Shown: positions 1 through 64,000 of the stretch, one piece after another
Layout of the letters: each line of letters opens with the position of its first letter
Numbering within the stretch: the stretch's first letter is position 1
Origin: Sagittula stellata E-37
Lineage (GTDB): Bacteria; Pseudomonadota; Alphaproteobacteria; Rhodobacterales; Rhodobacteraceae
Direction of reading: 5' to 3'
Assembly: GCF_039724765.1 (NCBI RefSeq)
Contig: NZ_CP155729.1
Location: forward strand, 3,171,501-3,235,500
DNA length: 64,000 nucleotides
Translations under genes and position numbers: made by a program
Notes under the pieces: model-generated
Told to the model about the DNA's origin: nothing
The model's database searches: none
The model's input: only the letters and a program-made list of their open reading frames with translations

Positions 1-651
1 GATACGGCCGCAAGGAGAGGTCAAAGCCCGGCTCAAAAGGCCGGTGTACTTGCCCTCGATGTCGAAGAACCGGATTTCGCGGAAGTTGAACAGGTCGCCA
101 TAAAAGCGGAACCACGTGTCCATGTTGCCCTGGAACACGTTGTGCGTCAGGTGGTCGAGATAGTAGAACCCCACGCCCTTCGGCTTCGATTGCGCGATCC
201 AGTCGAACTCCTCGTTGTAGGGCGAGGTGTCGTAATACTGGTCGGTGAAATACAGCAGCGACCCGCCAATGCCCTTGATCGCGGGCCAGTCGACGGTCTT
301 GTCCGCACCTTCGTACGGCTCCGCCCCTTTGGCGACCGCATGTTCGAACGCCTTCTGAGCGTCGACCACGCGCCATGCCATCGACGGCGCGCAGGGGCCG
401 TGCTCTTCAACGAAACGCGCGGCAAAGCTGTCGGGATCGGCGTTCAGCACGTAGGTGATGTCGCCCTGCTGCCAAAGCTCCACCTGCTTGGACTTGTGGG
501 TTGCGACGTGCTCATACCCCATCCTGCGGAACAGCGCGCGCAGCTCTTCCGGGTCGGGATGGGCGAATTCCACGAATTCGAAGCCATCGGTCCCGGCCGG
601 GTTCTGTTCCGTGATGGTGGACTGCGGTGCGTCGTGCGGGAAAGGTCCCAT
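1..651 (-). CDS. hpd: 4-hydroxyphenylpyruvate dioxygenase, N-terminal part (runs off window)
   Basis: This is the first 217 codons of a non-haem Fe(II) dioxygenase that converts 4-hydroxyphenylpyruvate to homogentisate in tyrosine catabolism. The N-terminal VOC half is visible (about residues 22-150, with a conserved SMAWRVVDA stretch near 90-98). The second half opens with LDHLTHNVF at residues 165-173, whose histidine (H167) is the first iron ligand in the family. The remaining ligands lie outside the window. ATG at 651-649 is preceded by a GAGGA-type ribosome site. A divergent Lrp/AsnC regulator starts 129 bases away and is the likely controller. The family assignment is firm; the gene is cut only by the window edge. 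Confidence 0.93.
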   Translation of the reverse strand, partial: MGPFPHDAPQSTITEQNPAGTDGFEFVEFAHPDPEELRALFRRMGYEHVATHKSKQVELWQQGDITYVLNADPDSFAARFVEEHGPCAPSMAWRVVDAQKAFEHAVAKGAEPYEGADKTVDWPAIKGIGGSLLYFTDQYYDTSPYNEEFDWIAQSKPKGVGFYYLDHLTHNVFQGNMDTWFRFYGDLFNFREIRFFDIEGKYTGLLSRALTSPCGRI

Positions 652-715
652 GGTGTCCTCCTGTTCGTGCGTGTTTTGGTTTCCTGCCTCCAGTATGCCT
701 TTACCCGCACGCGGC

Positions 716-756
716 TTGCGCGCATTCTTCGCCCTCAGGGAACGATCCACGCGCAA
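716..756. promoter_or_regulatory. Inverted repeat between hpd and its Lrp-type neighbour
   Basis: TTGCGCG at 716-722 is mirrored by CGCGCAA at 750-756, inside the 128-base divergent intergenic region. Lrp/AsnC proteins often bind spaced inverted repeats in such positions. The repeat is seen; its role as an operator is inference, and GC-rich 7-mers can arise by chance. Confidence 0.3.
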
Positions 757-779
757 GATTCGCACGAACCGGAGGAAAC

Positions 780-1256
780 ATGCACGAAAGCCGCGCCGAC
801 CTCGATCAGACCGACGTCGCCCTTCTGGAGCGTCTCCAGACTCGCGGACAGGCCACCGCACAGGAACTGGGCGAGGCGCTGAACCTCTCGGCCAGCCAGG
901 CAGGGCGTCGGCGGCAGCGGCTGGAGGAAACCGGCGTGATCCGTGGATACCGCGCCACGCTCGACCCTGCGCGGCTGGGCCTCGATGTGCAGGCCTTCGT
1001 TCAAGTGCAGCTTGGCCGCCACGGCGCCGAGGAAGGCGCGGCCTTCGCCCGGCTCCTGCGCACCCGGGCCGAGATCACCTCGGCCTGGACCATGACCGGC
1101 GAGGCCGACTACCTCCTGCGGGTCTATTGCTCCGACCTGCCCGCGCTGAACACGCTGATTCATCAGGTCCTGCTCGCCCATCCGGTCGTCTCGCGGGTGC
1201 ACAGCCAGATCGTCATGGACCAACCCAAGGCGGACGCCCCCCTGCCCATCGGCTGA
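780..1256 (+). CDS. Lrp/AsnC family transcriptional regulator, likely regulator of hpd
   Basis: A 158-residue Lrp/AsnC protein. An N-terminal winged HTH (about residues 8-60) begins LDQTDVALLERL and contains LSASQAGRRRQRLEETG. It is followed by a RAM/AsnC ligand domain (about 70-145) with a typical TGEADYLLRVYC strand. ATG at 780 is chosen over an upstream in-frame ATG because GGAGG at 771-775 lies at ideal spacing and the protein then has the family's normal length. It is transcribed away from hpd, the usual arrangement for a local regulator responding to an aromatic amino acid or its breakdown product. The ligand is not deducible. Confidence 0.9.
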   Translation: MHESRADLDQTDVALLERLQTRGQATAQELGEALNLSASQAGRRRQRLEETGVIRGYRATLDPARLGLDVQAFVQVQLGRHGAEEGAAFARLLRTRAEITSAWTMTGEADYLLRVYCSDLPALNTLIHQVLLAHPVVSRVHSQIVMDQPKADAPLPIG

Positions 1257-1434
1257 CGGATGGAACCTTCCGTCACCGCCCGGCACCCAAGTGACGGACC
1301 CCATTGACGGAAACGCGCACCGGCAATAATCGCCGCCACGCACGGACCCGATCCGTGAGACTCGTGCCGCCCGCCGCGTGCCCGCCCCCGACAAGGGAGA
1401 CGGGAAACAAGCGGGCCCTATGAAGTGACAAGGA

Positions 1435-2385
1435 ATGACCGGAGCTCTCTTCTCCTCCGGCGTGCCCGCGGTCGACAGCCGTGCGGGCTTTGCCGAAAAC
1501 ATGGCGCACCTGGGCGACCTGCCCGCTGCCATCTGCATCCTCGAACAGGCGCTTGAGCTGGCCCCGGACTGGGCCGCCGGCTGGTTTCGGCTGGGCGAGT
1601 ACCTGAAGGCCGCGGGCGACATCCCCGCCGCCGCCGACGCCTGGACCCGCGCGGTCGAGGCAGACCCGAAGGACCCGCTGGGTGCGGGCATCAACCGCGA
1701 CCTCGCGCGGGAGGTGCCGGTCACCGAAACCCTGCCGCCCGCCTTCGTCGAACTGCTCTTCGACCAATACGCGCCGCGCTTCGAACGCGCGCTGCGCGAC
1801 CGCCTCGTCTATCGCGGGCCGGAAGAGATTCTGGCCGCGCTGAAGACCGCCGGGCTAGGCCGCGCGGACCACGCGCTCGACCTCGGATGCGGCACAGGCC
1901 TGATGGGCGAACTGCTGCGGCCGCATGTGACACGCCTGGACGGGCTGGATCTGTCGCAGCACATGCTTCACGAGGCGGAGGCGAAAGGCGTTTACGACCT
2001 CCTCGAAAAGCAGAACATCGCCACGTTGGACCGGCGCCCGGGCCGTTACGACCTGATCGTCGCGGCGGATGTCTTCAACTACCTCGGTGCACTCGAACAG
2101 CCGGTGGCCTGGGCGGTCGACGCGCTGCGGCCCGGCGGGCTTTTCTCGTTCACCGTGGAACTTGGCGACGCGCCCGTCCTGCTGCGGGAAACCCGGCGTT
2201 TCGCCCATTCGCGCGACTATGTCGAGACGCTGCTGGCCGATGCGGGCCTGACCGTCGCCTACCTGGCAGAGGTCGTCCTGCGCGAGGATCGCGGAGAAGC
2301 TGTGCGCGGCTTGACCGTCGCCGCACGTCGCGGGATGCCCATGGACCGTGCCACCGACGGTTCGGAACTGGCCACCGCCGACTGA
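1435..2385 (+). CDS. TPR-containing class I SAM-dependent methyltransferase
   Basis: A 316-residue protein. Residues about 20-85 form a tetratricopeptide segment (LPAAICILEQALELAPDW, then GDIPAAADAWTRAVEADP), with two helical repeats of the TPR pattern. Residues about 135-290 are a Rossmann methyltransferase with motif I LDLGCGTGLMGELL and the following acidic LDGLDLS loop that holds S-adenosylmethionine. The substrate is unknown; TPR-methyltransferase fusions usually modify proteins or small metabolites. The start ATG follows AAGG at 1430-1433. The gene is convergent with pyc. No membrane segment or signal peptide is seen. Confidence 0.85.
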   Translation: MTGALFSSGVPAVDSRAGFAENMAHLGDLPAAICILEQALELAPDWAAGWFRLGEYLKAAGDIPAAADAWTRAVEADPKDPLGAGINRDLAREVPVTETLPPAFVELLFDQYAPRFERALRDRLVYRGPEEILAALKTAGLGRADHALDLGCGTGLMGELLRPHVTRLDGLDLSQHMLHEAEAKGVYDLLEKQNIATLDRRPGRYDLIVAADVFNYLGALEQPVAWAVDALRPGGLFSFTVELGDAPVLLRETRRFAHSRDYVETLLADAGLTVAYLAEVVLREDRGEAVRGLTVAARRGMPMDRATDGSELATAD

Positions 2386-2408
2386 CCGCCACGAAGGCAA
2401 AGCAAAAC

Positions 2409-2432
2409 GGCGCGAGGGTGACCCCCCGCGCC
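2409..2432. terminator. Possible stem-loop between convergent genes
   Basis: GGCGCGAGGG, TGAC loop, CCCCCGCGCC: a ten-pair stem with one A-C mismatch, between the convergent ends of the methyltransferase and pyc. There is no U-tract on either side, so the terminator role is weak inference. Confidence 0.35.
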
Positions 2433-2461
2433 CTGCCTTTCCGCCCCCCGAAGGGCCGGTT

Positions 2462-5400
2462 TCACTCCATCTCGACCAGCAGGTCCTTGGCGTCGATCTG
2501 GCCGCCAGCGGCGACATGCACCGCTTTCACCGTGCCGTCCCGTTCGGCGTGCATGCCCGATTCCATCTTCATCGCCTCGATGGTCAGCAGCAGGTCGCCG
2601 GTTTTGACCTTGTCGCCCGGCTTCACAACGATGGAGGACACCACCCCCGGCATCGGCGCGCCGATGTGGTTCGGGTTGCCGACCTCCGCCTTCGGCCGCG
2701 CGCCGCTTGCCGCCTTGGCCTTGCGGTCGGGTACGCGGATCGCGCGCGGCTGGCCGTTCAACTCGAAGAACACCCGCACCTCGCCATCGTCCTGCGTGCC
2801 GCCCACCGCCTGCAACCGGATCTCCAGCGTCTTGCCGGGGTCGATCTCGGCGGTGATCTCTTCGCCCGGCTCCATGCCGTAGAAGAAGGTCCGCGTCGGC
2901 AGCACCCGCACCGGGCCGTAGGTTTCGTGCCGCGCGGCGTAGTCGGTGAAGACCTTGGGATACATCAGGTAGCCGTTCAGGTCCTCGTCGTCGAACTCCA
3001 CGCCTTCGATGGTCTTTTCCAGCTCGGCACGCTTCTCGGAGATGTCGACCGGCGCCGCCTTCAGGCCGGGCCGCTCGGTAAAGGGTTTCTCGTCTTTCAG
3101 GATCTTCTTCTGGATCTTCTTCGGCCAGCCGCCCGGCGGCTGCCCGAGGTTGCCCTTCATCATGTCGATGACCGAATCCGGGAAGCTGAGGTCGGTCTTC
3201 GGGTCTTCCACCTCGGCACGCGTCAGACCCTGGCTGACCATCATCAGCGCCATGTCCCCCACAACCTTCGAGGACGGCGTCACCTTCACGATGTCGCCGA
3301 ACATCTGGTTCACGTCGGCATAGGTCTGGGCGACCTCGTGCCAGCGCTCTTCCAGACCCAGCGACCGCGCCTGCGCCTTCAGGTTGGTGAACTGACCGCC
3401 CGGCATCTCGTGGAGGTAGACCTCCGAGGCCGGGGCCTGCATCCCGGATTCGAACGCCGCATACTGGCCGCGCACCGCCTCCCAGTAGTTGGAGATCGCG
3501 CGGATCGCCCCCATGTCGAGGCCGGTGTCCCGCTCGGTGAAGCGCAACGCTTCGACCACCGAGCCCAGCGTCGGCTGCGATGTGTTGCCCGACAGCGCGT
3601 CCATCGCGGCATCGACACAGTCCACGCCGGCACGCGAGGCCTCCATGATCGTGGCAATCGCCGCGCCCGAGGTGTCGTGCGTGTGGAAGTGGACCGGCAG
3701 GCCGACCTCTTCCTTCAGCGTCTTCACCAGCGTGTAGGCGGCATTGGCCTTCAGCAGGCCCGCCATGTCCTTCAGGCCCAGCACGTGGGCGCCCGCGTCC
3801 CGCAGCTCCTTGGCCATGGAGACATAGTACTTCAGGTCGTACTTGGACCGGTCCGGGTCCAGCATGTCGCCGGTGTAGCAGACCGTGCCTTCGAGGATCT
3901 TGCCGCTCTCCAGAACTGCATCCATCGCGACGCGCATGTTCTCCACCCAGTTGAGCGAATCGAACACGCGGAAGACGTCGACGCCTGTCTCTGCCGCCTG
4001 CTTCACGAAGAACTGGACGACGTTGTCGGGATAGTTGGTGTAGCCCACCCCGTTCGCGCCGCGCAGCAGCATCTGCGTCAGCAGGTTGGGCATCCGGGCA
4101 CGCAGGTCCCGCAGGCGTTGCCAGGGGCATTCCTGCAGGAAGCGATAGGCCACGTCGAAGGTTGCCCCGCCCCAGCACTCCATCGAGAAGAGCTGCGGCA
4201 GGTTGTGAGCATAGGCGGGCGCCGCGCCGATCATGTCGATCGACCGCATCCGCGTGGCCAGAAGCGACTGGTGGCCGTCGCGCATCGTCGTGTCGGTGAT
4301 CAGAAGCTGCTTCTGCTCAAGCATCCAGTCGGCGACCGCCTTCGGCCCCTTCTCCTCCAGCAGCGTCTTGGTCCCCGGCGCGGGCGCGTCGGCGCGCAGC
4401 ATCGGCGGCTTTGCGGGCTTCAGGTCCGGATGCGGCATGGCGCGGCCCTGCACCTCCGGATGACCGTTCACCGTGATGTCGGCGATGTAGGTCAGCACCT
4501 TGGTGCCCCGGTCGCGGCGCTTCTGGAAGTCGAACAGCTCCGGCGTCGTGTCGATGAACTTCGTGGTGTACTGGTTGTTCAGGAACGTTGGGTGCTTCAG
4601 CAAGTTGATGACGAACTCGATGTTCGTGGTCACGCCCCGGATGCGGAATTCGCGCAGGGCGCGGTCCATCCGCTTGATCGCTTTCTCGGGCGTCGGCGCC
4701 TTGGCCGTCACCTTCACAAGCAGCGAATCGTAGAAGCGCGTGATGACCCCGCCCGCGTAGGCCGTGCCGCCGTCCAGACGGATGCCCATGCCCGTGGCCG
4801 AGCGATAGGCGGTGATGCGGCCGTAGTCGGGGATGAAGTTGTTGGTCGGATCCTCCGTGGTGATCCGGGTCTGCAACGCGTGGCCGGTCAGACGCACGTC
4901 GTACTGGCTGGCCTTGCCGGTGGCCTCGGACAGCGACTTGCCCTCAGCGATGAGGATCTGCGCCTGCACGATGTCGATGCCGGTGACTTCCTCGGTGACG
5001 GTGTGTTCCACCTGCACGCGCGGGTTCACCTCGATGAAGTAGAAAGCGCCGGTGTCCATATCCATAAGGAATTCGACCGTGCCCGCGCATTCGTAGTTCA
5101 CATGGGCGCAAATCTTGCGGCCCAGCTCGCAGATCTCCTCGCGCTGCGCCTCGCTGAGGTACGGTGCGGGTGCGCGTTCGACGACCTTCTGGTTCCGGCG
5201 CTGGACCGAACAGTCGCGTTCATAAAGGTGGTAGATGTTGCCCTGCTTGTCGCCAAGGATCTGTACCTCGACGTGACGGGCGCGGATGATCATCTTTTCA
5301 AGATAACCCTCGCCGTTGCCAAAGGCCGCCTCGGCCTCGCGCCGGCCTTCCAGCACCTTGTCCTTCAACTCCTTCGGACCTTCGATGGGGCGCATGCCGC

Positions 5401-5905
5401 GCCCGCCGCCCCCCCAGGACGCCTTCAGCATAAGCGGATAGCCGATCTCCTCGGCCTCCTTGGCAATGGCGTCGAAATCGTTGCCCAGCACATCGGTTGC
5501 CGGGATCACCGGGACGCCCGCCTCGATGGCGACCCGCCGGGCCGAGGCCTTGTCGCCAAGCGCGCGCATGGTCTCTGCCCGCGGCCCGATGAAGGTGATC
5601 CCCGCCGCGTCGCAGGCGTCGACGAAATCCGGGTTCTCCGACAGGAGGCCATAGCCCGGGTGGATCGCATCCGCGCCGCTTTCCTTGGCGACGCGAATGA
5701 TCTCATCGATCGCGAGATAGGCCTGCACCGGGCCAAGCCCTACTCCGATTCGATAGGCCTCGTCCGCCTTGAAGCGGTGAAGGCCCAGCTTGTCCTCTTC
5801 GGCAAAGACCGCGACGGTCTTCTTACCCATCTCGTTCGCCGCCCGCATGATGCGGATCGCGATTTCACCACGGTTGGCGACGAGAATTTTCTCGAAATCG
5901 GGCAT
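2462..5905 (-). CDS. pyc: Pyruvate carboxylase
   Basis: A 1147-residue single-chain biotin enzyme making oxaloacetate from pyruvate and bicarbonate with ATP (anaplerosis). An N-terminal biotin carboxylase (about 1-455) carries MIIRARHVEVQ and the FIEVNPRVQVEHTVTEEVTG active-site segment. The central carboxyltransferase (about 535-810) begins TDTTMRDGHQSLLATRMR and includes HFHTHDTSG. The C-terminal biotinyl domain has EAMKMESGM with the biotin lysine at K1113. Length and domain order match bacterial Pyc. ATG at 5905 has GAGAGGA upstream. A long ORF on the opposite strand over the same span is only its shadow. Confidence 0.98.
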   Translation of the reverse strand: MPDFEKILVANRGEIAIRIMRAANEMGKKTVAVFAEEDKLGLHRFKADEAYRIGVGLGPVQAYLAIDEIIRVAKESGADAIHPGYGLLSENPDFVDACDAAGITFIGPRAETMRALGDKASARRVAIEAGVPVIPATDVLGNDFDAIAKEAEEIGYPLMLKASWGGGGRGMRPIEGPKELKDKVLEGRREAEAAFGNGEGYLEKMIIRARHVEVQILGDKQGNIYHLYERDCSVQRRNQKVVERAPAPYLSEAQREEICELGRKICAHVNYECAGTVEFLMDMDTGAFYFIEVNPRVQVEHTVTEEVTGIDIVQAQILIAEGKSLSEATGKASQYDVRLTGHALQTRITTEDPTNNFIPDYGRITAYRSATGMGIRLDGGTAYAGGVITRFYDSLLVKVTAKAPTPEKAIKRMDRALREFRIRGVTTNIEFVINLLKHPTFLNNQYTTKFIDTTPELFDFQKRRDRGTKVLTYIADITVNGHPEVQGRAMPHPDLKPAKPPMLRADAPAPGTKTLLEEKGPKAVADWMLEQKQLLITDTTMRDGHQSLLATRMRSIDMIGAAPAYAHNLPQLFSMECWGGATFDVAYRFLQECPWQRLRDLRARMPNLLTQMLLRGANGVGYTNYPDNVVQFFVKQAAETGVDVFRVFDSLNWVENMRVAMDAVLESGKILEGTVCYTGDMLDPDRSKYDLKYYVSMAKELRDAGAHVLGLKDMAGLLKANAAYTLVKTLKEEVGLPVHFHTHDTSGAAIATIMEASRAGVDCVDAAMDALSGNTSQPTLGSVVEALRFTERDTGLDMGAIRAISNYWEAVRGQYAAFESGMQAPASEVYLHEMPGGQFTNLKAQARSLGLEERWHEVAQTYADVNQMFGDIVKVTPSSKVVGDMALMMVSQGLTRAEVEDPKTDLSFPDSVIDMMKGNLGQPPGGWPKKIQKKILKDEKPFTERPGLKAAPVDISEKRAELEKTIEGVEFDDEDLNGYLMYPKVFTDYAARHETYGPVRVLPTRTFFYGMEPGEEITAEIDPGKTLEIRLQAVGGTQDDGEVRVFFELNGQPRAIRVPDRKAKAASGARPKAEVGNPNHIGAPMPGVVSSIVVKPGDKVKTGDLLLTIEAMKMESGMHAERDGTVKAVHVAAGGQIDAKDLLVEME

Positions 5906-6102
5906 GTGTGTTGGTCCTCTCGCGCATGATTGTTGTCAGTTTGCGCAACATTATTACCTTGACGCCTTGCCGCACCGCGGCGCAAGAGGGGTTTGCAAAT
6001 TAATTTTTTGGCAAGGCCAGATTTGCAAACGCTCCGGCTTAATCCGTCATTAACGCCGACAAATTATTCGGTTGCGGAATGACCCGGGTCAAGGAGCCCA
6101 AC

Positions 6103-6579
6103 ATGTTCGACAGATCCGAGCGGCCTGCGGGCGCGCTTGCGCAAAGCCTCATGGCGCGCCCCGACTGGATGATCAGCCAACACCTCGATCAGCTCGACCG
6201 GGAGATCAGGACCCTCGGCTGTCTCACCCTGTCCCGAAAGGCATGGAAGCCCTGCACAATCGAGACTCTTGACCGGACGATCGTGCTTCGTTCCGTCGAG
6301 GACCTCGAAACCGCGATGCTGGCACAGGCCGACGACGACCACGCCCGCGGCATCGACCGCACCCTCCGCGTCGTCACCAAGGCAGAGGCGATTTCCGAAA
6401 AGCGCATCGACGGCGTTGTCATCACGGCACGCAAGATCGACGACTTCTTTCCGGCCCCTCCCATGCGGACCAACCTGCGGCTGACCCGGTGCAGCGACGA
6501 CTGGCAGGTGTCGCACATCGTCGTCCGTGTCTCGGCCGAGAGTTGGGCCTTCACCAGCCCGTTCCTGGCAGATCGCTGA
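6103..6579 (+). CDS. Hypothetical protein, 158 residues
   Basis: I do not recognise this protein. It is predicted soluble, with no signal peptide or membrane helix. The beginning is helical (QSLMARPDWMISQHLDQLDREI) and the second half is beta-rich, ending SHIVVRVSAESWAFTSPFLADR, so an NTF2-like fold is conceivable but unproven. ATG at 6103 is preferred over the in-frame ATG at 6079 because AAGGAG at 6091-6096 is correctly spaced. The 197-base region upstream, shared with divergent pyc, is clearly AT-rich (for example AAATTAATTTTTTGG) and probably holds promoters for both. Its 3' end overlaps the convergent dehydrogenase gene by 29 bases. Confidence 0.7.
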   Translation: MFDRSERPAGALAQSLMARPDWMISQHLDQLDREIRTLGCLTLSRKAWKPCTIETLDRTIVLRSVEDLETAMLAQADDDHARGIDRTLRVVTKAEAISEKRIDGVVITARKIDDFFPAPPMRTNLRLTRCSDDWQVSHIVVRVSAESWAFTSPFLADR

Positions 6580-7711
6580 GGGTCTCCGTCCGGCCACGCA
6601 GGTCCGTGGGCCGCGCCACGCCAAGCTGGCCGATGGCTGCCACAAGGTCGCGGCGCAGCATCTCGGTCAGGTGCGCCGGGCCATCTTCGCCAAGCGCGCA
6701 GACCGCGTAGTGCCAAGCGCGCCCCATCATGATGAAATCCGCGCCAAGCGCGATGCCCCGCAGCATGTCCAGCCCCGAATCGAAGCCGCTGTCGGCGATC
6801 ACCGGCAGCGTCGTGGCGGCGCGCACCTCCGGCAGCACCTCGGCCACGGCGGGGGCCGCGTCGAACTGGCGCCCGCCGTGGTTCGACACCCAGATGGCAT
6901 CGACGCCCGCCGCCTCAAGCCGCGCCGCATCGGAGGCGCGCATCACCCCCTTGACCACCAGCGGCCCGTCCCAGTGGTCCCGGATCCAGGTCACGTAATC
7001 CCAGTCCGGCGCGGTGCGCAGCAGGTAGCCCACATGCGCCGTCGGATCGCGGGTGGAAAGGTCGGTCGTGTACCGGTCGAGCGTCTTCATCCGCGGCATT
7101 CCCGCCCGCATCCGGGCCAGCGACCAGGCCGGTCTCAGGACGCATTGCGCGGCGATCCGGGGCGTCAGACGCGGCGGCTGCACCAGCCCGCCTTTCACCT
7201 GCGCCTCCCGCCGCGACGCCACCGGAACGTCGACGGTCAGCACCAGCACGCGGAACCCGCTGTCCTGCGCGCGCGCCAGCATGTCGAGGCGCACGTCGAC
7301 AGCGCGGGGCGGGTAAAGCTGGAACCAGCCCTGCCCCCCGGTCAGCGGCCCCACCTCTTCGGGCGTGGCCGTCGCCACCGTCGACAGCGTGTAGGGCAGA
7401 CCGGCCTGCGCCGCCCCCCGGGCCAGCATCGCCTCCGCGTCCGGCCACAACAGGCCCGACTGCCCGACCGGCGCCACCCCGAAAGGCAGCGGATGCGGCA
7501 CGCCCAGCAATTCCGTGGCCAGGTCCGGCGTCACCTCTCCGTCAAGGATCGACGGCACAAAGCCGATCCGGTCCAGCGCCGCACGGTTGCGCCGGGGGGT
7601 CGCGCCCGTCCCGGTCGCCGTGTCGAGGTAAGCCCAGGCAAAACGTGGCACGCGTCGCCTGGCCCGCTCTCTCAGGTCGGCGACGGTCATGTATCTCTGC
7701 TGCGGTTCCAT
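6551..7711 (-). CDS. FMN-dependent alpha-hydroxy-acid dehydrogenase/oxidase (LldD-like)
   Basis: A 386-residue TIM-barrel flavoprotein of the lactate/glycolate/mandelate oxidase family. It has the catalytic histidine in SNHGGRQFD (H278, with the following arginine R281), an N-terminal MTVADLRERARRRVPRFAW helix, PFGVAPVG and STVATATPEE FMN-binding segments, and ALGADFIMMGR at the end. The loop normally reading DGGxRxG is DSGFDSG here, so a usual arginine is replaced. The substrate (L-lactate or another 2-hydroxy acid) cannot be set from sequence. Start at 7711 gives normal length; ATG at 7690 is the alternative. The 3' end overlaps the convergent hypothetical gene. Confidence 0.88.
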   Translation of the reverse strand: MEPQQRYMTVADLRERARRRVPRFAWAYLDTATGTGATPRRNRAALDRIGFVPSILDGEVTPDLATELLGVPHPLPFGVAPVGQSGLLWPDAEAMLARGAAQAGLPYTLSTVATATPEEVGPLTGGQGWFQLYPPRAVDVRLDMLARAQDSGFRVLVLTVDVPVASRREAQVKGGLVQPPRLTPRIAAQCVLRPAWSLARMRAGMPRMKTLDRYTTDLSTRDPTAHVGYLLRTAPDWDYVTWIRDHWDGPLVVKGVMRASDAARLEAAGVDAIWVSNHGGRQFDAAPAVAEVLPEVRAATTLPVIADSGFDSGLDMLRGIALGADFIMMGRAWHYAVCALGEDGPAHLTEMLRRDLVAAIGQLGVARPTDLRGRTETLSDLPGTGW

Positions 7712-7837
7712 GTCCCATGTCTCGCCCGAAATCCGCGCGTCCGCCAGACCCCGCCGCATTCTCCGAAAATGTTCAGTTTTTTTTAAGCGCGATAGCCGAG
7801 GCTCTCCGCCAAGCGTTCCCGAACCCCGGAGTAGACC

Positions 7838-8878
7838 ATGCACGCGATGCTGTTGGACAGTGACATCCCCCGCCTGGACCGCCTCCAGATCGCGTTTCTG
7901 GAAGCGGGCATCCACGTGACCGGCTCCGGCAGCCTCTCTGTCGCCGAGTGCTGCCTGCGCCGGGCCGTGGCCGACGTGCTGCTGGTCGATCTGGACACGG
8001 CGGGCGCCTACCTGCCTGAGATCGTGACACTGGCAGAGCGGCGCAATCCCCGGCTGGTCACGCTTTTCCTGTCGGACGCCGTCTCTGCCGCCACCGACCG
8101 CTGGTCCGACCGCTTCGCATCGCTGCACTGCGTGCTCGAAGGCGTGTCGGAGGCCGGGCTGGTGGCCCGCATGGCCCGCGCCTCGCTTGCCGGTCGCGCG
8201 CGGTGTTCGGAGGTCGCGCAGAAGGCCGCCGCAGAGGTCCGCGCCGCCGCCGACCAGAACGCCCGCCACCGGGCAGAGGCCGCCAGGTCTCCGGTCGCGA
8301 CGCCCCAGGCCGCCGTCCCGCCGCAGCCCGCCGCAACCACGCAGCACGACATGCCGCACGCCGTGCAAGAGGCCCGTCATGACCCATCGGTCGCCGCGCG
8401 CGAGGCACACCTGAAGCAGCAGACCGCCGCCATGCGGACCACCCTCAGTGCGCCGCCGCGGCCCGATGCCCTATCCGCGCAGCGGTCCGCAGCCCCATCT
8501 GAAGACCTCCAAAGGACCGCGCCCCCCGTCGGCCCCGCGCTCAAGCCCAATGAGTATCCCGCGATTCGCATGCATCCCGCGCTGGCGGCCCAACGCGCCG
8601 CCGAGGCACAGACCCGCACCGCCGCCGCCGACAAAGCCCCTCAGGAACAGGCCCCGAAACCTGCGGCCCAGCCTGCGCTTGCCTCGATCCAGCCACTGCG
8701 GGCCCAGACCGCAGCCGCCGCCGTTCAGCCGCTGCGGCCGCAAACTGCCCCCACGCCCGCCCCCGCACATGCCCCTGCACAGGCCCCCGTAGCGGCGCCC
8801 GAAGAGACACCGCGCCCCGTCTTCCAGACTTCGCGGCGCAGGCTCGGCGTGACCTCCGGCGCGCTGATGTCCGCCTGA
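7838..8878 (+). CDS. Degenerate receiver-like protein with long Ala/Pro-rich tail
   Basis: A 346-residue protein. Residues about 1-110 look like a response-regulator receiver fold: MLLDSD at the start supplies the acidic pocket, LLVDLD near residues 47-52 sits where the phospho-acceptor aspartate is expected, and LVTLFLSDAVS lies where the conserved Ser/Thr strand falls. No output domain follows. Residues about 125-330 are a low-complexity Ala/Pro/Gln-rich tail, probably disordered, with recurring QPLRPQTA-like units, and the end is RRRLGVTSGALMSA. It is divergent from the hydroxy-acid dehydrogenase; a T8 tract and AT-rich bases at 7770-7790 probably mark the promoter. The function is unknown; signalling scaffold is inference. 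Confidence 0.72.
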   Translation: MHAMLLDSDIPRLDRLQIAFLEAGIHVTGSGSLSVAECCLRRAVADVLLVDLDTAGAYLPEIVTLAERRNPRLVTLFLSDAVSAATDRWSDRFASLHCVLEGVSEAGLVARMARASLAGRARCSEVAQKAAAEVRAAADQNARHRAEAARSPVATPQAAVPPQPAATTQHDMPHAVQEARHDPSVAAREAHLKQQTAAMRTTLSAPPRPDALSAQRSAAPSEDLQRTAPPVGPALKPNEYPAIRMHPALAAQRAAEAQTRTAAADKAPQEQAPKPAAQPALASIQPLRAQTAAAAVQPLRPQTAPTPAPAHAPAQAPVAAPEETPRPVFQTSRRRLGVTSGALMSA

Positions 8879-8949
8879 ACAAAGAAAACACGCGGAACAC
8901 AAGGCGAACACACCTTCCCCTTCCGGCGCCCCGGCGTTAGATTGGGGCA

Positions 8950-11433
8950 ATGAGCAGCTACGACGAATTCGACGCTTTCGAGGCGTCTTCGCTTTCCGCC
9001 CGCGCGATGGCCGCGCGCCCGAACCCCTATCTGGACGAGCTGAACCCGGCCCAGAGGGAGGCGGTCGAACATCTCGACGGGCCGGTCCTGATGCTGGCCG
9101 GCGCCGGCACCGGCAAGACCAAGGCGCTGACCGCCCGGGTGGTGCACCTTCTGAACACCGGCCGCGCCCGCCCGAACGAGATCCTCAGCGTGACCTTCAC
9201 CAACAAGGCCGCGCGCGAGATGAAGACCCGCGTCGGCAAGGTGCTGGGCCAGGTGGTGGAGGGGATGCCCTGGATGGGCACCTTCCACTCGATCTGCGTG
9301 AAGCTGCTGCGCCGCCACGCCGAACTCGTCGGCCTGAAGTCCAACTTCACCATCCTCGACACCGACGACCAGCTGCGGCTGCTCAAGCAACTGGTGCAGG
9401 CGCATGGCATCGACGACAAGCGCTGGCCCGCACGCCAGCTTGCCAACATCATCGACGGCTGGAAGAACCGCGCGCTGACACCCGACAAGGTGCCCGCCGC
9501 GGACGCCGGTGCCTACAACCACAAGGGACCGCGCCTCTACGCGGAATACCAGGACCGCCTGAAGGAGCTGAACGCCACCGACTTCGGCGACCTGCTCCTG
9601 CATATGGTGACGATCTTCCAGACCCACCCGGACGTGCTGGAACAATACCAGCGCTGGTTCCGCTACATCCTCGTGGACGAATACCAGGACACCAACGTCG
9701 CGCAGTACCTCTGGCTGCGTCTCCTCGCGTCGGCGCACAAGAACATCTGCTGCGTGGGCGACGACGACCAGTCGATCTACGGCTGGCGCGGCGCAGAGGT
9801 GGGCAACATCCTGCGGTTCGAAAAGGACTTTCCCGGCGCGCACGTGGTGCGCCTGGAACAGAACTACCGCTCCACCCCGCATATCCTCGCCGCCGCCTCC
9901 GGCGTGATCCGGGGCAATTCGAACCGGCTCGGCAAAGAGCTCTGGACCGATCGGGAAGAGGGCTGGAAGGTCCGCCTGATCGGTCACTGGGACGGCGAGG
10001 AGGAGGCCCGCTGGGTCGGCGAGGAAATCGAATCGATGCAGAACGGCACGCGCCGGATGCGGCCGTTCAGCCTCGACGAGATGGCGATCCTTGTCCGCGC
10101 CTCACACCAGATGCGCGCCTTCGAGGACCGCTTCCTGACCATAGGCCTGCCCTACCGCGTCATCGGCGGCCCGCGCTTCTACGAACGGATGGAGATCCGC
10201 GATGCCATGGCCTACTTCCGGCTGGTGATTTCGCCCACGGACGACCTCGCGTTCGAGCGGATCGTGAACACGCCGAAGCGCGGCCTTGGCGACAAGGCGC
10301 AGCAGACCATCCAGCGCATCGCGCGCGAGAACGGCGTACCCCTTGTGGACGGCGCCGCGCTGGCCATCGAACAGGGTGCGATCAAGGGAAAGGGTGCAAA
10401 GGCGCTCGGCCAACTGGTTACCGACCTCGCGCGCTGGGGCCAAAAGATGCGCGGCCCTGTCCGGGAGATTACTGAAGAAGTGGGCAAGATGGCTGCTGCG
10501 GGCGAGGCCGAGCAAATTTTTCGGATTGAATATGGAAAGCCGGAGATATCGCACATCGAACTCGCCCAAGAGATCTTGGAAGAGTCTGGCTACATCGACA
10601 GCTACTACCTACCGAAAAAAGATCCGGATGATCCAAATGAACAGCGAAAATTGAAGGATGCAGAGGCTGGCGGCCGGCTGGAGAACCTCAAAGAACTGGT
10701 CAAGGCGCTGGAAAGCTTCGAGAACCTGCAAGGTTTCCTCGAACACGTCAGCCTTGTCATGGACAACGATACCGACGAATCCGGCGCCAAGGTCTCGATC
10801 ATGACGCTGCACGCCGCCAAGGGGCTGGAGTTCCCCGCCGTCTTCCTGCCGGGCTGGGAGGACGGCCTCTTCCCCTCGCAACGCTCCATGGACGAAAGCG
10901 GCGTGAAGGGGCTGGAGGAAGAGCGGCGGCTCGCCTACGTCGGCATCACCCGGGCCGAGGAGTGCTGCACCATCAGCTTCGCGGGCAACCGTCGTGTCTT
11001 TGGCCAGTGGCAGTCGCAGATGCCTTCGCGCTTTGTCGACGAACTCCCCGAAGAGCACGTGGAAGTCCTGACGCCGCCGGGCCTTTACGGCGGGGGCGGT
11101 TTCGGCGCGGCGCAAGGCGGCTTCGGCGACACTTCCTCGACGCTGGAAACCCGCGCGTCAGAGGCGAATGTCTACAATTCGCCCGGCTGGAAACGGCTGC
11201 AGGCGCGGTCGGGCGACCGCCCGATCAGCCAGCCGCGAGAATCGAAGACCCAGGTGATCGACATGCAGGCGGTTTCGGCCTTCACCATCGGCGAACGCGT
11301 GTTCCACCAGAAGTTCGGCTACGGCACTGTCGACGGGATCGAGGGCGACAAGCTCGAAATCGCGTTCGAGAAGGCCGGGACGAAGAAGGTCGTGGCCCGT
11401 TTTCTCTGCGCCGCCGACGACGTTCCGTTCTGA
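8950..11433 (+). CDS. uvrD: UvrD/PcrA-type ATP-dependent 3'-5' DNA helicase
   Basis: An 827-residue superfamily 1A helicase for DNA repair and replication restart. The Q-motif region LNPAQREAV is at 31-39, Walker A GAGTGKT at 51-57, motif II DEYQDT, motif III GDDDQSIYGWRGAE, motif IV EQNYRST, motif V MTLHAAKGLEFPAVFLPG and motif VI RLAYVGITRAE. The C-terminal 60 residues (RVFHQKFGYGTVDGIEG...) form the Tudor-like RNA-polymerase-binding tail seen in PcrA/UvrD. An insert between the 2B and 2A regions (GKPEISHIELAQEI through LKDAEAGG) is encoded by distinctly AT-richer DNA; see the separate entry. The gene stands alone. Confidence 0.96.
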   Translation: MSSYDEFDAFEASSLSARAMAARPNPYLDELNPAQREAVEHLDGPVLMLAGAGTGKTKALTARVVHLLNTGRARPNEILSVTFTNKAAREMKTRVGKVLGQVVEGMPWMGTFHSICVKLLRRHAELVGLKSNFTILDTDDQLRLLKQLVQAHGIDDKRWPARQLANIIDGWKNRALTPDKVPAADAGAYNHKGPRLYAEYQDRLKELNATDFGDLLLHMVTIFQTHPDVLEQYQRWFRYILVDEYQDTNVAQYLWLRLLASAHKNICCVGDDDQSIYGWRGAEVGNILRFEKDFPGAHVVRLEQNYRSTPHILAAASGVIRGNSNRLGKELWTDREEGWKVRLIGHWDGEEEARWVGEEIESMQNGTRRMRPFSLDEMAILVRASHQMRAFEDRFLTIGLPYRVIGGPRFYERMEIRDAMAYFRLVISPTDDLAFERIVNTPKRGLGDKAQQTIQRIARENGVPLVDGAALAIEQGAIKGKGAKALGQLVTDLARWGQKMRGPVREITEEVGKMAAAGEAEQIFRIEYGKPEISHIELAQEILEESGYIDSYYLPKKDPDDPNEQRKLKDAEAGGRLENLKELVKALESFENLQGFLEHVSLVMDNDTDESGAKVSIMTLHAAKGLEFPAVFLPGWEDGLFPSQRSMDESGVKGLEEERRLAYVGITRAEECCTISFAGNRRVFGQWQSQMPSRFVDELPEEHVEVLTPPGLYGGGGFGAAQGGFGDTSSTLETRASEANVYNSPGWKRLQARSGDRPISQPRESKTQVIDMQAVSAFTIGERVFHQKFGYGTVDGIEGDKLEIAFEKAGTKKVVARFLCAADDVPF
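10511..10660. other. Low-GC patch inside the helicase gene
   Basis: By hand count 66 of these 150 bases are G or C (44%), against roughly 60% or more in neighbouring lines of the same gene. The reading frame stays open. Codons here such as ATT, GAA, AAA, CTA, TTG and AAT are rare in the rest of the gene. The segment encodes part of the 2B-2A linker (IEYGKPEIS to LKDAE), just before the conserved GRLENLKELVKALE block. Confidence 0.8.
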
Positions 11434-11571
11434 CCTGACGCCAATCCGCAGCGTTGCCGCACAGACCCGGGGCGCCCGGGGGCCGAAATCCGCGCACCCC
11501 GCGCGCCGCCTGTTCGCAAGCGTCGCGCAGCGTGCTATCCCGTTGTCATCGCTTACGTTCAGGGAAGTCCC

Positions 11572-12090
11572 GTGCTCTGCAAGACACCGCTCCGGATCGC
11601 CGCCGCGCTGGCCCTATGCCTCTCGTCCGGCCCCTTGGCCGCGCAGGATCCGGTGGTCAACTTCTCGCCCGAAGACGCGGAGATGTCCGCCGCCATCGAA
11701 GAGGCGCGCAGCCATCTCGATTTCGTGCTGGCCCGGCTGACAACTGACGACGGCGGGCTGCACCCGGCGCTGAACCTCAAGGCGCGGCTGCCGGTGGATC
11801 ACTTCGACGTCGATGACGAAGTCATATGGGTCGAACACGTCGCCCTGTCCGAAGACGGCAGATTTACCGGCAAGCTGGCCAACGATCCCGCCTACCTTCC
11901 CGGCCTGTCGCTGGGCGACACCGTCAGCTTCGAACGCGACCAGATCGCCGATTGGTCGGTGTTGTCGACTGACGGGCGGATGTATGGGCACTACACCACC
12001 CGCGTGATGCTTCCGCACTTGTCACGCAGTGAGGCGGAACAGGTCGGTGACCTTCTCTCCCCCGATCCCATCCCCGAAGCCTGGCGCTAG
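11572..12090 (+). CDS. Secreted DUF2314-domain protein
   Basis: A 172-residue protein starting at GTG 11572, with AGGGAAG just upstream. Residues 1-24 are a Sec signal peptide (RIAAALALCLSSGPLAAQ), probably cleaved after AAQ, giving a periplasmic protein. The mature part matches the DUF2314 pattern: a strand with EVIWVEHVALSEDGRFTGKLANDPAYLPGLSLGDTVSF is followed by ISDW-like QIADW. The biochemical role of DUF2314 is not established. The gene is monocistronic between uvrD and the rhodanese gene. No catalytic residues are identifiable. Confidence 0.78.
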   Translation: MLCKTPLRIAAALALCLSSGPLAAQDPVVNFSPEDAEMSAAIEEARSHLDFVLARLTTDDGGLHPALNLKARLPVDHFDVDDEVIWVEHVALSEDGRFTGKLANDPAYLPGLSLGDTVSFERDQIADWSVLSTDGRMYGHYTTRVMLPHLSRSEAEQVGDLLSPDPIPEAWR

Positions 12091-12237
12091 GCAAAGGGGT
12101 TTCCTGCAAGATTCACGGTGTTTCCTGCAGGAAACGCCCGAGGCCAAGGCATCTCGCGCCAGATTTACGGCCTCGCCTTCTGCAGCGCCAGCTTCTACCT
12201 TGACCGCAGCGCTTATAAACGGACAGCTTGCGACACC

Positions 12238-12633
12238 ATGGAGAAACTCACCGTAACAGCGGCCCGCATGGTCGCCGCCGCCCGCGATAGAATCCCTGAA
12301 ATCGGCACGGCCGAGGCGATCGAGATGCACAAGGATCCCGACGTCGTCTTCGTCGATATCCGCGATATCCGGGAACGCCAAAAACTGGGCCATATCCCCG
12401 GCGCCGTACACGCGCCGCGCGGCATGATCGAATTCTGGGTCGATCCCGAAAGCCCATATCACAAGCCGGTCTTCGCGCAGGAGGGCAAGCAGTACATCTT
12501 CCACTGTGCCCACGGCCTGCGTTCCGCGCTGACCGTCGCGACCTTGCTGGACATGGGATTCGACGCCGCGCACCTGCGCGACGGCTTCTCCGACTGGGTG
12601 AAGCAGGGCGGGCCGGTAGAGACCGACAGCTGA
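12238..12633 (+). CDS. Rhodanese-like sulfurtransferase domain protein
   Basis: A 131-residue single-domain rhodanese. It has VVFVDIRDIRERQKLGHIPGAVHAPRG (the DxR...GHIPGA signature) and an active-site loop HCAHGLRSA with cysteine C90 positioned to carry a persulfide, then a terminal GFSDWVKQGGPV. Such proteins move sulfane sulfur in the cytoplasm. ATG at 12238 is used: longer in-frame extensions upstream lack a good ribosome site and would add sequence foreign to the family. The stop codon overlaps the next start (TGATG), so it is translationally coupled to the VOC protein. Confidence 0.87.
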   Translation: MEKLTVTAARMVAAARDRIPEIGTAEAIEMHKDPDVVFVDIRDIRERQKLGHIPGAVHAPRGMIEFWVDPESPYHKPVFAQEGKQYIFHCAHGLRSALTVATLLDMGFDAAHLRDGFSDWVKQGGPVETDS

Positions 12634-13028
12634 TGGGGCTGACACTGGCTGCCTTCGCCGTCCTCGTGCCGGAATACGACGCGGGCATTGCCTTTTTTCG
12701 TGACGTCCTCGGGTTCGAGCTGAAGGAAGACACCGACATGGGCGGCGGCAAACGCTGGGTCCGGGTCGGGCGTCCGGGCCACACGACCGAGATCCTGCTC
12801 GCCCGGGCGGTGGGCGACCAGCGCGACGCCATCGGCCAGCAGGGCGGCGGGCGCGTCTGGCTGTTCCTGCGCACCGACGATTTCGCCCGGGATCACAAGG
12901 CCTTCACCGCGAAGGGCGTGGTCTTCGAAGAAGCGCCGCGCCACGAACCCTATGGCACCGTCGCCGTTTTCCGCGACCCCTGGGGCAACCGCTGGGACCT
13001 GATCGAGCCGACGCCGCCCGCAGCCTGA
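12633..13028 (+). CDS. VOC (glyoxalase/bleomycin-resistance) family protein
   Basis: A 131-residue protein of two beta-alpha-beta-beta-beta units: an N-terminal LTLAAFAVLVPEYDAGIAFFRDVLGFEL motif and C-terminal VFEEAPRHEPYGTVAVFRDPWGNRWDLIEP, the pattern of metal-binding glyoxalase-fold proteins. The substrate is unknown. The ATG shares bases with the preceding rhodanese stop codon, so the two genes form a small operon; a shared thiol- or aldehyde-related function is only suggested. Confidence 0.86.
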   Translation: MGLTLAAFAVLVPEYDAGIAFFRDVLGFELKEDTDMGGGKRWVRVGRPGHTTEILLARAVGDQRDAIGQQGGGRVWLFLRTDDFARDHKAFTAKGVVFEEAPRHEPYGTVAVFRDPWGNRWDLIEPTPPAA

Positions 13029-13030
13029 CC

Positions 13031-13050
13031 ACCTGTCAATTCTGTCAGGT
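13031..13050. promoter_or_regulatory. Lux-box-like 20-bp palindrome upstream of luxR-type gene
   Basis: ACCTGTCAATTCTGTCAGGT is an imperfect inverted repeat (ACCTG-N10-CAGGT) of exactly lux-box length. By my own comparison it matches the Vibrio fischeri lux box ACCTGTAGGATCGTACAGGT at 13 of 20 positions, including all but one base of both outer hexamers. It ends 50 bases before the LuxR-type start codon. A second half-site, ACCTGAC at 13059-13065, pairs with GTCAGGT at 13044-13050. Autoregulation is inference. Confidence 0.55.
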
Positions 13051-13100
13051 GAGGGAAAACCTGACTGCCCACGTGCTCCGTCCCGCGCGACAATACCGGA

Positions 13101-13997
13101 ATGGAACACTTTGATGGCATGGCCGTTGCGGCGACGGAGACATTCGTACCCGCCCGGCTCCTGGACTTTCTGTTGAGGCTCGAAGCGACCCGCACCACTG
13201 ACGCGGTCTGGGAGCTGTTTCTCGATCTTGCCCACGGGCTGGACCTGAATGTCGTCGAGTACGTCTACTCCGCCGACTTCCGAAACTGGGAGCAGGCGCA
13301 ATTCATCCGAACGACCTTCACCTCGGACTGGCTCGACCGTGTGCGCGCCTATCCCCACATCCGCGATACCTCGGACTTCCGGACTCATGGTTGCCGCTAT
13401 CTGACGCCGCTGAAGATCGGCGCCGCCTACCTTCCGTCGATGGGCGAGATTTCCGCTGACAAGCGGCGCCACGTTCTTTTGGCGGCGGAACATGGTCTGA
13501 ACGCCGGGGTCGCCTTTCCGTTGCGCATGGGAGACCCGGGTCACGCCGCGCTTATCACCTTCGGCGGCGACCACAGCGCAGAGGCCTTCGATGCGCTGCT
13601 GGCCCGGCACGGCTGGACCCTGCACACCGCCGCGCTGGCCGGGCACGCGCGCTACGCGGAGCTTTTCAAGACTGAATTCATCGAGCGCAACCAACTGACC
13701 GCAAAGCAGAAAGAGCTTCTGTGCCTCATCGGCCACGGGATGATGGACAAGCAGATCGCGCACAAGCTGGGGGTATCGTTTTCGGCGGTCCGCCAAAGGC
13801 TCGCGTCGGTACAGGCCAAGACCGGCGCGCAGAACCGGGCCGACCTCGCGGGGCTCGCCGCCCGCATCGGTCTGGTTCCCGATCCCCTGCTCAAGGCGCA
13901 TGGCGACGACCTGACCGTCTTCGTCTGCACCGGCGACGGCCCGACCGGAACAAAGGCGTTCCCGCCCCGCCAATGCGCCCCCGAAGCGGCGGAATGA
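13101..13997 (+). CDS. LuxR-family regulator with autoinducer-binding-like domain (solo)
   Basis: A 298-residue protein. Residues about 20-180 fit the autoinducer-binding fold (DAVWELFLDLAHGLDLNVVEYVY, then TSDWLDRVRAYPHI), but the usual Asp-Pro pair of the acyl-homoserine-lactone pocket is not evident, so the ligand may differ. Residues about 200-258 are a GerE/LuxR HTH: LTAKQKELLCLIGHGMMDKQ then LGVSFSAVRQRLASVQAKTG. No luxI-type synthase lies in the window, making it a LuxR solo here. About 35 residues extend past the HTH. A lux-box-like element lies just upstream. Confidence 0.85.
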   Translation: MEHFDGMAVAATETFVPARLLDFLLRLEATRTTDAVWELFLDLAHGLDLNVVEYVYSADFRNWEQAQFIRTTFTSDWLDRVRAYPHIRDTSDFRTHGCRYLTPLKIGAAYLPSMGEISADKRRHVLLAAEHGLNAGVAFPLRMGDPGHAALITFGGDHSAEAFDALLARHGWTLHTAALAGHARYAELFKTEFIERNQLTAKQKELLCLIGHGMMDKQIAHKLGVSFSAVRQRLASVQAKTGAQNRADLAGLAARIGLVPDPLLKAHGDDLTVFVCTGDGPTGTKAFPPRQCAPEAAE

Positions 13998-14130
13998 CCT
14001 GCACCGCCCGGGCGCGACCTGGCGTAGGGCGGGGCTTCGCGCCGCCCCCTTCACAATTTTCGGCAGGCCCCGATTTTTCCGCTTGCGCCCCTCCCGCGGA
14101 AGCCTTAAACGCCCCCCTACCATTTGGCAC

Positions 14131-14205
14131 GCGGGCGTAGCTCAGGGGTAGAGCATAACCTTGCCAAGGTTAGGGTCGGGCGTTCGAATCGCCTCGCCCG
14201 CTCCA
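14131..14205 (+). tRNA. tRNA-Gly (anticodon GCC), copy 1, CCA encoded
   Basis: Acceptor GCGGGCG (14131-14137) pairs with CGCCCGC (14195-14201). The D-arm is GCTCAGGGGTAGAGC, the anticodon stem TAACC/GGTTA encloses loop TTGCCAA (anticodon GCC), and the T-arm contains GTTCGAATC. Discriminator T is followed by an encoded CCA. Confidence 0.97.
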
Positions 14206-14266
14206 AGTGGCCGGACACCGGATCAGCGCCATGGCGCACGTCGGGGTCCAGATGACAGACTGGTTC

Positions 14267-14341
14267 GCGGGCGTAGCTCAGGGGTAGAGCATAACCTTGC
14301 CAAGGTTAGGGTCGGGCGTTCGAATCGCCTCGCCCGCTCCA
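14267..14341 (+). tRNA. tRNA-Gly (anticodon GCC), copy 2, identical
   Basis: Base-for-base identical to the copy 61 bases upstream over all 75 positions including CCA. The spacer between them is unrelated to flanking sequence, so only the gene proper is duplicated. The pair is probably co-transcribed. Confidence 0.97.
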
Positions 14342-14466
14342 GTCGTCGATCTTTAAGCACCGCAGCACGCAACGCAACGGCGACACCCGCCGCGCTTTCC
14401 GCGTGCGCCCTCTTTCCGCGCGTCCCCTGCCCGCCTATAAGGCGCCGACCAGCAAGAGGACGACCG

Positions 14467-15054
14467 ATGCGCCGCGCCACCGTGACCCGCAAGACCGCCG
14501 AGACCAGCATTTCCGTCGAACTGAACCTCGACGGCAGCGGCACCTACGACAACCAGACCGGCGTCGGTTTCTTCGATCACATGCTGGACCAGCTCTCTCG
14601 GCACTCGCTGATCGACATGACGATCCGGGCCGAGGGCGACCTGCACATCGACGACCACCACACGGTCGAGGATACCGGCATCGCCATCGGCCAGGCGCTG
14701 GTCAAGGCGCTTGGCGACAAGCGTGGCATTCGCCGTTATGGCGCCTGCCTGCTGCCGATGGACGACAGCCTCGTGCGCGCCGCGCTCGACCTGTCCGCAC
14801 GGCCTTTCCTCGTATGGAACGTCGATCTGCCCAGTGCCAAGATCGGCACCTTCGACACAGAACTGGTGCGCGAGTTCTTTCAGGCGCTCAGCACGCATGG
14901 CGGCATCACGCTGCACGTCGACAAGCTGCACGGCCTGAACAGCCACCACATCGCCGAAGCGGCCTTCAAGGCCGTTGCCCGTGCCCTGCGCGAAGCGGTG
15001 GAACCCGATCCGCGCAAGGGCGACGCGATCCCCTCGACCAAGGGCGCGCTCTGA
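14467..15054 (+). CDS. hisB: Imidazoleglycerol-phosphate dehydratase
   Basis: A 195-residue enzyme of histidine synthesis converting imidazole-glycerol phosphate to imidazole-acetol phosphate. The metal-binding repeats are visible: [28 protein letters not shown], and in the second half [16 protein letters not shown]. It is the monofunctional form without the phosphatase domain. ATG at 14467 follows AGAGGA. It heads the his cluster and its stop codon directly abuts the stop codon of the convergent DUF2306 gene, with no spacer. Confidence 0.97.
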
Positions 15055-15666
15055 TCAGGCGACGGCGGGCAGGCGGCGGGCACGGTCCCGCCGTAGCCAC
15101 CATTCCATCAGGATCACGTTGGGCATCCAGGACGACCACGCCGTGATGACGTAGATCGTCTCGAACCCCACGAGCGGCACGAACAGCCCGAGTTGCAGGC
15201 GCAAGGACACCGCGCCAAAGGTCATCGCCGCGGAACGCAGCATCCAGACCCGGTGTTCGGCGATCCGGCCCGCGCGGGCCAGCCAGACCGCCCGCGCCGT
15301 GCTGCCCAGCCACATCACGGCCAGCAAGCCAAAGCCCCAGGACGCCACCGGTCCGGCGGAACTCCCTGGCGCCAGCCACAGCCCGCCCAGCCCCGCCAGC
15401 AGGACCGACAGGGCGTAGACCCGCCCCGTCCATCGGTGCAGCGCAGGACGCCGCGCCCGCAGACTTGGCCAGAACTGGAACGGCATGACCGCCAGCGCCA
15501 CCGGTGCCAGAAGGATATGCGCGTAAAGTGCCACCGCCCCTCCGTCCAGGTGATGCGCCATGAAGGGCATCGCCTGCGGCACGCCAAATGCCAGGAACCG
15601 CCAAGACGCCAGCGCCACCGCCAGCGACAGGACCGCGATCAGGATCGTCCGTGCCTTCGTCATCAT
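15055..15666 (-). CDS. DUF2306 integral membrane protein
   Basis: A 203-residue inner-membrane protein with about five or six hydrophobic helices (ILIAVLSLAVALASW near the start, then ALYAHILLAPVALAVMPFQF). DUF2306 hallmarks are HLDGGAVALYAHI and RARRPALHRWTGRVY with a conserved His-Arg-Trp, and a later AEHRVWMLRSAAM. Function is not established for the family. Start at 15666 is fixed by GGGGGAAAG immediately upstream; a longer in-frame form would read through the operator region. It is divergent from the TetR gene and lies under one of two operator copies, so it is the likely repressed target. Confidence 0.85.
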   Translation of the reverse strand: MMTKARTILIAVLSLAVALASWRFLAFGVPQAMPFMAHHLDGGAVALYAHILLAPVALAVMPFQFWPSLRARRPALHRWTGRVYALSVLLAGLGGLWLAPGSSAGPVASWGFGLLAVMWLGSTARAVWLARAGRIAEHRVWMLRSAAMTFGAVSLRLQLGLFVPLVGFETIYVITAWSSWMPNVILMEWWLRRDRARRLPAVA

Positions 15667-15680
15667 CTTTCCCCCGATGA

Positions 15681-15697
15681 ACTTTACACTGTCAAGA
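15681..15697. promoter_or_regulatory. TetR operator, copy 1 (imperfect)
   Basis: ACTTTACACTGTCAAGA, identical at 15 of 17 positions to the perfect palindrome at 15719-15735. It lies 14 bases upstream of the DUF2306 start codon. Operator role is inferred from duplication, symmetry and the divergent TetR gene. Confidence 0.7.
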
Positions 15698-15718
15698 TGA
15701 ATCACGATATGACCCAAA

Positions 15719-15735
15719 ACTTGACACTGTCAAGT
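15719..15735. promoter_or_regulatory. TetR operator, copy 2 (perfect palindrome)
   Basis: ACTTGACA-C-TGTCAAGT is a perfect 8-1-8 inverted repeat, 20 bases upstream of the TetR ATG. It contains TTGACA, so it could cover a -35 element. Its centre is 38 bases from that of copy 1. Confidence 0.75.
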
Positions 15736-15755
15736 CATCCGGATACGCCGCCGGC

Positions 15756-16346
15756 ATGAACACCAACGACAAGACCCGCCACCACCACGGCAACCTGAAA
15801 CCGGCGCTGGTAGAGGCCGGGATCGCACTCCTGAAGGAAGGCGGGCTGGACGCGCTGAGCCTCAGGAAATGCGCCGCGCGCGCCGGTGTGTCCCACGCCG
15901 CGCCCGCCCATCACTTCGGCAATGCGGACGGGCTGCGGCATGCCATCGCCGACGAAGGCTTTGCCCGGTTCGAGAAGGCCATGCTTGCACACGCAGACGC
16001 CGGGCCGCAGACGCCGCGCGACCGGCTGCGCGGCATCGCGCGCGGCTACCTCGCCTTCGCCCGGTCCGAGCCGGCGCTCTATGACCTGATCTTCAGCTTC
16101 CGCGATGCAGGCCCCTTTACCGAGACCGACCGAGGTGCCTCTGCCGCCTACCGCGTCCTGCGCGACACCTGCGGGCCGCTCGTCCCTCCCGGCACCGACC
16201 CGCTGGTGATCGAAACGCAGGTCTGGTCGCTGTGCCACGGCTTTGTCCTGCTGCAGATGACGGGCCGCTTCGGCGACGCCCTGCCCGACGACGCCGCGAT
16301 CCTCGCGCTGCTCGACCACGTCGGCCGCGATCCCCAGCCCTCTTGA
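15756..16346 (+). CDS. TetR/AcrR family repressor
   Basis: A 196-residue TetR regulator. The N-terminal HTH (about residues 12-58) begins HHHGNLKPALVEAGIALLKEGG and contains the recognition helix region VSHAAPAHHFGNADGL. The C-terminal ligand domain has LRGIARGYLAFARSEPALYDLIF, typical of the WHG subgroup. It is divergent from the DUF2306 membrane-protein gene with two copies of a 17-base palindrome between, so autorepression and control of that gene are likely. The inducer is unknown. It ends 52 bases before hisH. Confidence 0.92.
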   Translation: MNTNDKTRHHHGNLKPALVEAGIALLKEGGLDALSLRKCAARAGVSHAAPAHHFGNADGLRHAIADEGFARFEKAMLAHADAGPQTPRDRLRGIARGYLAFARSEPALYDLIFSFRDAGPFTETDRGASAAYRVLRDTCGPLVPPGTDPLVIETQVWSLCHGFVLLQMTGRFGDALPDDAAILALLDHVGRDPQPS

Positions 16347-16398
16347 CGCCTGCGCCGTTTCGCGCGACCTCCGGGGCGCGCACAGGAAAGGACCGCCC

Positions 16399-17034
16399 AT
16401 GCTCACCGCCATCATCGACTACGAAAGCGGCAACCTGCACTCCGCCGAAAAGGCCTTCCAGAAGATGGCCGCCGAAACCGGCGCGGGTTCGGTCGTGGTG
16501 ACCTCCGATCCGGAAACCGTCGCGGTGGCCGACCACATCGTCCTGCCCGGCGACGGCGCCTTCCCCGCCTGCGCGGCGGCCCTGCGCGCATCGGGATGTT
16601 TCGAGGCGATGGTGGACGCCGTCGAAAACCGCGGCCGCCCGTTCCTTGGCATCTGCGTGGGTATGCAGCTCATGGCGCAGGAGGGGCATGAGTACGAGGC
16701 GACGAAGGGGCTGGGCTGGATCGACGGCTCGGTCGAGCACATCGCCCCGTCCGACCCGGCGCTGAAGGTGCCGCACATGGGCTGGAACGATCTGTTGATC
16801 GACACGCCTCACCCGCTGCTCGACGGGATCGAGACCGGCGAACACGCGTATTTCGTCCACTCCTACCAGATGCGGATGCTGGCCCCCGGCCAACGCGTCG
16901 CGCATGTCGATTACGGCGGCGACGTCACCGCCATCGTGGCGGACGGCACCAAGGTCGGGCTGCAGTTCCACCCGGAGAAAAGCGCGGGCGCCGGGCTGCG
17001 CATGATCGCCAACTTTCTGAACTGGCGCCCGTAG
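16399..17034 (+). CDS. hisH: Imidazole glycerol phosphate synthase, glutaminase subunit
   Basis: A 211-residue class I glutamine amidotransferase that delivers ammonia to HisF. The nucleophile elbow GICVGMQLMAQEG holds the catalytic cysteine, and the His-Glu pair is in LQFHPEKS near the end. N-terminal IIDYESGNLHSAEKAF is characteristic. ATG at 16399 follows AGGAAAGGA. It sits between the TetR gene and two DUF2147 genes on the other strand, and its partner hisF is 3.3 kb downstream. Confidence 0.97.
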   Translation: MLTAIIDYESGNLHSAEKAFQKMAAETGAGSVVVTSDPETVAVADHIVLPGDGAFPACAAALRASGCFEAMVDAVENRGRPFLGICVGMQLMAQEGHEYEATKGLGWIDGSVEHIAPSDPALKVPHMGWNDLLIDTPHPLLDGIETGEHAYFVHSYQMRMLAPGQRVAHVDYGGDVTAIVADGTKVGLQFHPEKSAGAGLRMIANFLNWRP

Positions 17035-17051
17035 TCACGCCCCCGGGCGTC

Positions 17052-17441
17052 TCAGTTGACCCGCGTCCAGACCTGCCCGTCGCAGACCGGCCCCTTGCAG
17101 CCGGTGACCTCAAGCGTGTTGCCGCTCAGGCGCGCGCTTGCCCGTGCGGTCACGTCCAGAAGGGGCACCCAGACCGTGCCGTCCTCGTAGGCGCCGCCGC
17201 CCTCGGGTTTCAGATCCCAGAACAGCCGTTTGCCCACGTTGGGGGTCGTCACCTCCTGCCCGGACGCGTCGAAGGCCTTCGCGACCGTGCCGCACAGCGC
17301 ACTGCCGCAGCGGGTGACGTCGATATAGCTGGTCAGGTTCTTGCGGTCCGGTTCGGTGCGCCACATCCCCTCCATCGGGTCGGCCAGTGCCGGAGCGGCC
17401 AGCACACAGGCCATGGCGGCATACATCGCGGGTCGGATCAT
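17052..17441 (-). CDS. Secreted DUF2147 protein, paralogue 1
   Basis: A 129-residue protein. Its signal peptide MIRPAMYAAMACVLAAPALA is probably cleaved before DPMEG. The mature domain shows the DUF2147 pattern: MEGMWRTEPDRKN, CGSALCGTVAKAFDASG, RLFWDLKPEGGGAYEDGTVW, ending GCKGPVCDGQVWTRVN. The four cysteines could form disulfides in the periplasm. Function is unknown. Start at 17441 is fixed by GGGAGAG and by the signal peptide. A second paralogue lies 114 bases away on the same strand. Confidence 0.83.
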   Translation of the reverse strand: MIRPAMYAAMACVLAAPALADPMEGMWRTEPDRKNLTSYIDVTRCGSALCGTVAKAFDASGQEVTTPNVGKRLFWDLKPEGGGAYEDGTVWVPLLDVTARASARLSGNTLEVTGCKGPVCDGQVWTRVN

Positions 17442-17555
17442 GGTGAACTCTCCCTCTCTGACTGGAACGGCTTTGCCCGTTACATATGGGTTCTTCAACC
17501 GTCAGGAGAAGTCAGACAGCCGCCGTGCCAGCAAGGACCTGCCTACATGTTTCCA

Positions 17556-17939
17556 CTACTTCACCCGCGCCCAGGTCTGCTTCTTGCAGATCAGGCCGCC
17601 CGCGACGCAGCCCGCAAGCTGCAGACGGTCGCCCGCAAGGTCCATCTTGCCCATGAAGATGCGGTCCTTCGACGGTTGCCACACCTGCCCCTTGTACTTG
17701 CCACCGCCCTGCGGGGCCATGTCGATGACCAGCTTGCGGCTGATGTTCGGCGACTTGTATTCGCCCGACGCGTTGAACGTCCGGCTGATGACACCGCAGA
17801 ACTTTGCGCCGCAGGGCGCCATCGTCACATGGGCATACGATCCCTCGTCCGGCTGCGTCTGCCAGACACCTTCGACCGGGTCCGCCTGCGCAGCCGCGGC
17901 GAATAGCCCCAGTGCGGCAACATATGCCAACAATCTCAT
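17556..17939 (-). CDS. Secreted DUF2147 protein, paralogue 2
   Basis: A 127-residue paralogue of the neighbouring gene, same layout: signal peptide MRLLAYVAALGLFAAAAQA, then DPVEGVWQTQPDEG, CGAKFCGVISRTFNASG, KLVIDMAPQGGGKYKGQVW and a C-terminal CVAGGLICKKQTWARVK. The GVW, CG-x2-CG and QTWARVK blocks align with paralogue 1 although overall identity is modest, so the duplication is old. ATG at 17939 has GGGAGGA upstream. Periplasmic; function unknown. Confidence 0.83.
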   Translation of the reverse strand: MRLLAYVAALGLFAAAAQADPVEGVWQTQPDEGSYAHVTMAPCGAKFCGVISRTFNASGEYKSPNISRKLVIDMAPQGGGKYKGQVWQPSKDRIFMGKMDLAGDRLQLAGCVAGGLICKKQTWARVK

Positions 17940-18108
17940 TGTCTTGTCCTCCCTCTTGCTCCATTCGACTTGACGCGTATGGCGGCTTTCGAACAAGGAT
18001 GACGTTGGGTACGCCTTATTTTAGTGGCGTGACGTCATAACAAGCGGGTCCACAAGACCCCTGGACCAGCGGGCCTTGTCCCACCGGCAAGATTGAGAAG
18101 GGCAGTCG

Positions 18109-18831
18109 ATGATCCTGTATCCGGCGATCGACCTGAAGGACGGAAAGGCCGTGCGGCTCCTGCGCGGCGACATGGACAAGGCGACGGTCTTCAACGAAGA
18201 CCCCGCCGCGCAAGCCTTGGAATTCGTGGCCAAGGGCTGCGAATGGCTGCACCTCGTCGACCTGAACGGCGCCTTCGCGGGCCAGCCGGTCAACGGTGCC
18301 GCGGTCGAGGCGATCCTGTCCCAGACCGGCACCCCCGCGCAACTGGGCGGCGGCATCCGTGACATGGCCACGATCGAGGCATGGCTGTCCAAGGGCCTCG
18401 CCCGCGTGATCCTGGGGACGGTGGCCGTGGAAAATCCCGCGCTGGTGCGCGAGGCGGCCCGCGCCTTCCCCGGTCAGATCGCCGTGGGCATCGACGCCCG
18501 CGACGGCAAGGTCGCCACGAAGGGCTGGGCCGAAACGACAGACGTGGACGCAACGGAGCTTGCGCGCAGCTACGAGGACGCGGGCGTCGCGGCCATCGTC
18601 TACACCGACATCAACCGCGACGGCGCGATGCAGGGCCCGAACGTGGAGGCGACAGCCGCCCTCGCCCGTGCCGTGCAGATCCCGGTCATCGCCTCCGGCG
18701 GCGTCTCCTCGATCAAGGATCTCCGCGCGCTGCGCGACTGCGGCGCCAAACTGAACGGCGCGATCTCGGGCCGCGCGCTCTATGACGGGGCCATCGACCT
18801 CAAGGAAGCGCTGAAGGTCCTGCGCACCTGA
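18109..18831 (+). CDS. hisA: ProFAR isomerase (HisA)
   Basis: A 240-residue TIM-barrel enzyme performing the Amadori rearrangement of ProFAR to PRFAR in histidine synthesis. N-terminal [17 protein letters not shown] carries the catalytic Asp. [14 protein letters not shown] and [15 protein letters not shown] are the phosphate-binding segments, and [16 protein letters not shown] holds the second Asp. Its promoter must lie in the 169-base region shared with the divergent DUF2147 gene. Confidence 0.97.
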
Positions 18832-18961
18832 GCGTCGTGTGAAGCGGCCCGTTCCCGTCAAACGACCCGCGACACACATGCGTTGCCCGCACGAAACACG
18901 GCACTGGCGGATCGCCCACTGACGTCCCTTTTTCGGTTCGAAACGGACCTTAGCCCGGATG

Positions 18962-19414
18962 TCACTCGGCCGGCATGTCCGACGCCTTCTCCGTCAACGC
19001 TTTCAACGCGTCGACAATTGGCTGGATACCCTCCACATCGTCGTCCACGTTGACGGAATCGAGCATCGGCACGACTTCCTGATACAGGAACCACGTGCTG
19101 CCATCGTCCTTGAACGCCAGGACCCGCAGGGGCAGCACCAGCCCCGCGCGCATGTTTTCCCTCATGACGGGCGTGCCCAACTTGGGGTTGCCGAAGATCA
19201 GCAGTTGCGCATCCGTCAGTTCCACGCCCAGATCCTTGGCAGCGGCGGCGTGGTCGATGCGGGCAAAGACCGTGCCGCCGGCCTCCTCCACCGCCGCCTC
19301 CAGCCGGTCCATCGCTTCGGGCACGGTGCCCTTCGCCTTGACCCAGTTCAGGTTCTCGTCGGCTGTCGCGCACAACGGCAGCAATGCCATCGCCGTGGCC
19401 ATCAAAAGTCTCAT
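18962..19414 (-). CDS. Secreted DUF302 protein
   Basis: A 150-residue protein with a signal peptide (MRLLMATAMALLPLCATA) and a DUF302 domain: VPEAMDRLEAAVEEAGGTVFARIDHAAAAKDLG, then LLIFGNPKLGTPVMR and LPLRVLAFKDDGSTWFLYQEV. The GNPKxGTPLM-type block is diagnostic. DUF302 function is not settled; periplasmic location is inferred. ATG at 19414 follows AGGGAGAT. It lies between hisA and a DUF4168 gene, on the opposite strand to the his genes. Confidence 0.87.
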   Translation of the reverse strand: MRLLMATAMALLPLCATADENLNWVKAKGTVPEAMDRLEAAVEEAGGTVFARIDHAAAAKDLGVELTDAQLLIFGNPKLGTPVMRENMRAGLVLPLRVLAFKDDGSTWFLYQEVVPMLDSVNVDDDVEGIQPIVDALKALTEKASDMPAE

Positions 19415-19681
19415 GTGGGATCTCCCTGGTCAGCTCCACCAGATCAACACCGCTTCTGCCATCCCGGTTCCGCCGCTCCGGGCCTTATGATGCCATGGCA
19501 CGAATTCAACCTCAGGCGGTCCCGGCCTGCGGAGCACCGCGCAGTCTGCACCCCCATTTCGGCGAGCCCGCGCCGGTCCTGTCGCCCCCGGTTGCGTCCC
19601 GCCGCCATGGCCCACAGGTTAGCCCCATCGCAGCGCCGGTCCGGCCGGCGCACTCGCAGACCAATACGACGGAGACCCAAC

Positions 19682-20125
19682 ATGACCATCCGCAAATCGA
19701 TCCTCGGCACCGCAGCCATCCTCGGCATGGCAGCCGCTCCGCTGGCCCCGGCTTTCGCCCAGGAGGCGAACACAGCCCCCACGGACGCGCCGATGACGCA
19801 GGAGGCACCGGCGACCCAGACCGCAAGCTTCACCGACGCACAGCTTGAAAGCTTCGTCACCGCCGCCATGGCCATCGTCGAGATCCGCCAGGACTACACC
19901 GCGCAGATCCAGGCCGCCGAAGGCGAGGACGCCATCACCGACCTGCAGCGCGAGGCGATGACCGAAATGCAGGCCGCGATCACCGAGACCGACAACCTCG
20001 ATGTGGAAACCTACAACGAGATCGGCGAGGCCCTGCAGACCGACAAGCAGGTCGGCGAGCGCGTCGCCGCGCTGATGGAAGAGATCCGCGCAGCCGACGC
20101 GCAGGACACCGAAGGCGAGGGCTGA
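19682..20125 (+). CDS. Secreted DUF4168 protein
   Basis: A 147-residue protein with signal peptide TAAILGMAAAPLAPAFAQ and cleavage expected after FAQ. A Thr/Ala/Pro-rich linker (about residues 28-48) precedes a helical DUF4168 domain (FTDAQLESFVTAAMAIVEIRQDYTAQIQ, then NLDVETYNEIGEALQTDKQVGERV). Periplasmic or surface role unknown. A strong rho-independent terminator follows 41 bases after the stop, so the gene is its own transcription unit within the his region. Confidence 0.85.
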   Translation: MTIRKSILGTAAILGMAAAPLAPAFAQEANTAPTDAPMTQEAPATQTASFTDAQLESFVTAAMAIVEIRQDYTAQIQAAEGEDAITDLQREAMTEMQAAITETDNLDVETYNEIGEALQTDKQVGERVAALMEEIRAADAQDTEGEG

Positions 20126-20165
20126 CGCCGCTTCCCCCAAGGCATGACAGCCTGACGCCTTCGAC

Positions 20166-20196
20166 GCGCCGCCTCCCCCCGGAGGCGGCGCTTTTT
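20166..20196 (+). terminator. Rho-independent terminator after DUF4168 gene
   Basis: GCGCCGCCTCC, loop CCCC, GGAGGCGGCGC (perfect 11-pair stem) followed by TTTTT. It isolates the DUF4168 gene from downstream hisF. Confidence 0.93.
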
Positions 20197-20320
20197 GCGT
20201 TTCGGATCTCGCCTGTCCGCCGCACGCGATCTGGCAGAAAAACCGCGCCCGCCGCCGGCTGTTCACGACGATCTTTGCAGCCTCTTCCCAACATGAGCTT
20301 TTCGCGCTAACCCCCGAAGC

Positions 20321-21079
20321 ATGTTGAAGACGCGTATCATTCCCTGCCTCGACGTGGCCGACGGCCGCGTTGTCAAAGGCGTCAACTTCGTCGACCTCGT
20401 CGATGCGGGCGACCCGGTGGAAAGCGCCCGTGCCTACGATGCTGCCGGCGCGGACGAGATCTGTTTCCTCGACATTCATGCAACCCATGAGAACCGGGGC
20501 ACCATGTTCGAAGTCGTGACACGCACGGCGGAACAGTGCTTCATCCCCCTCACCGTCGGCGGCGGCGTTCGTACCGTCGGTGACGTCCGCGCCCTCCTGC
20601 TCGCGGGCGCGGACAAGGTGAGCTTCAACTCCGCCGCCGTCGCCAATCCCGACGTCGTGGCAGAGGCCGCCGATCAGTTCGGCAGCCAGTGCATCGTCTG
20701 CGCCATCGACGCCAAGACCGTCGCCCCCGGCAAATGGGAACTGTTCACCCACGGCGGTCGCAAGCCCACGGGCATCGACGCGGTGGAATTCGCCACCATG
20801 ATCGCCGCGAAGGGTGCCGGGGAAATCCTGCTGACCTCCATGGACCGCGATGGCACGAAGGCCGGGTTCAACCTGCCGATGACCCGCGCCATCGCCGATG
20901 CCGTGGACATCCCGGTGATCGCCTCCGGCGGCGTCGGCACGCTCGACCATCTCGTCGAGGGCGTGACCGAGGGTCATGCATCCGCCGTGCTCGCCGCCTC
21001 GATCTTCCATTTCGGCACCTACACGATCCAGGAGGCCAAGGCCCACATGGCCGCCGCCGGGATCCCCGTGCGCCTATGA
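20321..21079 (+). CDS. hisF: Imidazole glycerol phosphate synthase, cyclase subunit
   Basis: A 252-residue TIM-barrel subunit that, with HisH ammonia, makes imidazole-glycerol phosphate and AICAR. N-terminal [20 protein letters not shown] contains the catalytic Asp. [12 protein letters not shown] and [15 protein letters not shown] (second Asp), plus [12 protein letters not shown], complete the phosphate sites. Full length. Its last four bases overlap the next start (ATGA), coupling it to a small unknown protein. Confidence 0.98.
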
Positions 21080-21483
21080 TCTCCGACGGCTCGGACGTCA
21101 CGCTCCGCGAGGGCGAGACCGAGCACACCGCCTGCAACTGCTGCGGCAAGCCGACAACCGTCGTGACCGGTTACCTCGACGTGGGTGCGCGGTCGGTGGG
21201 GTGGTACTCCGTCGGCGTGACGCTGGATGCGCCGAACCACCGCCCGCTCTGCCGGCTCTACATCGGCGACTGGTCGCAGTCCGCCGGTCCCCGCGAACGC
21301 TGGGGCGTGCGCATCGGCATCACCACAGACGGGCCGCTCCTGCTCGACTGGTCCGAGGCAGAGGATGCGGAAGCCCGCCCGGTCTTCACGCCCCTCAACC
21401 GCAGCCAGATCGAAGGCACCCCGATGGAGCCGCAGTTCTGGACCCTTGTCGAACTGATCCTGAAGCACGACAGCCGCCTCTGA
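21076..21483 (+). CDS. Hypothetical protein coupled to hisF
   Basis: A 135-residue cytoplasmic protein that I do not recognise. It is acidic, with a CNCCG cysteine cluster near residues 21-25 that could bind metal or form disulfides, and a conserved-looking [25 protein letters not shown] stretch. Its ATG overlaps the hisF stop (ATGA) and hisE follows 45 bases later, so it is co-expressed with histidine synthesis genes, but nothing in it suggests a histidine enzyme. Confidence 0.8.
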
Positions 21484-21528
21484 CCGCCCCCTTGGCCGCT
21501 CGTCCGGCCGCCTCCGAAAGGACTTCCC

Positions 21529-21837
21529 ATGACCCTCGAAGAGCTCGAAACCATCGTCGCCGCCCGCGCCAAGGCCTCGCCCGACGAGTCGTGGACCGCC
21601 AAGCTGCTGGCCAAGGGTCCGGAGAAATGCGCCGAGAAGTTCGGCGAAGAAGCGGTCGAAGCGATCATCGAAGCGGTCAAGAACGATCCCCAGAAACTGG
21701 CGTCGGAGGCGGCGGATGTCCTGTTTCACCTGCTCGTCATGCTGCACGCCCGCGGGGTCACGGTGGCACAGGTGATGGACGTACTGGCCGCCCGCCAGTC
21801 GCAATCGGGTCTGGCGGAAAAAGCCGCGCGCGGGTGA
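21529..21837 (+). CDS. hisE: Phosphoribosyl-ATP pyrophosphatase
   Basis: A 102-residue helical MazG-like enzyme that hydrolyses PR-ATP to PR-AMP, the second step of histidine synthesis. The motif KCAEKFGEEAVEAIIEAVK followed by EAADVLFHLLVMLHARGV supplies the metal-binding Glu/Asp residues. It is a separate protein rather than a HisI fusion. ATG at 21529 follows AAAGGA. It is the last gene of the cluster, followed by a large perfect hairpin. Confidence 0.96.
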   Translation: MTLEELETIVAARAKASPDESWTAKLLAKGPEKCAEKFGEEAVEAIIEAVKNDPQKLASEAADVLFHLLVMLHARGVTVAQVMDVLAARQSQSGLAEKAARG

Positions 21838-22201
21838 ACCTGGCCCGCGTCCCTGCCCGGTGTCCCTGCCGCAGGCCCTGACAGCCACCTCCGACACGCA
21901 CCCCACCCCCGACGACGACCGGCCCACTGCGACATAGCCGCCCGTTAACCACGTTTCCTGCCCCTCCCGGGCAAAAGGTTACCAACCGGCCGGTTCGAGG
22001 GGTCGAACCGGCCGGTTCACCCCTTACAGCGCGTCAACCTTTGTGAAGAAACGGCAAACGACGGCCCGCGGACGGGCCGAACGCCACATCATCTGGCCAT
22101 CGCCCGCATGCTCAACCACCACGCACGCGGGTCGAACGCGGCGTTGACGGGACGGTGGGCGGGGCGCTTTTGCGCCTGCGCAAACAGCGCCGGTCCCGTC
22201 C
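21838..22201. other. Gene-free stretch between convergent hisE and CoA-binding gene
   Basis: No convincing open reading frame was seen on either strand. The only structure noticed is the large perfect hairpin at 21984-22017. Confidence 0.6.
21984..22017. repeat. Perfect 15-bp hairpin made of two 12-bp palindromes
   Basis: AACCGGCCGGTTCGA, loop GGGG, TCGAACCGGCCGGTT. Each arm also contains the self-complementary 12-mer AACCGGCCGGTT. No T-tract follows on either strand, so it could be an attenuated terminator, an mRNA-stabilising 3' hairpin of the his transcript, or a protein-binding site. Confidence 0.85.
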
Positions 22202-22678
22202 CTATAGCTTCGAAGAAATGATCCCGGTGTTGAAGCCACCCATGCGCAACTCCCCGAAAAGGCGCTGGTATTCGATCTTGGGACAGAGGTTCATCACCAC
22301 GTCCACGCCCCTCGCCTGCGCCATCTCCGCCGCCTCCGGGCTTTCCACGCCGATCTGCATCCACACTGTCTTCAGCGCGGGAAAGACCTCCAGCGCCTCC
22401 TCGACGATGGGCGGTACATGCTCCGACCGTCGGAAGGCGTCGATCATGTCCACTTCTTTCGGGCAGTCTGAAAGGGTGGCCCTAACCTCCTGACCGAACA
22501 GCTTTTTCCCGGCGTGACCCGGGTTGACGGGGATCACCTTGTATCCCTTCAGCGACAGGTAGCGCGCCACGTAGTAGCTGGGCCGGACCGGGTTCATCGA
22601 CACGCCGACCACCGCCACCGTCCTGGTGCGGGTCAACACGTCCTTGAGGAATGAGTCGTCGTATCTCATGACCGCCAC
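22202..22678 (-). CDS. CoA-binding (YccU-like) protein
   Basis: A 158-residue Rossmann protein of the CoA_binding_2 family: RTVAVVGVSMNPVRPSYYVARYLSLKGYKVIPVNPGHAGKKLFGQ is the nucleotide-binding beginning, and MNLCPKIEYQRLFG is a conserved C-terminal segment. The family binds CoA in the cytoplasm, but its reaction is not established. GTG at 22678 has GAAGG upstream; ATG at 22669 is an equally reasonable start and would shorten the protein by three residues. Confidence 0.86.
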   Translation of the reverse strand: MAVMRYDDSFLKDVLTRTRTVAVVGVSMNPVRPSYYVARYLSLKGYKVIPVNPGHAGKKLFGQEVRATLSDCPKEVDMIDAFRRSEHVPPIVEEALEVFPALKTVWMQIGVESPEAAEMAQARGVDVVMNLCPKIEYQRLFGELRMGGFNTGIISSKL

Positions 22679-22699
22679 CGTACGCAGCCTTCAGGCAAA

Positions 22700-22730
22700 G
22701 AAAAAGCGCCCGGGATAGTTTCCCGGGCGC
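22700..22730 (-). terminator. Rho-independent terminator for the DUF2235 gene
   Basis: Read on the minus strand: GCGCCCGGGA, five-base loop, TCCCGGGCGC (ten perfect pairs) then TTTTT. It ends transcription of the gene at 22869-23915 before the CoA-binding gene. Confidence 0.9.
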
Positions 22731-22868
22731 AAGTCACGGAACGAGGGACAGTGAAGGTCTCGCGGGAGTTCCGGTCCCGCGATCCTGATAAAGAGATAGG
22801 CGCAAAAGACACAGGTTAAAGGGTAGTAAATAAAATGTGAGCCTTTTCGCTTGACCTTGGCAAAAAGC

Positions 22869-23915
22869 CTACTCCGCCGGCGCTCCCGCCGGTAAGGGAA
22901 CGTCAATGCTTTCGTGCAGACGTTCCGACGGGTCCTGCCCCAGGACCCTGCGGCGCCGGTTCAGGAACAGCTTGCCAAAGCCCTGCCACGTGCCGACCGA
23001 AGGCGCATCCACATCGCAGGGAAACCTGTCCCGCCAGCCCGGCGGCAGCGCCACGGCGCAGGCTTCCAGCCGTTCCAGCATCCAGACCAGCGGTATGTTC
23101 GCCAGGGGGCGCGCCGCCTGGAAACTGCCGATCTGCCCACCGACGTCGCCATGTGTGCCGCGGAACCAGACCTGCTCCATCACGCCCCTCCAGTCCGGCG
23201 GGCGCTCCCACATCACCGGCGTGAAGGTCACCCGCGTCTCGTCCAGCGCCAGCGCGTGGAACCCGTGCCGCACCGAATTGCCAAGCGCGTGGTTGTGAAA
23301 GGCGTGGCTCGGCTCCGTCACCCGCCAGAGCAGCGGCAGTTGCAGCCCCAGCGCCTTCACCGTGTCCCATACGCCCACCATCTCCACCAGCGTCACATCG
23401 TGGCAATGCAGCCGTGCGAAGTCGTCCGCCGTCTCGCTGTCGGGCGCGTATTGGTACAGCCGGTACGCTTGCGTGATGTTCCGTTCCGTGGCGAACTCTG
23501 GCCGCAGCAGCCCCACGCGGTCGATGATCCCCGCCAACGACCGTGCGGCATAGGCGCCGCGCGAAAAGCCCAGAAGGAAAATGCGGTCTCCCACCCGGTA
23601 GCGCGATGCGAGGTAGCCGTAGGCGCGACGGATCTGCCGGTTGATCCCCCGGCCCGACACCACGTCCCAGGTCGACATCCAGGCTTCCCACTGTATGCCC
23701 GCCTCGTAGTAAAGCGAGGTCCGCCCGACTTCTTTCAAGAGCTTGTAGGTCAGGCCCGCGTTGCTCTCCATCCCCGGTTCGAGGGTGGAAGCCGTGCCGT
23801 CCAGGATGATGATGTGATCGCGCGGCCCGCGCCGCGGCTCATACGGGGTGTAGCCGGTTGCAAAGCGCTTGCGGACCCAGCCAAGGACGGTGTTGGCGAT
23901 CTGTGTGCCGATCAT
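22869..23915 (-). CDS. DUF2235 alpha/beta-hydrolase-like protein
   Basis: A 348-residue protein of the DUF2235 family (predicted alpha/beta hydrolases; some relatives are Tle1-type phospholipases). HIIILDGTASTLEPG begins the fold, IFLLGFSRGAYAARSLAG carries the GxSxG nucleophile serine, MVGVWDTVKALG and VWFRGTHGDVGGQIG hold the expected acid and histidine. No signal peptide or transmembrane helix. No type VI secretion genes are nearby, so an effector role is unsupported. The terminator lies 139 bases after the stop. Confidence 0.85.
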   Translation of the reverse strand: MIGTQIANTVLGWVRKRFATGYTPYEPRRGPRDHIIILDGTASTLEPGMESNAGLTYKLLKEVGRTSLYYEAGIQWEAWMSTWDVVSGRGINRQIRRAYGYLASRYRVGDRIFLLGFSRGAYAARSLAGIIDRVGLLRPEFATERNITQAYRLYQYAPDSETADDFARLHCHDVTLVEMVGVWDTVKALGLQLPLLWRVTEPSHAFHNHALGNSVRHGFHALALDETRVTFTPVMWERPPDWRGVMEQVWFRGTHGDVGGQIGSFQAARPLANIPLVWMLERLEACAVALPPGWRDRFPCDVDAPSVGTWQGFGKLFLNRRRRVLGQDPSERLHESIDVPLPAGAPAE

Positions 23916-23996
23916 CTCCGGCCCCCGGCCCAGGGATCCCGCCAGACGCGCGGCAACAGGGCAAAGGCCAAAGGCCCACCCTGTACGCCCGTTTCG

Positions 23997-26291
23997 TCAT
24001 TCAGCCGCGATCCGATCATTCTCCAGCATCGACCAGACACGCATCGGCGTGAATGGCATGTCCACTTGTCTGATTCCCCGTTCCCACAACGCATCCTGCA
24101 CCGCGTTCGACACTGCCGCCAGCGCGCCGACCGTTCCGGCCTCGCCGCAGCCCTTCATTCCCATCGGGTTCGCCGTCGAAGGCACCGGCTCCGTCTCGAA
24201 ACCGATCTTGGGTATGAGATCGGCCCTCGGCATCCCGTAGTCCATGAACGTTGCCGTGAGCAGTTGCCCGTTGCCATCATAGACGACGTGTTCGGTCAGA
24301 GCCTGCCCCAGCCCCTGCGCCACCCCGCCGTGCACTTGCCCCTCGGCCAGCATCGGGTTGATCAGGTTGCCGAAATCGTCAACCACCGTGTAACGGTCGC
24401 AGGCGACATGGCCGGTTTCCGGGTCGATCTCCACCTCTGCGACGTGGCATCCGTTGGGGTAGGACCGCCCCGGCAGCTTGGCCGTGGCCTGCCAGACAAG
24501 CAGGTCCTCGCGGCCGACGTCGCGTGCCATCTGCGCCACCTCCAGCATCGTGGGCGTCAGGTTCGATCCCTCGGCGCGGAAACGTTCGTCGTCGAAGGTC
24601 ACTTCATCCGCCGCGACGCCCATCTCGCTGGCAAGGAACGCCGAGAAGCCGCCGACCATCTCTGCCACAGCCTGCAACGTCACGTTTGTCTGCGTCGTCA
24701 CCGATCGCGATCCGCCGGTGCCCCCGCCCGAAGCGATGCGGTCGCTATCGCCCTGCACCACCTCGATCTTTTCCGCCGGAATGCCGGTCTGGTCGGCAAG
24801 GAACTGGCGGAACACCGTTTCGTGCCCCTGCCCGTTCGACTGGGTCCCGACGTAGATCAGCGCACCGTCACCAACAAATTCCACCTTAACGTCCTCATGC
24901 GGCTGCCCGAGGATAGACTCGATGTAATAACAAACCCCCAACCCGCGAAGCTTGCCCTCGGCAGCACTGGCCTCACGCCGGGCGGCAAAGCCCGCCACAT
25001 CCGCCGATGTCTCGGCCCGGCCAAGCACGCGAGCGAACGCGCCCACGTCGTACGATTCCCCGGCCACCGTGGTGTAGGGAAACTGCTCCGGCTTGATGAA
25101 GTTGATGCGGCGCAGTTCCATCGGATCGACGCCCAGTTCGCGCGCGGCCCGGTCCATCACCCGCTCCAGCACATAAATCGCCTCCGGGCGGCCAGCGCCG
25201 CGATAGGCATCCACCTGCGTGGTGTTCGTATAGAACCCTTCCGCCCGCTGATAGACCGTCTGGATATCGTAAACCCCTGTCAGGACGCGAGAAAACAGGA
25301 ACGACTGGATCATCTGCCCGAACTGGGAGTTGTACGCGCCAAGGTTCGACCGGGTGTGGGACCGGTAGGCCACGATGCGGTTGTCGGCGTCGAAGGCAAG
25401 CTCTGCCAGCGTCACGAGGTCCCGGCCCGCGTTGTCGGACAGCATCGCCTCGGTCCGGTCGGACATCCAGTGCACCGGTCGGCCCAGCACCTTCGCGGCA
25501 TGGGGAAGAACAAAGTACTCCGGGTAGGCCATGCCCTTCATGCCGAAGCCGCCGCCGACGTCGGGATTGGTGGTGCGGACCTTCTCCGCCTCGACCTTGT
25601 AGGCGCGCGCAAGCTCCTTCTTCATCCCCCAGACACCCTGCCCGCCGAACGCCAGATGCATCCGGTCGCCGTCCCATTCGGCGAAGGCGCCACGCGGCTC
25701 CATGGAATTCACGATGATCCGGTTGTCCCCGACTTCCAGCGACACGACCTTTGCCGCCGCCTTGAAAGCCGCGTCGGTGGCCGCCTCGTCGCCCATGCCG
25801 TAGTCATAGGCGCGGTTGTCGGGCGCCTCCGGGTGGATGGCCTCTCCGCCTGCGCCGATCTCCATGTGGGCAGGCAGGTCGTCGTAGTCGATCTCGACCA
25901 GTTCGGCGGCATCCTTCGCCTGTTCCAGCGTGTCGGCGACGATCATCGCCACCGCCTCTCCGACGAAGCGCAGCCGACCCTCCGCCAGAAGCGGGCGTTT
26001 CGGCGCGGCCCCCTTCGTGCCATCACGGTTGGGCGCGCAGGTGTAGGTCATCCGCGCGTCCAGACCCGCCTCTTCCAAGTCCGCCTGGGTGATGACGGCA
26101 TGCACGCCCGGGGCCTCCAGCGCGGCAGACACGTCGATCCCCTTCAGCACCGCATGAGCTACGGGCGAGCGCAGGAAGTAGGCCCTGAGCGCGCCCTCCG
26201 GCACGATGTCATCGACGTAGCGTCCCTGACCGGTCAGGAACCGTGTGTCCTCGACCCGCCTGACCGACTGGCTCTTGCCGAACTTTTCCAT
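23997..26291 (-). CDS. Form-II molybdopterin dehydrogenase large subunit (CoxL-like)
   Basis: A 764-residue xanthine-oxidase-family molybdenum subunit. It has an N-terminal SVRRVEDTRFLTGQGRYVDD domain, then VGGGFGMKGMAYPE, QVDAYRGAGRPEAIY and GGTGGSRSVTTQ Moco-binding segments, and a terminal MGMKGCGEAGTVGA loop with the catalytic glutamate. The active loop reads AYRGAGR rather than the AYxCSFR of true form-I CO dehydrogenase, so CO oxidation is unlikely; the substrate is an unknown aromatic or heterocyclic compound. ATG at 26291 follows AAGGGAG. The FAD (CoxM) and 2Fe-2S (CoxS) subunits this class needs are not adjacent. Confidence 0.9.
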   Translation of the reverse strand: MEKFGKSQSVRRVEDTRFLTGQGRYVDDIVPEGALRAYFLRSPVAHAVLKGIDVSAALEAPGVHAVITQADLEEAGLDARMTYTCAPNRDGTKGAAPKRPLLAEGRLRFVGEAVAMIVADTLEQAKDAAELVEIDYDDLPAHMEIGAGGEAIHPEAPDNRAYDYGMGDEAATDAAFKAAAKVVSLEVGDNRIIVNSMEPRGAFAEWDGDRMHLAFGGQGVWGMKKELARAYKVEAEKVRTTNPDVGGGFGMKGMAYPEYFVLPHAAKVLGRPVHWMSDRTEAMLSDNAGRDLVTLAELAFDADNRIVAYRSHTRSNLGAYNSQFGQMIQSFLFSRVLTGVYDIQTVYQRAEGFYTNTTQVDAYRGAGRPEAIYVLERVMDRAARELGVDPMELRRINFIKPEQFPYTTVAGESYDVGAFARVLGRAETSADVAGFAARREASAAEGKLRGLGVCYYIESILGQPHEDVKVEFVGDGALIYVGTQSNGQGHETVFRQFLADQTGIPAEKIEVVQGDSDRIASGGGTGGSRSVTTQTNVTLQAVAEMVGGFSAFLASEMGVAADEVTFDDERFRAEGSNLTPTMLEVAQMARDVGREDLLVWQATAKLPGRSYPNGCHVAEVEIDPETGHVACDRYTVVDDFGNLINPMLAEGQVHGGVAQGLGQALTEHVVYDGNGQLLTATFMDYGMPRADLIPKIGFETEPVPSTANPMGMKGCGEAGTVGALAAVSNAVQDALWERGIRQVDMPFTPMRVWSMLENDRIAAE

Positions 26292-26365
26292 GGACACACT
26301 CCCTTGCGCTTGCCGGTTTGCCCCGGACCTTAGCCTTTGCGGGCGAAGTGTCCAGAGCAGGCCGG

Positions 26366-27487
26366 TCAGCGCATGAGCGTGACGATTTTCCGTGCGCCGT
26401 AGCCGTTGAAACGGGTCACGAGGGCGGTGGAATAGGCACCGCAGGCATGGAACAGCAGATAGTCGCCTTCGGCCAGATCCTCTGGCAGGGACACCTGGTC
26501 GGACAGCCGGTCGAGGCTGTCGCAGGTCGGGCCGAAGACGGTGTTCGCCACGGTTTCGCCGTCGCGCCGCGTGCCGTCCTGCGCATAGGCCGTCAGCCGC
26601 TGCGACGGGGACAGGTCGCGCCATTCGGACAGGCCGCCGTAAATGCCGTCGTTCAGGAAGACCGCGCCGTCGCAAATCGCCTTGACCTGAAGCGCCAGTT
26701 CGAAGGCCTCGGCCACCATCGCGCGGCCCGGCTCGCAGACCAGAGCGGGGGCATCGTCACCGAAAGATGCGCGCACGGCGTCCCGGATCGCGTCAAAGAT
26801 CACCTCCAGGTCAGGTTCCGGGTCGTTGCGATGCGCGGGGAAACCACCGCCGACGTTCAGACGGTGCAGGGTCACGCCCGCCTCTGCCGCAATCCTCGCC
26901 GATGCCGCGATATAGGCCACCCAGGCTTGCGCGTCGCGGCATTGGGTGCCGGGGTGGAAGGTGATCGACGGCACGCCGCCCCTATCCTTCACCGCCCGCA
27001 GGAGCGCCACGGCCTTCTCAGGTGCCGCGCCGAACTTCGTCCCGAAGTCATAGACGGCCCCCGCCACCGGCAGCTTCAGGCGCACGGCAATCTCGGCGCC
27101 CTCGATGTCGCCCAGCTTCTCCAGCTCGCTCATACGGTCCACAGACCACGACACGACGCCGAAGGCGCGCGCTGCAGCAACCTCTGCCTTCGAACGGACG
27201 GGGTTGTGGTAGTGCAGCCGTGCCTTGGGGTCCACATCGCGCACCAGCGCCATTTCCTCGGGCGAGGCAACGTCGAACGCCTGCAGACCGGCACGCGACA
27301 GCGCCTCGATCACCACCGGGTCGGGGTTCGCCTTCACGGCATAGGTCACCTCTCCGGGGAAACCGTCGATGAAGCGGCGCGCCATGCGCGTCAGCCGCTC
27401 CGGATCGTAGAAAAAGACCGGCTCGTCCGGCAATTCCCGGGCCATCCACTTCGCCGGGTCACTGTAGAAGGTGTCCTGTACAACCAT
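26366..27487 (-). CDS. Ornithine (or lysine/ornithine) decarboxylase, type III fold
   Basis: A 373-residue alanine-racemase-fold PLP enzyme making putrescine from ornithine. The PLP lysine is K52 in VTYAVKANPDP. HYHNPVRSK, SITFHPGTQ and NVGGGFPAHR are cofactor and dimer segments, CEPGRAMVAEA binds phosphate, and FGPTCDSLD carries the cysteine that completes the active site from the other subunit. Lysine activity is possible. AGGAG fixes the start at 27487. The divergent Lrp-type regulator starts 110 bases away. Confidence 0.92.
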   Translation of the reverse strand: MVVQDTFYSDPAKWMARELPDEPVFFYDPERLTRMARRFIDGFPGEVTYAVKANPDPVVIEALSRAGLQAFDVASPEEMALVRDVDPKARLHYHNPVRSKAEVAAARAFGVVSWSVDRMSELEKLGDIEGAEIAVRLKLPVAGAVYDFGTKFGAAPEKAVALLRAVKDRGGVPSITFHPGTQCRDAQAWVAYIAASARIAAEAGVTLHRLNVGGGFPAHRNDPEPDLEVIFDAIRDAVRASFGDDAPALVCEPGRAMVAEAFELALQVKAICDGAVFLNDGIYGGLSEWRDLSPSQRLTAYAQDGTRRDGETVANTVFGPTCDSLDRLSDQVSLPEDLAEGDYLLFHACGAYSTALVTRFNGYGARKIVTLMR

Positions 27488-27597
27488 GTGTTCGTGTCTC
27501 CTGCTCGCGTTCCCCGAAAATGCACCCACGCCCTGCGATTCATATGGGCAGGACGGACAGAATGTGCCATTCTTCTCGTCAGATCGACGAGGATGAC

Positions 27598-28035
27598 ATG
27601 CAGATCGACGAAACCGACCGCAAACTGATCGCCGCGCTGGCCGAGAACGCCCGCGCCCCCGTGGCGGAACTGGCCCGCAGGCTGGACCTTGCCCGGACGA
27701 CGGTGCAGGCGCGCATCGACCGACTTCTCGCCAGCGGTGCCATTGCAGGTTTCACCCTCAGGCGCGGTCCCGGCCTGCGCCCGCCCCTGCGCGCCACCGT
27801 GCTGATTTCCCTGGAACCGAACGAGGCCGCCGCCGTTCTGTCGCGCCTGAAGGCCATGCCGGAGGTCGAGACGGTGCACACCACATCGGGCCGCTTCGAT
27901 TTCCTTGTCAGCCTGACCGCCGGCACGACCGAGGCGCTGGACATCAGCCTCGACAAGATCGTCGAGGCGAAGGGTGTGCGCAGTTCGGAAAGCCTGATCC
28001 ACCTCTCGACCAAGATCGACCGGGTCGGGCGCTGA
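27598..28035 (+). CDS. Lrp/AsnC family transcriptional regulator
   Basis: A 145-residue regulator: HTH in residues 3-55 (IDETDRKLIAALAENARAPV, then LDLARTTVQARIDRLLASG) and a RAM ligand domain ending in STKIDRVGR. ATG at 27598 is preferred over an upstream in-frame start because GAGGA lies just before it and the protein then begins with the usual Lrp N-terminus. It is divergent from ornithine decarboxylase, which suggests control of that gene by an amino acid or polyamine. Confidence 0.9.
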   Translation: MQIDETDRKLIAALAENARAPVAELARRLDLARTTVQARIDRLLASGAIAGFTLRRGPGLRPPLRATVLISLEPNEAAAVLSRLKAMPEVETVHTTSGRFDFLVSLTAGTTEALDISLDKIVEAKGVRSSESLIHLSTKIDRVGR

Positions 28036-28081
28036 GCGCACGAAGATGCCCGGGACAATGCCCGCCGCGATTGAGACGTGA

Positions 28082-28109
28082 TTGACAGAATTGCGACATC
28101 GCATACGAT
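28082..28109 (+). promoter_or_regulatory. Candidate sigma-70 promoter of the CHAT-protease cluster
   Basis: TTGACA (28082-28087), 16-base spacer, TACGAT (28104-28109; four of six matches to TATAAT), in a locally AT-rich 70-base stretch ahead of the cluster. Assignment is inference from motif and position. Confidence 0.5.
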
Positions 28110-28147
28110 GATCGTGTATTTTTTAACGAATATTGAGGAGCGCGCGC

Positions 28148-29479
28148 ATGCCCGGTTCGCCCGAAGCGCCGATTTTCACCCATCAGGGTTTTCTCGGTCA
28201 AACGGTCCCGTTTCACGCCATCACCTACGACAAGAACGGGGTCTGCACCTCTCCGGCGACACGCGACGCGGTCCTGCGCCTGATCCGCGATGGCGGTCAC
28301 TCCGACACGATCCTGTTCAGCCATGGCTGGAACAACGACTGGGACGATGCCATGCGCCTCTACCGCGCGTTCATGGAAGGCGTCTGCGCTATGGCAGACC
28401 AGCGCGGTGACGTCCTGCCAGGCGGTTTGAAGCCCCTGTTTCTTGGCGTGTCCTGGCCCAGTGCCGCCCTGCTCTGGCCGTGGGAAGAGACACCCGATCT
28501 GGCCGCCGGCACACCCGAACCGGTCGTAGAAAGCGCCGATGCGGAGCTTCTGCGCGAGGACATGGACCCCGACGAGGCAGAGGCGCTGACCGCTTTCCTC
28601 GCGGGGAAGGACACCATCACCGGGGCCGAGCTGTCGCAACTGTCGGAATTGCTCGCTCCGCAGTTCGCCCATCCCGACGAGGACGAGACGGAAGCCTCGG
28701 CGCAGTTCACCGCGCGCGACCTCGAACACACTTTCCGTTCCGCGGATATCCTGGCGGAAGGGCCAGAGGATGACGATGGCGGCTTCGACAGCGGCGGTAC
28801 GATCGACGACGCGCCAACCGATGGCGTGCAGGCCGCCGGGGGGCCTTTCTCCGGTGTCTTCGGCCTGCGAAAGGTGCTCAGGATGGCGACGGTCCTAAAG
28901 ATGAAGGACCGCGGCGGTGTCGTGGGCGCCAACGGCGTGGCCGAACTGTTGCAACGCCTGCTAGGAGAGACGGGCACCCGCCTTCACATCGTCGGGCATT
29001 CCTACGGTGCAAAGGTGACGATGACGGCGCTTAGCCGGGTGCAGGCCCCGCGCGCCGTGGAATCCGTGCTGCTTCTCCAGCCCGCCGTGAACCACCTCGC
29101 CTTCGCTCAGGATGTGGAGGGGCGGCCCGGCGGCTTCCGCAAGGTCCTAGAGCGGTGTCGCAAGCCGGTACTGACAACCCGGTCGAAGAACGACATCCCG
29201 CTCAGGCACGTCTTCCACCTGGCCGTACGCCGCCGCAGCGACCTGGGCGAGATGCAGTTCGCGTCGGGCGTCAGTCAGTTCGCGGCAATGGGCGGTTACG
29301 GGCCGCATGAACTCGCGCCCGGCGAACTGCTGGAGGTCACCCTTCCCGACCGGGGCATCACGTATCCCGACCTCTCCGGACACGCGGTGATCGACCTGAA
29401 CGGCGACGGGCGCATCACCGGGCATTCCGACGTCACCAACCCTTACACCTTCTGGGCGATGCTCCAGAACCTGCGCTGA
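28148..29479 (+). CDS. Alpha/beta-hydrolase-like protein, first gene of CHAT cluster
   Basis: A 443-residue protein. An N-terminal strand and oxyanion region TILFSHGWNNDWDDAMRLY lies near 54-73, and a nucleophile elbow LHIVGHSYGAKV near 279-290 (Ser285) identifies a serine hydrolase/lipase fold. Between them lies an acidic, partly disordered insert (about 115-235). Residues 416-428 read DLNGDGRITGHSD, resembling an EF-hand/dockerin calcium loop, with serine at the usual position-12 acid. No signal peptide or transmembrane helix. GAGGAG seven bases upstream fixes ATG 28148. The next gene starts nine bases after the stop. Confidence 0.78.
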   Translation: MPGSPEAPIFTHQGFLGQTVPFHAITYDKNGVCTSPATRDAVLRLIRDGGHSDTILFSHGWNNDWDDAMRLYRAFMEGVCAMADQRGDVLPGGLKPLFLGVSWPSAALLWPWEETPDLAAGTPEPVVESADAELLREDMDPDEAEALTAFLAGKDTITGAELSQLSELLAPQFAHPDEDETEASAQFTARDLEHTFRSADILAEGPEDDDGGFDSGGTIDDAPTDGVQAAGGPFSGVFGLRKVLRMATVLKMKDRGGVVGANGVAELLQRLLGETGTRLHIVGHSYGAKVTMTALSRVQAPRAVESVLLLQPAVNHLAFAQDVEGRPGGFRKVLERCRKPVLTTRSKNDIPLRHVFHLAVRRRSDLGEMQFASGVSQFAAMGGYGPHELAPGELLEVTLPDRGITYPDLSGHAVIDLNGDGRITGHSDVTNPYTFWAMLQNLR

Positions 29480-29488
29480 AAGGACCCC

Positions 29489-30907
29489 ATGGCGACCCTC
29501 GTCCGCGCCTCCGAACACCTGCTCGCGCTCCGCTGCACGGTAGAGATGTCGCGGAGCGGGGCGTTGCTGGCCGCCGAACCCTATCGGGGCGAGGAAGCGC
29601 TGGCCGAACCGCTGCGCCTGCCGCTGACCGACCTCGGGTTTCCCGCCACGGTCCGAGACCGGCAGAACGGTTTCAGACCAAAGGTGCCGGGCGATCTGCG
29701 CGGGATGTTCGCTTGGTTGGGCGAACAGGCCGATGGACCGGAGGCGATCTGGATTCAACTGGCCTACGGCGCAGAAACCCTGGGTGCCTATCCGTGGGAA
29801 GAAATGTTCTCCGACACCTGCGGCCGGGCGATCCTGCGGGTGCCGAACTTCGTCCGTCCGGGCTACGCCCCGGCGTCCGACCGGCCCATCGCGATCTGTG
29901 CGGCCGCGCCCAGAGCCAAGGGTAGCGAAGATTGGGGAGCGCCGTTGCTGGATCTGCTAGACAGCCTTCCGCATTTCGAGAGACGCGATGTCGTGCTGTT
30001 CCACGGCGCTGACATGGTGCCCGAGGAGGTGCGAGACCTCGACCACCTTGGCCAGAGGTTTCCCCAGCTTCGCTTTCACCGCGCAGCCCTGCCCGAGAAA
30101 GCGGATGCACCGGACCGCGCACGGACCATCCCGCAGTCCGCCGAGGTGAGCAATCCTTGGCTGACGTGGATGGCCGACACGCTTGGCCCGGAGGGTGCAC
30201 ATGCCGTCCACTTCCTCTGTCCCGGCTACGCCAGTAACGCCCATGGCGCGCTGGCCCTGCCGGAAAGCCCGCTCTCGGACGGAGATTCGCAATGGTCCCG
30301 CTTCGTGGGGGCGCAGGAACTCGCGCGCTTCTGCGACACCATCGGCGCGCAGCTTGTCACCCTGACCGCCCTCGGCGACCCTCGGTGGTCCACCGGGCTT
30401 CGGCTGCTTCTGAACGAGATGTCGTGGCGGCGTCCCGGCCCCTTCCTGCTGAACTTGCGCCAACGGGATCGGCAGCTTGCGCCGGCCCTCCACGCCCTGG
30501 CAGGGGAGCCCTTTTATCCCGACCCGGCACCCGGGCTGGTGTTCTCTGTCCATCCGAAGGCCGTGGCCGCTGCCGAACCCAAAGCTGCCTTCCAGGCCAT
30601 CACAAGAGGGGTGCGGACCGCCACCGTCGCCCCGGGCGAGCCGCTGTCGGAAAGTGCGCTCGACGATGTGATGCTGCCCGCACCGTCGGGCACGCTGGAC
30701 GACGGTTTGCGCGCAGCCTTCGAAACGCCGGATCTTGCCACCTCCGTGCCACCGCTTCCCGCCGACCTTCAGCGCACGCTTGACCAGATCGGCAGCGCGC
30801 GGCCGAAATCGCGCACGCAGGAGGCGCGGGACCAGGGGGCGCTACGCGCGCTGGACTTCATCTCGAAGCTGACGGGCGGCGATTTTGGCGGGGGAACGGG
30901 CCGATGA
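29489..30907 (+). CDS. CHAT-like protein lacking both catalytic residues
   Basis: A 472-residue protein whose layout parallels the CHAT protease encoded next. YPWEEMF (101-107) mirrors the LPWEALR block, and AVHFLCPGYASN (239-250) mirrors AHLFCHGYAGTE but with proline P245 where the catalytic histidine should be. QLVTLTALGD (288-297) mirrors WLVVLNACSLAD but with leucine L295 where the catalytic cysteine should be. It is therefore probably an inactive pseudoprotease: a regulator, substrate or scaffold. The C-terminal 100 residues look disordered or helical. Its stop overlaps the next ATG (ATGA). The alignment was made by eye. Confidence 0.72.
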   Translation: MATLVRASEHLLALRCTVEMSRSGALLAAEPYRGEEALAEPLRLPLTDLGFPATVRDRQNGFRPKVPGDLRGMFAWLGEQADGPEAIWIQLAYGAETLGAYPWEEMFSDTCGRAILRVPNFVRPGYAPASDRPIAICAAAPRAKGSEDWGAPLLDLLDSLPHFERRDVVLFHGADMVPEEVRDLDHLGQRFPQLRFHRAALPEKADAPDRARTIPQSAEVSNPWLTWMADTLGPEGAHAVHFLCPGYASNAHGALALPESPLSDGDSQWSRFVGAQELARFCDTIGAQLVTLTALGDPRWSTGLRLLLNEMSWRRPGPFLLNLRQRDRQLAPALHALAGEPFYPDPAPGLVFSVHPKAVAAAEPKAAFQAITRGVRTATVAPGEPLSESALDDVMLPAPSGTLDDGLRAAFETPDLATSVPPLPADLQRTLDQIGSARPKSRTQEARDQGALRALDFISKLTGGDFGGGTGR

Positions 30908-32334
30908 GTGTCACCCGCATCCGGTTCGAGCGTGCCATCGGTCACGACATGACCGAGTACACCCAGTTCCACATCGAGGCGCCCGGCGTCCTCCTGAGCG
31001 ATGCCCCCCGCCCGCCACTACAGATCGACGCCCACAAGGCGGTGTTCGACGCCTTCGATGCCGCCGGACCGGACGACGTGGTCCGCGCGGCGGGCGATGC
31101 GCTCTGGTCCTGCCTCTCGGCCCACCGCAACACCAAGGAGGCGTTCCGCCCGATCCTGCGCAAAGACGCGACGAAGGGGGCATTGCGGCTGGCCTTCTCC
31201 GACCTCGCGGGCGACGCAAAAGCCCTGCCATGGGAGGCCCTGCGAGAGACGCAGGCCGGGTTCCTCTGCTTCGACCGCCGCATTCCGATCCTGCGCGAGG
31301 TAGAGACGGAAACCGCCCCGGACCTGCAGATTGCCAACACCGACACGCTGCGCTTTCTCGCCGTGATCGGCGCACGCGGCGATGACGGACAGGGAGAATG
31401 GGACGAGATCCGGAAGGCTCTGCAGTCTCTGACCGGTTCGGTCAGGTTTCAGGCGCTGATCCTCGCCTCCCGGCAGGAACTCGAGGACGACATCAACGCG
31501 CTCGGCGTTCCTGCGATCCGCGCCGAAACCATACCGCATGGCACCAGCGCCCTCGTGGCACGGATCGAGCGCTTTGGTCCCCATGTGGCGCACTTGTTCT
31601 GCCACGGCTACGCAGGCACCGAATCCGTGCTTGAGGTCGAGGACGGGGGCGTCAACTACGGCTGCACGAAACCGACCTGGCTGATGCGCGGCGACCTGCT
31701 GCATGCGCTTTCGGCCAAGGCGTGGCTCGTGGTGCTGAACGCCTGTTCGCTGGCGGATGTGGGCGATGCGGAGGACACCGGGCCGGGCACGCCCGAAACC
31801 GCCAGCCTGTGCGAGGAACTCGTCCAGTCCGGGATACCGGTGGTGGTGGGGATGCGCGGGCCGATGCTGGCACGATACACCCATGCCTTCGGCGGTACTT
31901 TCCATGAACGGGCGTTGCGGGCCGTTGGACAGGCCATCGCCCAAGGCGGCATGGAGCTCGATTTGGGGGCCTGTTTCTCCGACGCCTGCCGCGCCATTCT
32001 CGCCGACCCGCCGTTGCCCCCGATGCTGGCCGCCGCCCGCATCCGCGACTGGACCTTCCCGGTCATGACGCTCCGCAGCGGGCCGCTCGCGATCAAGGTC
32101 ATCGGCCATGGCGACGCCCCCGGCGGCGCGTCCCCCGACGTGGACGAAGACACCCTTCTGGCCCGCGAAGAGGCCATCGGCGAACGGGAGGTTCTGGCCC
32201 GCATTCTGGATAGCCGGGGCGACGTGCTGCCGGACGAGGCCGTGCGCGAGGTCCGCGCACGCATCGCGGAACTCGAGGCGCAACTGGGCACCCGGACCCG
32301 GACCGAAGAACACACAGCCTTCGACGAGGCATGA
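30904..32334 (+). CDS. CHAT-domain (caspase-like) protease
   Basis: A 476-residue clan CD peptidase. An N-terminal half (1-130) with ALPWEALRETQAGFLCFDRR leads to the CHAT domain. The catalytic histidine is H234 in HVAHLFCHGYAG and the catalytic cysteine C281 in WLVVLNACSLAD, the classic CHAT dyad. ELVQSGIPVVVGMRGPM is the conserved following strand. The last 60 residues form a charged helix, probably a coiled coil (EREVLARILDSRG, then REVRARIAELEAQLG). CHAT proteases in bacteria cleave partner proteins in defence or cell-death pathways. Cytoplasmic; coupled to both neighbours. Confidence 0.85.
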   Translation: MSVTRIRFERAIGHDMTEYTQFHIEAPGVLLSDAPRPPLQIDAHKAVFDAFDAAGPDDVVRAAGDALWSCLSAHRNTKEAFRPILRKDATKGALRLAFSDLAGDAKALPWEALRETQAGFLCFDRRIPILREVETETAPDLQIANTDTLRFLAVIGARGDDGQGEWDEIRKALQSLTGSVRFQALILASRQELEDDINALGVPAIRAETIPHGTSALVARIERFGPHVAHLFCHGYAGTESVLEVEDGGVNYGCTKPTWLMRGDLLHALSAKAWLVVLNACSLADVGDAEDTGPGTPETASLCEELVQSGIPVVVGMRGPMLARYTHAFGGTFHERALRAVGQAIAQGGMELDLGACFSDACRAILADPPLPPMLAAARIRDWTFPVMTLRSGPLAIKVIGHGDAPGGASPDVDEDTLLAREEAIGEREVLARILDSRGDVLPDEAVREVRARIAELEAQLGTRTRTEEHTAFDEA

Positions 32335-32347
32335 CCGGAGACGCGCC

Positions 32348-33733
32348 ATGACCCTGCCCGACACGCTCCAATTGAACGCATGGACCGGTGGGGAGAACAC
32401 CGGCGCGGTCGACCCGGACCTGAAGCGCCATCTGCTGGGTCTGCCCTTCGCCGGCCAGAGCCGGAGGCTTCCGGCCGCCCCCGTCCCGCAGGACCGATGG
32501 CAGGACCCGAAGGTCGGATGGGGTGTGATCCTTCCCGAGAACCGCGAACTGACCCGCGCGGAGCTGGCCTCGGCCATGGATGCCCCGGCACCGATCCGGG
32601 ACTTGGTGGCACGACGGGGCGATGCGCCGGTCTTCCGGGTCGGCAAGGACTGGCAACCCGGCACCCTGCGTCGCTACGCGCCGGATGGCTCGGCCATGGA
32701 CATCGACATTCATGCCGGGCGCATCGGCACTGCGCCGGGGCACATCCCGCGTTACCTGTTGATCGTGGGCAGCCCGGCGCAGATTCCCTGGGACGTGCAG
32801 TACGACCTGCATCTGACGTTTTTCACCGGGCGCCTCGACCTCGACGACGCCGGGTTGGAGCATTACGTCGACGCCCTGTTGTCCGACTGGCAAGGCAGCC
32901 CGATGATGAAGGCGAACACGCTGTCCTGGACGGTCGATCACGGCGGCGGAGACATCACCACCCTGATGCGCAAGACAATCGGCGACCCGATCCACGACCG
33001 CTTTGCCACCGACCCGGTGCCAGAGCTGGTCGCGGGCGCACATGTCCTGCGTGGGCCTCAAGCCACCCACGCCGCGCTTTCCGCAGCTATCGAAGCCCGG
33101 CATCCGGCCCTGATCGTCTCGACGAGCCATGGCGACACCGCGCCGCTCGATGACGTCGATCTGATGCGGAGCAATCTGGGCCTGCCGATCGACGCGGACC
33201 TGCGCCGGCTCGATCCCGCGCAACTGACCGGCAATGCGGCGCCCTCCGGCGCGATCTGGTTTGCGCAGGCCTGCTGTTCGGCCGGTAGCTCTGCGCGCAC
33301 CGCCTATGACGGTGTCCTGAAGGCCGGGACCGCCGCCGACCGGATCGTGCGGGCCGTGGCCGGATGCGGGGAGACCACGGCACCCCTGCCCCGCGCGCTC
33401 CTTGGGTCACCGAAGCCCCTGCGCGCCTTTGTCGGCCACGTGGAGCCGACCTTCGACTGGTCGCTCAGGAACCGGAAGACCGGGCAGTACGTGACAAGCT
33501 CGATCCTCGACTGCTTTCACACATGCCTGTTCACCGGCCAGCCCATCGGCATGGCGCTGGACCGGGTCCGCGCGACCGGCGCATCCTTCCGCAACAGCCG
33601 TGACATTGCCGCACGCCGCCTTCTGGACAACCGCGACGAAAGCCAGCTTGGCGACATTCTTGCCGCGAAGCTGATCGCTGACGACTGGCGGTCCATCGTT
33701 CTGCTGGGGGACCCGACGTGCCGGGTGTGGTGA
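32348..33733 (+). CDS. Second caspase-fold (CHAT/C25-like) peptidase
   Basis: A 461-residue protein. IPRYLLIVGSPAQIPWDVQY (about 133-152) resembles the first strand-loop of gingipain/caspase-fold peptidases. A histidine follows a strand in LIVSTSHGDTAPLDD (H261) and cysteines follow the next in AIWFAQACCSAGSS (C309/C310), the spacing of a clan CD His-Cys dyad. The first 130 residues are not recognised. The end ADDWRSIVLLGDPTCRVW is the typical LLGDP strand of such folds. CGGAGA seven bases upstream supports ATG 32348 over the longer reading frame. It is the last gene of the cluster and converges on yciB. Confidence 0.72.
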   Translation: MTLPDTLQLNAWTGGENTGAVDPDLKRHLLGLPFAGQSRRLPAAPVPQDRWQDPKVGWGVILPENRELTRAELASAMDAPAPIRDLVARRGDAPVFRVGKDWQPGTLRRYAPDGSAMDIDIHAGRIGTAPGHIPRYLLIVGSPAQIPWDVQYDLHLTFFTGRLDLDDAGLEHYVDALLSDWQGSPMMKANTLSWTVDHGGGDITTLMRKTIGDPIHDRFATDPVPELVAGAHVLRGPQATHAALSAAIEARHPALIVSTSHGDTAPLDDVDLMRSNLGLPIDADLRRLDPAQLTGNAAPSGAIWFAQACCSAGSSARTAYDGVLKAGTAADRIVRAVAGCGETTAPLPRALLGSPKPLRAFVGHVEPTFDWSLRNRKTGQYVTSSILDCFHTCLFTGQPIGMALDRVRATGASFRNSRDIAARRLLDNRDESQLGDILAAKLIADDWRSIVLLGDPTCRVW

Positions 33734-33751
33734 GCCTGCGGCAGGGTGCGC

Positions 33752-34384
33752 CTACTCCGCCGGTTTGTCTGCCTCGGCCTCGTCCTCGATGGCGTAGGTC
33801 TTGAACAGGCTGCTCTGCGTCATGAAGAAGGCAAAGACCGCCGCTGTCAGGCCGAAGGTCTTGAAATAGACCCATGTTTCCGTCGACATGGTGCGCCAGA
33901 TCACCTCGTTCAGCACGGCCAGTCCGAAGAACATCAGCATCACGCGGCGGGTCAGGATCATCCACCCTTCCTGCTTGAGCGGCATTAGTCCCTCCATGAC
34001 CGCACGCAACCAGCTTTCGCCGCGCAAGAGCCCGATGCCCAAGGCAGTGCCGAACAGCAGGTAGATCAGCGTCGGCTTCATCTTGAAGAACCGGTCGTCG
34101 TTCAGCCAGACGGACAGGCCCCCGAAGATCACGATCAACACCGCCGTCACCAGTTGCATCCTGCTGAGATGCCTGGTCAGCTTCCACAGAAGGCCGGTGG
34201 CGATCAGGAAGACCGGGATGAAGCCGGCGGTGACCACGATGAACCCCTCGTACTCCGTCCCGCCGATGGTGAAGATCCGGTCCTTCAGCGCGAGGTAAGC
34301 GGCGAAGAAGGCCAGCAGAGGCCCGAACTCCAGCGCGCTCTTCAGCATCGGGTTGATCGGGCGCGGCCCGGCTTGGTCGGTCAT
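33752..34384 (-). CDS. yciB: Inner-membrane septation protein A (YciB/IspZ)
   Basis: A 210-residue polytopic membrane protein with five or six helices: ALEFGPLLAFFAAYLAL, FIVVTAGFIPVFLIATGLLW and LVTAVLIVIFGGLSVWLND. It has the family blocks DDRFFKMKPTLIYLLFGTAL and LNEVIWRTMSTETWVYFKTFGL. YciB homologues affect cell-envelope integrity and septation. A Glu/Ala-rich tail ends the protein. It is convergent with the CHAT cluster, and the DMT-transporter gene lies 31 bases upstream on the same strand, with ftsY further up. Confidence 0.92.
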   Translation of the reverse strand: MTDQAGPRPINPMLKSALEFGPLLAFFAAYLALKDRIFTIGGTEYEGFIVVTAGFIPVFLIATGLLWKLTRHLSRMQLVTAVLIVIFGGLSVWLNDDRFFKMKPTLIYLLFGTALGIGLLRGESWLRAVMEGLMPLKQEGWMILTRRVMLMFFGLAVLNEVIWRTMSTETWVYFKTFGLTAAVFAFFMTQSSLFKTYAIEDEAEADKPAE

Positions 34385-34415
34385 GTGAGGCTCCTTTTGT
34401 CCTCAGATAGTCGCT

Positions 34416-35318
34416 TCAGCCGCCCAACTCAACGATCACCGCGCCCGCTGCGATCAACGCCATGAGAGCGATCCGGCGGGGTCCCACCGTTTCGTGCAGC
34501 ACCAGCCAGCCGATGATCGCCGCGAAGACGGTCGAGGTCTCGCGCAGGACGGCCGCTTCGCCCACCTTGTCCAGCCGCGTCGCCAGCATGATGGAGCCGA
34601 AACTGAAGAAGGCCACGATCGCGCCGACGACGCCCCGGACCATCAGCGGCGGAAACTCAGGCTTCACGATCATGGAGCGCCAGCGCACCGCCGCGATGCC
34701 GGGCATGAGCCAGCCGTCGATGAAGAAGAACCACGCAAGGAACGTGAACGGGTCCGCCGTGGCCCGTATGCCGTAAGCGTCATAAGTCGTGTAGAGCGCG
34801 ACGAACAGGCCGGTCGCCACGCCAAAGCCCAGTGCGGCAGGCAGCGTGTCGCGGTCGACCTCAAGGAATATCAGGTTGTAGACCGCCAGCCCGAAGATCC
34901 CGCAAAGCAGCACCCCGACGCCCAACCACTGCGTCAGTGCAAAGTGTTCGCCAAAGACCAGCGCCGCGCCGATGACCGCAAAAAGCGGGCCGGTCCCGCG
35001 CACCACCGGGTAGACCACCGTGTAGGCGCCGCGCGTGTAGGCCAGGGCCTGCAGCACCTTGTAGACCGCGTGGATGACAAAGGCGCCGGCAAATATCGGC
35101 CACATGTGCGGTTCGGGCCATGGCACGACGAACAGGGCGAAGGGCGCCGCCATCAGGGCATAGCTGCCGTCTATGGCACCGCGCGACAGCCACGGATCGT
35201 GCCGCCCCTTCTGAAGAGCACCAAAGGCCGCGTGCAGGAAGGCCGCCAGAACGGCCAGCCACAGCGCAAGGGTATGGCCCGCTTCCGTGCCTTCCAGTGA
35301 AATCAGCCAGTCGCTCAT
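34416..35318 (-). CDS. EamA/DMT-family transporter
   Basis: A 300-residue protein with about ten transmembrane helices in two five-helix EamA repeats (HTLALWLAVLAAFLHAAFGA, then YPVVRGTGPLFAVIGAALVFGE; the second half ends ETSTVFAAIIGWLVLHETVG). The repeated FGE and HET helices are typical of drug/metabolite exporters in the inner membrane. The substrate is unknown. ATG at 35318 is used; a GTG two codons earlier is possible. It precedes yciB by 31 bases and may share its transcript. Confidence 0.88.
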   Translation of the reverse strand: MSDWLISLEGTEAGHTLALWLAVLAAFLHAAFGALQKGRHDPWLSRGAIDGSYALMAAPFALFVVPWPEPHMWPIFAGAFVIHAVYKVLQALAYTRGAYTVVYPVVRGTGPLFAVIGAALVFGEHFALTQWLGVGVLLCGIFGLAVYNLIFLEVDRDTLPAALGFGVATGLFVALYTTYDAYGIRATADPFTFLAWFFFIDGWLMPGIAAVRWRSMIVKPEFPPLMVRGVVGAIVAFFSFGSIMLATRLDKVGEAAVLRETSTVFAAIIGWLVLHETVGPRRIALMALIAAGAVIVELGG

Positions 35319-35396
35319 CGGCACTCGTTTTCGGAACCCGACGCCTTGCCGGGCGGTTGAAGGTCAAGACGTTCAAGAAACACCCGGAGGTTCCGC

Positions 35397-35888
35397 ATGT
35401 TTGAACAGGTCGCTGGCGAGCTCGGGGCCTGCTTCTCTGTCGTCCCCGCCTCGCTCGCGTTTACACGCTTGCTGGTGGCGGTGGTCCTGTCTGCCATTGT
35501 CGGATTGGAAAGGGAGTTGCAAGGCAAACCCGCCGGTCTCAGGACGCATATCCTCGTGGCGGTCGCCGCCTGTCTCTTCGTGCTCGTCGGTCAGGAGCTG
35601 TCGTCCATCGAATTCGGCAACACCGGCGAACAGCGTCACGACCCCCTGCGCATGATCGAGGCGGTCACCGCCGGAGTAGCCTTCCTGGCGGCGGGCGTGA
35701 TCTTCACTAGTGGCGGCAAGGTGCAGAACCTGACGACGGGCGCTTCGCTTTGGCTGTGCGGTGCCATTGGCCTCGGCTGCGGCGCGGGCAGTATCGCGCT
35801 TGCGTCGATGGCGACCGGGATCGTCGTCGTGGTGCTTTTCGTGCTGGGACAGGTGGAGAAGGTGCTGGGCACACAGACCGACGCCTGA
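35397..35888 (+). CDS. MgtC/SapB-family membrane protein
   Basis: A 163-residue membrane protein with four or five helices. The MgtC signature is clear: LVAVVLSAIVGLERELQGKPAGLRTHILVAVAACLF, then IEAVTAGVAFLAAGVIFTSGGKVQNLTTGASLW. It lacks the cytoplasmic C-terminal domain of virulence MgtC and belongs to the short SapB-like group, possibly tied to magnesium or envelope homeostasis. GGAGG at 35386-35390 fixes the start. Convergent with ftsY. Confidence 0.9.
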   Translation: MFEQVAGELGACFSVVPASLAFTRLLVAVVLSAIVGLERELQGKPAGLRTHILVAVAACLFVLVGQELSSIEFGNTGEQRHDPLRMIEAVTAGVAFLAAGVIFTSGGKVQNLTTGASLWLCGAIGLGCGAGSIALASMATGIVVVVLFVLGQVEKVLGTQTDA

Positions 35889-35905
35889 GTTGTCAAAGCC
35901 TCGGG

Positions 35906-36979
35906 TCAGGGCTCAAGCCCGGTGAGCGCCGCCGCGAATTCCTCCGGGTCGAAGGGGGCCAGATCGTCAATCTGCTCCCCCACCCCGATGGCGTGGATCG
36001 GCAAGCCGAACTTGTCGGCCAGCGCCACCAGCACACCGCCCTTCGCCGTACCGTCGAGCTTTGTCATCACGAGGCCGGAGACATCGGCCAACTGCCGGAA
36101 CGCCTCCACTTGGATCAGCGCGTTCTGACCTGTGGTGGCATCCAGCACCAGCAGCGTATTGTGCGGCGCGTCAGGGTCCTTCTTGCGGATGACGCGGACG
36201 ATCTTGGCGAGTTCTTCCATCAGGTCGGCGCGGTTCTGCAGCCGGCCCGCCGTATCGATCATCAGCAGATCGGCGCCCTCCGCTTGGGCCTTGCCCATCG
36301 CGTCGAAGGCAAGGCTTGCCGGGTCGGATCCTTCGGGCGCCGTCAGCACCGGTACGCCTGCGCGTTCGCCCCAGACCTGCAACTGTTCGACCGCCGCCGC
36401 GCGAAAGGTGTCGCCCGCGGCGATGACCACCGACTTTCCGGCGGCCCTGAACTGGCTGGCCAGCTTGCCGATCGTCGTCGTCTTGCCGGAACCGTTCACC
36501 CCGACCACCAGAACGACCTGCGGCTTCTTCGGATAAATCGGCAGGGGACGTGCCACGCTCTCCATCACCCGCGCGATTTCCTCCGCCAGCAACTCCTTGA
36601 TCTCGCGGGCCGAAACACGGCGGCCCATGCGCCCCTCGGCAATGTTCGACGTCACGCGCAAAGCCGTGTCCACCCCCATGTCCGAGGCGATCAGCAGCTC
36701 TTCGAGGCTTTCGAGCATGTCGTCGTCCAGCACGCGGCGCGGCTCCGCACTGTCCGGCTGGCCGATGAGGCGACCAAGCAGACCCGGCCGTTGAGTGCCC
36801 TGCGGCTCCGTCTCTTCCGGCAGCGCCATGGGCTGCATCGCGGCAATCGGCGCTTCGGGTGCGGGCGTGTCGTCGGCGGGCGTCTCATCGCTGCCCTCCT
36901 CGACGATGGCATCGAGCCCTTCGTCGAGCTTGGAAGACGTCTTGAACAGACGGTTTTTCAGCTTTCCGAAAAACGACAT
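35906..36979 (-). CDS. ftsY: Signal recognition particle receptor FtsY
   Basis: A 357-residue GTPase that docks SRP-ribosome complexes at the inner membrane. The N-terminal acidic stretch (about 15-75; LDEGLDAIVEEGSDETPADD) is the short A-domain. The N-domain has LEELLIASDMGVDTALRVT. G-domain motifs are VNGSGKTTTIGKLA (P-loop), DTAGRLQNRADLMEEL, and TKLDGTAKGG. The SRP insertion loop is normal. Full length. Confidence 0.97.
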   Translation of the reverse strand: MSFFGKLKNRLFKTSSKLDEGLDAIVEEGSDETPADDTPAPEAPIAAMQPMALPEETEPQGTQRPGLLGRLIGQPDSAEPRRVLDDDMLESLEELLIASDMGVDTALRVTSNIAEGRMGRRVSAREIKELLAEEIARVMESVARPLPIYPKKPQVVLVVGVNGSGKTTTIGKLASQFRAAGKSVVIAAGDTFRAAAVEQLQVWGERAGVPVLTAPEGSDPASLAFDAMGKAQAEGADLLMIDTAGRLQNRADLMEELAKIVRVIRKKDPDAPHNTLLVLDATTGQNALIQVEAFRQLADVSGLVMTKLDGTAKGGVLVALADKFGLPIHAIGVGEQIDDLAPFDPEEFAAALTGLEP

Positions 36980-37081
36980 ATGCGCGGCCTCGTACCTTCT
37001 GGATCAATCACACCTAATACGCCGCGCGGCTCAATGAAAGTGTGAGTTGACCATCCGGCCCGGTCCCCCCTTACTGCAGCC

Positions 37082-37978
37082 ATGCGCGCGTTGCTCTTCC
37101 TGCTTTTCCTGATCCCCGCGTCGGTTGACGCCCAACCCGACGAGCCGGGCAGCCTGTGCTCCTCCGGAGCGTTCGGACAGGTGCAGTGTATCCGCCCGTC
37201 GCATTTCGTGTACGACACCTGCCAGGCGCTGGAAGCCTTCGCCAACGATGCCGGTATCGACCCGCACTTCTTCGCCCGGTTGATCTGGCAGGAAAGCCGC
37301 TTCGACCCCAACGCCCTTTCACACGCCGACGCGATGGGCATCGCGCAGTTCATCGCCTCCACCGCAGAGCTGCGCGGTTTGCGCGATCCCTACAACCCGG
37401 CGGAAGCGCTGGAATACTCGGCGGAATACCTTGGCGAACTGACGCGGCGCTACGGCAATCACGGGCTGGCCGCGGTCGCTTACAACGGTGGCGAAAGGCG
37501 CGCCGACGGGCTGGTGGCAAAGACCGGCGGACTTGCGCGGGAAACCATAGACTACGTCCAGATCATCACCGGCCTGAAGGCCGAGACATGGCGCGACGCC
37601 CCGCCTGTCGAGCCGGACTTTGCCTTGGACGACGATTTATCCTTCCGGGAGGCGTGTTACGATCTGGGCCGAAACAGACGATTGACCGCCTATCCGGAAC
37701 AGGAACCTTCGGAGCCCGTGGTGCCGGACTGGGGCGTGCAGGTCGCTTTCGGCGTGTCGGAGAAGGCCGCGCTGGCCAAGTTCCGCAGCAGCACACGCGG
37801 ATGCCGGTCGGTCTACGGCTCGGAAGAGCCGCTGCTCCTCTGGTCGAAAAGCCGGGCGAGCCCAAGGGGCGGCTACTACATGGCCCGCTTCGGTCGCGAC
37901 AGCCGCGATGCCGCTTGGAACATGTGCAGAAAACTGAAACGCAGCGGCTGCATCTGCGCGGTTTATCGCAACGATTGA
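37082..37978 (+). CDS. Secreted lytic transglycosylase with SPOR-like C-terminus
   Basis: A 298-residue periplasmic murein lytic transglycosylase. The signal peptide is MRALLFLLFLIPASVDA. The SLT domain (about 48-150) has LIWQESRFDPNALS with catalytic glutamate E71, then ADAMGIAQFIASTAELRG and GLAAVAYNGGERR. A C-terminal domain of about 90 residues (WGVQVAFGVSEKAALAKF to the end) looks like a SPOR-type peptidoglycan-binding fold, which would target the enzyme to denuded glycans. It is divergent from ftsY. Confidence 0.9.
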   Translation: MRALLFLLFLIPASVDAQPDEPGSLCSSGAFGQVQCIRPSHFVYDTCQALEAFANDAGIDPHFFARLIWQESRFDPNALSHADAMGIAQFIASTAELRGLRDPYNPAEALEYSAEYLGELTRRYGNHGLAAVAYNGGERRADGLVAKTGGLARETIDYVQIITGLKAETWRDAPPVEPDFALDDDLSFREACYDLGRNRRLTAYPEQEPSEPVVPDWGVQVAFGVSEKAALAKFRSSTRGCRSVYGSEEPLLLWSKSRASPRGGYYMARFGRDSRDAAWNMCRKLKRSGCICAVYRND

Positions 37979-38181
37979 GGCATGTGGATAAGTGGCTGTC
38001 TATTTCCCTTATCCGACTTTATTCCGCAGGTCAGGCGTTTTCATCCGATCACTTTTGTCTTTTTCCGATAAATCGACGGCGCCCATCAAAACCACGACTT
38101 TCGTCCGACTTGCTCAGGATCAAAGCGGCTGTCCTTCGCAGGGCTACAAAGGAATGTGACAGAGCAAAGGAGAACTGATCG

Positions 38182-38316
38182 ATGTACTTCCTGTTTGGAA
38201 CGGTGGCGTTGATGACCTTGGCGGGTGTGGTCAAAACGCGACGTCGTGCCCGTGAGGCCGAAGTGCGTGTCCGGGCAACCACGACGCGCCCGGTGTTTCC
38301 GACCGGACGGTCCTGA
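38182..38316 (+). CDS. Small membrane protein, 44 residues
   Basis: MYFLFGTVALMTLAGVVKTR is one hydrophobic helix, followed by a basic segment RRRAREAEVRVR and a short tail. AAGGAGA at 38167-38173 lies at good spacing before ATG 38182. Not recognised; one-helix inner-membrane peptide is inference. A perfect palindrome follows the stop codon. Confidence 0.6.
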   Translation: MYFLFGTVALMTLAGVVKTRRRAREAEVRVRATTTRPVFPTGRS

Positions 38317-38327
38317 TCGAAGAGGCA

Positions 38328-38347
38328 GGGCGGGACATGTCCCGCCC
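38328..38347. terminator. 20-bp perfect palindrome between convergent genes
   Basis: GGGCGGGACATGTCCCGCCC is fully self-complementary with no central spacer, flanked by TTCTC on the right. It lies between the small membrane gene and the convergent NuoE-NuoF-type gene. It may act as a bidirectional terminator but has no clear T-run. Confidence 0.5.
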
Positions 38348-38354
38348 TTCTCGG

Positions 38355-40040
38355 TCAGATCTCTTCCGGAAAGTGCTTGATGGTCAGGCGGATCGGGTTC
38401 GGCGCTGCCTGACCCAAGCCGCAGATGGACGCATCTGTCATTGTCTGGCACAACTCCTCCAGCAGCGACTGATCCCACTTGTCCGCCATCATCAGCTTCA
38501 CCGCCTTCTCGCAACCGACGCGACACGGCGTACACTGACCGCAGCTTTCATCCTCGAAGAACTGCAGCATGTTCAACGCGGCGTCCCGGACGGAGTCCTG
38601 GTCGGACAAGACGACGACCGCCGCCGACCCGATGAAGCTGCCGTGCGGCTGAAGCGTATCGAAGTCCAGCGGGATGTCGTTCATCGACGCGGGTAACAAG
38701 CCCGAAGACGGACCGCCCGGCTGGTAGGCCTTGAGCCTGTGCCCGTCGAGCATCCCGCCCGCCGCCTTGATAATATCCATGATCGTCGATCCGGCGGGCA
38801 GCAGGTGCACGCCCGGCGACTTCACCCGTCCCGACACCGAATACGAACGCAGCCCCTTCCGCCCGTTCTTTTCCACCGATGACAGGATCTGCGGCCCCTC
38901 GCGGCAGATCTTGGACACCCAATACAGCGTCTCCACGTTGTGGACGAGCGTCGGCCGGTCGAAGATGCCGACCTGAGCCACGTAGGGCGGACGATGGCGC
39001 GGGATCCCGCGCTTGCCCTCGATCGACTCGATCATCGCGCTTTCTTCGCCACAGATGTACGCGCCCGCGCCCCGCCGCAGGTCGATATAATCCTTCTCGA
39101 CGATCCCCGCCTCTTCGAGTGCGCGGATCTCCTTGCGCAGGATGTCGATGATGCCGGGGTATTCGTCGCGCATGTAGATGAAGCAGCGCTCGGCCTCCAC
39201 CGCCCAGGCGGCGATCAGAACTCCTTCAAGGAAAACATGGGGTTCGCCCTCGATGTAAACGCGATCCTTGAAGGTTCCCGGCTCACCCTCGTCGCCGTTG
39301 ACCGCCAGATAACGCGGCCCGGGATTGGCGCGCACGAAACCCCACTTGCGACCGGAGGGGAAGCCTGCCCCGCCCAGCCCGCGCAGACCGGACGCCAGGA
39401 TCTTCTCCTGCACCTCCTCCCAATCACCTTCGGCACGCAGCGCCTTCAGTTCGCTGTACCCCCCCTCTTCGAGGTAAGCGGAAAGCGTCTCGTACCGCTC
39501 GACGGGGGCATGGGTTTCGCCGGCGGCGATGGCCGCTTCTACCTTCTCCGGCGTGGCGTGACCGATGTGATTGTGGCCGAGTTCCAGAACCGGCGCGGTG
39601 TCACAGCGGCCCATGCAGGGCGCGCGCATGACGCGGACCTGAGCAGGGTCCATGCCGTTTTCCAGCGCTTCACGCAGTTGTTCCGCTCCGGCCAGTTCGC
39701 AGGAAAGCGAATCGCAGACGCGGATCGTCAGCGCGGGCGGCGGCGTCTCGCCTTCCTTCACGACGTCGAAATGCGCGTAGAAGGTGGCAACCTCGTAGAC
39801 CTCGGCCATGGACAGGCGCATTTCCTCGGCCAGCGCGCGCAGGTGCGCGGCAGAGAGGCAACGGTATTCGTCCTGGATCAGGTGCAGGAACTCGATCAGC
39901 AGGTCGCGGCGGCGCGGACGGTCGCCCAGCAGGTCGCGCACCTCGGCCCATGCCTTGTCCTCGACCTGACGGCCCTTCGGCGTCCGGCGTCCCCGTCCCT
40001 TGCCCGATTTCCATACGCCCTTGCGCTCATCGAGTGCCAT
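38355..40040 (-). CDS. NAD-linked formate-dehydrogenase-type FdsG-FdsB (NuoE-NuoF) fusion
   Basis: A 561-residue diaphorase subunit. Residues about 30-165 are NuoE/FdsG-like with [2Fe-2S] ligands in CDSLSCELAG and CMGRCDTAP. Residues about 180-561 are NuoF/FdsB-like with FMN/NADH segments GLGGAGFPSGRKWGF, NGDEGEPGTFKDR and GEESAMIESIEGKRG, and the [4Fe-4S] motif ESCGQCTPCRVGCEK. Such fusions pair with a molybdenum formate dehydrogenase alpha subunit to pass electrons to NAD+. No alpha subunit, FdsC or FdsD gene adjoins: downstream there is only the palindrome and convergent genes. Confidence 0.9.
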   Translation of the reverse strand: MALDERKGVWKSGKGRGRRTPKGRQVEDKAWAEVRDLLGDRPRRRDLLIEFLHLIQDEYRCLSAAHLRALAEEMRLSMAEVYEVATFYAHFDVVKEGETPPPALTIRVCDSLSCELAGAEQLREALENGMDPAQVRVMRAPCMGRCDTAPVLELGHNHIGHATPEKVEAAIAAGETHAPVERYETLSAYLEEGGYSELKALRAEGDWEEVQEKILASGLRGLGGAGFPSGRKWGFVRANPGPRYLAVNGDEGEPGTFKDRVYIEGEPHVFLEGVLIAAWAVEAERCFIYMRDEYPGIIDILRKEIRALEEAGIVEKDYIDLRRGAGAYICGEESAMIESIEGKRGIPRHRPPYVAQVGIFDRPTLVHNVETLYWVSKICREGPQILSSVEKNGRKGLRSYSVSGRVKSPGVHLLPAGSTIMDIIKAAGGMLDGHRLKAYQPGGPSSGLLPASMNDIPLDFDTLQPHGSFIGSAAVVVLSDQDSVRDAALNMLQFFEDESCGQCTPCRVGCEKAVKLMMADKWDQSLLEELCQTMTDASICGLGQAAPNPIRLTIKHFPEEI

Positions 40041-40195
40041 CGAAGCACCTCCCCGTATTCGTGTTGGCGCAGCCTACCGTCCACGCCGTCCCGGACGCCG
40101 ATGAAAAACGACGCACTGGAGCATGGCTCCGCCGCGAAATGCCCCGTCTTTTGCCTGATGGGTGACGGAAAGTTCCGCTAGAGGTAAGACATCCA

Positions 40196-41230
40196 ATGGT
40201 ATCGGGCGGCGCTCCGGGGGCAACGATGGCACGATTCACGATCGCAACACTGAGTATGGTGGTGCTCTTGGCGCTGGCCATGACCCTCGGCGCGCCCTTC
40301 CCTTTCATTGCGCTGCTCTACATCACGGTCTTCACGTTCTTTCTGGACAAGCTGACGGCCTTCGCCGCCCCTGACCGCCCGGATGCGGAGTTTCCGGCGG
40401 GCGACGCCTTGTCGGTGACGCTTGGCCTGCTTCATTTCCCGCTGCTCTACGGCGGCGTCCGGGTCATCGCCGCCGGGGGTCTCTCGGTCTTGGACACGGT
40501 CTGCCTGTTCGCGGCACTAGGCCTGTTCCTGGGACAGGTGTCGAATTCCAACGCGCACGAGCTGATCCATCGCTCCCCCCGCGCCATGCGGCGGTTGGGC
40601 GTGGCGGTCTATTCCTCTGTTCTGTTCGGGTTCCACGCTTCCGCGCATACGCGGGTTCACCACGTCCACGCCGCCACGCCAAACGATCCCAATTCGGCGC
40701 GCATGGGGGAAGGCTACTGGCGGTTCGCCGTGCGGGCCTGGCGTGGCGCACTGGTGGAAGGATACAGGGCGGAACGTCGGCTTGGCCGCCGCGGTCTGTC
40801 GCATCCCTACACCGCCTATGGCATGGGCGCGGCGTTATCGGTGCTGGTCGCCGCTACTGTGGCTGGGCTGACAGGCGTCGTGGTGCTGTTTGGTCTCGCG
40901 GGCTACGCGCAGGCACAACTGCTGCTGTCGGACTATGTCCAGCACTACGGGTTGCGCCGCAGGGAGGTCGCTCCGGGCAGGTTTGAACCGGTCGGGCCCG
41001 GCCATAGCTGGAACGCGCCCCACGGCTTTTCGTCGGCATTGATGCTGAACGCACCGCGCCACTCCGATCACCATGCCCACCCGTCGCAGCATTATCCCGG
41101 GCTGGAACTGGACCGCGGCACGATGCCGATCCTGCCGCACTCCCTGCCCGTGATGGCCGTTCTGGCGCTTGTGCCGCCCCTCTGGCGCCGTGTAATGGAC
41201 AAGCGTGTGCGCCGCTGGCAACCCGGATGA
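40196..41230 (+). CDS. alkB: Alkane 1-monooxygenase (AlkB-type)
   Basis: A 344-residue integral-membrane di-iron hydroxylase. Histidine motifs are in order: HELIH at 121-125, HTRVHHVH at 151-158, DYVQHYGLRR, and NAPRHSDHHAHPSQHYPGL near residue 285. Hydrophobic helices cover 10-60 and 85-115. It would oxidise terminal carbons of medium-chain alkanes using rubredoxin, but no rubredoxin or rubredoxin reductase is encoded nearby. The start is uncertain: ATG 40196 follows AGAGG, while ATG 40226 (MARFTIATLS) follows a G-run and may be the true start. Confidence 0.9.
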   Translation: MVSGGAPGATMARFTIATLSMVVLLALAMTLGAPFPFIALLYITVFTFFLDKLTAFAAPDRPDAEFPAGDALSVTLGLLHFPLLYGGVRVIAAGGLSVLDTVCLFAALGLFLGQVSNSNAHELIHRSPRAMRRLGVAVYSSVLFGFHASAHTRVHHVHAATPNDPNSARMGEGYWRFAVRAWRGALVEGYRAERRLGRRGLSHPYTAYGMGAALSVLVAATVAGLTGVVVLFGLAGYAQAQLLLSDYVQHYGLRRREVAPGRFEPVGPGHSWNAPHGFSSALMLNAPRHSDHHAHPSQHYPGLELDRGTMPILPHSLPVMAVLALVPPLWRRVMDKRVRRWQPG

Positions 41231-41328
41231 TCCGCACCCGGGCGATCCTTCGCCGACGCGCGCCGAAGTCTTAACCATTCGGTAATCCCGTATCTTGCCT
41301 CCGCCCGTGAATGTGGCAGGATTGAGGC

Positions 41329-41733
41329 ATGAAACAGTTCCTTCCTGCCGCACTGGCGCTTTCCCTAGCCGCTGCCCCCGCATTCGCCGCCGAGCCCCTT
41401 TCGGCCAACGCCTTCGAAAGCTACGTGAACGGCAAGACGTTGTATTACGGCATGTCCGGCGACGCCTACGGGGTCGAGGAGTACCTGCCCGACCGCCGCG
41501 TGCGCTGGTCCTTCCTCGACGGCAAGTGCAAGGAAGGATACTGGTACGAGGCTGAAGGCTCCCAGATCTGTTTCGTCTACGAGGACAGCCCCGACCCGCA
41601 GTGCTGGACGTTCTTCCGCGAGGGCAGCAAACTACGCGCGGTGTTCGAGAACGATCCGTCGTCCACTGTCCTCTACGAGGCGCGCCAGAACGACGAACCG
41701 ATGATGTGCTACGGCCCGGACGTGGGCGTCTGA
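41329..41733 (+). CDS. Secreted hypothetical protein, 134 residues
   Basis: The signal peptide MKQFLPAALALSLAAAPAFA precedes AEPLS. The mature part has paired cysteines (DGKCKEGYWYEAEGSQICF and DPQCWTFF) and a YVNGKTLYYGMSGDAYGVEEYLPDRRVRWSF segment that looks like a small beta-barrel. It resembles periplasmic proteins common in Rhodobacterales, but I cannot name a family. It ends two bases before the stop of the convergent LysR gene. Confidence 0.78.
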   Translation: MKQFLPAALALSLAAAPAFAAEPLSANAFESYVNGKTLYYGMSGDAYGVEEYLPDRRVRWSFLDGKCKEGYWYEAEGSQICFVYEDSPDPQCWTFFREGSKLRAVFENDPSSTVLYEARQNDEPMMCYGPDVGV

Positions 41734-41735
41734 GA

Positions 41736-42605
41736 TCAGGCGGCGTCGCGGGACAGGCCGCGCACCGCCAGCATGCCCTGCCGGATATAGTCGACCATCA
41801 CTTCGGTGATCGCGGTCTTTCCGTTCCCGGCATATAGGTTGATGTTCTGCGTGCCGAGGTCGGGCAGAAGCCCCTCGTCCAGATACTTCACGTAGGTCGG
41901 CGCGTGGCCTTGCAACCGCGCCGTCACGGCAAGATCGGCGCTGATCGTCGCGTCCACGGTCATGTCGCTGTCGGAATCCACCGCCAGCTCCCAGGCGAAA
42001 TTCTCTGCATCCAGCCGGGCGAGTGCAAATTCCCTGAATCCGCAGGACCGGCAAAAGGCGACCCGCAGCGGGCGTGACTTGTGCGCCTGCCCGTCCGGAG
42101 CACCGATCCAGCGCAGGGGCACTTCCATCAACGTCTCTCCGCCCTGGTCGACGCCGCCTTCGGTTGTCATGATGACATCGGCCTCACCCCGGGCAAACTT
42201 TGCCTTCAGTTCCTTCGTGAAACTGCTGAGAAGCTGGACTTTGACCCGGGGGTGCGTCCGGCCCATCCGTTGCAGGACCTGCGGGATCACGGGGTACACG
42301 ATGTCATGTGGCACGCCGAGGACGATTTCCCCCTCCCAGCTCTGGCAGGTCAGGCGGGTGTAGATCTCGTCGTTCATCTCGACCATGCGCTGCGCATAGG
42401 ACAGAAGCTGTGCGCCCGCCGGCGTCAGGCTGACGCCGCGCCCGCTGCGCTCCAGCAGTCTGAGACCCAACATCTCCTCAAGCCGTTTGAGCTGCATCGA
42501 GACGGCCGACTGCGTCAGGTTCAGGAAACCTGCGGCACGCGTCACGCCGCCGGCCTCTGCAACGGCCACGAAGGACCTCAGGACGGTGATGTCGAGATTT
42601 CTCAT
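41736..42605 (-). CDS. LysR-family transcriptional regulator
   Basis: A 289-residue LTTR. The N-terminal HTH (LDITVLRSFVAVAEAGGVTRAAGFLNLTQSAVSMQLKRLEEMLGL) is standard and followed by a periplasmic-binding-like effector domain (about 90-289) with EGEIVLGVPHDIVYPVIPQVL. The effector is unknown. The AT-rich region between this gene and the small divergent gene at 42731 presumably holds its operator. Confidence 0.9.
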   Translation of the reverse strand: MRNLDITVLRSFVAVAEAGGVTRAAGFLNLTQSAVSMQLKRLEEMLGLRLLERSGRGVSLTPAGAQLLSYAQRMVEMNDEIYTRLTCQSWEGEIVLGVPHDIVYPVIPQVLQRMGRTHPRVKVQLLSSFTKELKAKFARGEADVIMTTEGGVDQGGETLMEVPLRWIGAPDGQAHKSRPLRVAFCRSCGFREFALARLDAENFAWELAVDSDSDMTVDATISADLAVTARLQGHAPTYVKYLDEGLLPDLGTQNINLYAGNGKTAITEVMVDYIRQGMLAVRGLSRDAA

Positions 42606-42730
42606 CCATTACGCTCCGTGATGGGAGGAAGCAAAAACATTCACTTCGAATATCAATCAGACTGTGCCAAATTCATCAATGGAAAACATCGACACACCCG
42701 AAAACATCACAGCTCTTGAAAGACGACGCC

Positions 42731-42892
42731 ATGTATCGTGCCGCCGAACGCTACTTTATCGACCTTTTGCACCGTGGCCCCGAAAGGCACTGGCCGCCCT
42801 CCCGGATAGCCGCCGACCTGCGCGAAGCCAACCGCTACGAGCGTGCGGAACATGACGCCCGGTGGGATGCACCGACTTTTTGGCGCATCTGA
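42731..42892 (+). CDS. Small protein, 53 residues
   Basis: Starts MYRAAERYFIDLLHRGPERH and ends RWDAPTFWRI. It is helical, highly charged, and uses GC-rich codons consistently, unlike the AT-rich flanks on either side. The ribosome site is weak (GAAAGACG). It is divergent from the LysR gene. Not recognised; coding status is probable, not certain. Confidence 0.5.
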   Translation: MYRAAERYFIDLLHRGPERHWPPSRIAADLREANRYERAEHDARWDAPTFWRI

Positions 42893-43011
42893 CGCGTATG
42901 TTATGTCCCAAGACCTCTCTAAAGCTTGAATATTCATGCCTCACTGCCAATATTCCTGCCATGTTCCCCGAATAGTGTTTCGGGGCGATTTGTACGCAAA
43001 CGGAGGCATTG

Positions 43012-43755
43012 ATGGCTGAATATCAAACGATCGGGGCACGGGGCGTATCCGGTGCCCGCAGCGCCCAGATTGACGAGGGGCTGCGCGCTCATATGAACAA
43101 GGTCTACGCGTTGATGTCCGGCGCGCTGCTGATGACGTTCGCGCTGGCCTACCTCGTGGCATCCAGCCCGGCCCTTCAGCAGGTTCTGCTGGTCTCTCCG
43201 GTGGTCTGGGTCGTAATCTTCGGCCCGCTGGCCTTCGTGATGATCGCGTCCTTCGCGTTCCACAAGCTGTCCGTCGTTGCGCTGAACGGTCTCTTCTGGG
43301 CCTACGCGGCCCTGACCGGCGTGTCGCTGGCCACGATCTTCATCATGTTCGACATGATGCAGGTCATCACCGGCCTCGCCTACACCGCGGTTGCGTTCCT
43401 TGGCCTTTCGCTGACAGGCTACCTGACGAAGCGTAACCTCGGCCCGGTACACCAGGTCGCCGTGATGATGACCTGGGGCCTCGTCGCCTTCGCCCTGATC
43501 AGCATGCTGTTCGGCGGTATGGGAGGCAACACCTTCTGGTGGATGAACGTGGCGATCCTCGGCCTGTTCGCGGTCCTCACCGCGACTTCGACGCAAGAGA
43601 TCAAGAACACCTATCTTGAGGCGCGCACCCACGGTGGTCCGGAGGCAGATCTTTTCCTTGAGAAGGCCGCGATCATCGGTGCGCTTCAGCTTTACATCTC
43701 GTTCATCGCGATGTTCCGCTCGATCATGTATCTGTTCATGGGCGGCGACGACTGA
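43012..43755 (+). CDS. Bax inhibitor-1/YccA family membrane protein
   Basis: A 247-residue membrane protein with seven helices. BI-1 features are VYALMSGALLMTFALAYLVAS, GVSLATIFIMFDMMQVITGLAYTAVAFLGLSLTGYLTKRNLG, and a C-terminal ALQLYISFIAMFRSIMYLFMGGDD. Bacterial relatives are calcium-leak or YccA-type modulators of FtsH. GGAGG five bases upstream fixes the start. A strong terminator follows. Confidence 0.93.
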   Translation: MAEYQTIGARGVSGARSAQIDEGLRAHMNKVYALMSGALLMTFALAYLVASSPALQQVLLVSPVVWVVIFGPLAFVMIASFAFHKLSVVALNGLFWAYAALTGVSLATIFIMFDMMQVITGLAYTAVAFLGLSLTGYLTKRNLGPVHQVAVMMTWGLVAFALISMLFGGMGGNTFWWMNVAILGLFAVLTATSTQEIKNTYLEARTHGGPEADLFLEKAAIIGALQLYISFIAMFRSIMYLFMGGDD

Positions 43756-43780
43756 TCGCAGATCCACGCAATCTAACGAA

Positions 43781-43807
43781 GGGCCGGTCCAAAGACCGGC
43801 CCTTTTT
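43781..43807 (+). terminator. Rho-independent terminator after Bax inhibitor gene
   Basis: GGGCCGGTC, loop CAAA, GACCGGCCC followed by TTTTT: a perfect nine-pair stem 25 bases after the stop codon. Confidence 0.95.
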
Positions 43808-43890
43808 CGTTGCCCGGCCGAACTTCCCATTTCGAATTCGGCGCCGTTTGGGTTCGTGTCAACTAAGTATCATCTCCGGGTGAGCTGACC

Positions 43891-44046
43891 ATGAAGCCAC
43901 CCAATAACGCCGTCTGTCACTGCTACAACGGGGATGCTGAAGATGCCGCCCGATTATACGCACAGCCCTTTCCTGAGAGCGAGGTTACGTTTGTCAGTCG
44001 CGCGCCAGCCGACTTTTTTGAAGGCGACGTGCTGGTCGTCAGCTGA
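43891..44046 (+). pseudogene. Truncated VOC (PhnB/UbiG-like) gene remnant
   Basis: An open frame of 51 codons starts MKPPNNAVCHCYNGDAEDAA and ends FFEGDVLVVS-stop. It closely follows the opening of PhnB-type VOC proteins (a W/CYDGDAEEAARFYA-like helix, then a PxSEV strand, then EGDVL-V before a second strand), but stops where the second unit should begin; the family normally has about 130-160 residues. No continuation was found in the frames downstream, where the GNAT gene lies on the other strand. Local GC is lower than the surroundings. Confidence 0.6.
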
Positions 44047-44070
44047 GGGACCATGTGCCTTGCACGTGGC

Positions 44071-44628
44071 CTACAAGGGATACGACAGCAGGTTGACCGG
44101 GAACGCCACACCGCCTCCGAATGTCATGGCGCTCTGCCCGATGCTGCGGAAGCCCAGCGACTTGTAGAACGGTGTGGCCGTCAGGGTGCTCTTGCAGTGC
44201 AGCACACGGATGCCCTTGTCCCGCGCGTCCTGGATGACATGTGTCATGAGTCGCGTGCCGACGCCCCTGCGGACGGCGTCAGGGTCCGTGGCTAGGTGGC
44301 GGACGTATCCCACGCCCGGCGCACGCCCCGTACCACCGGGCATGGCCAGCGACCAGCCGCCAGCGCCTAGCAGGGCCGTTCCGCTTTCCGCGACAAAGTA
44401 CAAGCCCGAGTCGATCAATTCGGGCTGGGCGCGCGCGAATTCGGGTAAGCCAAAGACTAGCGCAGACGGCGGATAGTCCGCTGCAAGCAAACGGGCGTAG
44501 CTGCGGCGATAGAGGTCGTCCAGCAGAGAGATGTCATGCCGAGTCGCAGGGCGTATGGTGATCTGCTCGGCCAAATCCGTACCTCCGATGCGGGAGTATT
44601 CCGGGATTTGGCCGGTCAGGCAAATCAC
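44071..44628 (-). CDS. GNAT-family N-acetyltransferase
   Basis: A 185-residue GNAT protein. ITIRPATRHDISLLDDLYRRSYARLL opens the fold and VGYVRHLATDPDAVRRGVGTRLM contains the acetyl-CoA motif (R/Q-x-x-G-x-G/A), followed by VLHCKSTLTATPFYKSLGF. The substrate is unknown. Start is uncertain: GTG 44628 gives an unusual 20-residue lead, and translation may begin near LAEQIT. Confidence 0.87.
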   Translation of the reverse strand: MICLTGQIPEYSRIGGTDLAEQITIRPATRHDISLLDDLYRRSYARLLAADYPPSALVFGLPEFARAQPELIDSGLYFVAESGTALLGAGGWSLAMPGGTGRAPGVGYVRHLATDPDAVRRGVGTRLMTHVIQDARDKGIRVLHCKSTLTATPFYKSLGFRSIGQSAMTFGGGVAFPVNLLSYPL

Positions 44629-44663
44629 AACCGACGCCCGTTGGTGGCGCCGGTCTGTCGCTC

Positions 44664-45011
44664 TTAATTCAGCGCCAGTTCCTGAACCATGGTGTTGCGG
44701 GTCGATAAGGTCACCGCATCGCCCTCGCGGGTGAAGCTGTAGAGCTGGCCAATATGGCCAGGCAGGCCGAAGGTAACGGAGTCGCCATCCGCCAGGGCCA
44801 TGATAATGCGCCCTTGATCGTCAGCGTCGTTGCGGGCTGCGTAGTAGCCCACGACTTCGAAGGTGTCGCCTGCCTTGGTCCAGTAGACAGACATGTCGGT
44901 CGTCGACTGGTGCAGCGTGGCACCGGCCATCGGCGTGTCGAGGGTGACGGTTTCAGCTGCGGCGGCAAGGGGAAGCAAAACAAAGGCGGCAAGTGCAAAC
45001 GTGCGGAACAT
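44664..45011 (-). CDS. Secreted hypothetical protein, 115 residues
   Basis: Signal peptide MFRTFALAAFVLLPLAAAAE, then a small beta-rich domain (VTLDTPMAGATLHQSTTDMS, then FEVVGYYAARNDADDQGRI and SVTFGLPGHIGQLYSFTREG). No cysteines or catalytic motif. GGAGAAAT lies before ATG 45011. Periplasmic; function unknown. Confidence 0.78.
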   Translation of the reverse strand: MFRTFALAAFVLLPLAAAAETVTLDTPMAGATLHQSTTDMSVYWTKAGDTFEVVGYYAARNDADDQGRIIMALADGDSVTFGLPGHIGQLYSFTREGDAVTLSTRNTMVQELALN

Positions 45012-45216
45012 ATCGATTTCTCCAGTTTTCTGCGTAGCGCGTGGCCGGATGCCAAGCGCCAACATTCTGCACCGCAGCATGACAGAAGGCAGACCGAAGG
45101 ACCAATGCAGAATGGGCAAGACCGTTATGACTTGAAATCAATATGTTAACAGTATGCAACGGTAGACCGAACCGGTCAAGATAGGCTTGCGACTGCAGAA
45201 AAACCGTCAGAAACAA

Positions 45217-45248
45217 GAAAAAAGCCGCGCGGAAGCACCGTCGCGGCC
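45217..45248 (-). terminator. Rho-independent terminator of rpmG
   Basis: On the minus strand a GGCCGCG...CGCGGC stem-loop (CGCGGC 45242-45247, GCCGCG 45224-45229) is followed by TTTTTT, 30 bases after the rpmG stop codon. Confidence 0.85.
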
Positions 45249-45277
45249 TTTGTGGCTCGTTCCGAAAAAGGGCAGGA

Positions 45278-45445
45278 TTACTTGATCTTGCCTTCTTTGT
45301 ATTCGACGTGCTTGCGCGCAACCGGGTCGAACTTCCGGATGGTCATTTTTTCGGTCATGGTACGCGCGTTCTTCTTGGTCACGTAGAAGTGGCCGGTGCC
45401 TGCGGTCGAGTTCAGGCGGATCTTGATCGTGGTCGGCTTCGCCAT
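45278..45445 (-). CDS. rpmG: 50S ribosomal protein L33
   Basis: A 55-residue L33 beginning [20 protein letters not shown] and continuing [20 protein letters not shown] to a basic C-terminus ending EGKIK. It is the cysteine-free form that needs no zinc. AGGAG nine bases upstream supports ATG 45445. Too short for a 60-residue cutoff but unmistakable. It has its own terminator. Confidence 0.96.
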
Positions 45446-45593
45446 TGGTCGTCTCCTGCAACACGCGGGGCGCCGCGCGTGAAATTCGTATGAAGCCCGC
45501 CTTTTACTTACTGCGCGGCCCGAGTCAACCGTCTCGTGACAGTTTGTGGGCCGGCGTGGTCCGGCGGCCGGGCCGGTCGCCCGGAGCAGTGAT

Positions 45594-45995
45594 GCGCGGA
45601 GGGCCTGTAAGCCGGATTCTGTTGTCGGGGTTGCCCCCTCAGACGACCATTCCTCTGGGCCGCACGTTGCCGCGCGGCTCTAGCTGCCAACCCGGACCTC
45701 TCGGGCCAAAGCCGCCCTGTCCCGATATCCCGCAAGCGGGATCAGTCGGACGCGAGGTCCCTACACGGCATTGCTCCCGGTGGGGCTTGCCAAGCGGGCG
45801 ATGTTGCCATCCCCCCGGTGGGCTCTTACCCCACCGTTTCACCCTTACCTGCCGACAGGCGACAGGCGGTCTGTTTTCTGTGGCGCTTTCCGTCAGGTTG
45901 CCCTGCCCGGGCGTTACCCGGCACCGGTGCTTTGGCGAGTCCGGACTTTCCTCCCGGGGTTTCCCCAAGGCGGCCGTCCGGCCCTCCACGCGCGC
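45594..45995 (-). ncRNA. rnpB: RNase P RNA, bacterial class A
   Basis: Catalytic RNA of RNase P for tRNA 5' processing. On the minus strand, GGAGGGCC near the 5' end pairs with GGCCCTCC near the 3' end (P1). Conserved core pieces are present: GAGGAAAGTCCGGAC, AGGGTGAAA, and the 3' ACAGAATCCGGCTTACAGGC block (P4 partner). Ends are estimated from P1 and may be off by several bases. Confidence 0.93.
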
Positions 45996-46052
45996 CCGAC
46001 ATAGGCGGGGCGGAAGAGCTTGGCAATCCCGCGCGTGCCGACCTATCTCCGG

Positions 46053-46763
46053 TCAGCGCAGGACGAGCGGCATGGACAGCCATTCTGCCAGAGCGTCGGC
46101 TGCTGCGTCGGGCTGTTCCAGCACAGACATGTGCGCGGCCCCCTCGATTACCCGCAAGGCCGCGCCCGGGATCAGTTCCGCCATGAACTCGTGCCGTTTG
46201 ACAGGAAGCTGACGATTGGATGCCCCGCACAGCACCATCGTCGGCACGGCAATCTTGCGCAGGGTGCTTTGCTGGTCGCGACGGCGCTGGAGCGCGCGGA
46301 TCTGGCGGGTCATGACCTCGACCCCAAGGCCCGCGGCCATCTCTTGCAGCAGCGCGGAAATCTCGGCCCGCCAAGGTCCGGGCGCGAGGTCTGCAAGGCG
46401 CAGGGCCTCGGCAAAGACCGAGCCGCTCTTGCCGGCGCGGGCACGGACGATCAGCGGGTCGCGCTCGGCGGCCTGCTGCGGCGTATCGGCCAACGGCGTT
46501 GTGTCCATAAGGCATAGGCGGGTCACGCGGTCCGGCGCCCGGCGGACGATCTCCATCGCAACGATACCGCCCAGTCCCTGCCCCGCCAGCGCGCATCGCT
46601 TGGGGATGACGTCCAGCAGCGCCGAGGCGATCTCCTCGATCCGCTCGCCTTCTGTCAGAGCTGCGGTCATGACGGCGCGGCTGCGCGACAGGTCGGCCAG
46701 GTGCGGTCCGAACAGTCGGGCGTCGCACAGGATATCCGGCAAGAACACGACGGACTCACGCAT
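46053..46763 (-). CDS. Alpha/beta-hydrolase-fold protein with lost catalytic residues
   Basis: A 236-residue hydrolase-fold protein (VVFLPDILCDARLFGPHL, then HMSVLEQPDAAADALAEWL at the end). The nucleophile elbow reads LAGQGLGGIV (residues 59-68): glycine G63 stands where the serine of GxSxG should be. The acid loop reads LCGASNRQLP with Asn where Asp is expected; the late histidine (GAAHMSV) remains. Probably not a classical esterase: either a different chemistry or a binding protein. It lies downstream of nothing on its strand. Confidence 0.78.
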   Translation of the reverse strand: MRESVVFLPDILCDARLFGPHLADLSRSRAVMTAALTEGERIEEIASALLDVIPKRCALAGQGLGGIVAMEIVRRAPDRVTRLCLMDTTPLADTPQQAAERDPLIVRARAGKSGSVFAEALRLADLAPGPWRAEISALLQEMAAGLGVEVMTRQIRALQRRRDQQSTLRKIAVPTMVLCGASNRQLPVKRHEFMAELIPGAALRVIEGAAHMSVLEQPDAAADALAEWLSMPLVLR

Positions 46764-47141
46764 GTACGTCCCCGCACTCCGGTCCGCCGCCTGTTGTCGT
46801 CACGCTTGCACCCACGAAGCCACCCCCAGTCGCCGCAACCCTATCAGACCCGGTCGCAAGGAAAAGAGGGGCCGCCAAGCCAGACGGAGGGGGCATCCGA
46901 TGCAGTAACCAAGAGCGATCCGGTGCCGAAAGATGGGCGGGCGCGCGGTGCGCATCCCTCGTCCCGCCGCACCGTAACGACACGCCTGTTCCCTCACCAC
47001 CGCAGAGCATGGCAAAGCGCCCGCACAGAGCCCGCACGGAGCGCAGGCAGAACCGGCAGCTTCGGCAGCGTGTTTGATGGCCACGACTGCGGATGTGCCG
47101 TGCAGACGATCCGTGCGTCCCATCGCGGAACGCATTCCGCC
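46764..47141. other. Gene-free stretch between convergently and divergently unrelated genes
   Basis: No supported gene was seen on either strand. A 111-codon open frame on the minus strand (46800-47135) has no ribosome site, unusual Cys-rich composition, and no recognisable family, so it is left out. No repeat, tRNA or clear terminator was noticed. Confidence 0.5.
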
Positions 47142-48170
47142 TCATTGCGTCTTGATCTGGTCCCAGAAGACGCCGAGGTGCCGGGACACGATCTGGCTGT
47201 AGCGGTCGCTTTCCTTCAGCGCCGCGAGGCCGGCATTGAAGCGGTAGAGGAACGTCGTTCCGCGCCAGTGCGTCTTCGAGATGATGACATGCAGCCCCTC
47301 GGTGGCGATCGGCTTGTCCAGGGGCACCGCCTGGCCTCTCAACCCCATCTCTTCGATAGTCTGCGCGCCCAGGAAGACATTGACCGTCACCGCATCGACG
47401 TCGCCCGCCATCAGCGCCGTGAAACAGGCCTGCGGGCTGTCGGCCTGCACGAGGTCGATCAACCCCTTCGATATCCATTCCCGCCCCGGCCGGTCGAGGT
47501 CGTGGGTGAAATACCCCTTGGGCCGGCAAAGCCGCTTGCCCACCACATCCGCGTCGCTCTCGTAGGTGAAGCCGTCCCCTTCGCGCACGAACAGCAGGAC
47601 GAGGATATCGACCAGCGGATCGGAGAAATGGAAGCTGGCGCAACGCTCGTTGTCGGGAGTGGCGGCGCAGTCGGGCTTGTACCATGGGAAACCCATGTCG
47701 TACTTCTTCTCCGCCAGATCGGGGAACAGGTGTTCCGACCAGTCGTCTTCCCAGGTGATCGAATAGGTCACCGGGGCCGGGGTCGCCTCCATCGCGGCAT
47801 TGACGATCTCCGTGATCATGCCCTGCCCCGGCCAGTCCTGATCGGTGAACGGCGCGAAGTTGCCCCCGGTCAGCAGCTTCAGTTCCGCGTCGTCCCGACG
47901 CAGCGGCGTGGCATCCGCGGCCTCCGTTCCGGGCGCGCAGGGCAGCTTCAGCACGTCGCCGGGCGCGACCTGGAAGACCGACTGCTGCAGGGCCGCCTCG
48001 TTGGCGTAGTAGATCAGCGTCCACTTCTCCGGGTCGCCATAACGGGTCTCGGCGATGGTGAAGACCGTGTCGCCGGCCTGTACGGTGTATGCCTCCGGCA
48101 CGCAGGTCTGGGCCGCCACGGCGGACGCGCTCAGCATGAGGAGTGCTGCGATGCTCCTCCCCAGGATCAT
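47142..48170 (-). CDS. LysM-fused periplasmic solute-binding (SBP3-like) protein B
   Basis: A 342-residue secreted protein. The signal peptide is MILGRSIAALLMLSASAVAA. A LysM domain (about residues 27-77, YTVQAGDTVFTIAETRYGDPEKW, ending VLKLPC) should bind peptidoglycan. The rest (about 95-342) resembles type-3 extracellular solute-binding proteins: LKLLTGGNFAPFTDQDWPGQGMITEIVNAAM, YDMGFPWYKPDC and FLGAQTIEEMG. The ligand is unknown. Its ATG overlaps the stop of the upstream paralogue, so the two are coupled. No permease is nearby. Confidence 0.82.
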   Translation of the reverse strand: MILGRSIAALLMLSASAVAAQTCVPEAYTVQAGDTVFTIAETRYGDPEKWTLIYYANEAALQQSVFQVAPGDVLKLPCAPGTEAADATPLRRDDAELKLLTGGNFAPFTDQDWPGQGMITEIVNAAMEATPAPVTYSITWEDDWSEHLFPDLAEKKYDMGFPWYKPDCAATPDNERCASFHFSDPLVDILVLLFVREGDGFTYESDADVVGKRLCRPKGYFTHDLDRPGREWISKGLIDLVQADSPQACFTALMAGDVDAVTVNVFLGAQTIEEMGLRGQAVPLDKPIATEGLHVIISKTHWRGTTFLYRFNAGLAALKESDRYSQIVSRHLGVFWDQIKTQ

Positions 48171-49291
48171 CAGAGACCCGCCCAGATCGACGACATGTGC
48201 TTGTCGATGACCTTCAGGTATTCTCCGCTGTCACGCATCTTGTCCAACCCGTCGTTGAAGGCGGCGATCAGCGCCTCGGCCCGTGGGTTGGAGCGGTGGG
48301 CAACCACATGCAGACCTTCGATGGCCAGCGGACGCGACAGCTGAAGCTCCACCGCATCGCCCAGTCCCATGTCCTTCAGGACGACGCGGCCGGTGAACTC
48401 GTTCATCGCAACCGCATCGGCAGAGCCGGACACCAGACGCATGAAACAATCCCCGGCGCTGGCGGGCTGCTGCAGGCGCGCACCGACGCGGGCAAGATAG
48501 CCCGCGCTTTGCCCTTGCCGCGATGCACTGGCGTGTCCCAGCGGCGCACAGACACGCAGACCGTCGAGGTCGGCCTCCTGCTGGTACGTCACGCCCGAAC
48601 CCTTGGCGGTAAAGAGCACGACCAGCATCTCGAACATCGGTTCGGAATAGACATAGTCGGCGCACAGGGCAGAGCTCGCATCGCCGCCGCAGTCCGGTTT
48701 GCGCCACGGGAAGGCCAGGTCGACCATACCTTCGGACAGCATCGGGTCGAGATGCACGGAGCGGTCGTTGACCCAATAGAACTTGTGCGCGCCGGTGTCG
48801 TCGTTTGCGACGAAGGCCCGGTTGACGATATCGGTGATCATGCCGGACGACATCTGCAGACGATTGGTGAACGGCTTGAAATCGTCGCCGGCCAGCAGCT
48901 TGACGTCCACACCCTTGCGGCTTTCGTCCGCTTTGCGCTGGCGGTGCGCCTGCACCTCGACGGCGGACCGCGCGGGCTGCGGTTCGGCCATGGCCGCCTG
49001 CGCGACCGGCATTCCCCCATCGAGACCCGCGGGCAGGCCGTTGATGCAGGGCATCCGGTAGGTCTGACCCACGCGGATCGCATCCGGGCTCGCGATGATC
49101 TCGATGTTGGTGCGGTAGATCGCGCTCCACTGCCCCACGTCCTTGTAGAGCCGGTCGGCGATCAGCGACAGGGAATCGCCCCGCTGCACGGTATAGAGCC
49201 CGCCGCAGGTTTCCTGCGCCATGGCGGCCCCGCTGACGACCGCCCCCGACAATGCGACCGCCGCCGCCCACGCGCTTGTGCACCTGATCAT
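48170..49291 (-). CDS. LysM-fused periplasmic solute-binding (SBP3-like) protein A
   Basis: A 373-residue paralogue of the downstream gene with the same layout: signal peptide ending VVSGAAMA, LysM domain (YTVQRGDSLSLIADRLYKDVGQW through TYRMPC), an Ala-rich linker (about 105-140), and a solute-binding half with VKLLAGDDFKPFTNRLQMSSGMITDIVNRAF and VDLAFPWRKPDC. Start 49291 (MIRCTSAWAA) follows a G-rich site and gives a normal signal peptide; 49333 is an alternative. It overlaps the next gene by one base in an ATGA-type junction. Confidence 0.82.
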   Translation of the reverse strand: MIRCTSAWAAAVALSGAVVSGAAMAQETCGGLYTVQRGDSLSLIADRLYKDVGQWSAIYRTNIEIIASPDAIRVGQTYRMPCINGLPAGLDGGMPVAQAAMAEPQPARSAVEVQAHRQRKADESRKGVDVKLLAGDDFKPFTNRLQMSSGMITDIVNRAFVANDDTGAHKFYWVNDRSVHLDPMLSEGMVDLAFPWRKPDCGGDASSALCADYVYSEPMFEMLVVLFTAKGSGVTYQQEADLDGLRVCAPLGHASASRQGQSAGYLARVGARLQQPASAGDCFMRLVSGSADAVAMNEFTGRVVLKDMGLGDAVELQLSRPLAIEGLHVVAHRSNPRAEALIAAFNDGLDKMRDSGEYLKVIDKHMSSIWAGL

Positions 49292-49381
49292 TCCAACCGT
49301 CCCCCACTGTTGCTGCGGCAAAAATGCGCGCATGTAGTAGTACCGGTCAACAATTCATCAAAGGAATGTGGTGTTACCCAT

Positions 49382-49561
49382 ATGTATCAAGCACTTCCCA
49401 AACCCCATCAATCCATGGCCCAGCGTCGCGCAACGCTTATCCACAGAATCAATAGGCGCATGACTCAGGCGAAGGCAGCCAAGGTTTCGCTGGGGCCGCT
49501 GGCAACGGGTCCGCTAAGTGACAAACGCGCGGCTGCGGGAGCACAATCAGAAGGAGATTAA
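49382..49561 (+). CDS. Possible small basic protein, 59 residues
   Basis: MYQALPKPHQSMAQRRATLI is followed by an Arg/Lys-rich, Ala-rich tail. It is divergent from the LysM-SBP operon, with a poorly placed AAGGA upstream. Coding status is doubtful; no relative recognised. Confidence 0.3.
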   Translation: MYQALPKPHQSMAQRRATLIHRINRRMTQAKAAKVSLGPLATGPLSDKRAAAGAQSEGD

Positions 49562-49694
49562 ATAGATAAATTGCATACCCTTAGCGTGTTTTTCTTGGTG
49601 CCTGCCAAGTCTGATACCGAAACGATCGACCTACCTGTCGCCGTGCCCTGATGCTTCAGATCGACCGCCTGGCCCGACCCCACCCTAGACCCGC

Positions 49695-50657
49695 TTAGCC
49701 TTCCGCGGCGAGGATCTGCATCCAGATCGCCGCGCTGTCGTACAGCGTCCATTCGCGGCGCAACCCTTCCGGTCCGAATTCCGCGTGGCTGATGCCCATG
49801 ACATGGACTGTCGCGCCGGTCGGCGGTCCGAACGCGCCCCAACCGTCGTGCCGCCCGGTCAGCGACCAGCGCAGCGCGGCGCGCGGCGGCAGCATCGGCG
49901 TCTCCTCCCCGATGCGATGGTGCACCGCGAAGGCGGCCGACGGAAACGCCTGCCGCAGCCCCAGCCAGAACCGCTCTGCCGCGACGTGCCCCCGCAGTTC
50001 CTGCCCGCCGGGATAGGACAGGCCGCAGGCGGGATCGTATTGATCCGGAACGACGGACAGGTGCCCGGCCATCAACCGCTCCAGCACGTTCTCCAGTGCC
50101 AAACCCCAGCTGTCGTCGTTGCCGCGACCCGTGTAGGGCCCTTGAACATCGACCTCCGGACAAAAGACCGGCTCTGGCGTGTCGGCGCGGTCCAGCCGGT
50201 CGCGTGCCCAGGTCTTCACGTCCTGTCCGGCCTGCGACAGCAAAGCCGCGGTGTCGACCACCTGCCATTCGTCGCTGATGCGCCCGGCCTTGGCGAAATG
50301 ATCGGCCATGACTCGATAGCGCAACCGGGCACCGCTTGCAGGCCCCCACGGTCCATCGCCGATGTGCCTGCCCATTGCGACCATCCGCGTCGAGCCCAGC
50401 ATCCCACGCTTGTCCGAACCGCTACAGATCACGTCCTCGGTCAGCAGGCGCCGGTCGGGCATGGCGTGGAGTTCCGCCAGACCGGACGCCCACAGCGCGT
50501 CGGTCCCCTGCAGGACACCGCGCGCGTCACGCTGGACGATCGCCGGATGGTAGAAGGTCGCGAGCCCCGCTCCAAGCGTGCGGCCTTCCCAGATCTCGCG
50601 GCCCGCCGCACGCAGGTAGTCGGGGAAGTCACGGAACCGGGGATCGAATCCCATCAT
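49695..50657 (-). CDS. Double SnoaL/NTF2-like domain protein
   Basis: A 320-residue protein with two NTF2-like cone domains: the first (about 20-150, ending SDEWQVVDTAALLSQAGQD) and the second (about 180-318, ending LRREWTLYDSAAIWMQILAAEG). The R-E/D-W-x-x-x-D ending of each unit is typical of SnoaL-type polyketide-cyclase-like or small-molecule-binding folds. The reaction is unknown. Cytoplasmic; stands alone with 100 bases to the upstream gene. Confidence 0.78.
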   Translation of the reverse strand: MMGFDPRFRDFPDYLRAAGREIWEGRTLGAGLATFYHPAIVQRDARGVLQGTDALWASGLAELHAMPDRRLLTEDVICSGSDKRGMLGSTRMVAMGRHIGDGPWGPASGARLRYRVMADHFAKAGRISDEWQVVDTAALLSQAGQDVKTWARDRLDRADTPEPVFCPEVDVQGPYTGRGNDDSWGLALENVLERLMAGHLSVVPDQYDPACGLSYPGGQELRGHVAAERFWLGLRQAFPSAAFAVHHRIGEETPMLPPRAALRWSLTGRHDGWGAFGPPTGATVHVMGISHAEFGPEGLRREWTLYDSAAIWMQILAAEG

Positions 50658-50756
50658 GTCGAAGTTCTCTCTGCACGGATCTTCAACCGACAGGTCTCGC
50701 AGATTCGTCCTAAAGCTTTGGTAAACCGCCTTTGGGGATCGGCCCGCCGCCGAGTC

Positions 50757-51386
50757 TCAGACGGGCAAGGCGATACCCCTGAACGGCGGGAAGTCCTCGT
50801 AGCGTGCAGCCCGGGTTTCCAAATCCTCCCCCGGCTCCGCTCCTGCCTTCAGAAGCGTCCCCTTCGGTGCGATGTAGCTGTCGATCCGCCTCACAGGGTC
50901 CGGACGCCACACCAGGTTGAAGGCGCAGAGCTTGGGAAAGAACCAGATCTCCGAATAGGGCAGATGGTCGTGCAGCCACCACGCCAGATCCCGCCAGTCG
51001 CGCCCGGCCTCGTAGCGCCGTGCAAACCACGGGATCACGACGGTGGCACCCGAGACGGCGACATCCGGGAGGTCCCAGATGTGGCACTCCAGCGGATTGT
51101 CGTTGCGCGCGCAGTTCAGCTTGTTGGCGTTCCCGTAGCCATTGAGCGCGGCAGACCGGAAACCGGACCGGACGAAGATGCGCCCGAACGTCTCTTCCAG
51201 GGGGTCGAGCAGGGCCGTGGCAAAGGCCCGGCCCCGTTCAAGGGCCAGGTCAGGATTGTCGGGGATGTTCGGCACCGCGTGGAAATTGCCGATCTCCGAA
51301 TAGAGAAACTCGCGCATCCAGAAATGCGCCGACAGGGGTTCCCGCCCCAGCGTCTCCAACGACCACATGCTGCGGGGCGATCTCAT
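50757..51386 (-). CDS. Peptidase M15-like hypothetical protein
   Basis: A 209-residue protein without signal peptide. HFWMREFLYSE near the start and IFVRSGFRSAALN recall the M15 D-Ala-D-Ala carboxypeptidase fold (SGYRSxxxN motif). ECHIWDLPD about 25 residues later may supply zinc-binding His and Asp, and SEIWFFPKLCAFNLVW may be the last strand. The match is partial and the third zinc ligand is not obvious, so activity is uncertain. Alternative start at MWSLETLG. Confidence 0.6.
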   Translation of the reverse strand: MRSPRSMWSLETLGREPLSAHFWMREFLYSEIGNFHAVPNIPDNPDLALERGRAFATALLDPLEETFGRIFVRSGFRSAALNGYGNANKLNCARNDNPLECHIWDLPDVAVSGATVVIPWFARRYEAGRDWRDLAWWLHDHLPYSEIWFFPKLCAFNLVWRPDPVRRIDSYIAPKGTLLKAGAEPGEDLETRAARYEDFPPFRGIALPV

Positions 51387-51441
51387 GCCCTGCCAGGGCC
51401 CTGCCCGCCCATATCCGGCGGGGGCAGACGCACCGGCACCT

Positions 51442-51867
51442 TCAATAGCCCGCCCAGCGGAAAGCCCCGTCCGGTCCCAGAGGTGCGCCCGGGTTCCAGG
51501 CCACTTCCCAGACGTGCCCTTCCGGATCGGCGAAGTAGCCGATGTGACCGCCCCAAAACACGTCGTGCGCCTCTTTCAGGATCTCCGCCCCGGCGGCGCG
51601 GGCCGCGTCGATGACCTCTGCCACCTCGCTTTTCTCCCTTACATTATAGGCGTAGGTCGCCGCGCCGGACCCGAGCCGCTCCTCCGGCACGCCCATGTCC
51701 CTTGCCAGGTCGGCCAACGGATACAGTCCGATGGACTGGCCGATCAGGTCGAACACCACGATCGCGTCCGGGCTGTCCGCCCTTTGCCAGCCGAGCGTCT
51801 CGTAAAACGCCGTCAGCCGCTCCACGTCCCGGCACCCAAGGGTCACCAGACTGATGCGCTGCTCCAT
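51442..51867 (-). CDS. VOC (glyoxalase-fold) family protein
   Basis: A 141-residue VOC protein: LVTLGCRDVERLTAFYETLGW opens the first unit, and IGYFADPEGHVWEVAWNPGAPLGPDGAF closes the second. It belongs to the PhnB/glyoxalase-like superfamily; the substrate is unknown. GGAGGA upstream fixes ATG 51867. Unrelated in detail to the VOC protein at 12633. Confidence 0.88.
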   Translation of the reverse strand: MEQRISLVTLGCRDVERLTAFYETLGWQRADSPDAIVVFDLIGQSIGLYPLADLARDMGVPEERLGSGAATYAYNVREKSEVAEVIDAARAAGAEILKEAHDVFWGGHIGYFADPEGHVWEVAWNPGAPLGPDGAFRWAGY

Positions 51868-51964
51868 TCATATCCTCCTTCATAGACGGTTCGTAGGGCG
51901 GGGCTATGCGCCGCCTCCTTCTGGTCATCGCACAGACGTAACCCGAAGGTGCTGACAGTTTGCG

Positions 51965-52927
51965 TCAGGAGGTCACATCCAGCCCGCGCGCCCAGGCGAT
52001 CATCTTGGCGGCCACGGTTTCCGTCATACCCGGCGACATCGTGTCGCCTGCGATGACGTGGTGCCCGGGATCGTCGTTGGGGCCGGTCTCGACCGCGAAG
52101 ATCTCGCTCGGACCGCCCCACCGGTCCGCCACCTCCCGCGTGCGGGCATGATCGACCAGCGCATCGCGGTCGTCGAAGACAAAAAGCGCGGGCGTCTTCA
52201 GAAGGCCGGGGTCGCGGGCCGCCAGGGCACGGACGGCCTTGCCCATCGGCAGAAGCGCCACGGACGGATACCTGCTGGTCCAGAAATGTGCGTGGTCCGC
52301 GTTTGCCGGGGTGAACCCACGCTCCCGCCCAATCAGAAGCGGCAGCCATACCCGCGCGCCGGGCCACGTCACCACGCCCGTCTTCCGACCGCGCAGCCGG
52401 AAATTCGGCGCGACGAAGATCGTGCCGGCGACGCCGTTTGCCGCGCGCCCGTACAGTGCCAGCGCGGTCAGCGTGCAGCCGGTCGAGGTGGAGATCACCA
52501 GCGTCCGCCGCCCCACCGCCCGCGCGATGACCAGCGCCTCAGCCACGTCCTCCGTCCATCCCGCCAACGTCGCCTCGCCCATGGCGGCGCCGCTCCTTCC
52601 GTGGCCTTCGAGACGGGTCAGGACGAGGTTCGCGCCCAGGTCGGCGGCCACACGCTCCGGCACCGGGCGGATCTCCCCCAGCGAAGCCGAGAAACCGTGC
52701 ACGTAGACCACCGCCCAGTCGGTTTGCACACCGGGTTCACCCGCCCAGATCACCTGTTTCTGCAAGCCCGGACGGATGTCCGGAAACTGCGCCTCCCGGG
52801 CCGCAAGGTAGGCGTCGACGCCGCCCTCCAGACGGGCCGGATCGAAAGCAGCCTCCGGCACACGCGGTGGCCGCAATGCGAGCCAAAGCCCCATCCCCGC
52901 CGCCACTGCCAGCAAAGCCCAGATCAT
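51965..52927 (-). CDS. Membrane-anchored alpha/beta hydrolase
   Basis: A 320-residue protein. One N-terminal transmembrane helix (MIWALLAVAAGMGLWLAL) likely anchors it with the catalytic domain outside the cytoplasm. VVYVHGFSASLGE is the oxyanion region, VISTSTGCTL holds the nucleophile serine in an S-x-S-x-G variant, FDDRDALVD the acid and DPGHHVIAGD the histidine. Its ATG overlaps the phosphatase stop (ATGA): last gene of a coupled three-gene operon. Confidence 0.85.
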   Translation of the reverse strand: MIWALLAVAAGMGLWLALRPPRVPEAAFDPARLEGGVDAYLAAREAQFPDIRPGLQKQVIWAGEPGVQTDWAVVYVHGFSASLGEIRPVPERVAADLGANLVLTRLEGHGRSGAAMGEATLAGWTEDVAEALVIARAVGRRTLVISTSTGCTLTALALYGRAANGVAGTIFVAPNFRLRGRKTGVVTWPGARVWLPLLIGRERGFTPANADHAHFWTSRYPSVALLPMGKAVRALAARDPGLLKTPALFVFDDRDALVDHARTREVADRWGGPSEIFAVETGPNDDPGHHVIAGDTMSPGMTETVAAKMIAWARGLDVTS

Positions 52928-53538
52928 GCGTCGGCCCCCACGGCGAAACTGTCGATGGAGATCCAGCCATCCAAAAGCCGCCACGCGCCGCCGTCCGCGT
53001 CACCAGAGGCAGGCAGCCCGACGACCAGCACATGCCCGCCGGCGCCGCGCGGCTGATCGTGGGAGCGGTCGATTTCGCTCCCCGTAAGATGTGCCCGGAG
53101 TAGCGCGCCAATCCCGCCGTGGGCGACCACGGCGATGTCCCCATCGGGTGCCTCGGACACCACCCGCTTCAGGGTCGCCACAATACGGTACTGCGCGTCG
53201 ATCGCCCGTTCCCAACCGCGAACGCTGTCTCTCGGATTGGCAAAAAAGGCATCGGCCATCGTCTCGAACTCCGGTCCCGGCAGGTAGCCGGTGGCGGACC
53301 GGTCATTCTCGGCCAGGCTCAGCACCTCGCGGTGCACCAGCCCACGATCTTCAGCAAGGATCGCGGCCCCTTCGCGGGCCTTGCGCTCCATCGAACTGAA
53401 AACGGATGACACGGGCGGGCAGCGACGGGCAAAGTCCTCGTGCCGCGCCTTGCCGCGCGCGGACAATCGCCAGTCGGGCACCGGCACATCCGGGTCGATC
53501 ACCACGTCGGCATGGGTGATGCAATAGAGCCGCCTCAA
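52924..53538 (-). CDS. Histidine-phosphatase-fold protein with altered RHG motif
   Basis: A 204-residue protein of the histidine phosphatase superfamily. The N-terminal strand reads RRLYCITHADVVIDPD: the catalytic histidine is kept, but the arginine before it in the RHG motif is threonine. FSSMERKAREGA keeps the second arginine, and IAVVAHGGIGALLRAHL the second histidine. TTG 53538 overlaps the preceding stop codon (TTGA), and the stop overlaps the next ATG, so translation is coupled both ways. Activity is uncertain. Confidence 0.78.
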   Translation of the reverse strand: MRRLYCITHADVVIDPDVPVPDWRLSARGKARHEDFARRCPPVSSVFSSMERKAREGAAILAEDRGLVHREVLSLAENDRSATGYLPGPEFETMADAFFANPRDSVRGWERAIDAQYRIVATLKRVVSEAPDGDIAVVAHGGIGALLRAHLTGSEIDRSHDQPRGAGGHVLVVGLPASGDADGGAWRLLDGWISIDSFAVGADA

Positions 53539-54275
53539 TGTCCGACCTCGGTGATGGCCGCCTCGATCAGCGCAATGCAGGCGGGAGAGGAAAAGCGATG
53601 GTCGGCGCCTTTCACGAAGGTCAGCCGCAGGTCGTCGCTCTCGATGTGGTCGAGCAGGGACAAAGCCGATTGGCGCGGGACCGCCTCGTCTTCCGTTCCC
53701 TGCAGCAGCCGCACAGGCCAGGGCATCGGCAGCGGCGCGCGCAGAACGAGGTTGCGCCGCCCGTCCTCGATCAGCTTTTTCGTCACGATGTACGGGTCCT
53801 CGTAGGCGGACGGCATCAGGAGTTGCCCCTCCTCCATCACCTGCCGCCGCTCGTCCTCCGAAAAGCCGGCCCAAAAGCCGTCCTCGGTGAAATCCGGCGC
53901 GGCGGCGATACCGACAAACCCGGCGACCTCAGGCAGTCGCTGGGTGAGCAGACAACCGATCCAGCCGCCCATCGACGAGCCCACCAGCAGAACCGGCCCC
54001 GGTGCTGCGTGCCGGATCACCGCTTCGGCGTCCGCCGCCCAATCGCCGATACAGCCGTCCTCGAACACTCCGCCCGACGCACCATGGCCCGCGTAGTCCA
54101 ACCGCAGGAAGGCCCTTCCCCGCGCCTTCGCCCAGGTTTCGAGATGTATGGCCTTCGTGCCTTCCATGTCCGACCGGTAGCCCGACAGGAACACGATGCA
54201 CGGCCCCGTGCCTTCGGTCTTCGCATAGGCCAGCGCGTCGCCGCGCGGCCCCGTGACGTGGGAAATCTCTGCCAA
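53535..54275 (-). CDS. Alpha/beta hydrolase
   Basis: A 246-residue serine hydrolase: CIVFLSGYRSDMEGTKA, LRLDYAGHGASGG, LLVGSSMGGWIGCLL (nucleophile serine), LLQGTEDEAVPRQSA (acid) and VKGADHRFSS (histidine). It resembles the palmitoyl-protein thioesterase-like BAAT/ABHD10 group. TTG 54275 is chosen because GAGGAGG lies directly upstream, while the longer frame has no ribosome site. First gene of the coupled operon. Confidence 0.86.
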   Translation of the reverse strand: MAEISHVTGPRGDALAYAKTEGTGPCIVFLSGYRSDMEGTKAIHLETWAKARGRAFLRLDYAGHGASGGVFEDGCIGDWAADAEAVIRHAAPGPVLLVGSSMGGWIGCLLTQRLPEVAGFVGIAAAPDFTEDGFWAGFSEDERRQVMEEGQLLMPSAYEDPYIVTKKLIEDGRRNLVLRAPLPMPWPVRLLQGTEDEAVPRQSALSLLDHIESDDLRLTFVKGADHRFSSPACIALIEAAITEVGH

Positions 54276-54366
54276 TACTGCCTCCTCTGCGTTGCCGCGG
54301 ACTCTAGCAATCCCACGGCCGGAGCCAAGCCCGTCTCTCTTCCCGGCCCGCTCCACGAAGCGGCGG

Positions 54367-55038
54367 TCAGCCGTCGATGCTCTGCGCCAGCACGCGCGAG
54401 ATGACGGTCAGACTTTCACCGCTGTCCTGCCGCCATGTGTTGAAGGCCTCCTGCACCGCGGCCCACGCCTTTTTCGAGGACGGCGCCTTGTCGACAACGC
54501 CCTCGGCACGCAGCCGTGCCACGACCGAGCTGGACAGGATGTAGCTGTCGCGCCCCATCATCCGCAGCATATAGGCGCCGCCCGAACCGCCCAGCCGCGA
54601 TCCGTCCTTCTTCAACCACTGCAGGAGGCCGGCGAAATCCTCCGTTGGCCAGTCGCCCACGAACCGCCCGAAAGAGCCGTGACGTTCGGCGATCTCGCGG
54701 ATCATCACCGCGTTCTGCTGGATGGCGCGGACCTTGGGCGGGCTGCGCACGATGCGGGTGTCTGCAATCAGTTCGTCGAACCAGTCCTCGGACATGTGGG
54801 CCACGCGGGCGGTGTCGAAGCCGTGAAACGCGTCCTCGATGCCGGGCCATTTGTTCTCGACCACCTTCCAGTTCAGCCCGGCGCTGAAGATGCCCTGCGC
54901 CATGCGCGCAAGCCAGCGGTCATCCGGGGTCGCCGCCAGCGCATCGGCCGATTTCACCTCCGGCATATCGGCGAGGACGGCTTCGCGCCCGCCCTTCCGC
55001 TCTGCCGCGATATCCAGAATGTCCTCGAATGTGCGCAT
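54367..55038 (-). CDS. DNA-3-methyladenine glycosylase I-like (Tag family) protein
   Basis: A 223-residue helix-hairpin-helix glycosylase-like protein: FEDILDIAAERKGG, MAQGIFSAGLNWKVVENKWPGIEDAFHGFDTARVA (substrate-pocket helices) and IRSPPKV-type VRSPPKVRAIQQNAVMIREI match the Tag/YbaL-like group common in alphaproteobacteria. It would act in base-excision repair, but the zinc-binding termini of E. coli Tag are not seen. Precedes the operon above by 91 bases. Confidence 0.8.
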   Translation of the reverse strand: MRTFEDILDIAAERKGGREAVLADMPEVKSADALAATPDDRWLARMAQGIFSAGLNWKVVENKWPGIEDAFHGFDTARVAHMSEDWFDELIADTRIVRSPPKVRAIQQNAVMIREIAERHGSFGRFVGDWPTEDFAGLLQWLKKDGSRLGGSGGAYMLRMMGRDSYILSSSVVARLRAEGVVDKAPSSKKAWAAVQEAFNTWRQDSGESLTVISRVLAQSIDG

Positions 55039-55070
55039 GGAACCCCCGCCGAACGACCGGAACAGGAAAC

Positions 55071-56318
55071 TCAGGTGCGCTCTACCTCGTCAAGTCCCAG
55101 CGCCAGCATACCGCCACAAAACGACAGCAGTGCAAAGCCCGCCAGCGCCACCTGCGGCCCGAGCGCGGCCAGCGCCCCGCCAAGCGCGCCGACGATCAGC
55201 AAGAGCGTCCCGATCAGCGTGTTGGCCAGCGCCGAATAGGACGACCGTGCGTCCTCGGGCGCCATGTCGACAAGGTAAGTTGATCGCCCCTGCCGCACGC
55301 CATGATAGGCGACCATCAGCCCGAACAACACCAGTGGCACGACCCAGACGGTCTTCGTCAGGCCCGCAAATTCCGCGCCAACAGCCAGCGCCATGAAGAC
55401 CGCCGCGACGAAGCCCGACAGCGCCAGCACCCATCGCGATGACCGGTCCGCAAGCCGCCCCCAGACGTAGCTGGACACAAACGATGCGGCGGAAGACGCC
55501 AGAAGCAGCGCGCCCAAGCCGTGCAAGGCCTCCTGCCCGCCGCCCAGCAGTACGAAATACGGCGGTGCCAAGGCCGTCACCGTCAAGGCGCCCCGCGTCG
55601 CGATGAAGCGGCGGAACTGCGGATCTTCCTTCAGCGGCGCAAGGTTGATGGCCCGGCCCGGCCCGGTTTCCTCCGACGGCTTTTCCTCCAGCGACGAAAA
55701 CAACGCCGCCGCCCCGAGCCAAAGCACGGCGGCCAGCGCGATGGCGATAATCACCGGCGTCGCCTGCTGTCCCACGCCGAAGATCAGGAGTGCCGCGAAG
55801 GTCAATACCGCCAGCGAGGCCGCAGAACCCGCAACGCCCGTCACGGCACCGCGGCGGGTCTTGGGGACGGTCTTGCCGAGGATGTCCTTGTAGCTGACCG
55901 AACAAAGGGCCCGGCTGACCGCCAACACCACCAGCGCCCCCGCGATTGCCAGGCCGGCCGCCATGCCGTCCAAAAACAGCGCCGCCAGCGCAATCGCTGC
56001 CGCCATGGCGCCCTGCCCGACCGATCCGGCGACCCAGGCCCATTTTCGGTGGTGCATCGCCTCCACCCGGCCCGCCATGACGATCTGCGGCAAAAGCGCA
56101 CCGGCCTCGCGGATCGGGACGAAGGCTCCAGTGATCGCCGCCGGAACCCCGAGACTTCCCGCCAGCCAGCTCAGCACCAGTTTCGGGTCGATCAGGCCGT
56201 CCGCGATCTTCGTCATGCTGAGGCTGAACATGTGCCTCAGCCCGTTGCGGCTTTCGCTGTCGGGCGCGTCCTTGGCGCCTGTCAACCTCTTGTACACCCC
56301 GGTTGTGCTGTGGCTCAT
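55071..56318 (-). CDS. MFS-family transporter
   Basis: A 415-residue protein with about eleven or twelve transmembrane helices (GVPAAITGAFVPIREAGALLPQIVM, MAAAIALAALFLDGMAAGLAIAG, VWVVPLVLFGLMVAYHGVRQGR, TLLLIVGALGGALAAL). The internal loop YKDILGKTVPKTRRGAVTG resembles the MFS cytoplasmic motif. The substrate is unknown. ATG 56318 is preceded by GAAGGACGGAAGG. The protein starts about 32 bases upstream of the glycosylase gene's ATG region and is divergent from thrS. Confidence 0.87.
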   Translation of the reverse strand: MSHSTTGVYKRLTGAKDAPDSESRNGLRHMFSLSMTKIADGLIDPKLVLSWLAGSLGVPAAITGAFVPIREAGALLPQIVMAGRVEAMHHRKWAWVAGSVGQGAMAAAIALAALFLDGMAAGLAIAGALVVLAVSRALCSVSYKDILGKTVPKTRRGAVTGVAGSAASLAVLTFAALLIFGVGQQATPVIIAIALAAVLWLGAAALFSSLEEKPSEETGPGRAINLAPLKEDPQFRRFIATRGALTVTALAPPYFVLLGGGQEALHGLGALLLASSAASFVSSYVWGRLADRSSRWVLALSGFVAAVFMALAVGAEFAGLTKTVWVVPLVLFGLMVAYHGVRQGRSTYLVDMAPEDARSSYSALANTLIGTLLLIVGALGGALAALGPQVALAGFALLSFCGGMLALGLDEVERT

Positions 56319-56446
56319 GTGCCTTCCGTCCTTCTTGGGTACGCGTCTGCGGTTGACAGCCCTCTCCGCCAGCGGCAAGGAGTGCGCACGACATAACCCG
56401 CAACCGGGCGTTCCGTGGGCGCCAAACCGACGAGGAGACATGGCCG

Positions 56447-58429
56447 ATGGCCCAGATTTCCCTGACTTTCCCAGATGGCACGCAACGTAGCTTCGACAAG
56501 GGCGTGACGCCAGCCGAAGTGGCAGCCTCCATTTCCAAATCCCTTGGCAAGAAAGCGATCTCCGCTCAGGTGGACGGCGCGCACTACGATCTGCAGTGGC
56601 CAATCGAGACCGACGCCGCCATCGCGATCAACACGCTGGCCGACGACGGTCCCGCGCTCGAACTGATCCGCCACGACCTCGCGCATATCATGGCGCGCGC
56701 CGTGCAGGAGATCTGGCCCGACGTTAAGGTCACCATCGGCCCCGTCATCGAACATGGCTGGTACTACGACTTCGACCGCGCAGAACCCTTCACGCCCGAA
56801 GATCTCGGCCTCATCGAGAAGAAGATGAAGGAGATCATCAACGCCCGCGATCCCGTCCGGACGGAGGTCTGGTCGCGCGCCGATGCCATCGCCCATTACG
56901 AGAAGACCGGCGAGAACTACAAGGTCGAGCTGGTCAACGCGATCCCCGACGACGGCCAGCCGATCCGCATGTACTGGCACGGCGACTGGCAGGATCTCTG
57001 CCGCGGGCCGCACCTCCAGAACACCGGGCAGGTTCCCGGCGACGCGTTCAAGTTGATGAGCGTGGCCGGCGCCTACTGGCGCGGCGACAGCAAGCGGCAG
57101 ATGCTCCAGCGGATCTACGGTGTGGCCTTCAAGAACCGCGACGACCTGAAGAAGCACCTCAACATGCTGGAGGAGGCCGCCAAGCGCGACCACCGCAAGC
57201 TGGGCCGCGAGATGGACCTGTTCCACATGCAGGAAGAGGCGCCGGGCCAGGTCTTCTGGCATCCGAACGGCTGGACGATCTACACCACGCTGCAGGAATA
57301 CATGCGACGCAAGCAGCGCGCCGGTGGGTATCAAGAGATCAACACCCCGCAGGTGGTCGACCGCAAACTGTGGGAAGCCTCCGGCCACTGGGAAAAATAC
57401 CAGCACCACATGTTCATCGTCGAGGTCGACGAGAGCCGCGACGGCGAGCATGACGACGCCACGGCGAAGAACAAGGAACAGACGCGCATCAACGCGCTGA
57501 AGCCGATGAACTGCCCGTGTCACGTGCAGGTGTTCAACCAGGGCCTCAAGTCCTACCGCGACCTGCCGCTGCGTCTGGCGGAGTTCGGGTCCTGCGCGCG
57601 GTACGAACCGTCGGGTGCGCTTCACGGGATCATGCGGGTGCGCGGCTTCACCCAGGACGATGCGCATATCTTCTGCACCGAGGACCAGATCGAGGCGGAG
57701 TGCGCGCGCTTCATCGAGTTCCTGGCCGACATCTACCGCGAGCTGGGTTTCCCGACCTTCGAGATCAAGTTCGCCACCCGCCCCGAAAAGCGCGTCGGCA
57801 CCGAGGAATCCTGGGACTACGTCGAAAACGCTCTGGAAGAGGCGATCCGGAAAACGGGGCGCACCTACACGCTGGAACCCGGCGACGGCGCCTTTTATGG
57901 ACCGAAGCTGGACTTCTACCTGACCGACGCGATCGGCCGGGTCTGGCAATGCGGCACCTTCCAGGTCGATCCCAACCTGCCAGAGCGGCTGGGGGCCTCC
58001 TACATCGCGCCCAACGGCGACAAGACGCGGCCCTTCATGCTGCACCGGGCGACGCTTGGCTCTTTCGAACGCTTCGTCGGCATCCTGATCGAGGAACACG
58101 CGGGCAAGCTGCCGTTCTGGCTGGCCCCACGCCAGGTTGTCGTAGCCTCCATCACCTCTGAGGCGGACGACTACGTGCAGGAAGTGACGGAACTGCTGCG
58201 CAAGGCGGGCGTGCGCGCCGAGGCCGACATCCGGAACGAAAAGATCAACTACAAGGTCCGCGAACATTCTGTGGGCAAGGTTCCGGTCATCCTCGCCATC
58301 GGCCACCGCGAGGTCGAGGAGCGGACGGTCACTGTTCGCCGCCTTGGCGAGAAGCAAACCTCTGTAACATCGCTGACGGATATCGTGAGCGAACTCTCGC
58401 GCAGCGCAACGCCGCCCGATCAGCTGTAA
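56447..58429 (+). CDS. thrS: Threonyl-tRNA synthetase
   Basis: A 660-residue class II synthetase. An N-terminal TGS domain (1-62, [22 protein letters not shown]) leads to the editing domain with its metal-binding HDLAHIMA segment and [14 protein letters not shown]. The catalytic core has [28 protein letters not shown] (zinc Cys) and [10 protein letters not shown]. The C-terminal anticodon domain has [28 protein letters not shown]. Essential for translation; followed by a strong terminator. Confidence 0.98.
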
Positions 58430-58452
58430 CATTACCAACGAACTGAAAACGT

Positions 58453-58484
58453 AAAGGGCTCCGATTGTTTCGGGGCCCTTTTTA
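58453..58484 (+). terminator. Rho-independent terminator of thrS
   Basis: AAAGGGCTCCGA, short loop, TCGGGGCCCTTT followed by further T: a twelve-pair stem with one G-U pair, 24 bases after the thrS stop. Confidence 0.92.
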
Positions 58485-58678
58485 GTTTCCCTGATTTCAT
58501 TCGGTTTCTGCGGTCGCAAAGGGTCACACGGCCATGACGCAAGCTGACACGGGCGTGAAGCACGGCTGCGTGAATGGTCCCGGTCGAGCCGTCGCGTCAG
58601 GTTTGAGACACCGACCGGCAGGACAGCCGGAACACGGTCAAGCAAACAACCGATCACTGTCTGACGAAAGGAAACGAC

Positions 58679-58978
58679 ATGTCCACCACCCTGAAGACCG
58701 CAGCCATTGTGGGTGCCATCGCTGCTTCACTCGCCGCCACCGGCGTGGCCGCACAGGAGCAGGAAAAATGCTACGGCGTGTCCCTCGCCGGCGAAAACGA
58801 CTGCGCGGCAGGCCCCGGCACGACCTGCGCCGGCACCTCCAAGGTCGATTACCAGGGCAACGCTTGGACGCTGGTCGAGGCGGGCACCTGCATGGACATC
58901 GACCTGCCGGCAGGCATGGACGGGATGGCGCGCATGGGCTCGCTCGAACCGCTGGAGCGGGACCTCCCCGAGGCCTGA
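58679..58978 (+). CDS. bufA: Bufferin-type precursor (DUF2282, BufA1-like)
   Basis: A 99-residue secreted RiPP precursor of the DUF2282/BufA1 family. The signal peptide (about 1-25, ending ATGVAA) would send it to the periplasm. Four conserved cysteines are present: C31 in [11 protein letters not shown]42 in NDCAAG, C50 in GTTCAGTS and C71 in AGTCMDI. In characterised bufferins some of these are converted to thiooxazole rings by the DUF692/DUF2063 partners, and the product sequesters copper. First gene of a four-gene operon; GAAAGGA before ATG 58679. Confidence 0.9.
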
Positions 58979-59051
58979 TCCTGTCCCGCGGGCCGGGACT
59001 TGCCCCCCGGCCCGCCCCAATCCCGGCCCGCCCCAATCCCGGAAAGCCGCC

Positions 59052-59900
59052 ATGTTCGATACGCCCCGCTCCCTGCCCGCCCGGCCCGGTGTCGGCTACA
59101 AGCCGCAGCACTACGCCGACCTTCTCGCCGATCCCGCGCCCGTTGGCTGGCTGGAAATCCACGCCGAAAATTACATGGGGGACGGCGGACGGCCGTTGGC
59201 GCAGCTGCGCGTCCTGGCCGAACGTTTCCCTATTTCGGTACATGGCGTCGGACTGTCCATCGGCAGCGAGGGCCCGCTGAACCGAGACCACCTTGCGCGC
59301 CTGAAGCATCTGCTAAGCTGGCTCGACCCCGCCAGTTTCTCCGAACATCTTGCCTGGTCGACCCACGACGGCGCTTTCCTGAACGATCTGCTGCCCCTGC
59401 CCTACACCGATGCAACGCTGGCCCGCGTGTGCCGTCACATCGACGAGGTGCAGGAGACGCTCGGGCGGCAGATGCTGCTGGAAAATCCGTCCTCCTATCT
59501 CGCTTTCCGCGAAAGCACATGGGAAGAACCCGCCTTTCTCGGTGAAATCGCCCGTCGCACCGGGTGCCAGCTGCTGCTGGACGTGAACAACGTCTTCGTG
59601 TCGGCAACCAATCTCGGCTATGCGCCGCAGGACTACATCGCGCGCTTCCCCCTTGAGGCGGTGGGCGAGATCCATGTCGCGGGACACGACAGCGACACGG
59701 ACGACCACGGCGCGGTTCTGCTGATCGACAGCCACGGCACACCGGTCGCCGATCCGGTCTGGGCTCTGTTGGACGTGACGTTGCAGCGATCCGGCCCGAG
59801 GCCCGTGCTGGTCGAATGGGACACCGACATCCCCGACTGGCCCGTGCTGGCGGCGGAGGCAGCACGCGTCAACCAAGCCATCGAGCAGGTGGCGGTATGA
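59052..59900 (+). CDS. bufB: Bufferin maturation enzyme (DUF692, BufB-like)
   Basis: A 282-residue TIM-barrel DUF692 protein of the MbnB/TglH/BufB class of multinuclear non-haem iron RiPP enzymes. Metal-ligand histidine, glutamate and aspartate motifs are in order: VGYKPQHY, GWLEIHAENYMG, ISVHGVGLSIGS, SEHLAW, LLENPSSYL, LLDVNNVFVSATN and EIHVAGHDSD. It modifies cysteines of the precursor encoded 73 bases upstream. Its stop overlaps the next ATG (ATGA). Confidence 0.93.
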   Translation: MFDTPRSLPARPGVGYKPQHYADLLADPAPVGWLEIHAENYMGDGGRPLAQLRVLAERFPISVHGVGLSIGSEGPLNRDHLARLKHLLSWLDPASFSEHLAWSTHDGAFLNDLLPLPYTDATLARVCRHIDEVQETLGRQMLLENPSSYLAFRESTWEEPAFLGEIARRTGCQLLLDVNNVFVSATNLGYAPQDYIARFPLEAVGEIHVAGHDSDTDDHGAVLLIDSHGTPVADPVWALLDVTLQRSGPRPVLVEWDTDIPDWPVLAAEAARVNQAIEQVAV

Positions 59901-60655
59901 CCCAAACCGCCTTTCAAGCCCCTTTGCTCGACCCTGGCCTCCCCAGACCGGAAGGACTGACCGACGGGCTTGGTCGCCCGGCCGGACGGCGCTACGACGT
60001 CTACCGGAATAACATCGCCGTCTCGCTGCGCGAGGCCCTGGCGACGGGTTTTCCCGCATGCGCCCGCCTGATCGGCGAAGAGAACTTCGCGCATGTCGCC
60101 GGGGTGTATCTGCGTGCCCATCCGCCCGCATCGCCCATGATGATGACTTATGGAGGGGCGTTCGCCGGGTTTCTGGCGGCCTTCAAGCCACTGTCCCACC
60201 TAGGTTACTTGCCGGATGTGGCGCGGCTGGAACTGGCGCTGCGGCAAAGCTACCACGCCGCCGATCATACACCAATCGACCCGTCCGACCTGCAGAACAT
60301 GCAGGAAACGACGCTTTTCGGCTCCCATCTGACGCTTGCCCCCTCCGTACGTCTGATCCGGTCACGCTGGCCGGTGGTTCAGGTCTACGATTTCACCATG
60401 TCACGTGGTCAACCAAAGCCCAGTCCAATCGCCCAGGACGCGCTTATCGTCCGCCCAGGCTTCACCCCCCGGATCCACGCCTTGCCACCCGGAGGCGGCG
60501 CCTTTGTCAGCGCGCTGATGCAAGGACAGCCTTTCGGCGCGGCGATGGAGGCAGCGGGTGACGCCTTCGACCTTCCAGCCACGTTGACACTGCTTCTGAC
60601 CGAAGGCGCGGTCACCGATCTTAGCTGCGAGGACGCCGTCCCATGCCCCTTCTAA
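59897..60655 (+). CDS. bufC: Bufferin partner protein (DUF2063, BufC-like)
   Basis: A 252-residue DUF2063 protein that delivers the precursor to the DUF692 enzyme. The N-terminal DUF2063 domain shows RRYDVYRNNIAVSLREALATGFPACARLIGEENF and DVARLELALRQSYHAADHTPID. The C-terminal part (ALIVRPGFTPRIHALPPGGGAFVSALMQG) is the RRE-like region. It overlaps bufB by four bases and the DoxX gene by thirteen, so the whole operon is translationally coupled. Confidence 0.92.
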   Translation: MTQTAFQAPLLDPGLPRPEGLTDGLGRPAGRRYDVYRNNIAVSLREALATGFPACARLIGEENFAHVAGVYLRAHPPASPMMMTYGGAFAGFLAAFKPLSHLGYLPDVARLELALRQSYHAADHTPIDPSDLQNMQETTLFGSHLTLAPSVRLIRSRWPVVQVYDFTMSRGQPKPSPIAQDALIVRPGFTPRIHALPPGGGAFVSALMQGQPFGAAMEAAGDAFDLPATLTLLLTEGAVTDLSCEDAVPCPF

Positions 60656-61230
60656 ACCGTTTTACCACCGCTCATGCAGGTCTTTCCCGCCGCCTCGACC
60701 GCCTGTCCGGTCCTTTGATACCGCTGTTGCTGCGCGCGGTCTTCGCGGCCACGTTGCTGGGCTATTTCTGGAAATCCGCCGGAACGAAGGTGTTCGACCG
60801 ACAAGGCGCAGAAGGGATCTTCGATGTACTGACGTTGGAATCGGGCGTTTATGCCCAGATGTTCCCAAAGCAGTTCGAAGCGGCGGGTTACGATCCGTCG
60901 AAACTCTCGGTGCTGCACGACCTCATCGCCTACGCGGGCACATTGGCCGAGTTCATCCTGCCTCTGCTGATCGTCGTGGGGCTGCTGACCCGGCTCTCTG
61001 CCCTCGGCATGATCGGCTTCGTGATCGTCCAGACCGCGACCGACGTGCTGGGTCACGGCGCCGATCCGGGGCGCCTGTTCGACGCGCGCTACGACCTGAT
61101 CGACGAGCGCACGTTGTGGATCATGCTGTTTGCCCTGCTGGTGTTGCGCGGCGCCGGGGACCTGTCGCTAGACCGCCTCTCCGGGCTGGAAGCGCCCCAG
61201 GCCGCCCATCCAACAGGCTACCCGGCCTGA
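60643..61230 (+). CDS. DoxX-family membrane protein (BufD-like)
   Basis: A 195-residue inner-membrane protein of the DoxX family with four helices (LIPLLLRAVFAATLLGYFW, AYAGTLAEFILPLLIVVGLLTRLSALGMIGFVIVQ, LWIMLFALLVLRGAGDL). DoxX proteins are a standard fourth member of bufferin operons; their exact role is not settled. ATG 60643 lies inside the bufC end. The next gene is convergent, six bases after the stop. Confidence 0.88.
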   Translation: MPLLNRFTTAHAGLSRRLDRLSGPLIPLLLRAVFAATLLGYFWKSAGTKVFDRQGAEGIFDVLTLESGVYAQMFPKQFEAAGYDPSKLSVLHDLIAYAGTLAEFILPLLIVVGLLTRLSALGMIGFVIVQTATDVLGHGADPGRLFDARYDLIDERTLWIMLFALLVLRGAGDLSLDRLSGLEAPQAAHPTGYPA

Positions 61231-61236
61231 TCGCCT

Positions 61237-61551
61237 TCAAAGCCCCAAGGCGCTGCGCGTCTTCGCATCCCAGCCGAGCCACATACTGTCCTCGTTTACG
61301 ATCAACGGACGCTTCATCAACGCGGGATGCGCGGCCAGAAGATCCAGTGGAGCTTCCGCGCGTTCCTCCTCCGACAGGCCGCGCCACGTGGTCGAGCGGG
61401 TGTTCACGAGCTTGTCCCCGAACTGCGCAAGCGCCGCCTCCATCACGTCGGGCAGCACACCGGTTTCCCGGACATCCACGAACTCCGCATCGGGAAGCGC
61501 CTTCCGTGCCGCCCGGCACGTGTCGCAGTTCTTCAGACCGTAGATGCGCAT
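61237..61551 (-). CDS. ArsC/Spx-family thioredoxin-fold protein (YffB-like)
   Basis: A 104-residue ArsC/Spx-like protein: MRIYGLKNCDTCRAARKALP with a C-x-x-C motif, then FVDVRETGVLPDVMEAAL, LVNTRSTTWRGLSEEER and HPALMKRPLIVNEDS. YffB-type relatives are thiol oxidoreductases rather than proven arsenate reductases. AAGGAGG gives a near-perfect ribosome site for ATG 61551. Convergent with the bufferin operon. Confidence 0.9.
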   Translation of the reverse strand: MRIYGLKNCDTCRAARKALPDAEFVDVRETGVLPDVMEAALAQFGDKLVNTRSTTWRGLSEEERAEAPLDLLAAHPALMKRPLIVNEDSMWLGWDAKTRSALGL

Positions 61552-61803
61552 GTCGCCTCCTTTTGTCGCAGTTGCCCACATTTCGTTAGCAAAGTTCAAA
61601 TAACCGCCGCGCCCATGAAACACGAGCCCGTTTCCCTTGCATTTTTGCAAACGGCGCTATCCTAAAATGGTGTCGCAGCATGTACCTTTGCCGGGACAGA
61701 TCACCGTTCGTGCCCAGAAACGGACAAAGGCGGCAGCTGCGCAAGGGGCGGCTTCGCCAGTGCGCGGGCCATACTATGGACGATGATAAGGAGCACGGGA
61801 ACA

Positions 61804-62010
61804 ATGCCGAATGGCACCGTGAAATGGTTCAATACGACCAAAGGTTACGGGTTTATTGCACCCGAAGAAGGCGGCAAGGACGTTTTCGTACATATTTCAG
61901 CCGTCGAGCGGTCGGGTCTGACCGGCCTCGCCGACAACCAGAAAGTCAGCTACGAGCTTCGGGAAGGCCGCGACGGACGCACGATGGCGTCCGATCTCAA
62001 GGTCATCTGA
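61804..62010 (+). CDS. Cold-shock-domain protein (Csp family)
   Basis: A 68-residue single cold-shock domain: GTVKWFNTTKGYGFIAPEEG (RNP1-like KGYGFI) and KDVFVHISAVERSGL (RNP2-like VFVHIS). It binds single-stranded nucleic acid as an RNA chaperone. AAGGAG at 61788-61793 precedes ATG 61804. Upstream 61590-61800 is AT-richer and free of genes, as expected of a long cspA-like leader. Confidence 0.95.
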   Translation: MPNGTVKWFNTTKGYGFIAPEEGGKDVFVHISAVERSGLTGLADNQKVSYELREGRDGRTMASDLKVI

Positions 62011-62140
62011 ACGCCGCACAGCCGCCGACGGGCCTATCGGTTGGCCTGACGGGATTTACACTACGCAAACCACGATGACCGATAGGTTTTGTCCTGTCCG
62101 GGCATGAGAGCTACGCTTGTCCGGCTGAGGAGCGTACACC

Positions 62141-62506
62141 ATGTCCGTCATTGGAACCAACGCCATCGCCATCGCTATCACGGTCGTTGCCACCGGCGCG
62201 CTTGTCGTGGGTGCGCAGTTCATACCGCCCCTGACCCAACCCGACGCGGCCACCTTTCCCGAATTCCAGCAGTACAGACCGCTCGATCACGACACCCCCT
62301 TCATCGAGGCAAGGGATGCCAAGGGCAAAAGGCGGCTCGTCGATCCCGGTGCCTACTGCCGCGAAACGTTGAGCGGTGTGGACTGCGCCTGCTTCGCGGG
62401 AAAGGCGCACCAGGTCCTGGCCAACCGCAACCCGCGTGTCTCGGGCTGGCATTATGCCGACGACTGGGAACTCGCGGTCGGCCAGGCCAGGGACGCCTGT
62501 ACCTGA
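62141..62506 (+). CDS. Exported or membrane-anchored hypothetical protein, 121 residues
   Basis: An N-terminal hydrophobic helix (AIAIAITVVATGALVVGAQF) may be an uncleaved signal anchor, followed by a soluble domain with three cysteines (AYCRETLSGVDCACFAGKAHQ, then DACT at the end). Not recognised. A GAGGAG-type site precedes ATG 62141. Confidence 0.65.
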   Translation: MSVIGTNAIAIAITVVATGALVVGAQFIPPLTQPDAATFPEFQQYRPLDHDTPFIEARDAKGKRRLVDPGAYCRETLSGVDCACFAGKAHQVLANRNPRVSGWHYADDWELAVGQARDACT

Positions 62507-62525
62507 CTTTCCGGGGCCTTGAACG

Positions 62526-63431
62526 CTATGCTTCCTGGAGGCGTCGCGCTTCCCGGCCCGCGAGCGATATCAGTTCCTTCATGAACGGCTTTTCCAGATC
62601 CTCGCTGCGCACCGCCGCAAACAGCCGGCGCGTCAGCCCCTTCTCCGTCAGCGGGCGCGTCACGTAGTCGGAGGAGTACTTCACCTCGCGCACCACCCAA
62701 TCCGGCAGCACCGAAACACCGCGGTTCGATGCGACCAGCAGCAGGATCACCGCCGTCAGTTCCACCTGCCGAATCGCCGCCGGTTCGACTTTGGCCGGTG
62801 TCAGGAGTTGGCTGAAGATGTCCAGCCGCGCCCGGTCGACAGGATAGGTGATCAGCGTCTGGCCCCGGAAGTCCTCCGCCTCCACGTAGGGCTTCACCGC
62901 CAAGGGATGCGAGGCCGATGCAACGAAGACCGGCGCATAATCGAACAGCGGCACGAATTCGACACCAGGCAGATCCTCCGGATCGGATGAAATCACCACG
63001 TCCACGTCCTGCTTCATCAGCGCGGGCAAGGCGTCGAAGGCCAGCCCGGGGCGAATGTCCACGTCGACGTCGCCGAACTTCTTGCGAAAGCCTTCGAGCA
63101 CCGGGAACAGCCATTCGAAACAGGCGTGACATTCGATGGCGATGTGCATCCGGCCGGTCTTGCCCGCGCGCAGTCCGGCGAACTCCTCTTGCAGCGCCTC
63201 GACCTGGGGCAGGACCTGTTCGGCCAGCCTGAGCAGCCGCAGCCCCGCCGCCGACAAGCGCATGGGTTTCGACCGGCGCACGAACAGCTCCACCCCTGCC
63301 TGGTCCTCCAGACCCTTGATCTGATGGCTGAGCGCCGACTGGGTGATGTTGAGCTGATCCGCCGCCTTCGCGACGCCGCCCGCCTCGTGGATGGCCCGGA
63401 TCGTCCGGAGGTGGCGAAACTCGATATGCAT
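62526..63431 (-). CDS. metR: LysR-family regulator, MetR-like
   Basis: A 301-residue LTTR close in pattern to MetR: IEFRHLRTIRAIHEAGGVAKAADQLNITQSALSHQIKGLEDQAG (HTH), IAIECHACFEWLFPVLEGFRKK (a MetR-typical ECH segment) and VSVLPDWVVREVKYSSDYV. MetR activates methionine genes in response to homocysteine. It is divergent from metF with a palindromic site between, which supports the assignment. GAGG before ATG 63431. Confidence 0.88.
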   Translation of the reverse strand: MHIEFRHLRTIRAIHEAGGVAKAADQLNITQSALSHQIKGLEDQAGVELFVRRSKPMRLSAAGLRLLRLAEQVLPQVEALQEEFAGLRAGKTGRMHIAIECHACFEWLFPVLEGFRKKFGDVDVDIRPGLAFDALPALMKQDVDVVISSDPEDLPGVEFVPLFDYAPVFVASASHPLAVKPYVEAEDFRGQTLITYPVDRARLDIFSQLLTPAKVEPAAIRQVELTAVILLLVASNRGVSVLPDWVVREVKYSSDYVTRPLTEKGLTRRLFAAVRSEDLEKPFMKELISLAGREARRLQEA

Positions 63432-63459
63432 GTGCGCCTCATGTTGTAGATGAGATTTA

Positions 63460-63472
63460 TGAGTTTGCCTCA
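63460..63472. promoter_or_regulatory. Candidate MetR operator between metR and metF
   Basis: TGAGTTTGCCTCA is TGAG-N5-CTCA, one base per arm from the MetR consensus TGAA-N5-TTCA. A neighbouring TGAG at 63451 gives a possible half-site. It lies in the 133-base divergent region. Role inferred. Confidence 0.55.
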
Positions 63473-63564
63473 CCATGGTTCGCATGCCATGTAAAGGGCA
63501 AGACGGAAACACAACGCGATGCGTCGCAAACGACCCGCGCCCGAAATCGAGAGAGACAGTTACC

Positions 63565-64000
63565 ATGACCCGCCCCGACATCAGCCTCGAATTCTTCCCG
63601 CCCAAGAATATCGAAGGCACCTTCCGCCTTTGGGACTCCGTTCAGGTGCTGGCCCCGCTCAAGCCGCGCTTCGTGTCGGTGACCTATGGTGCCGGTGGCA
63701 CCACCCGCGATCTGACCCGCGACGTCGTGGCCACCATCCACAAGCATTCCGGCCTGCGCACCGCGGCGCACCTGACCTGCGTGGACGCCACCAGGGAAGA
63801 GACGCTGCAGGTGGCCCGCGACTTTGCCAAGGTCGGCGTCAGCGACATCGTGGCGCTGCGGGGCGATCCGCCGAAGGGCTCCGCCGGGTTCGAACCGCAC
63901 CCCGAAGGCTTCGCCAACTCCGTCGAACTGATCGAGGCGCTGGCCGACGAGGGCGACTTCACCATCCGTGTCGGTGCCTATCCCGACATCCACCCCGAGG
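63565..64000 (+). CDS. metF: 5,10-methylenetetrahydrofolate reductase, N-terminal part (runs off window)
   Basis: The first 145 codons of a FAD-containing TIM-barrel enzyme that makes 5-methyl-THF for methionine synthesis. ISLEFFPPKN at the start, FVSVTYGAGGTTRDLT (FAD and folate site), AAHLTCVDATREE and DIVALRGDPPKG are the conserved family blocks. It is cut by the window edge, not broken. Divergent from the MetR-like regulator. Confidence 0.96.
   Translation, partial: MTRPDISLEFFPPKNIEGTFRLWDSVQVLAPLKPRFVSVTYGAGGTTRDLTRDVVATIHKHSGLRTAAHLTCVDATREETLQVARDFAKVGVSDIVALRGDPPKGSAGFEPHPEGFANSVELIEALADEGDFTIRVGAYPDIHPE

Follow-up and report, generated by a model that had tools for sequence, protein, structure and literature searches.

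What would a bacterium do with a serine hydrolase, two apparently active proteases of the caspase fold and a third, apparently inactive protein of the same fold, all encoded side by side on one strand? Genes for such a set lie within the window, i.e., the whole 64,000-nucleotide stretch of Sagittula stellata E-37 DNA that was analyzed here. From the sequence alone, they had been read as a likely self-contained effector cascade that was not recognized as a named system. We find that the four genes form a real, widespread unit, and argue that this cassette is probably a proteolytic "self-destruct" or defense switch.

The four genes and their insertion

The cassette, its neighbors and its candidate promoter are arranged as follows.

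28148-29479, + strand: gene 1, 443 aa, alpha/beta hydrolase of the DUF900 class
29489-30907, + strand: gene 2, 472 aa, predicted CHAT-fold pseudoprotease
30904-32334, + strand: gene 3, 476 aa, putative CHAT protease with dyad H234/C281
32348-33733, + strand: gene 4, 461 aa, predicted gingipain-fold (C25-like) cysteine protease with H261 and C309 and a QACC motif
28023..33782: the whole inserted cassette, limits approximate, from blastn against two same-genus genomes without the cassette
27598-28035: Lrp/AsnC regulator gene, left neighbor of the cassette, named by Pfam
33752-34384, - strand: septation protein A gene, right neighbor of the cassette, named by Pfam
28082-28109, + strand: candidate sigma-70-type promoter TTGACA-16-TACGAT, from a consensus scan

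The open reading frame coordinates agree with the sequence-only reading, in which the four co-directional genes were joined by 9 bases (genes 1 and 2), a 4-base overlap (genes 2 and 3) and 13 bases (genes 3 and 4), and a separate codon-usage gene caller returned the same four genes. A single candidate promoter had also been placed ahead of gene 1, and a promoter-like sequence is indeed present there. Over both strands of positions 27900-34000, the consensus scan gave 2 sites, versus a mean of 0.5 in shuffled sequences; in the same-genus copy (genome G003) the TTGACA is kept, and the second hexamer is kept only in part.

Among four genomes of the window's genus, the module is present in two and absent, with an empty site, in the other two. 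In one of the latter (G001), blastn similarity to the window ends at 28022 and restarts at 33800, with 46 bases between; in the other (G002), it ends at 28022 and restarts at 33783, and the 509 intervening bases have no blastn match to the corresponding stretch of the window. G003 carries the cassette at the identical site (87% identity over 12 kb). Since the cassette is absent as a block from two same-genus genomes, the whole insertion consists of the four genes, and no integrase or transposase is present within it. Relative to the same-genus copy, dN/dS is 0.071-0.205 over the four genes; purifying selection acts on all of them.

Above the curated Pfam cut-offs, the only matches among the four proteins are DUF900 (gene 1) and CHAT (gene 3); genes 2 and 4 have no Pfam match at E 1, and none of the four matches an NCBIfam model above cut-off. 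PADLOC 2.0.0 at E 1 likewise returned 0 families for the four proteins. The window proteins contain no transmembrane-like segment (the best Kyte-Doolittle mean over 19 residues is 0.96-1.46), and a mean above 1.9 occurs in only 1 of 34 aligned gene 1 sequences and 1 of 35 gene 3 sequences. Judging from these values, all four proteins are probably cytoplasmic.

Distribution and evolution of the set

One genome per species was scanned with gene 4 as the query, and 42 loci were found, distributed over Pseudomonadota, Actinomycetota, Chloroflexota and Gemmatimonadota. As the query, gene 4 is necessarily present in every locus; its copies in L022 and L039, which are split in the record, were counted as present and excluded from identity and tree statistics. 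The full set, with its order and common strand preserved, occurs in 29 of the 42 loci, so the co-conservation that the sequence-only reading expected of a module is found, and 4-base overlaps are frequent among the junctions. Incomplete sets fall into three kinds: genes 2-3-4 without gene 1 (4/42; L005, L006, L030, L042), the 1+4 pair lacking genes 2 and 3 (4/42; L017, L024, L027, L034), and gene 4 without the other three (4/42; L037, L038, L040, L043, of which L040 and L043 are fragments). L015 is truncated at a contig end. The distance matrices of the four genes correlate at 0.70-0.84, and Mantel tests give p 0.001 for all six pairs. These correlations, together with ordered loci in four phyla, refute the view that the genes are chance neighbors forming no module, to which we give practically no credence.

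The cassette is rare, occurring in 2 of 394 same-family genomes and 2 of 398 same-phylum genomes (its own genome counted in both). Relatives of gene 4 were found on six plasmid records (in one case at only 26% identity); of the four examined, three carry the full set (L044, L045, L046) and the fourth, L047, a divergent hydrolase-C25 pair. Each protein search scored about 8000 candidates, of which the best 120 were listed. A phage-borne origin is unsupported because phage records and viral contigs yielded no gene 4 relatives and the four proteins have no PHROGs match at E 0.01.

Mean pairwise identity among the 28 complete sets (window included) is 39% for gene 1, 24% for gene 2, 27% for gene 3 and 43% for gene 4, and in every pair gene 1 is more similar than genes 2 and 3. 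Genes 2 and 3 diverge the fastest, and gene 4 is the most conserved. In the gene 4 tree, bacterial classes are mixed and Bradyrhizobium copies appear in three separate places, a pattern that fits transfer, short of proof. Three loci with only genes 1 and 4 are sister, with strong support, to complete modules (L017/L041, L024/L018, L027/L012), and L017, L024 and L027 would most simply represent three losses of genes 2 and 3 in which the 1+4 pair was kept. At L027, however, genes 1 and 4 are separated by a DDE transposase gene, so the loss there may reflect decay rather than a working pair.

The CHAT pair

Gene 3 matches Pfam CHAT with 43.8 bits (cut-off 24), its profile matches the solved SAVED-CHAT structure 8tl0 (E 1.5e-6), and its dyad, H234/C281, is intact in 35 of 35 copies. 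By its Pfam match and dyad, gene 3 thus belongs to the CHAT peptidase family.

The fold of gene 2 is seen in its predicted model (pLDDT 82; residues 363-420 low), which aligns best to the CHAT-fold chains DdvA (12.5) and SAVED-CHAT (11.4), and in a profile comparison with gene 3 that spans 230 columns (probability 97.3%); on its own, Foldseek returned no match below E 0.001. In the structure/profile alignment, the catalytic His and Cys positions are occupied by P245 and L295. None of 34 copies has both catalytic residues: a His is at its position in 10 and a Cys in one (L026), with Pro at the Cys position in 24. This alignment is drawn mostly from syntenic loci because the sequence search found only 3 homologues. 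Gene 2, which the sequence-only reading had called a dead CHAT protein, lacks the His-Cys dyad of active CHAT peptidases and, on the evidence of its model, is a CHAT-fold pseudoprotease. Its dN/dS of 0.205 relative to the same-genus copy indicates that the dead protein is maintained.

The gingipain-fold protease

The solved folds nearest to gene 4 are gingipain and separase, and its catalytic residues (H261, C309) are intact in 39 of 39 copies; modeling thus assigns it a gingipain fold with a His-Cys dyad. The caspase-like folds that had been proposed for genes 3 and 4 are both predicted, and the His-Cys dyads reported for them (as HG...C), like the GHSYG of gene 1, are all present in the translations. 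Since a sequence match to Pfam C25 is absent (0 Pfam families at E 1 for the window protein), gene 4 is classed as C25-like, not C25. Genes 3 and 4 are not supported as close paralogues; their profile comparison is weak (7.5% probability).

The hydrolase and its insert

Gene 1 matches Pfam DUF900 with 23.7 bits (cut-off 20.5). Its triad, S285/D349/H426, together with H59 of an HGWN motif at residues 59-62, is invariant in 34 of 34 copies. All 34 also contain an insert of 99-120 aa (residues about 120-230 of gene 1) that is poorly conserved and 14-27% acidic; it could be an ordinary lid. A structural identity for gene 1 was sought in the PDB and rejected: the two profile matches below E 0.1 are both at chance level.

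Divergent relatives of gene 1 (25-29% identity) occur on plasmids; 12 of the 25 plasmid records with a relative were examined. In 8/8 aligned, the triad is kept along with a stretch of 101-129 residues, measured with slightly wider limits. At eight of nine loci examined, the adjoining gene on the same strand encodes a protease, of the S8 class in five, C25-like in two and CHAT in one. The S8 subtilase gene is directly upstream, with a gap of 9-13 bases (L072, L078 and L079, checked with Pfam; L075 and L077, from record annotation), while the C25-like gene (L047, L073) or the CHAT gene (L074) is directly downstream; L076 has no recognized protease adjoining the hydrolase. A Nostoc string with the order hydrolase, C25-like, CHAT, CHAT has ingredients that match those of the cassette, with larger CHAT proteins. 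Ahead of genes 1 and 4 in the Chloroflexales locus L034 lies a C11 clostripain gene, and HSP70 and propeller genes adjoin.

Gene 1 is not always needed, given that a genome-wide profile search at E 1e-10 did not find it in five genomes whose loci lack it (L005, L006, L030, L037, L038; genomes partly metagenome-assembled). For the cut locus L015, gene 1 is on another contig. In L030 and L042, a papain-family gene precedes gene 2, in the place of gene 1.

The four loci with genes 2-3-4 and no gene 1 suggest that the proteases themselves might be the executioners, with gene 3 and/or gene 4 cutting host or invader proteins and the hydrolase acting as a regulator or secondary enzyme (for example, in acyl group removal or signal processing). 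Gene 4 is the most conserved member, and gingipain and separase cut proteins directly, as this explanation would have it. However, the hydrolase triad is invariant, gene 1 stays beside gene 4 in the four loci that lack the CHAT pair, and the hydrolase family remains constant while the class of the adjoining protease changes. We consider executioner proteases unlikely.

Flanking genes and known defense systems

The flanks were sampled by taking, on either side, the nearest four proteins with a length of 120 aa or more, with those above 1200 aa dropped. This gave 239 proteins (132 + 107), to which 40 of the 42 loci contributed (all except L040 and L043). PADLOC hits at E 1e-15 were scattered (in the first set, 25 of the 32 matching families were listed), and neither enrichment nor its lack is claimed because the scan had no random-gene control. 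The only clear known system is Shango, with one member each of SngA and SngB, placed in L037 by their TerB domains. The commonest flanking Pfam families are ordinary (in the one of two flank sets that was tallied), and at 70 bits each flanking family is limited to 3 loci at most.

L037, from Bradyrhizobium nitroreducens, has gene 4 located 39 bases upstream of a string encoding an LCAT-like hydrolase, a caspase-VMAP-C protein and an AAA ATPase with a weak match to a MoxR model; this string adjoins the Shango-type genes. Its large receiver-GAF protein has no vWA match, and the LCAT-like hydrolase is unmatched by the gene 1 profile. Other single loci adjoin DUF1156/DUF499 or helicase-nuclease genes, which we take to have a defense meaning. 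The search for Cas genes covered the four cassette proteins and eight flanking proteins; no CRISPR-like repeat series lies at 18000-44000 of the window. Thus, where co-localization with defense genes had been raised as a check, the cassette's tie to them is weak: single loci adjoin some, but the PADLOC hits are scattered.

Such flanks raise the question of whether the cassette has a conflict role at all, or is instead a module for stress, proteostasis or peptide processing. Within the window, its neighbors by Pfam also include a decarboxylase and FtsY-type genes in addition to the Lrp/AsnC regulator and septation protein A genes, and this, the ordinary flanking families in the tallied set, the scattered PADLOC hits and the lack of any PADLOC match for the four proteins would all suit such a role. 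It is less easily reconciled with the rare and patchy occurrence of the cassette, its clean insertion opposite empty sites, the plasmid-borne relatives of gene 4, and the single loci that adjoin VMAP-C, Shango-type, DUF1156/DUF499 and helicase-nuclease genes. We consider a role without conflict unlikely.

A proposed mechanism

We favor, with a probability of about one in two, an intracellular conflict cassette that is self-contained, has spread horizontally and relies on proteolytic gating, with a hydrolase gated by a protease and a CHAT/pseudo-CHAT pair as initiator. This gated-hydrolase reading draws on the hydrolase neighborhood of VMAP systems and on the hallmarks described for Canu (both below), of which genes 1 and 4 bear outward signs. 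It is also favored by the invariant active sites, the insert, the protease genes beside divergent gene 1 relatives, the loci that keep the 1+4 pair and the fast divergence of genes 2 and 3; it is disfavored by the loci that lack gene 1, the L076 relative with no recognized protease beside it, and the few defense genes in the flanks. Gene 1 would be the effector, a lipase-like hydrolase whose fold is broken, ahead of the catalytic serine, by an acidic insert that keeps the enzyme inactive. Cutting of the insert by a partner protease, most simply gene 4, would turn the hydrolase on, and the freed enzyme would likely damage membrane lipids. Gene 3, together with gene 2, would form a fast-evolving sensor-initiator that activates gene 4, with the dead CHAT protein as an allosteric partner or decoy for gene 3. 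An analogy for a dead partner of an initiator protease is cFLIP with caspase-8. The effector cascade originally proposed is partly borne out: the module and its limits, the predicted folds of genes 2 and 4, the intact and lost active sites and the proximity of hydrolase and protease genes are what the analysis establishes; the order of the cascade, like the zymogen gating, the lipid substrate, the trigger and an anti-phage purpose, is what we infer.

More tentatively, the cassette may represent a general class of serine hydrolases gated by proteases, in which one hydrolase family with an inhibitory insert of its own is coupled, depending on the genome, to C25-like, S8 or CHAT proteases and, in this case, wired by a CHAT/pseudo-CHAT initiator into a bacterial, caspase-like death cascade of three steps. 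If true, this would be the lipase counterpart of gated nuclease-protease pairs. In one compact, portable unit, the cassette would unite an initiator-like pair, a dead protease that is conserved, another protease and a lipase-like effector. How initiator, pseudoprotease and executioner work together could thus be tested with only four proteins, all small and soluble-looking.

Comparison with known systems

The folds and the association of caspases with hydrolases are already known. A full-text literature search, with most subscription papers outside its coverage, yielded no description of the four-gene set; in the literature searched, we also found no compact unit of this kind, gingipain-fold member, CHAT pseudoprotease beside an active partner, or exchangeable protease classes beside one hydrolase family. 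Unlike the gingipains (peptidase family C25), gene 4 has neither a Pfam match nor a hydrophobic segment and is probably cytoplasmic. Unlike Craspase (TPR-CHAT/Csx29, type III-E CRISPR), the four cassette proteins have no TPR or CRISPR-effector match. The SAVED-CHAT proteolytic cascade of type III-B CRISPR, reportedly the subject of work by Steens et al. in 2024, is said to use two caspase-fold proteases in series. Gene 3 resembles it through the 8tl0 profile match, whereas the four proteins have no SAVED match and the surrounding region no CRISPR-like repeats. The anti-phage system Borvo (PMC10952713) shares the CHAT protease domain; the cassette differs from it in being multi-gene and in matching no PADLOC model.

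Caspase-bearing VMAP proteins, according to Kaur et al. 2020 (PMC7159879), always adjoin an alpha/beta-hydrolase gene, and about 70% of the caspase domains that occupy the vWA effector position lack activity. The VMAP ternary system has in common with the cassette a caspase-superfamily protein accompanied by a hydrolase gene, inactive caspase-like components and a predicted conflict role. However, the cassette lacks MoxR, vWA and VMAP-C (no match in the four genes or in the eight flanking proteins scanned), consists of separate small genes and has an extra gingipain-fold protease. Could it be a MoxR-free derivative of the ternary system that relies on NTPase sensors from other parts of the genome? 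The shared active and inactive caspase-like components and alpha/beta hydrolase (PMC7159879), as well as the VMAP-C string next to gene 4 in L037, point in this direction, but with no MoxR, vWA or VMAP-C match in the four-gene insertion, such a derivation is very unlikely.

The study on Canu (PMC12799240) describes protection against phage T4 by a caspase complex that converts a gated pro-nuclease, and places bacterial caspase-like proteases so far in CRISPR, gasdermin, NLR, Thoeris and Canu systems. In the same study, protease-enzyme pairs are said to co-evolve and move, and active-site-blocking insertions and co-evolution with the protease are given as hallmarks for finding further pairs. 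Judged from their sequences, genes 1 and 4 bear the outward marks of each. CanABC, made up of a caspase with an Ig-like domain, CanB and the pro-nuclease, and the cassette would thus be alike in having a caspase-family protease complexed with a second protein and a partner enzyme with active-site-blocking insertions. They differ in the effector, which is a metallo-beta-lactamase-fold nuclease in Canu and a serine hydrolase in the cassette (at E 1, the cassette proteins show neither a metallo-beta-lactamase nor an Ig match), and in the cassette's two caspase-fold proteases with intact dyads plus a CHAT pseudoprotease. By analogy, then, the cassette resembles both the predicted VMAP caspase-hydrolase systems and the tested Canu system, while belonging to neither.

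Variants of the cassette in other genomes

Outside Sagittula, the position of gene 1 (the alpha/beta hydrolase) is not always held by a hydrolase. At two loci, L030 and L042, it is occupied by a gene of the papain family.

Peptidase_C1 genes in the position of gene 1
L030, 5067-6113, Peptidase_C1 gene upstream of genes 2-3-4
L042, 5125-6120, Peptidase_C1 gene upstream of genes 2-3-4

On a Nostoc plasmid (L073, 7956-17092), the hydrolase and a C25-like peptidase are encoded in a single string together with two CHAT proteins of very large size; this string is the cassette's set in a cyanobacterial version. On a Sinorhizobium terangae plasmid (L047), the hydrolase-C25 pair faces the genes of two AAA proteins, one of 1595 aa and the other a CHAT-AAA protein; UvrD-helicase and PD-(D/E)XK nuclease genes lie close to the pair.

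The Bradyrhizobium nitroreducens locus (L037, 1881-19355) is a mixed conflict locus. Near gene 4, the gingipain-fold protease gene, are a TerB_N/TerB_C gene and a string encoding a hydrolase, a caspase-VMAP-C protein, an AAA ATPase and a receiver-GAF-acylphosphatase protein; a scan of the flanks probably places the SngA/SngB pair of Shango here as well. In Bradyrhizobium sp. Oc8 (L027, 3404-6369), genes 1 and 4 are directly preceded by two genes that overlap by 4 bases: one with weak likeness to caspase C14, the other for a 606-residue protein ending in ribosomal protein S5 domains.

The window itself contains a further serine hydrolase gene besides gene 1, located outside the insertion and ~4 kb from the cassette:
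22869-23915 (-), product matching the catalytic domain of T6SS Tle1-like phospholipases at E 5.7e-60

In Cellulomonas humilata (L038, 1053-8639), the relative of gene 4 is oriented divergently from a string encoding a subtilase, two CHAT proteins and a TPR protein that carries a FHIPEP-like domain at its C-terminus. This arrangement is reminiscent of the cellular domains captured by VMAP effectors.
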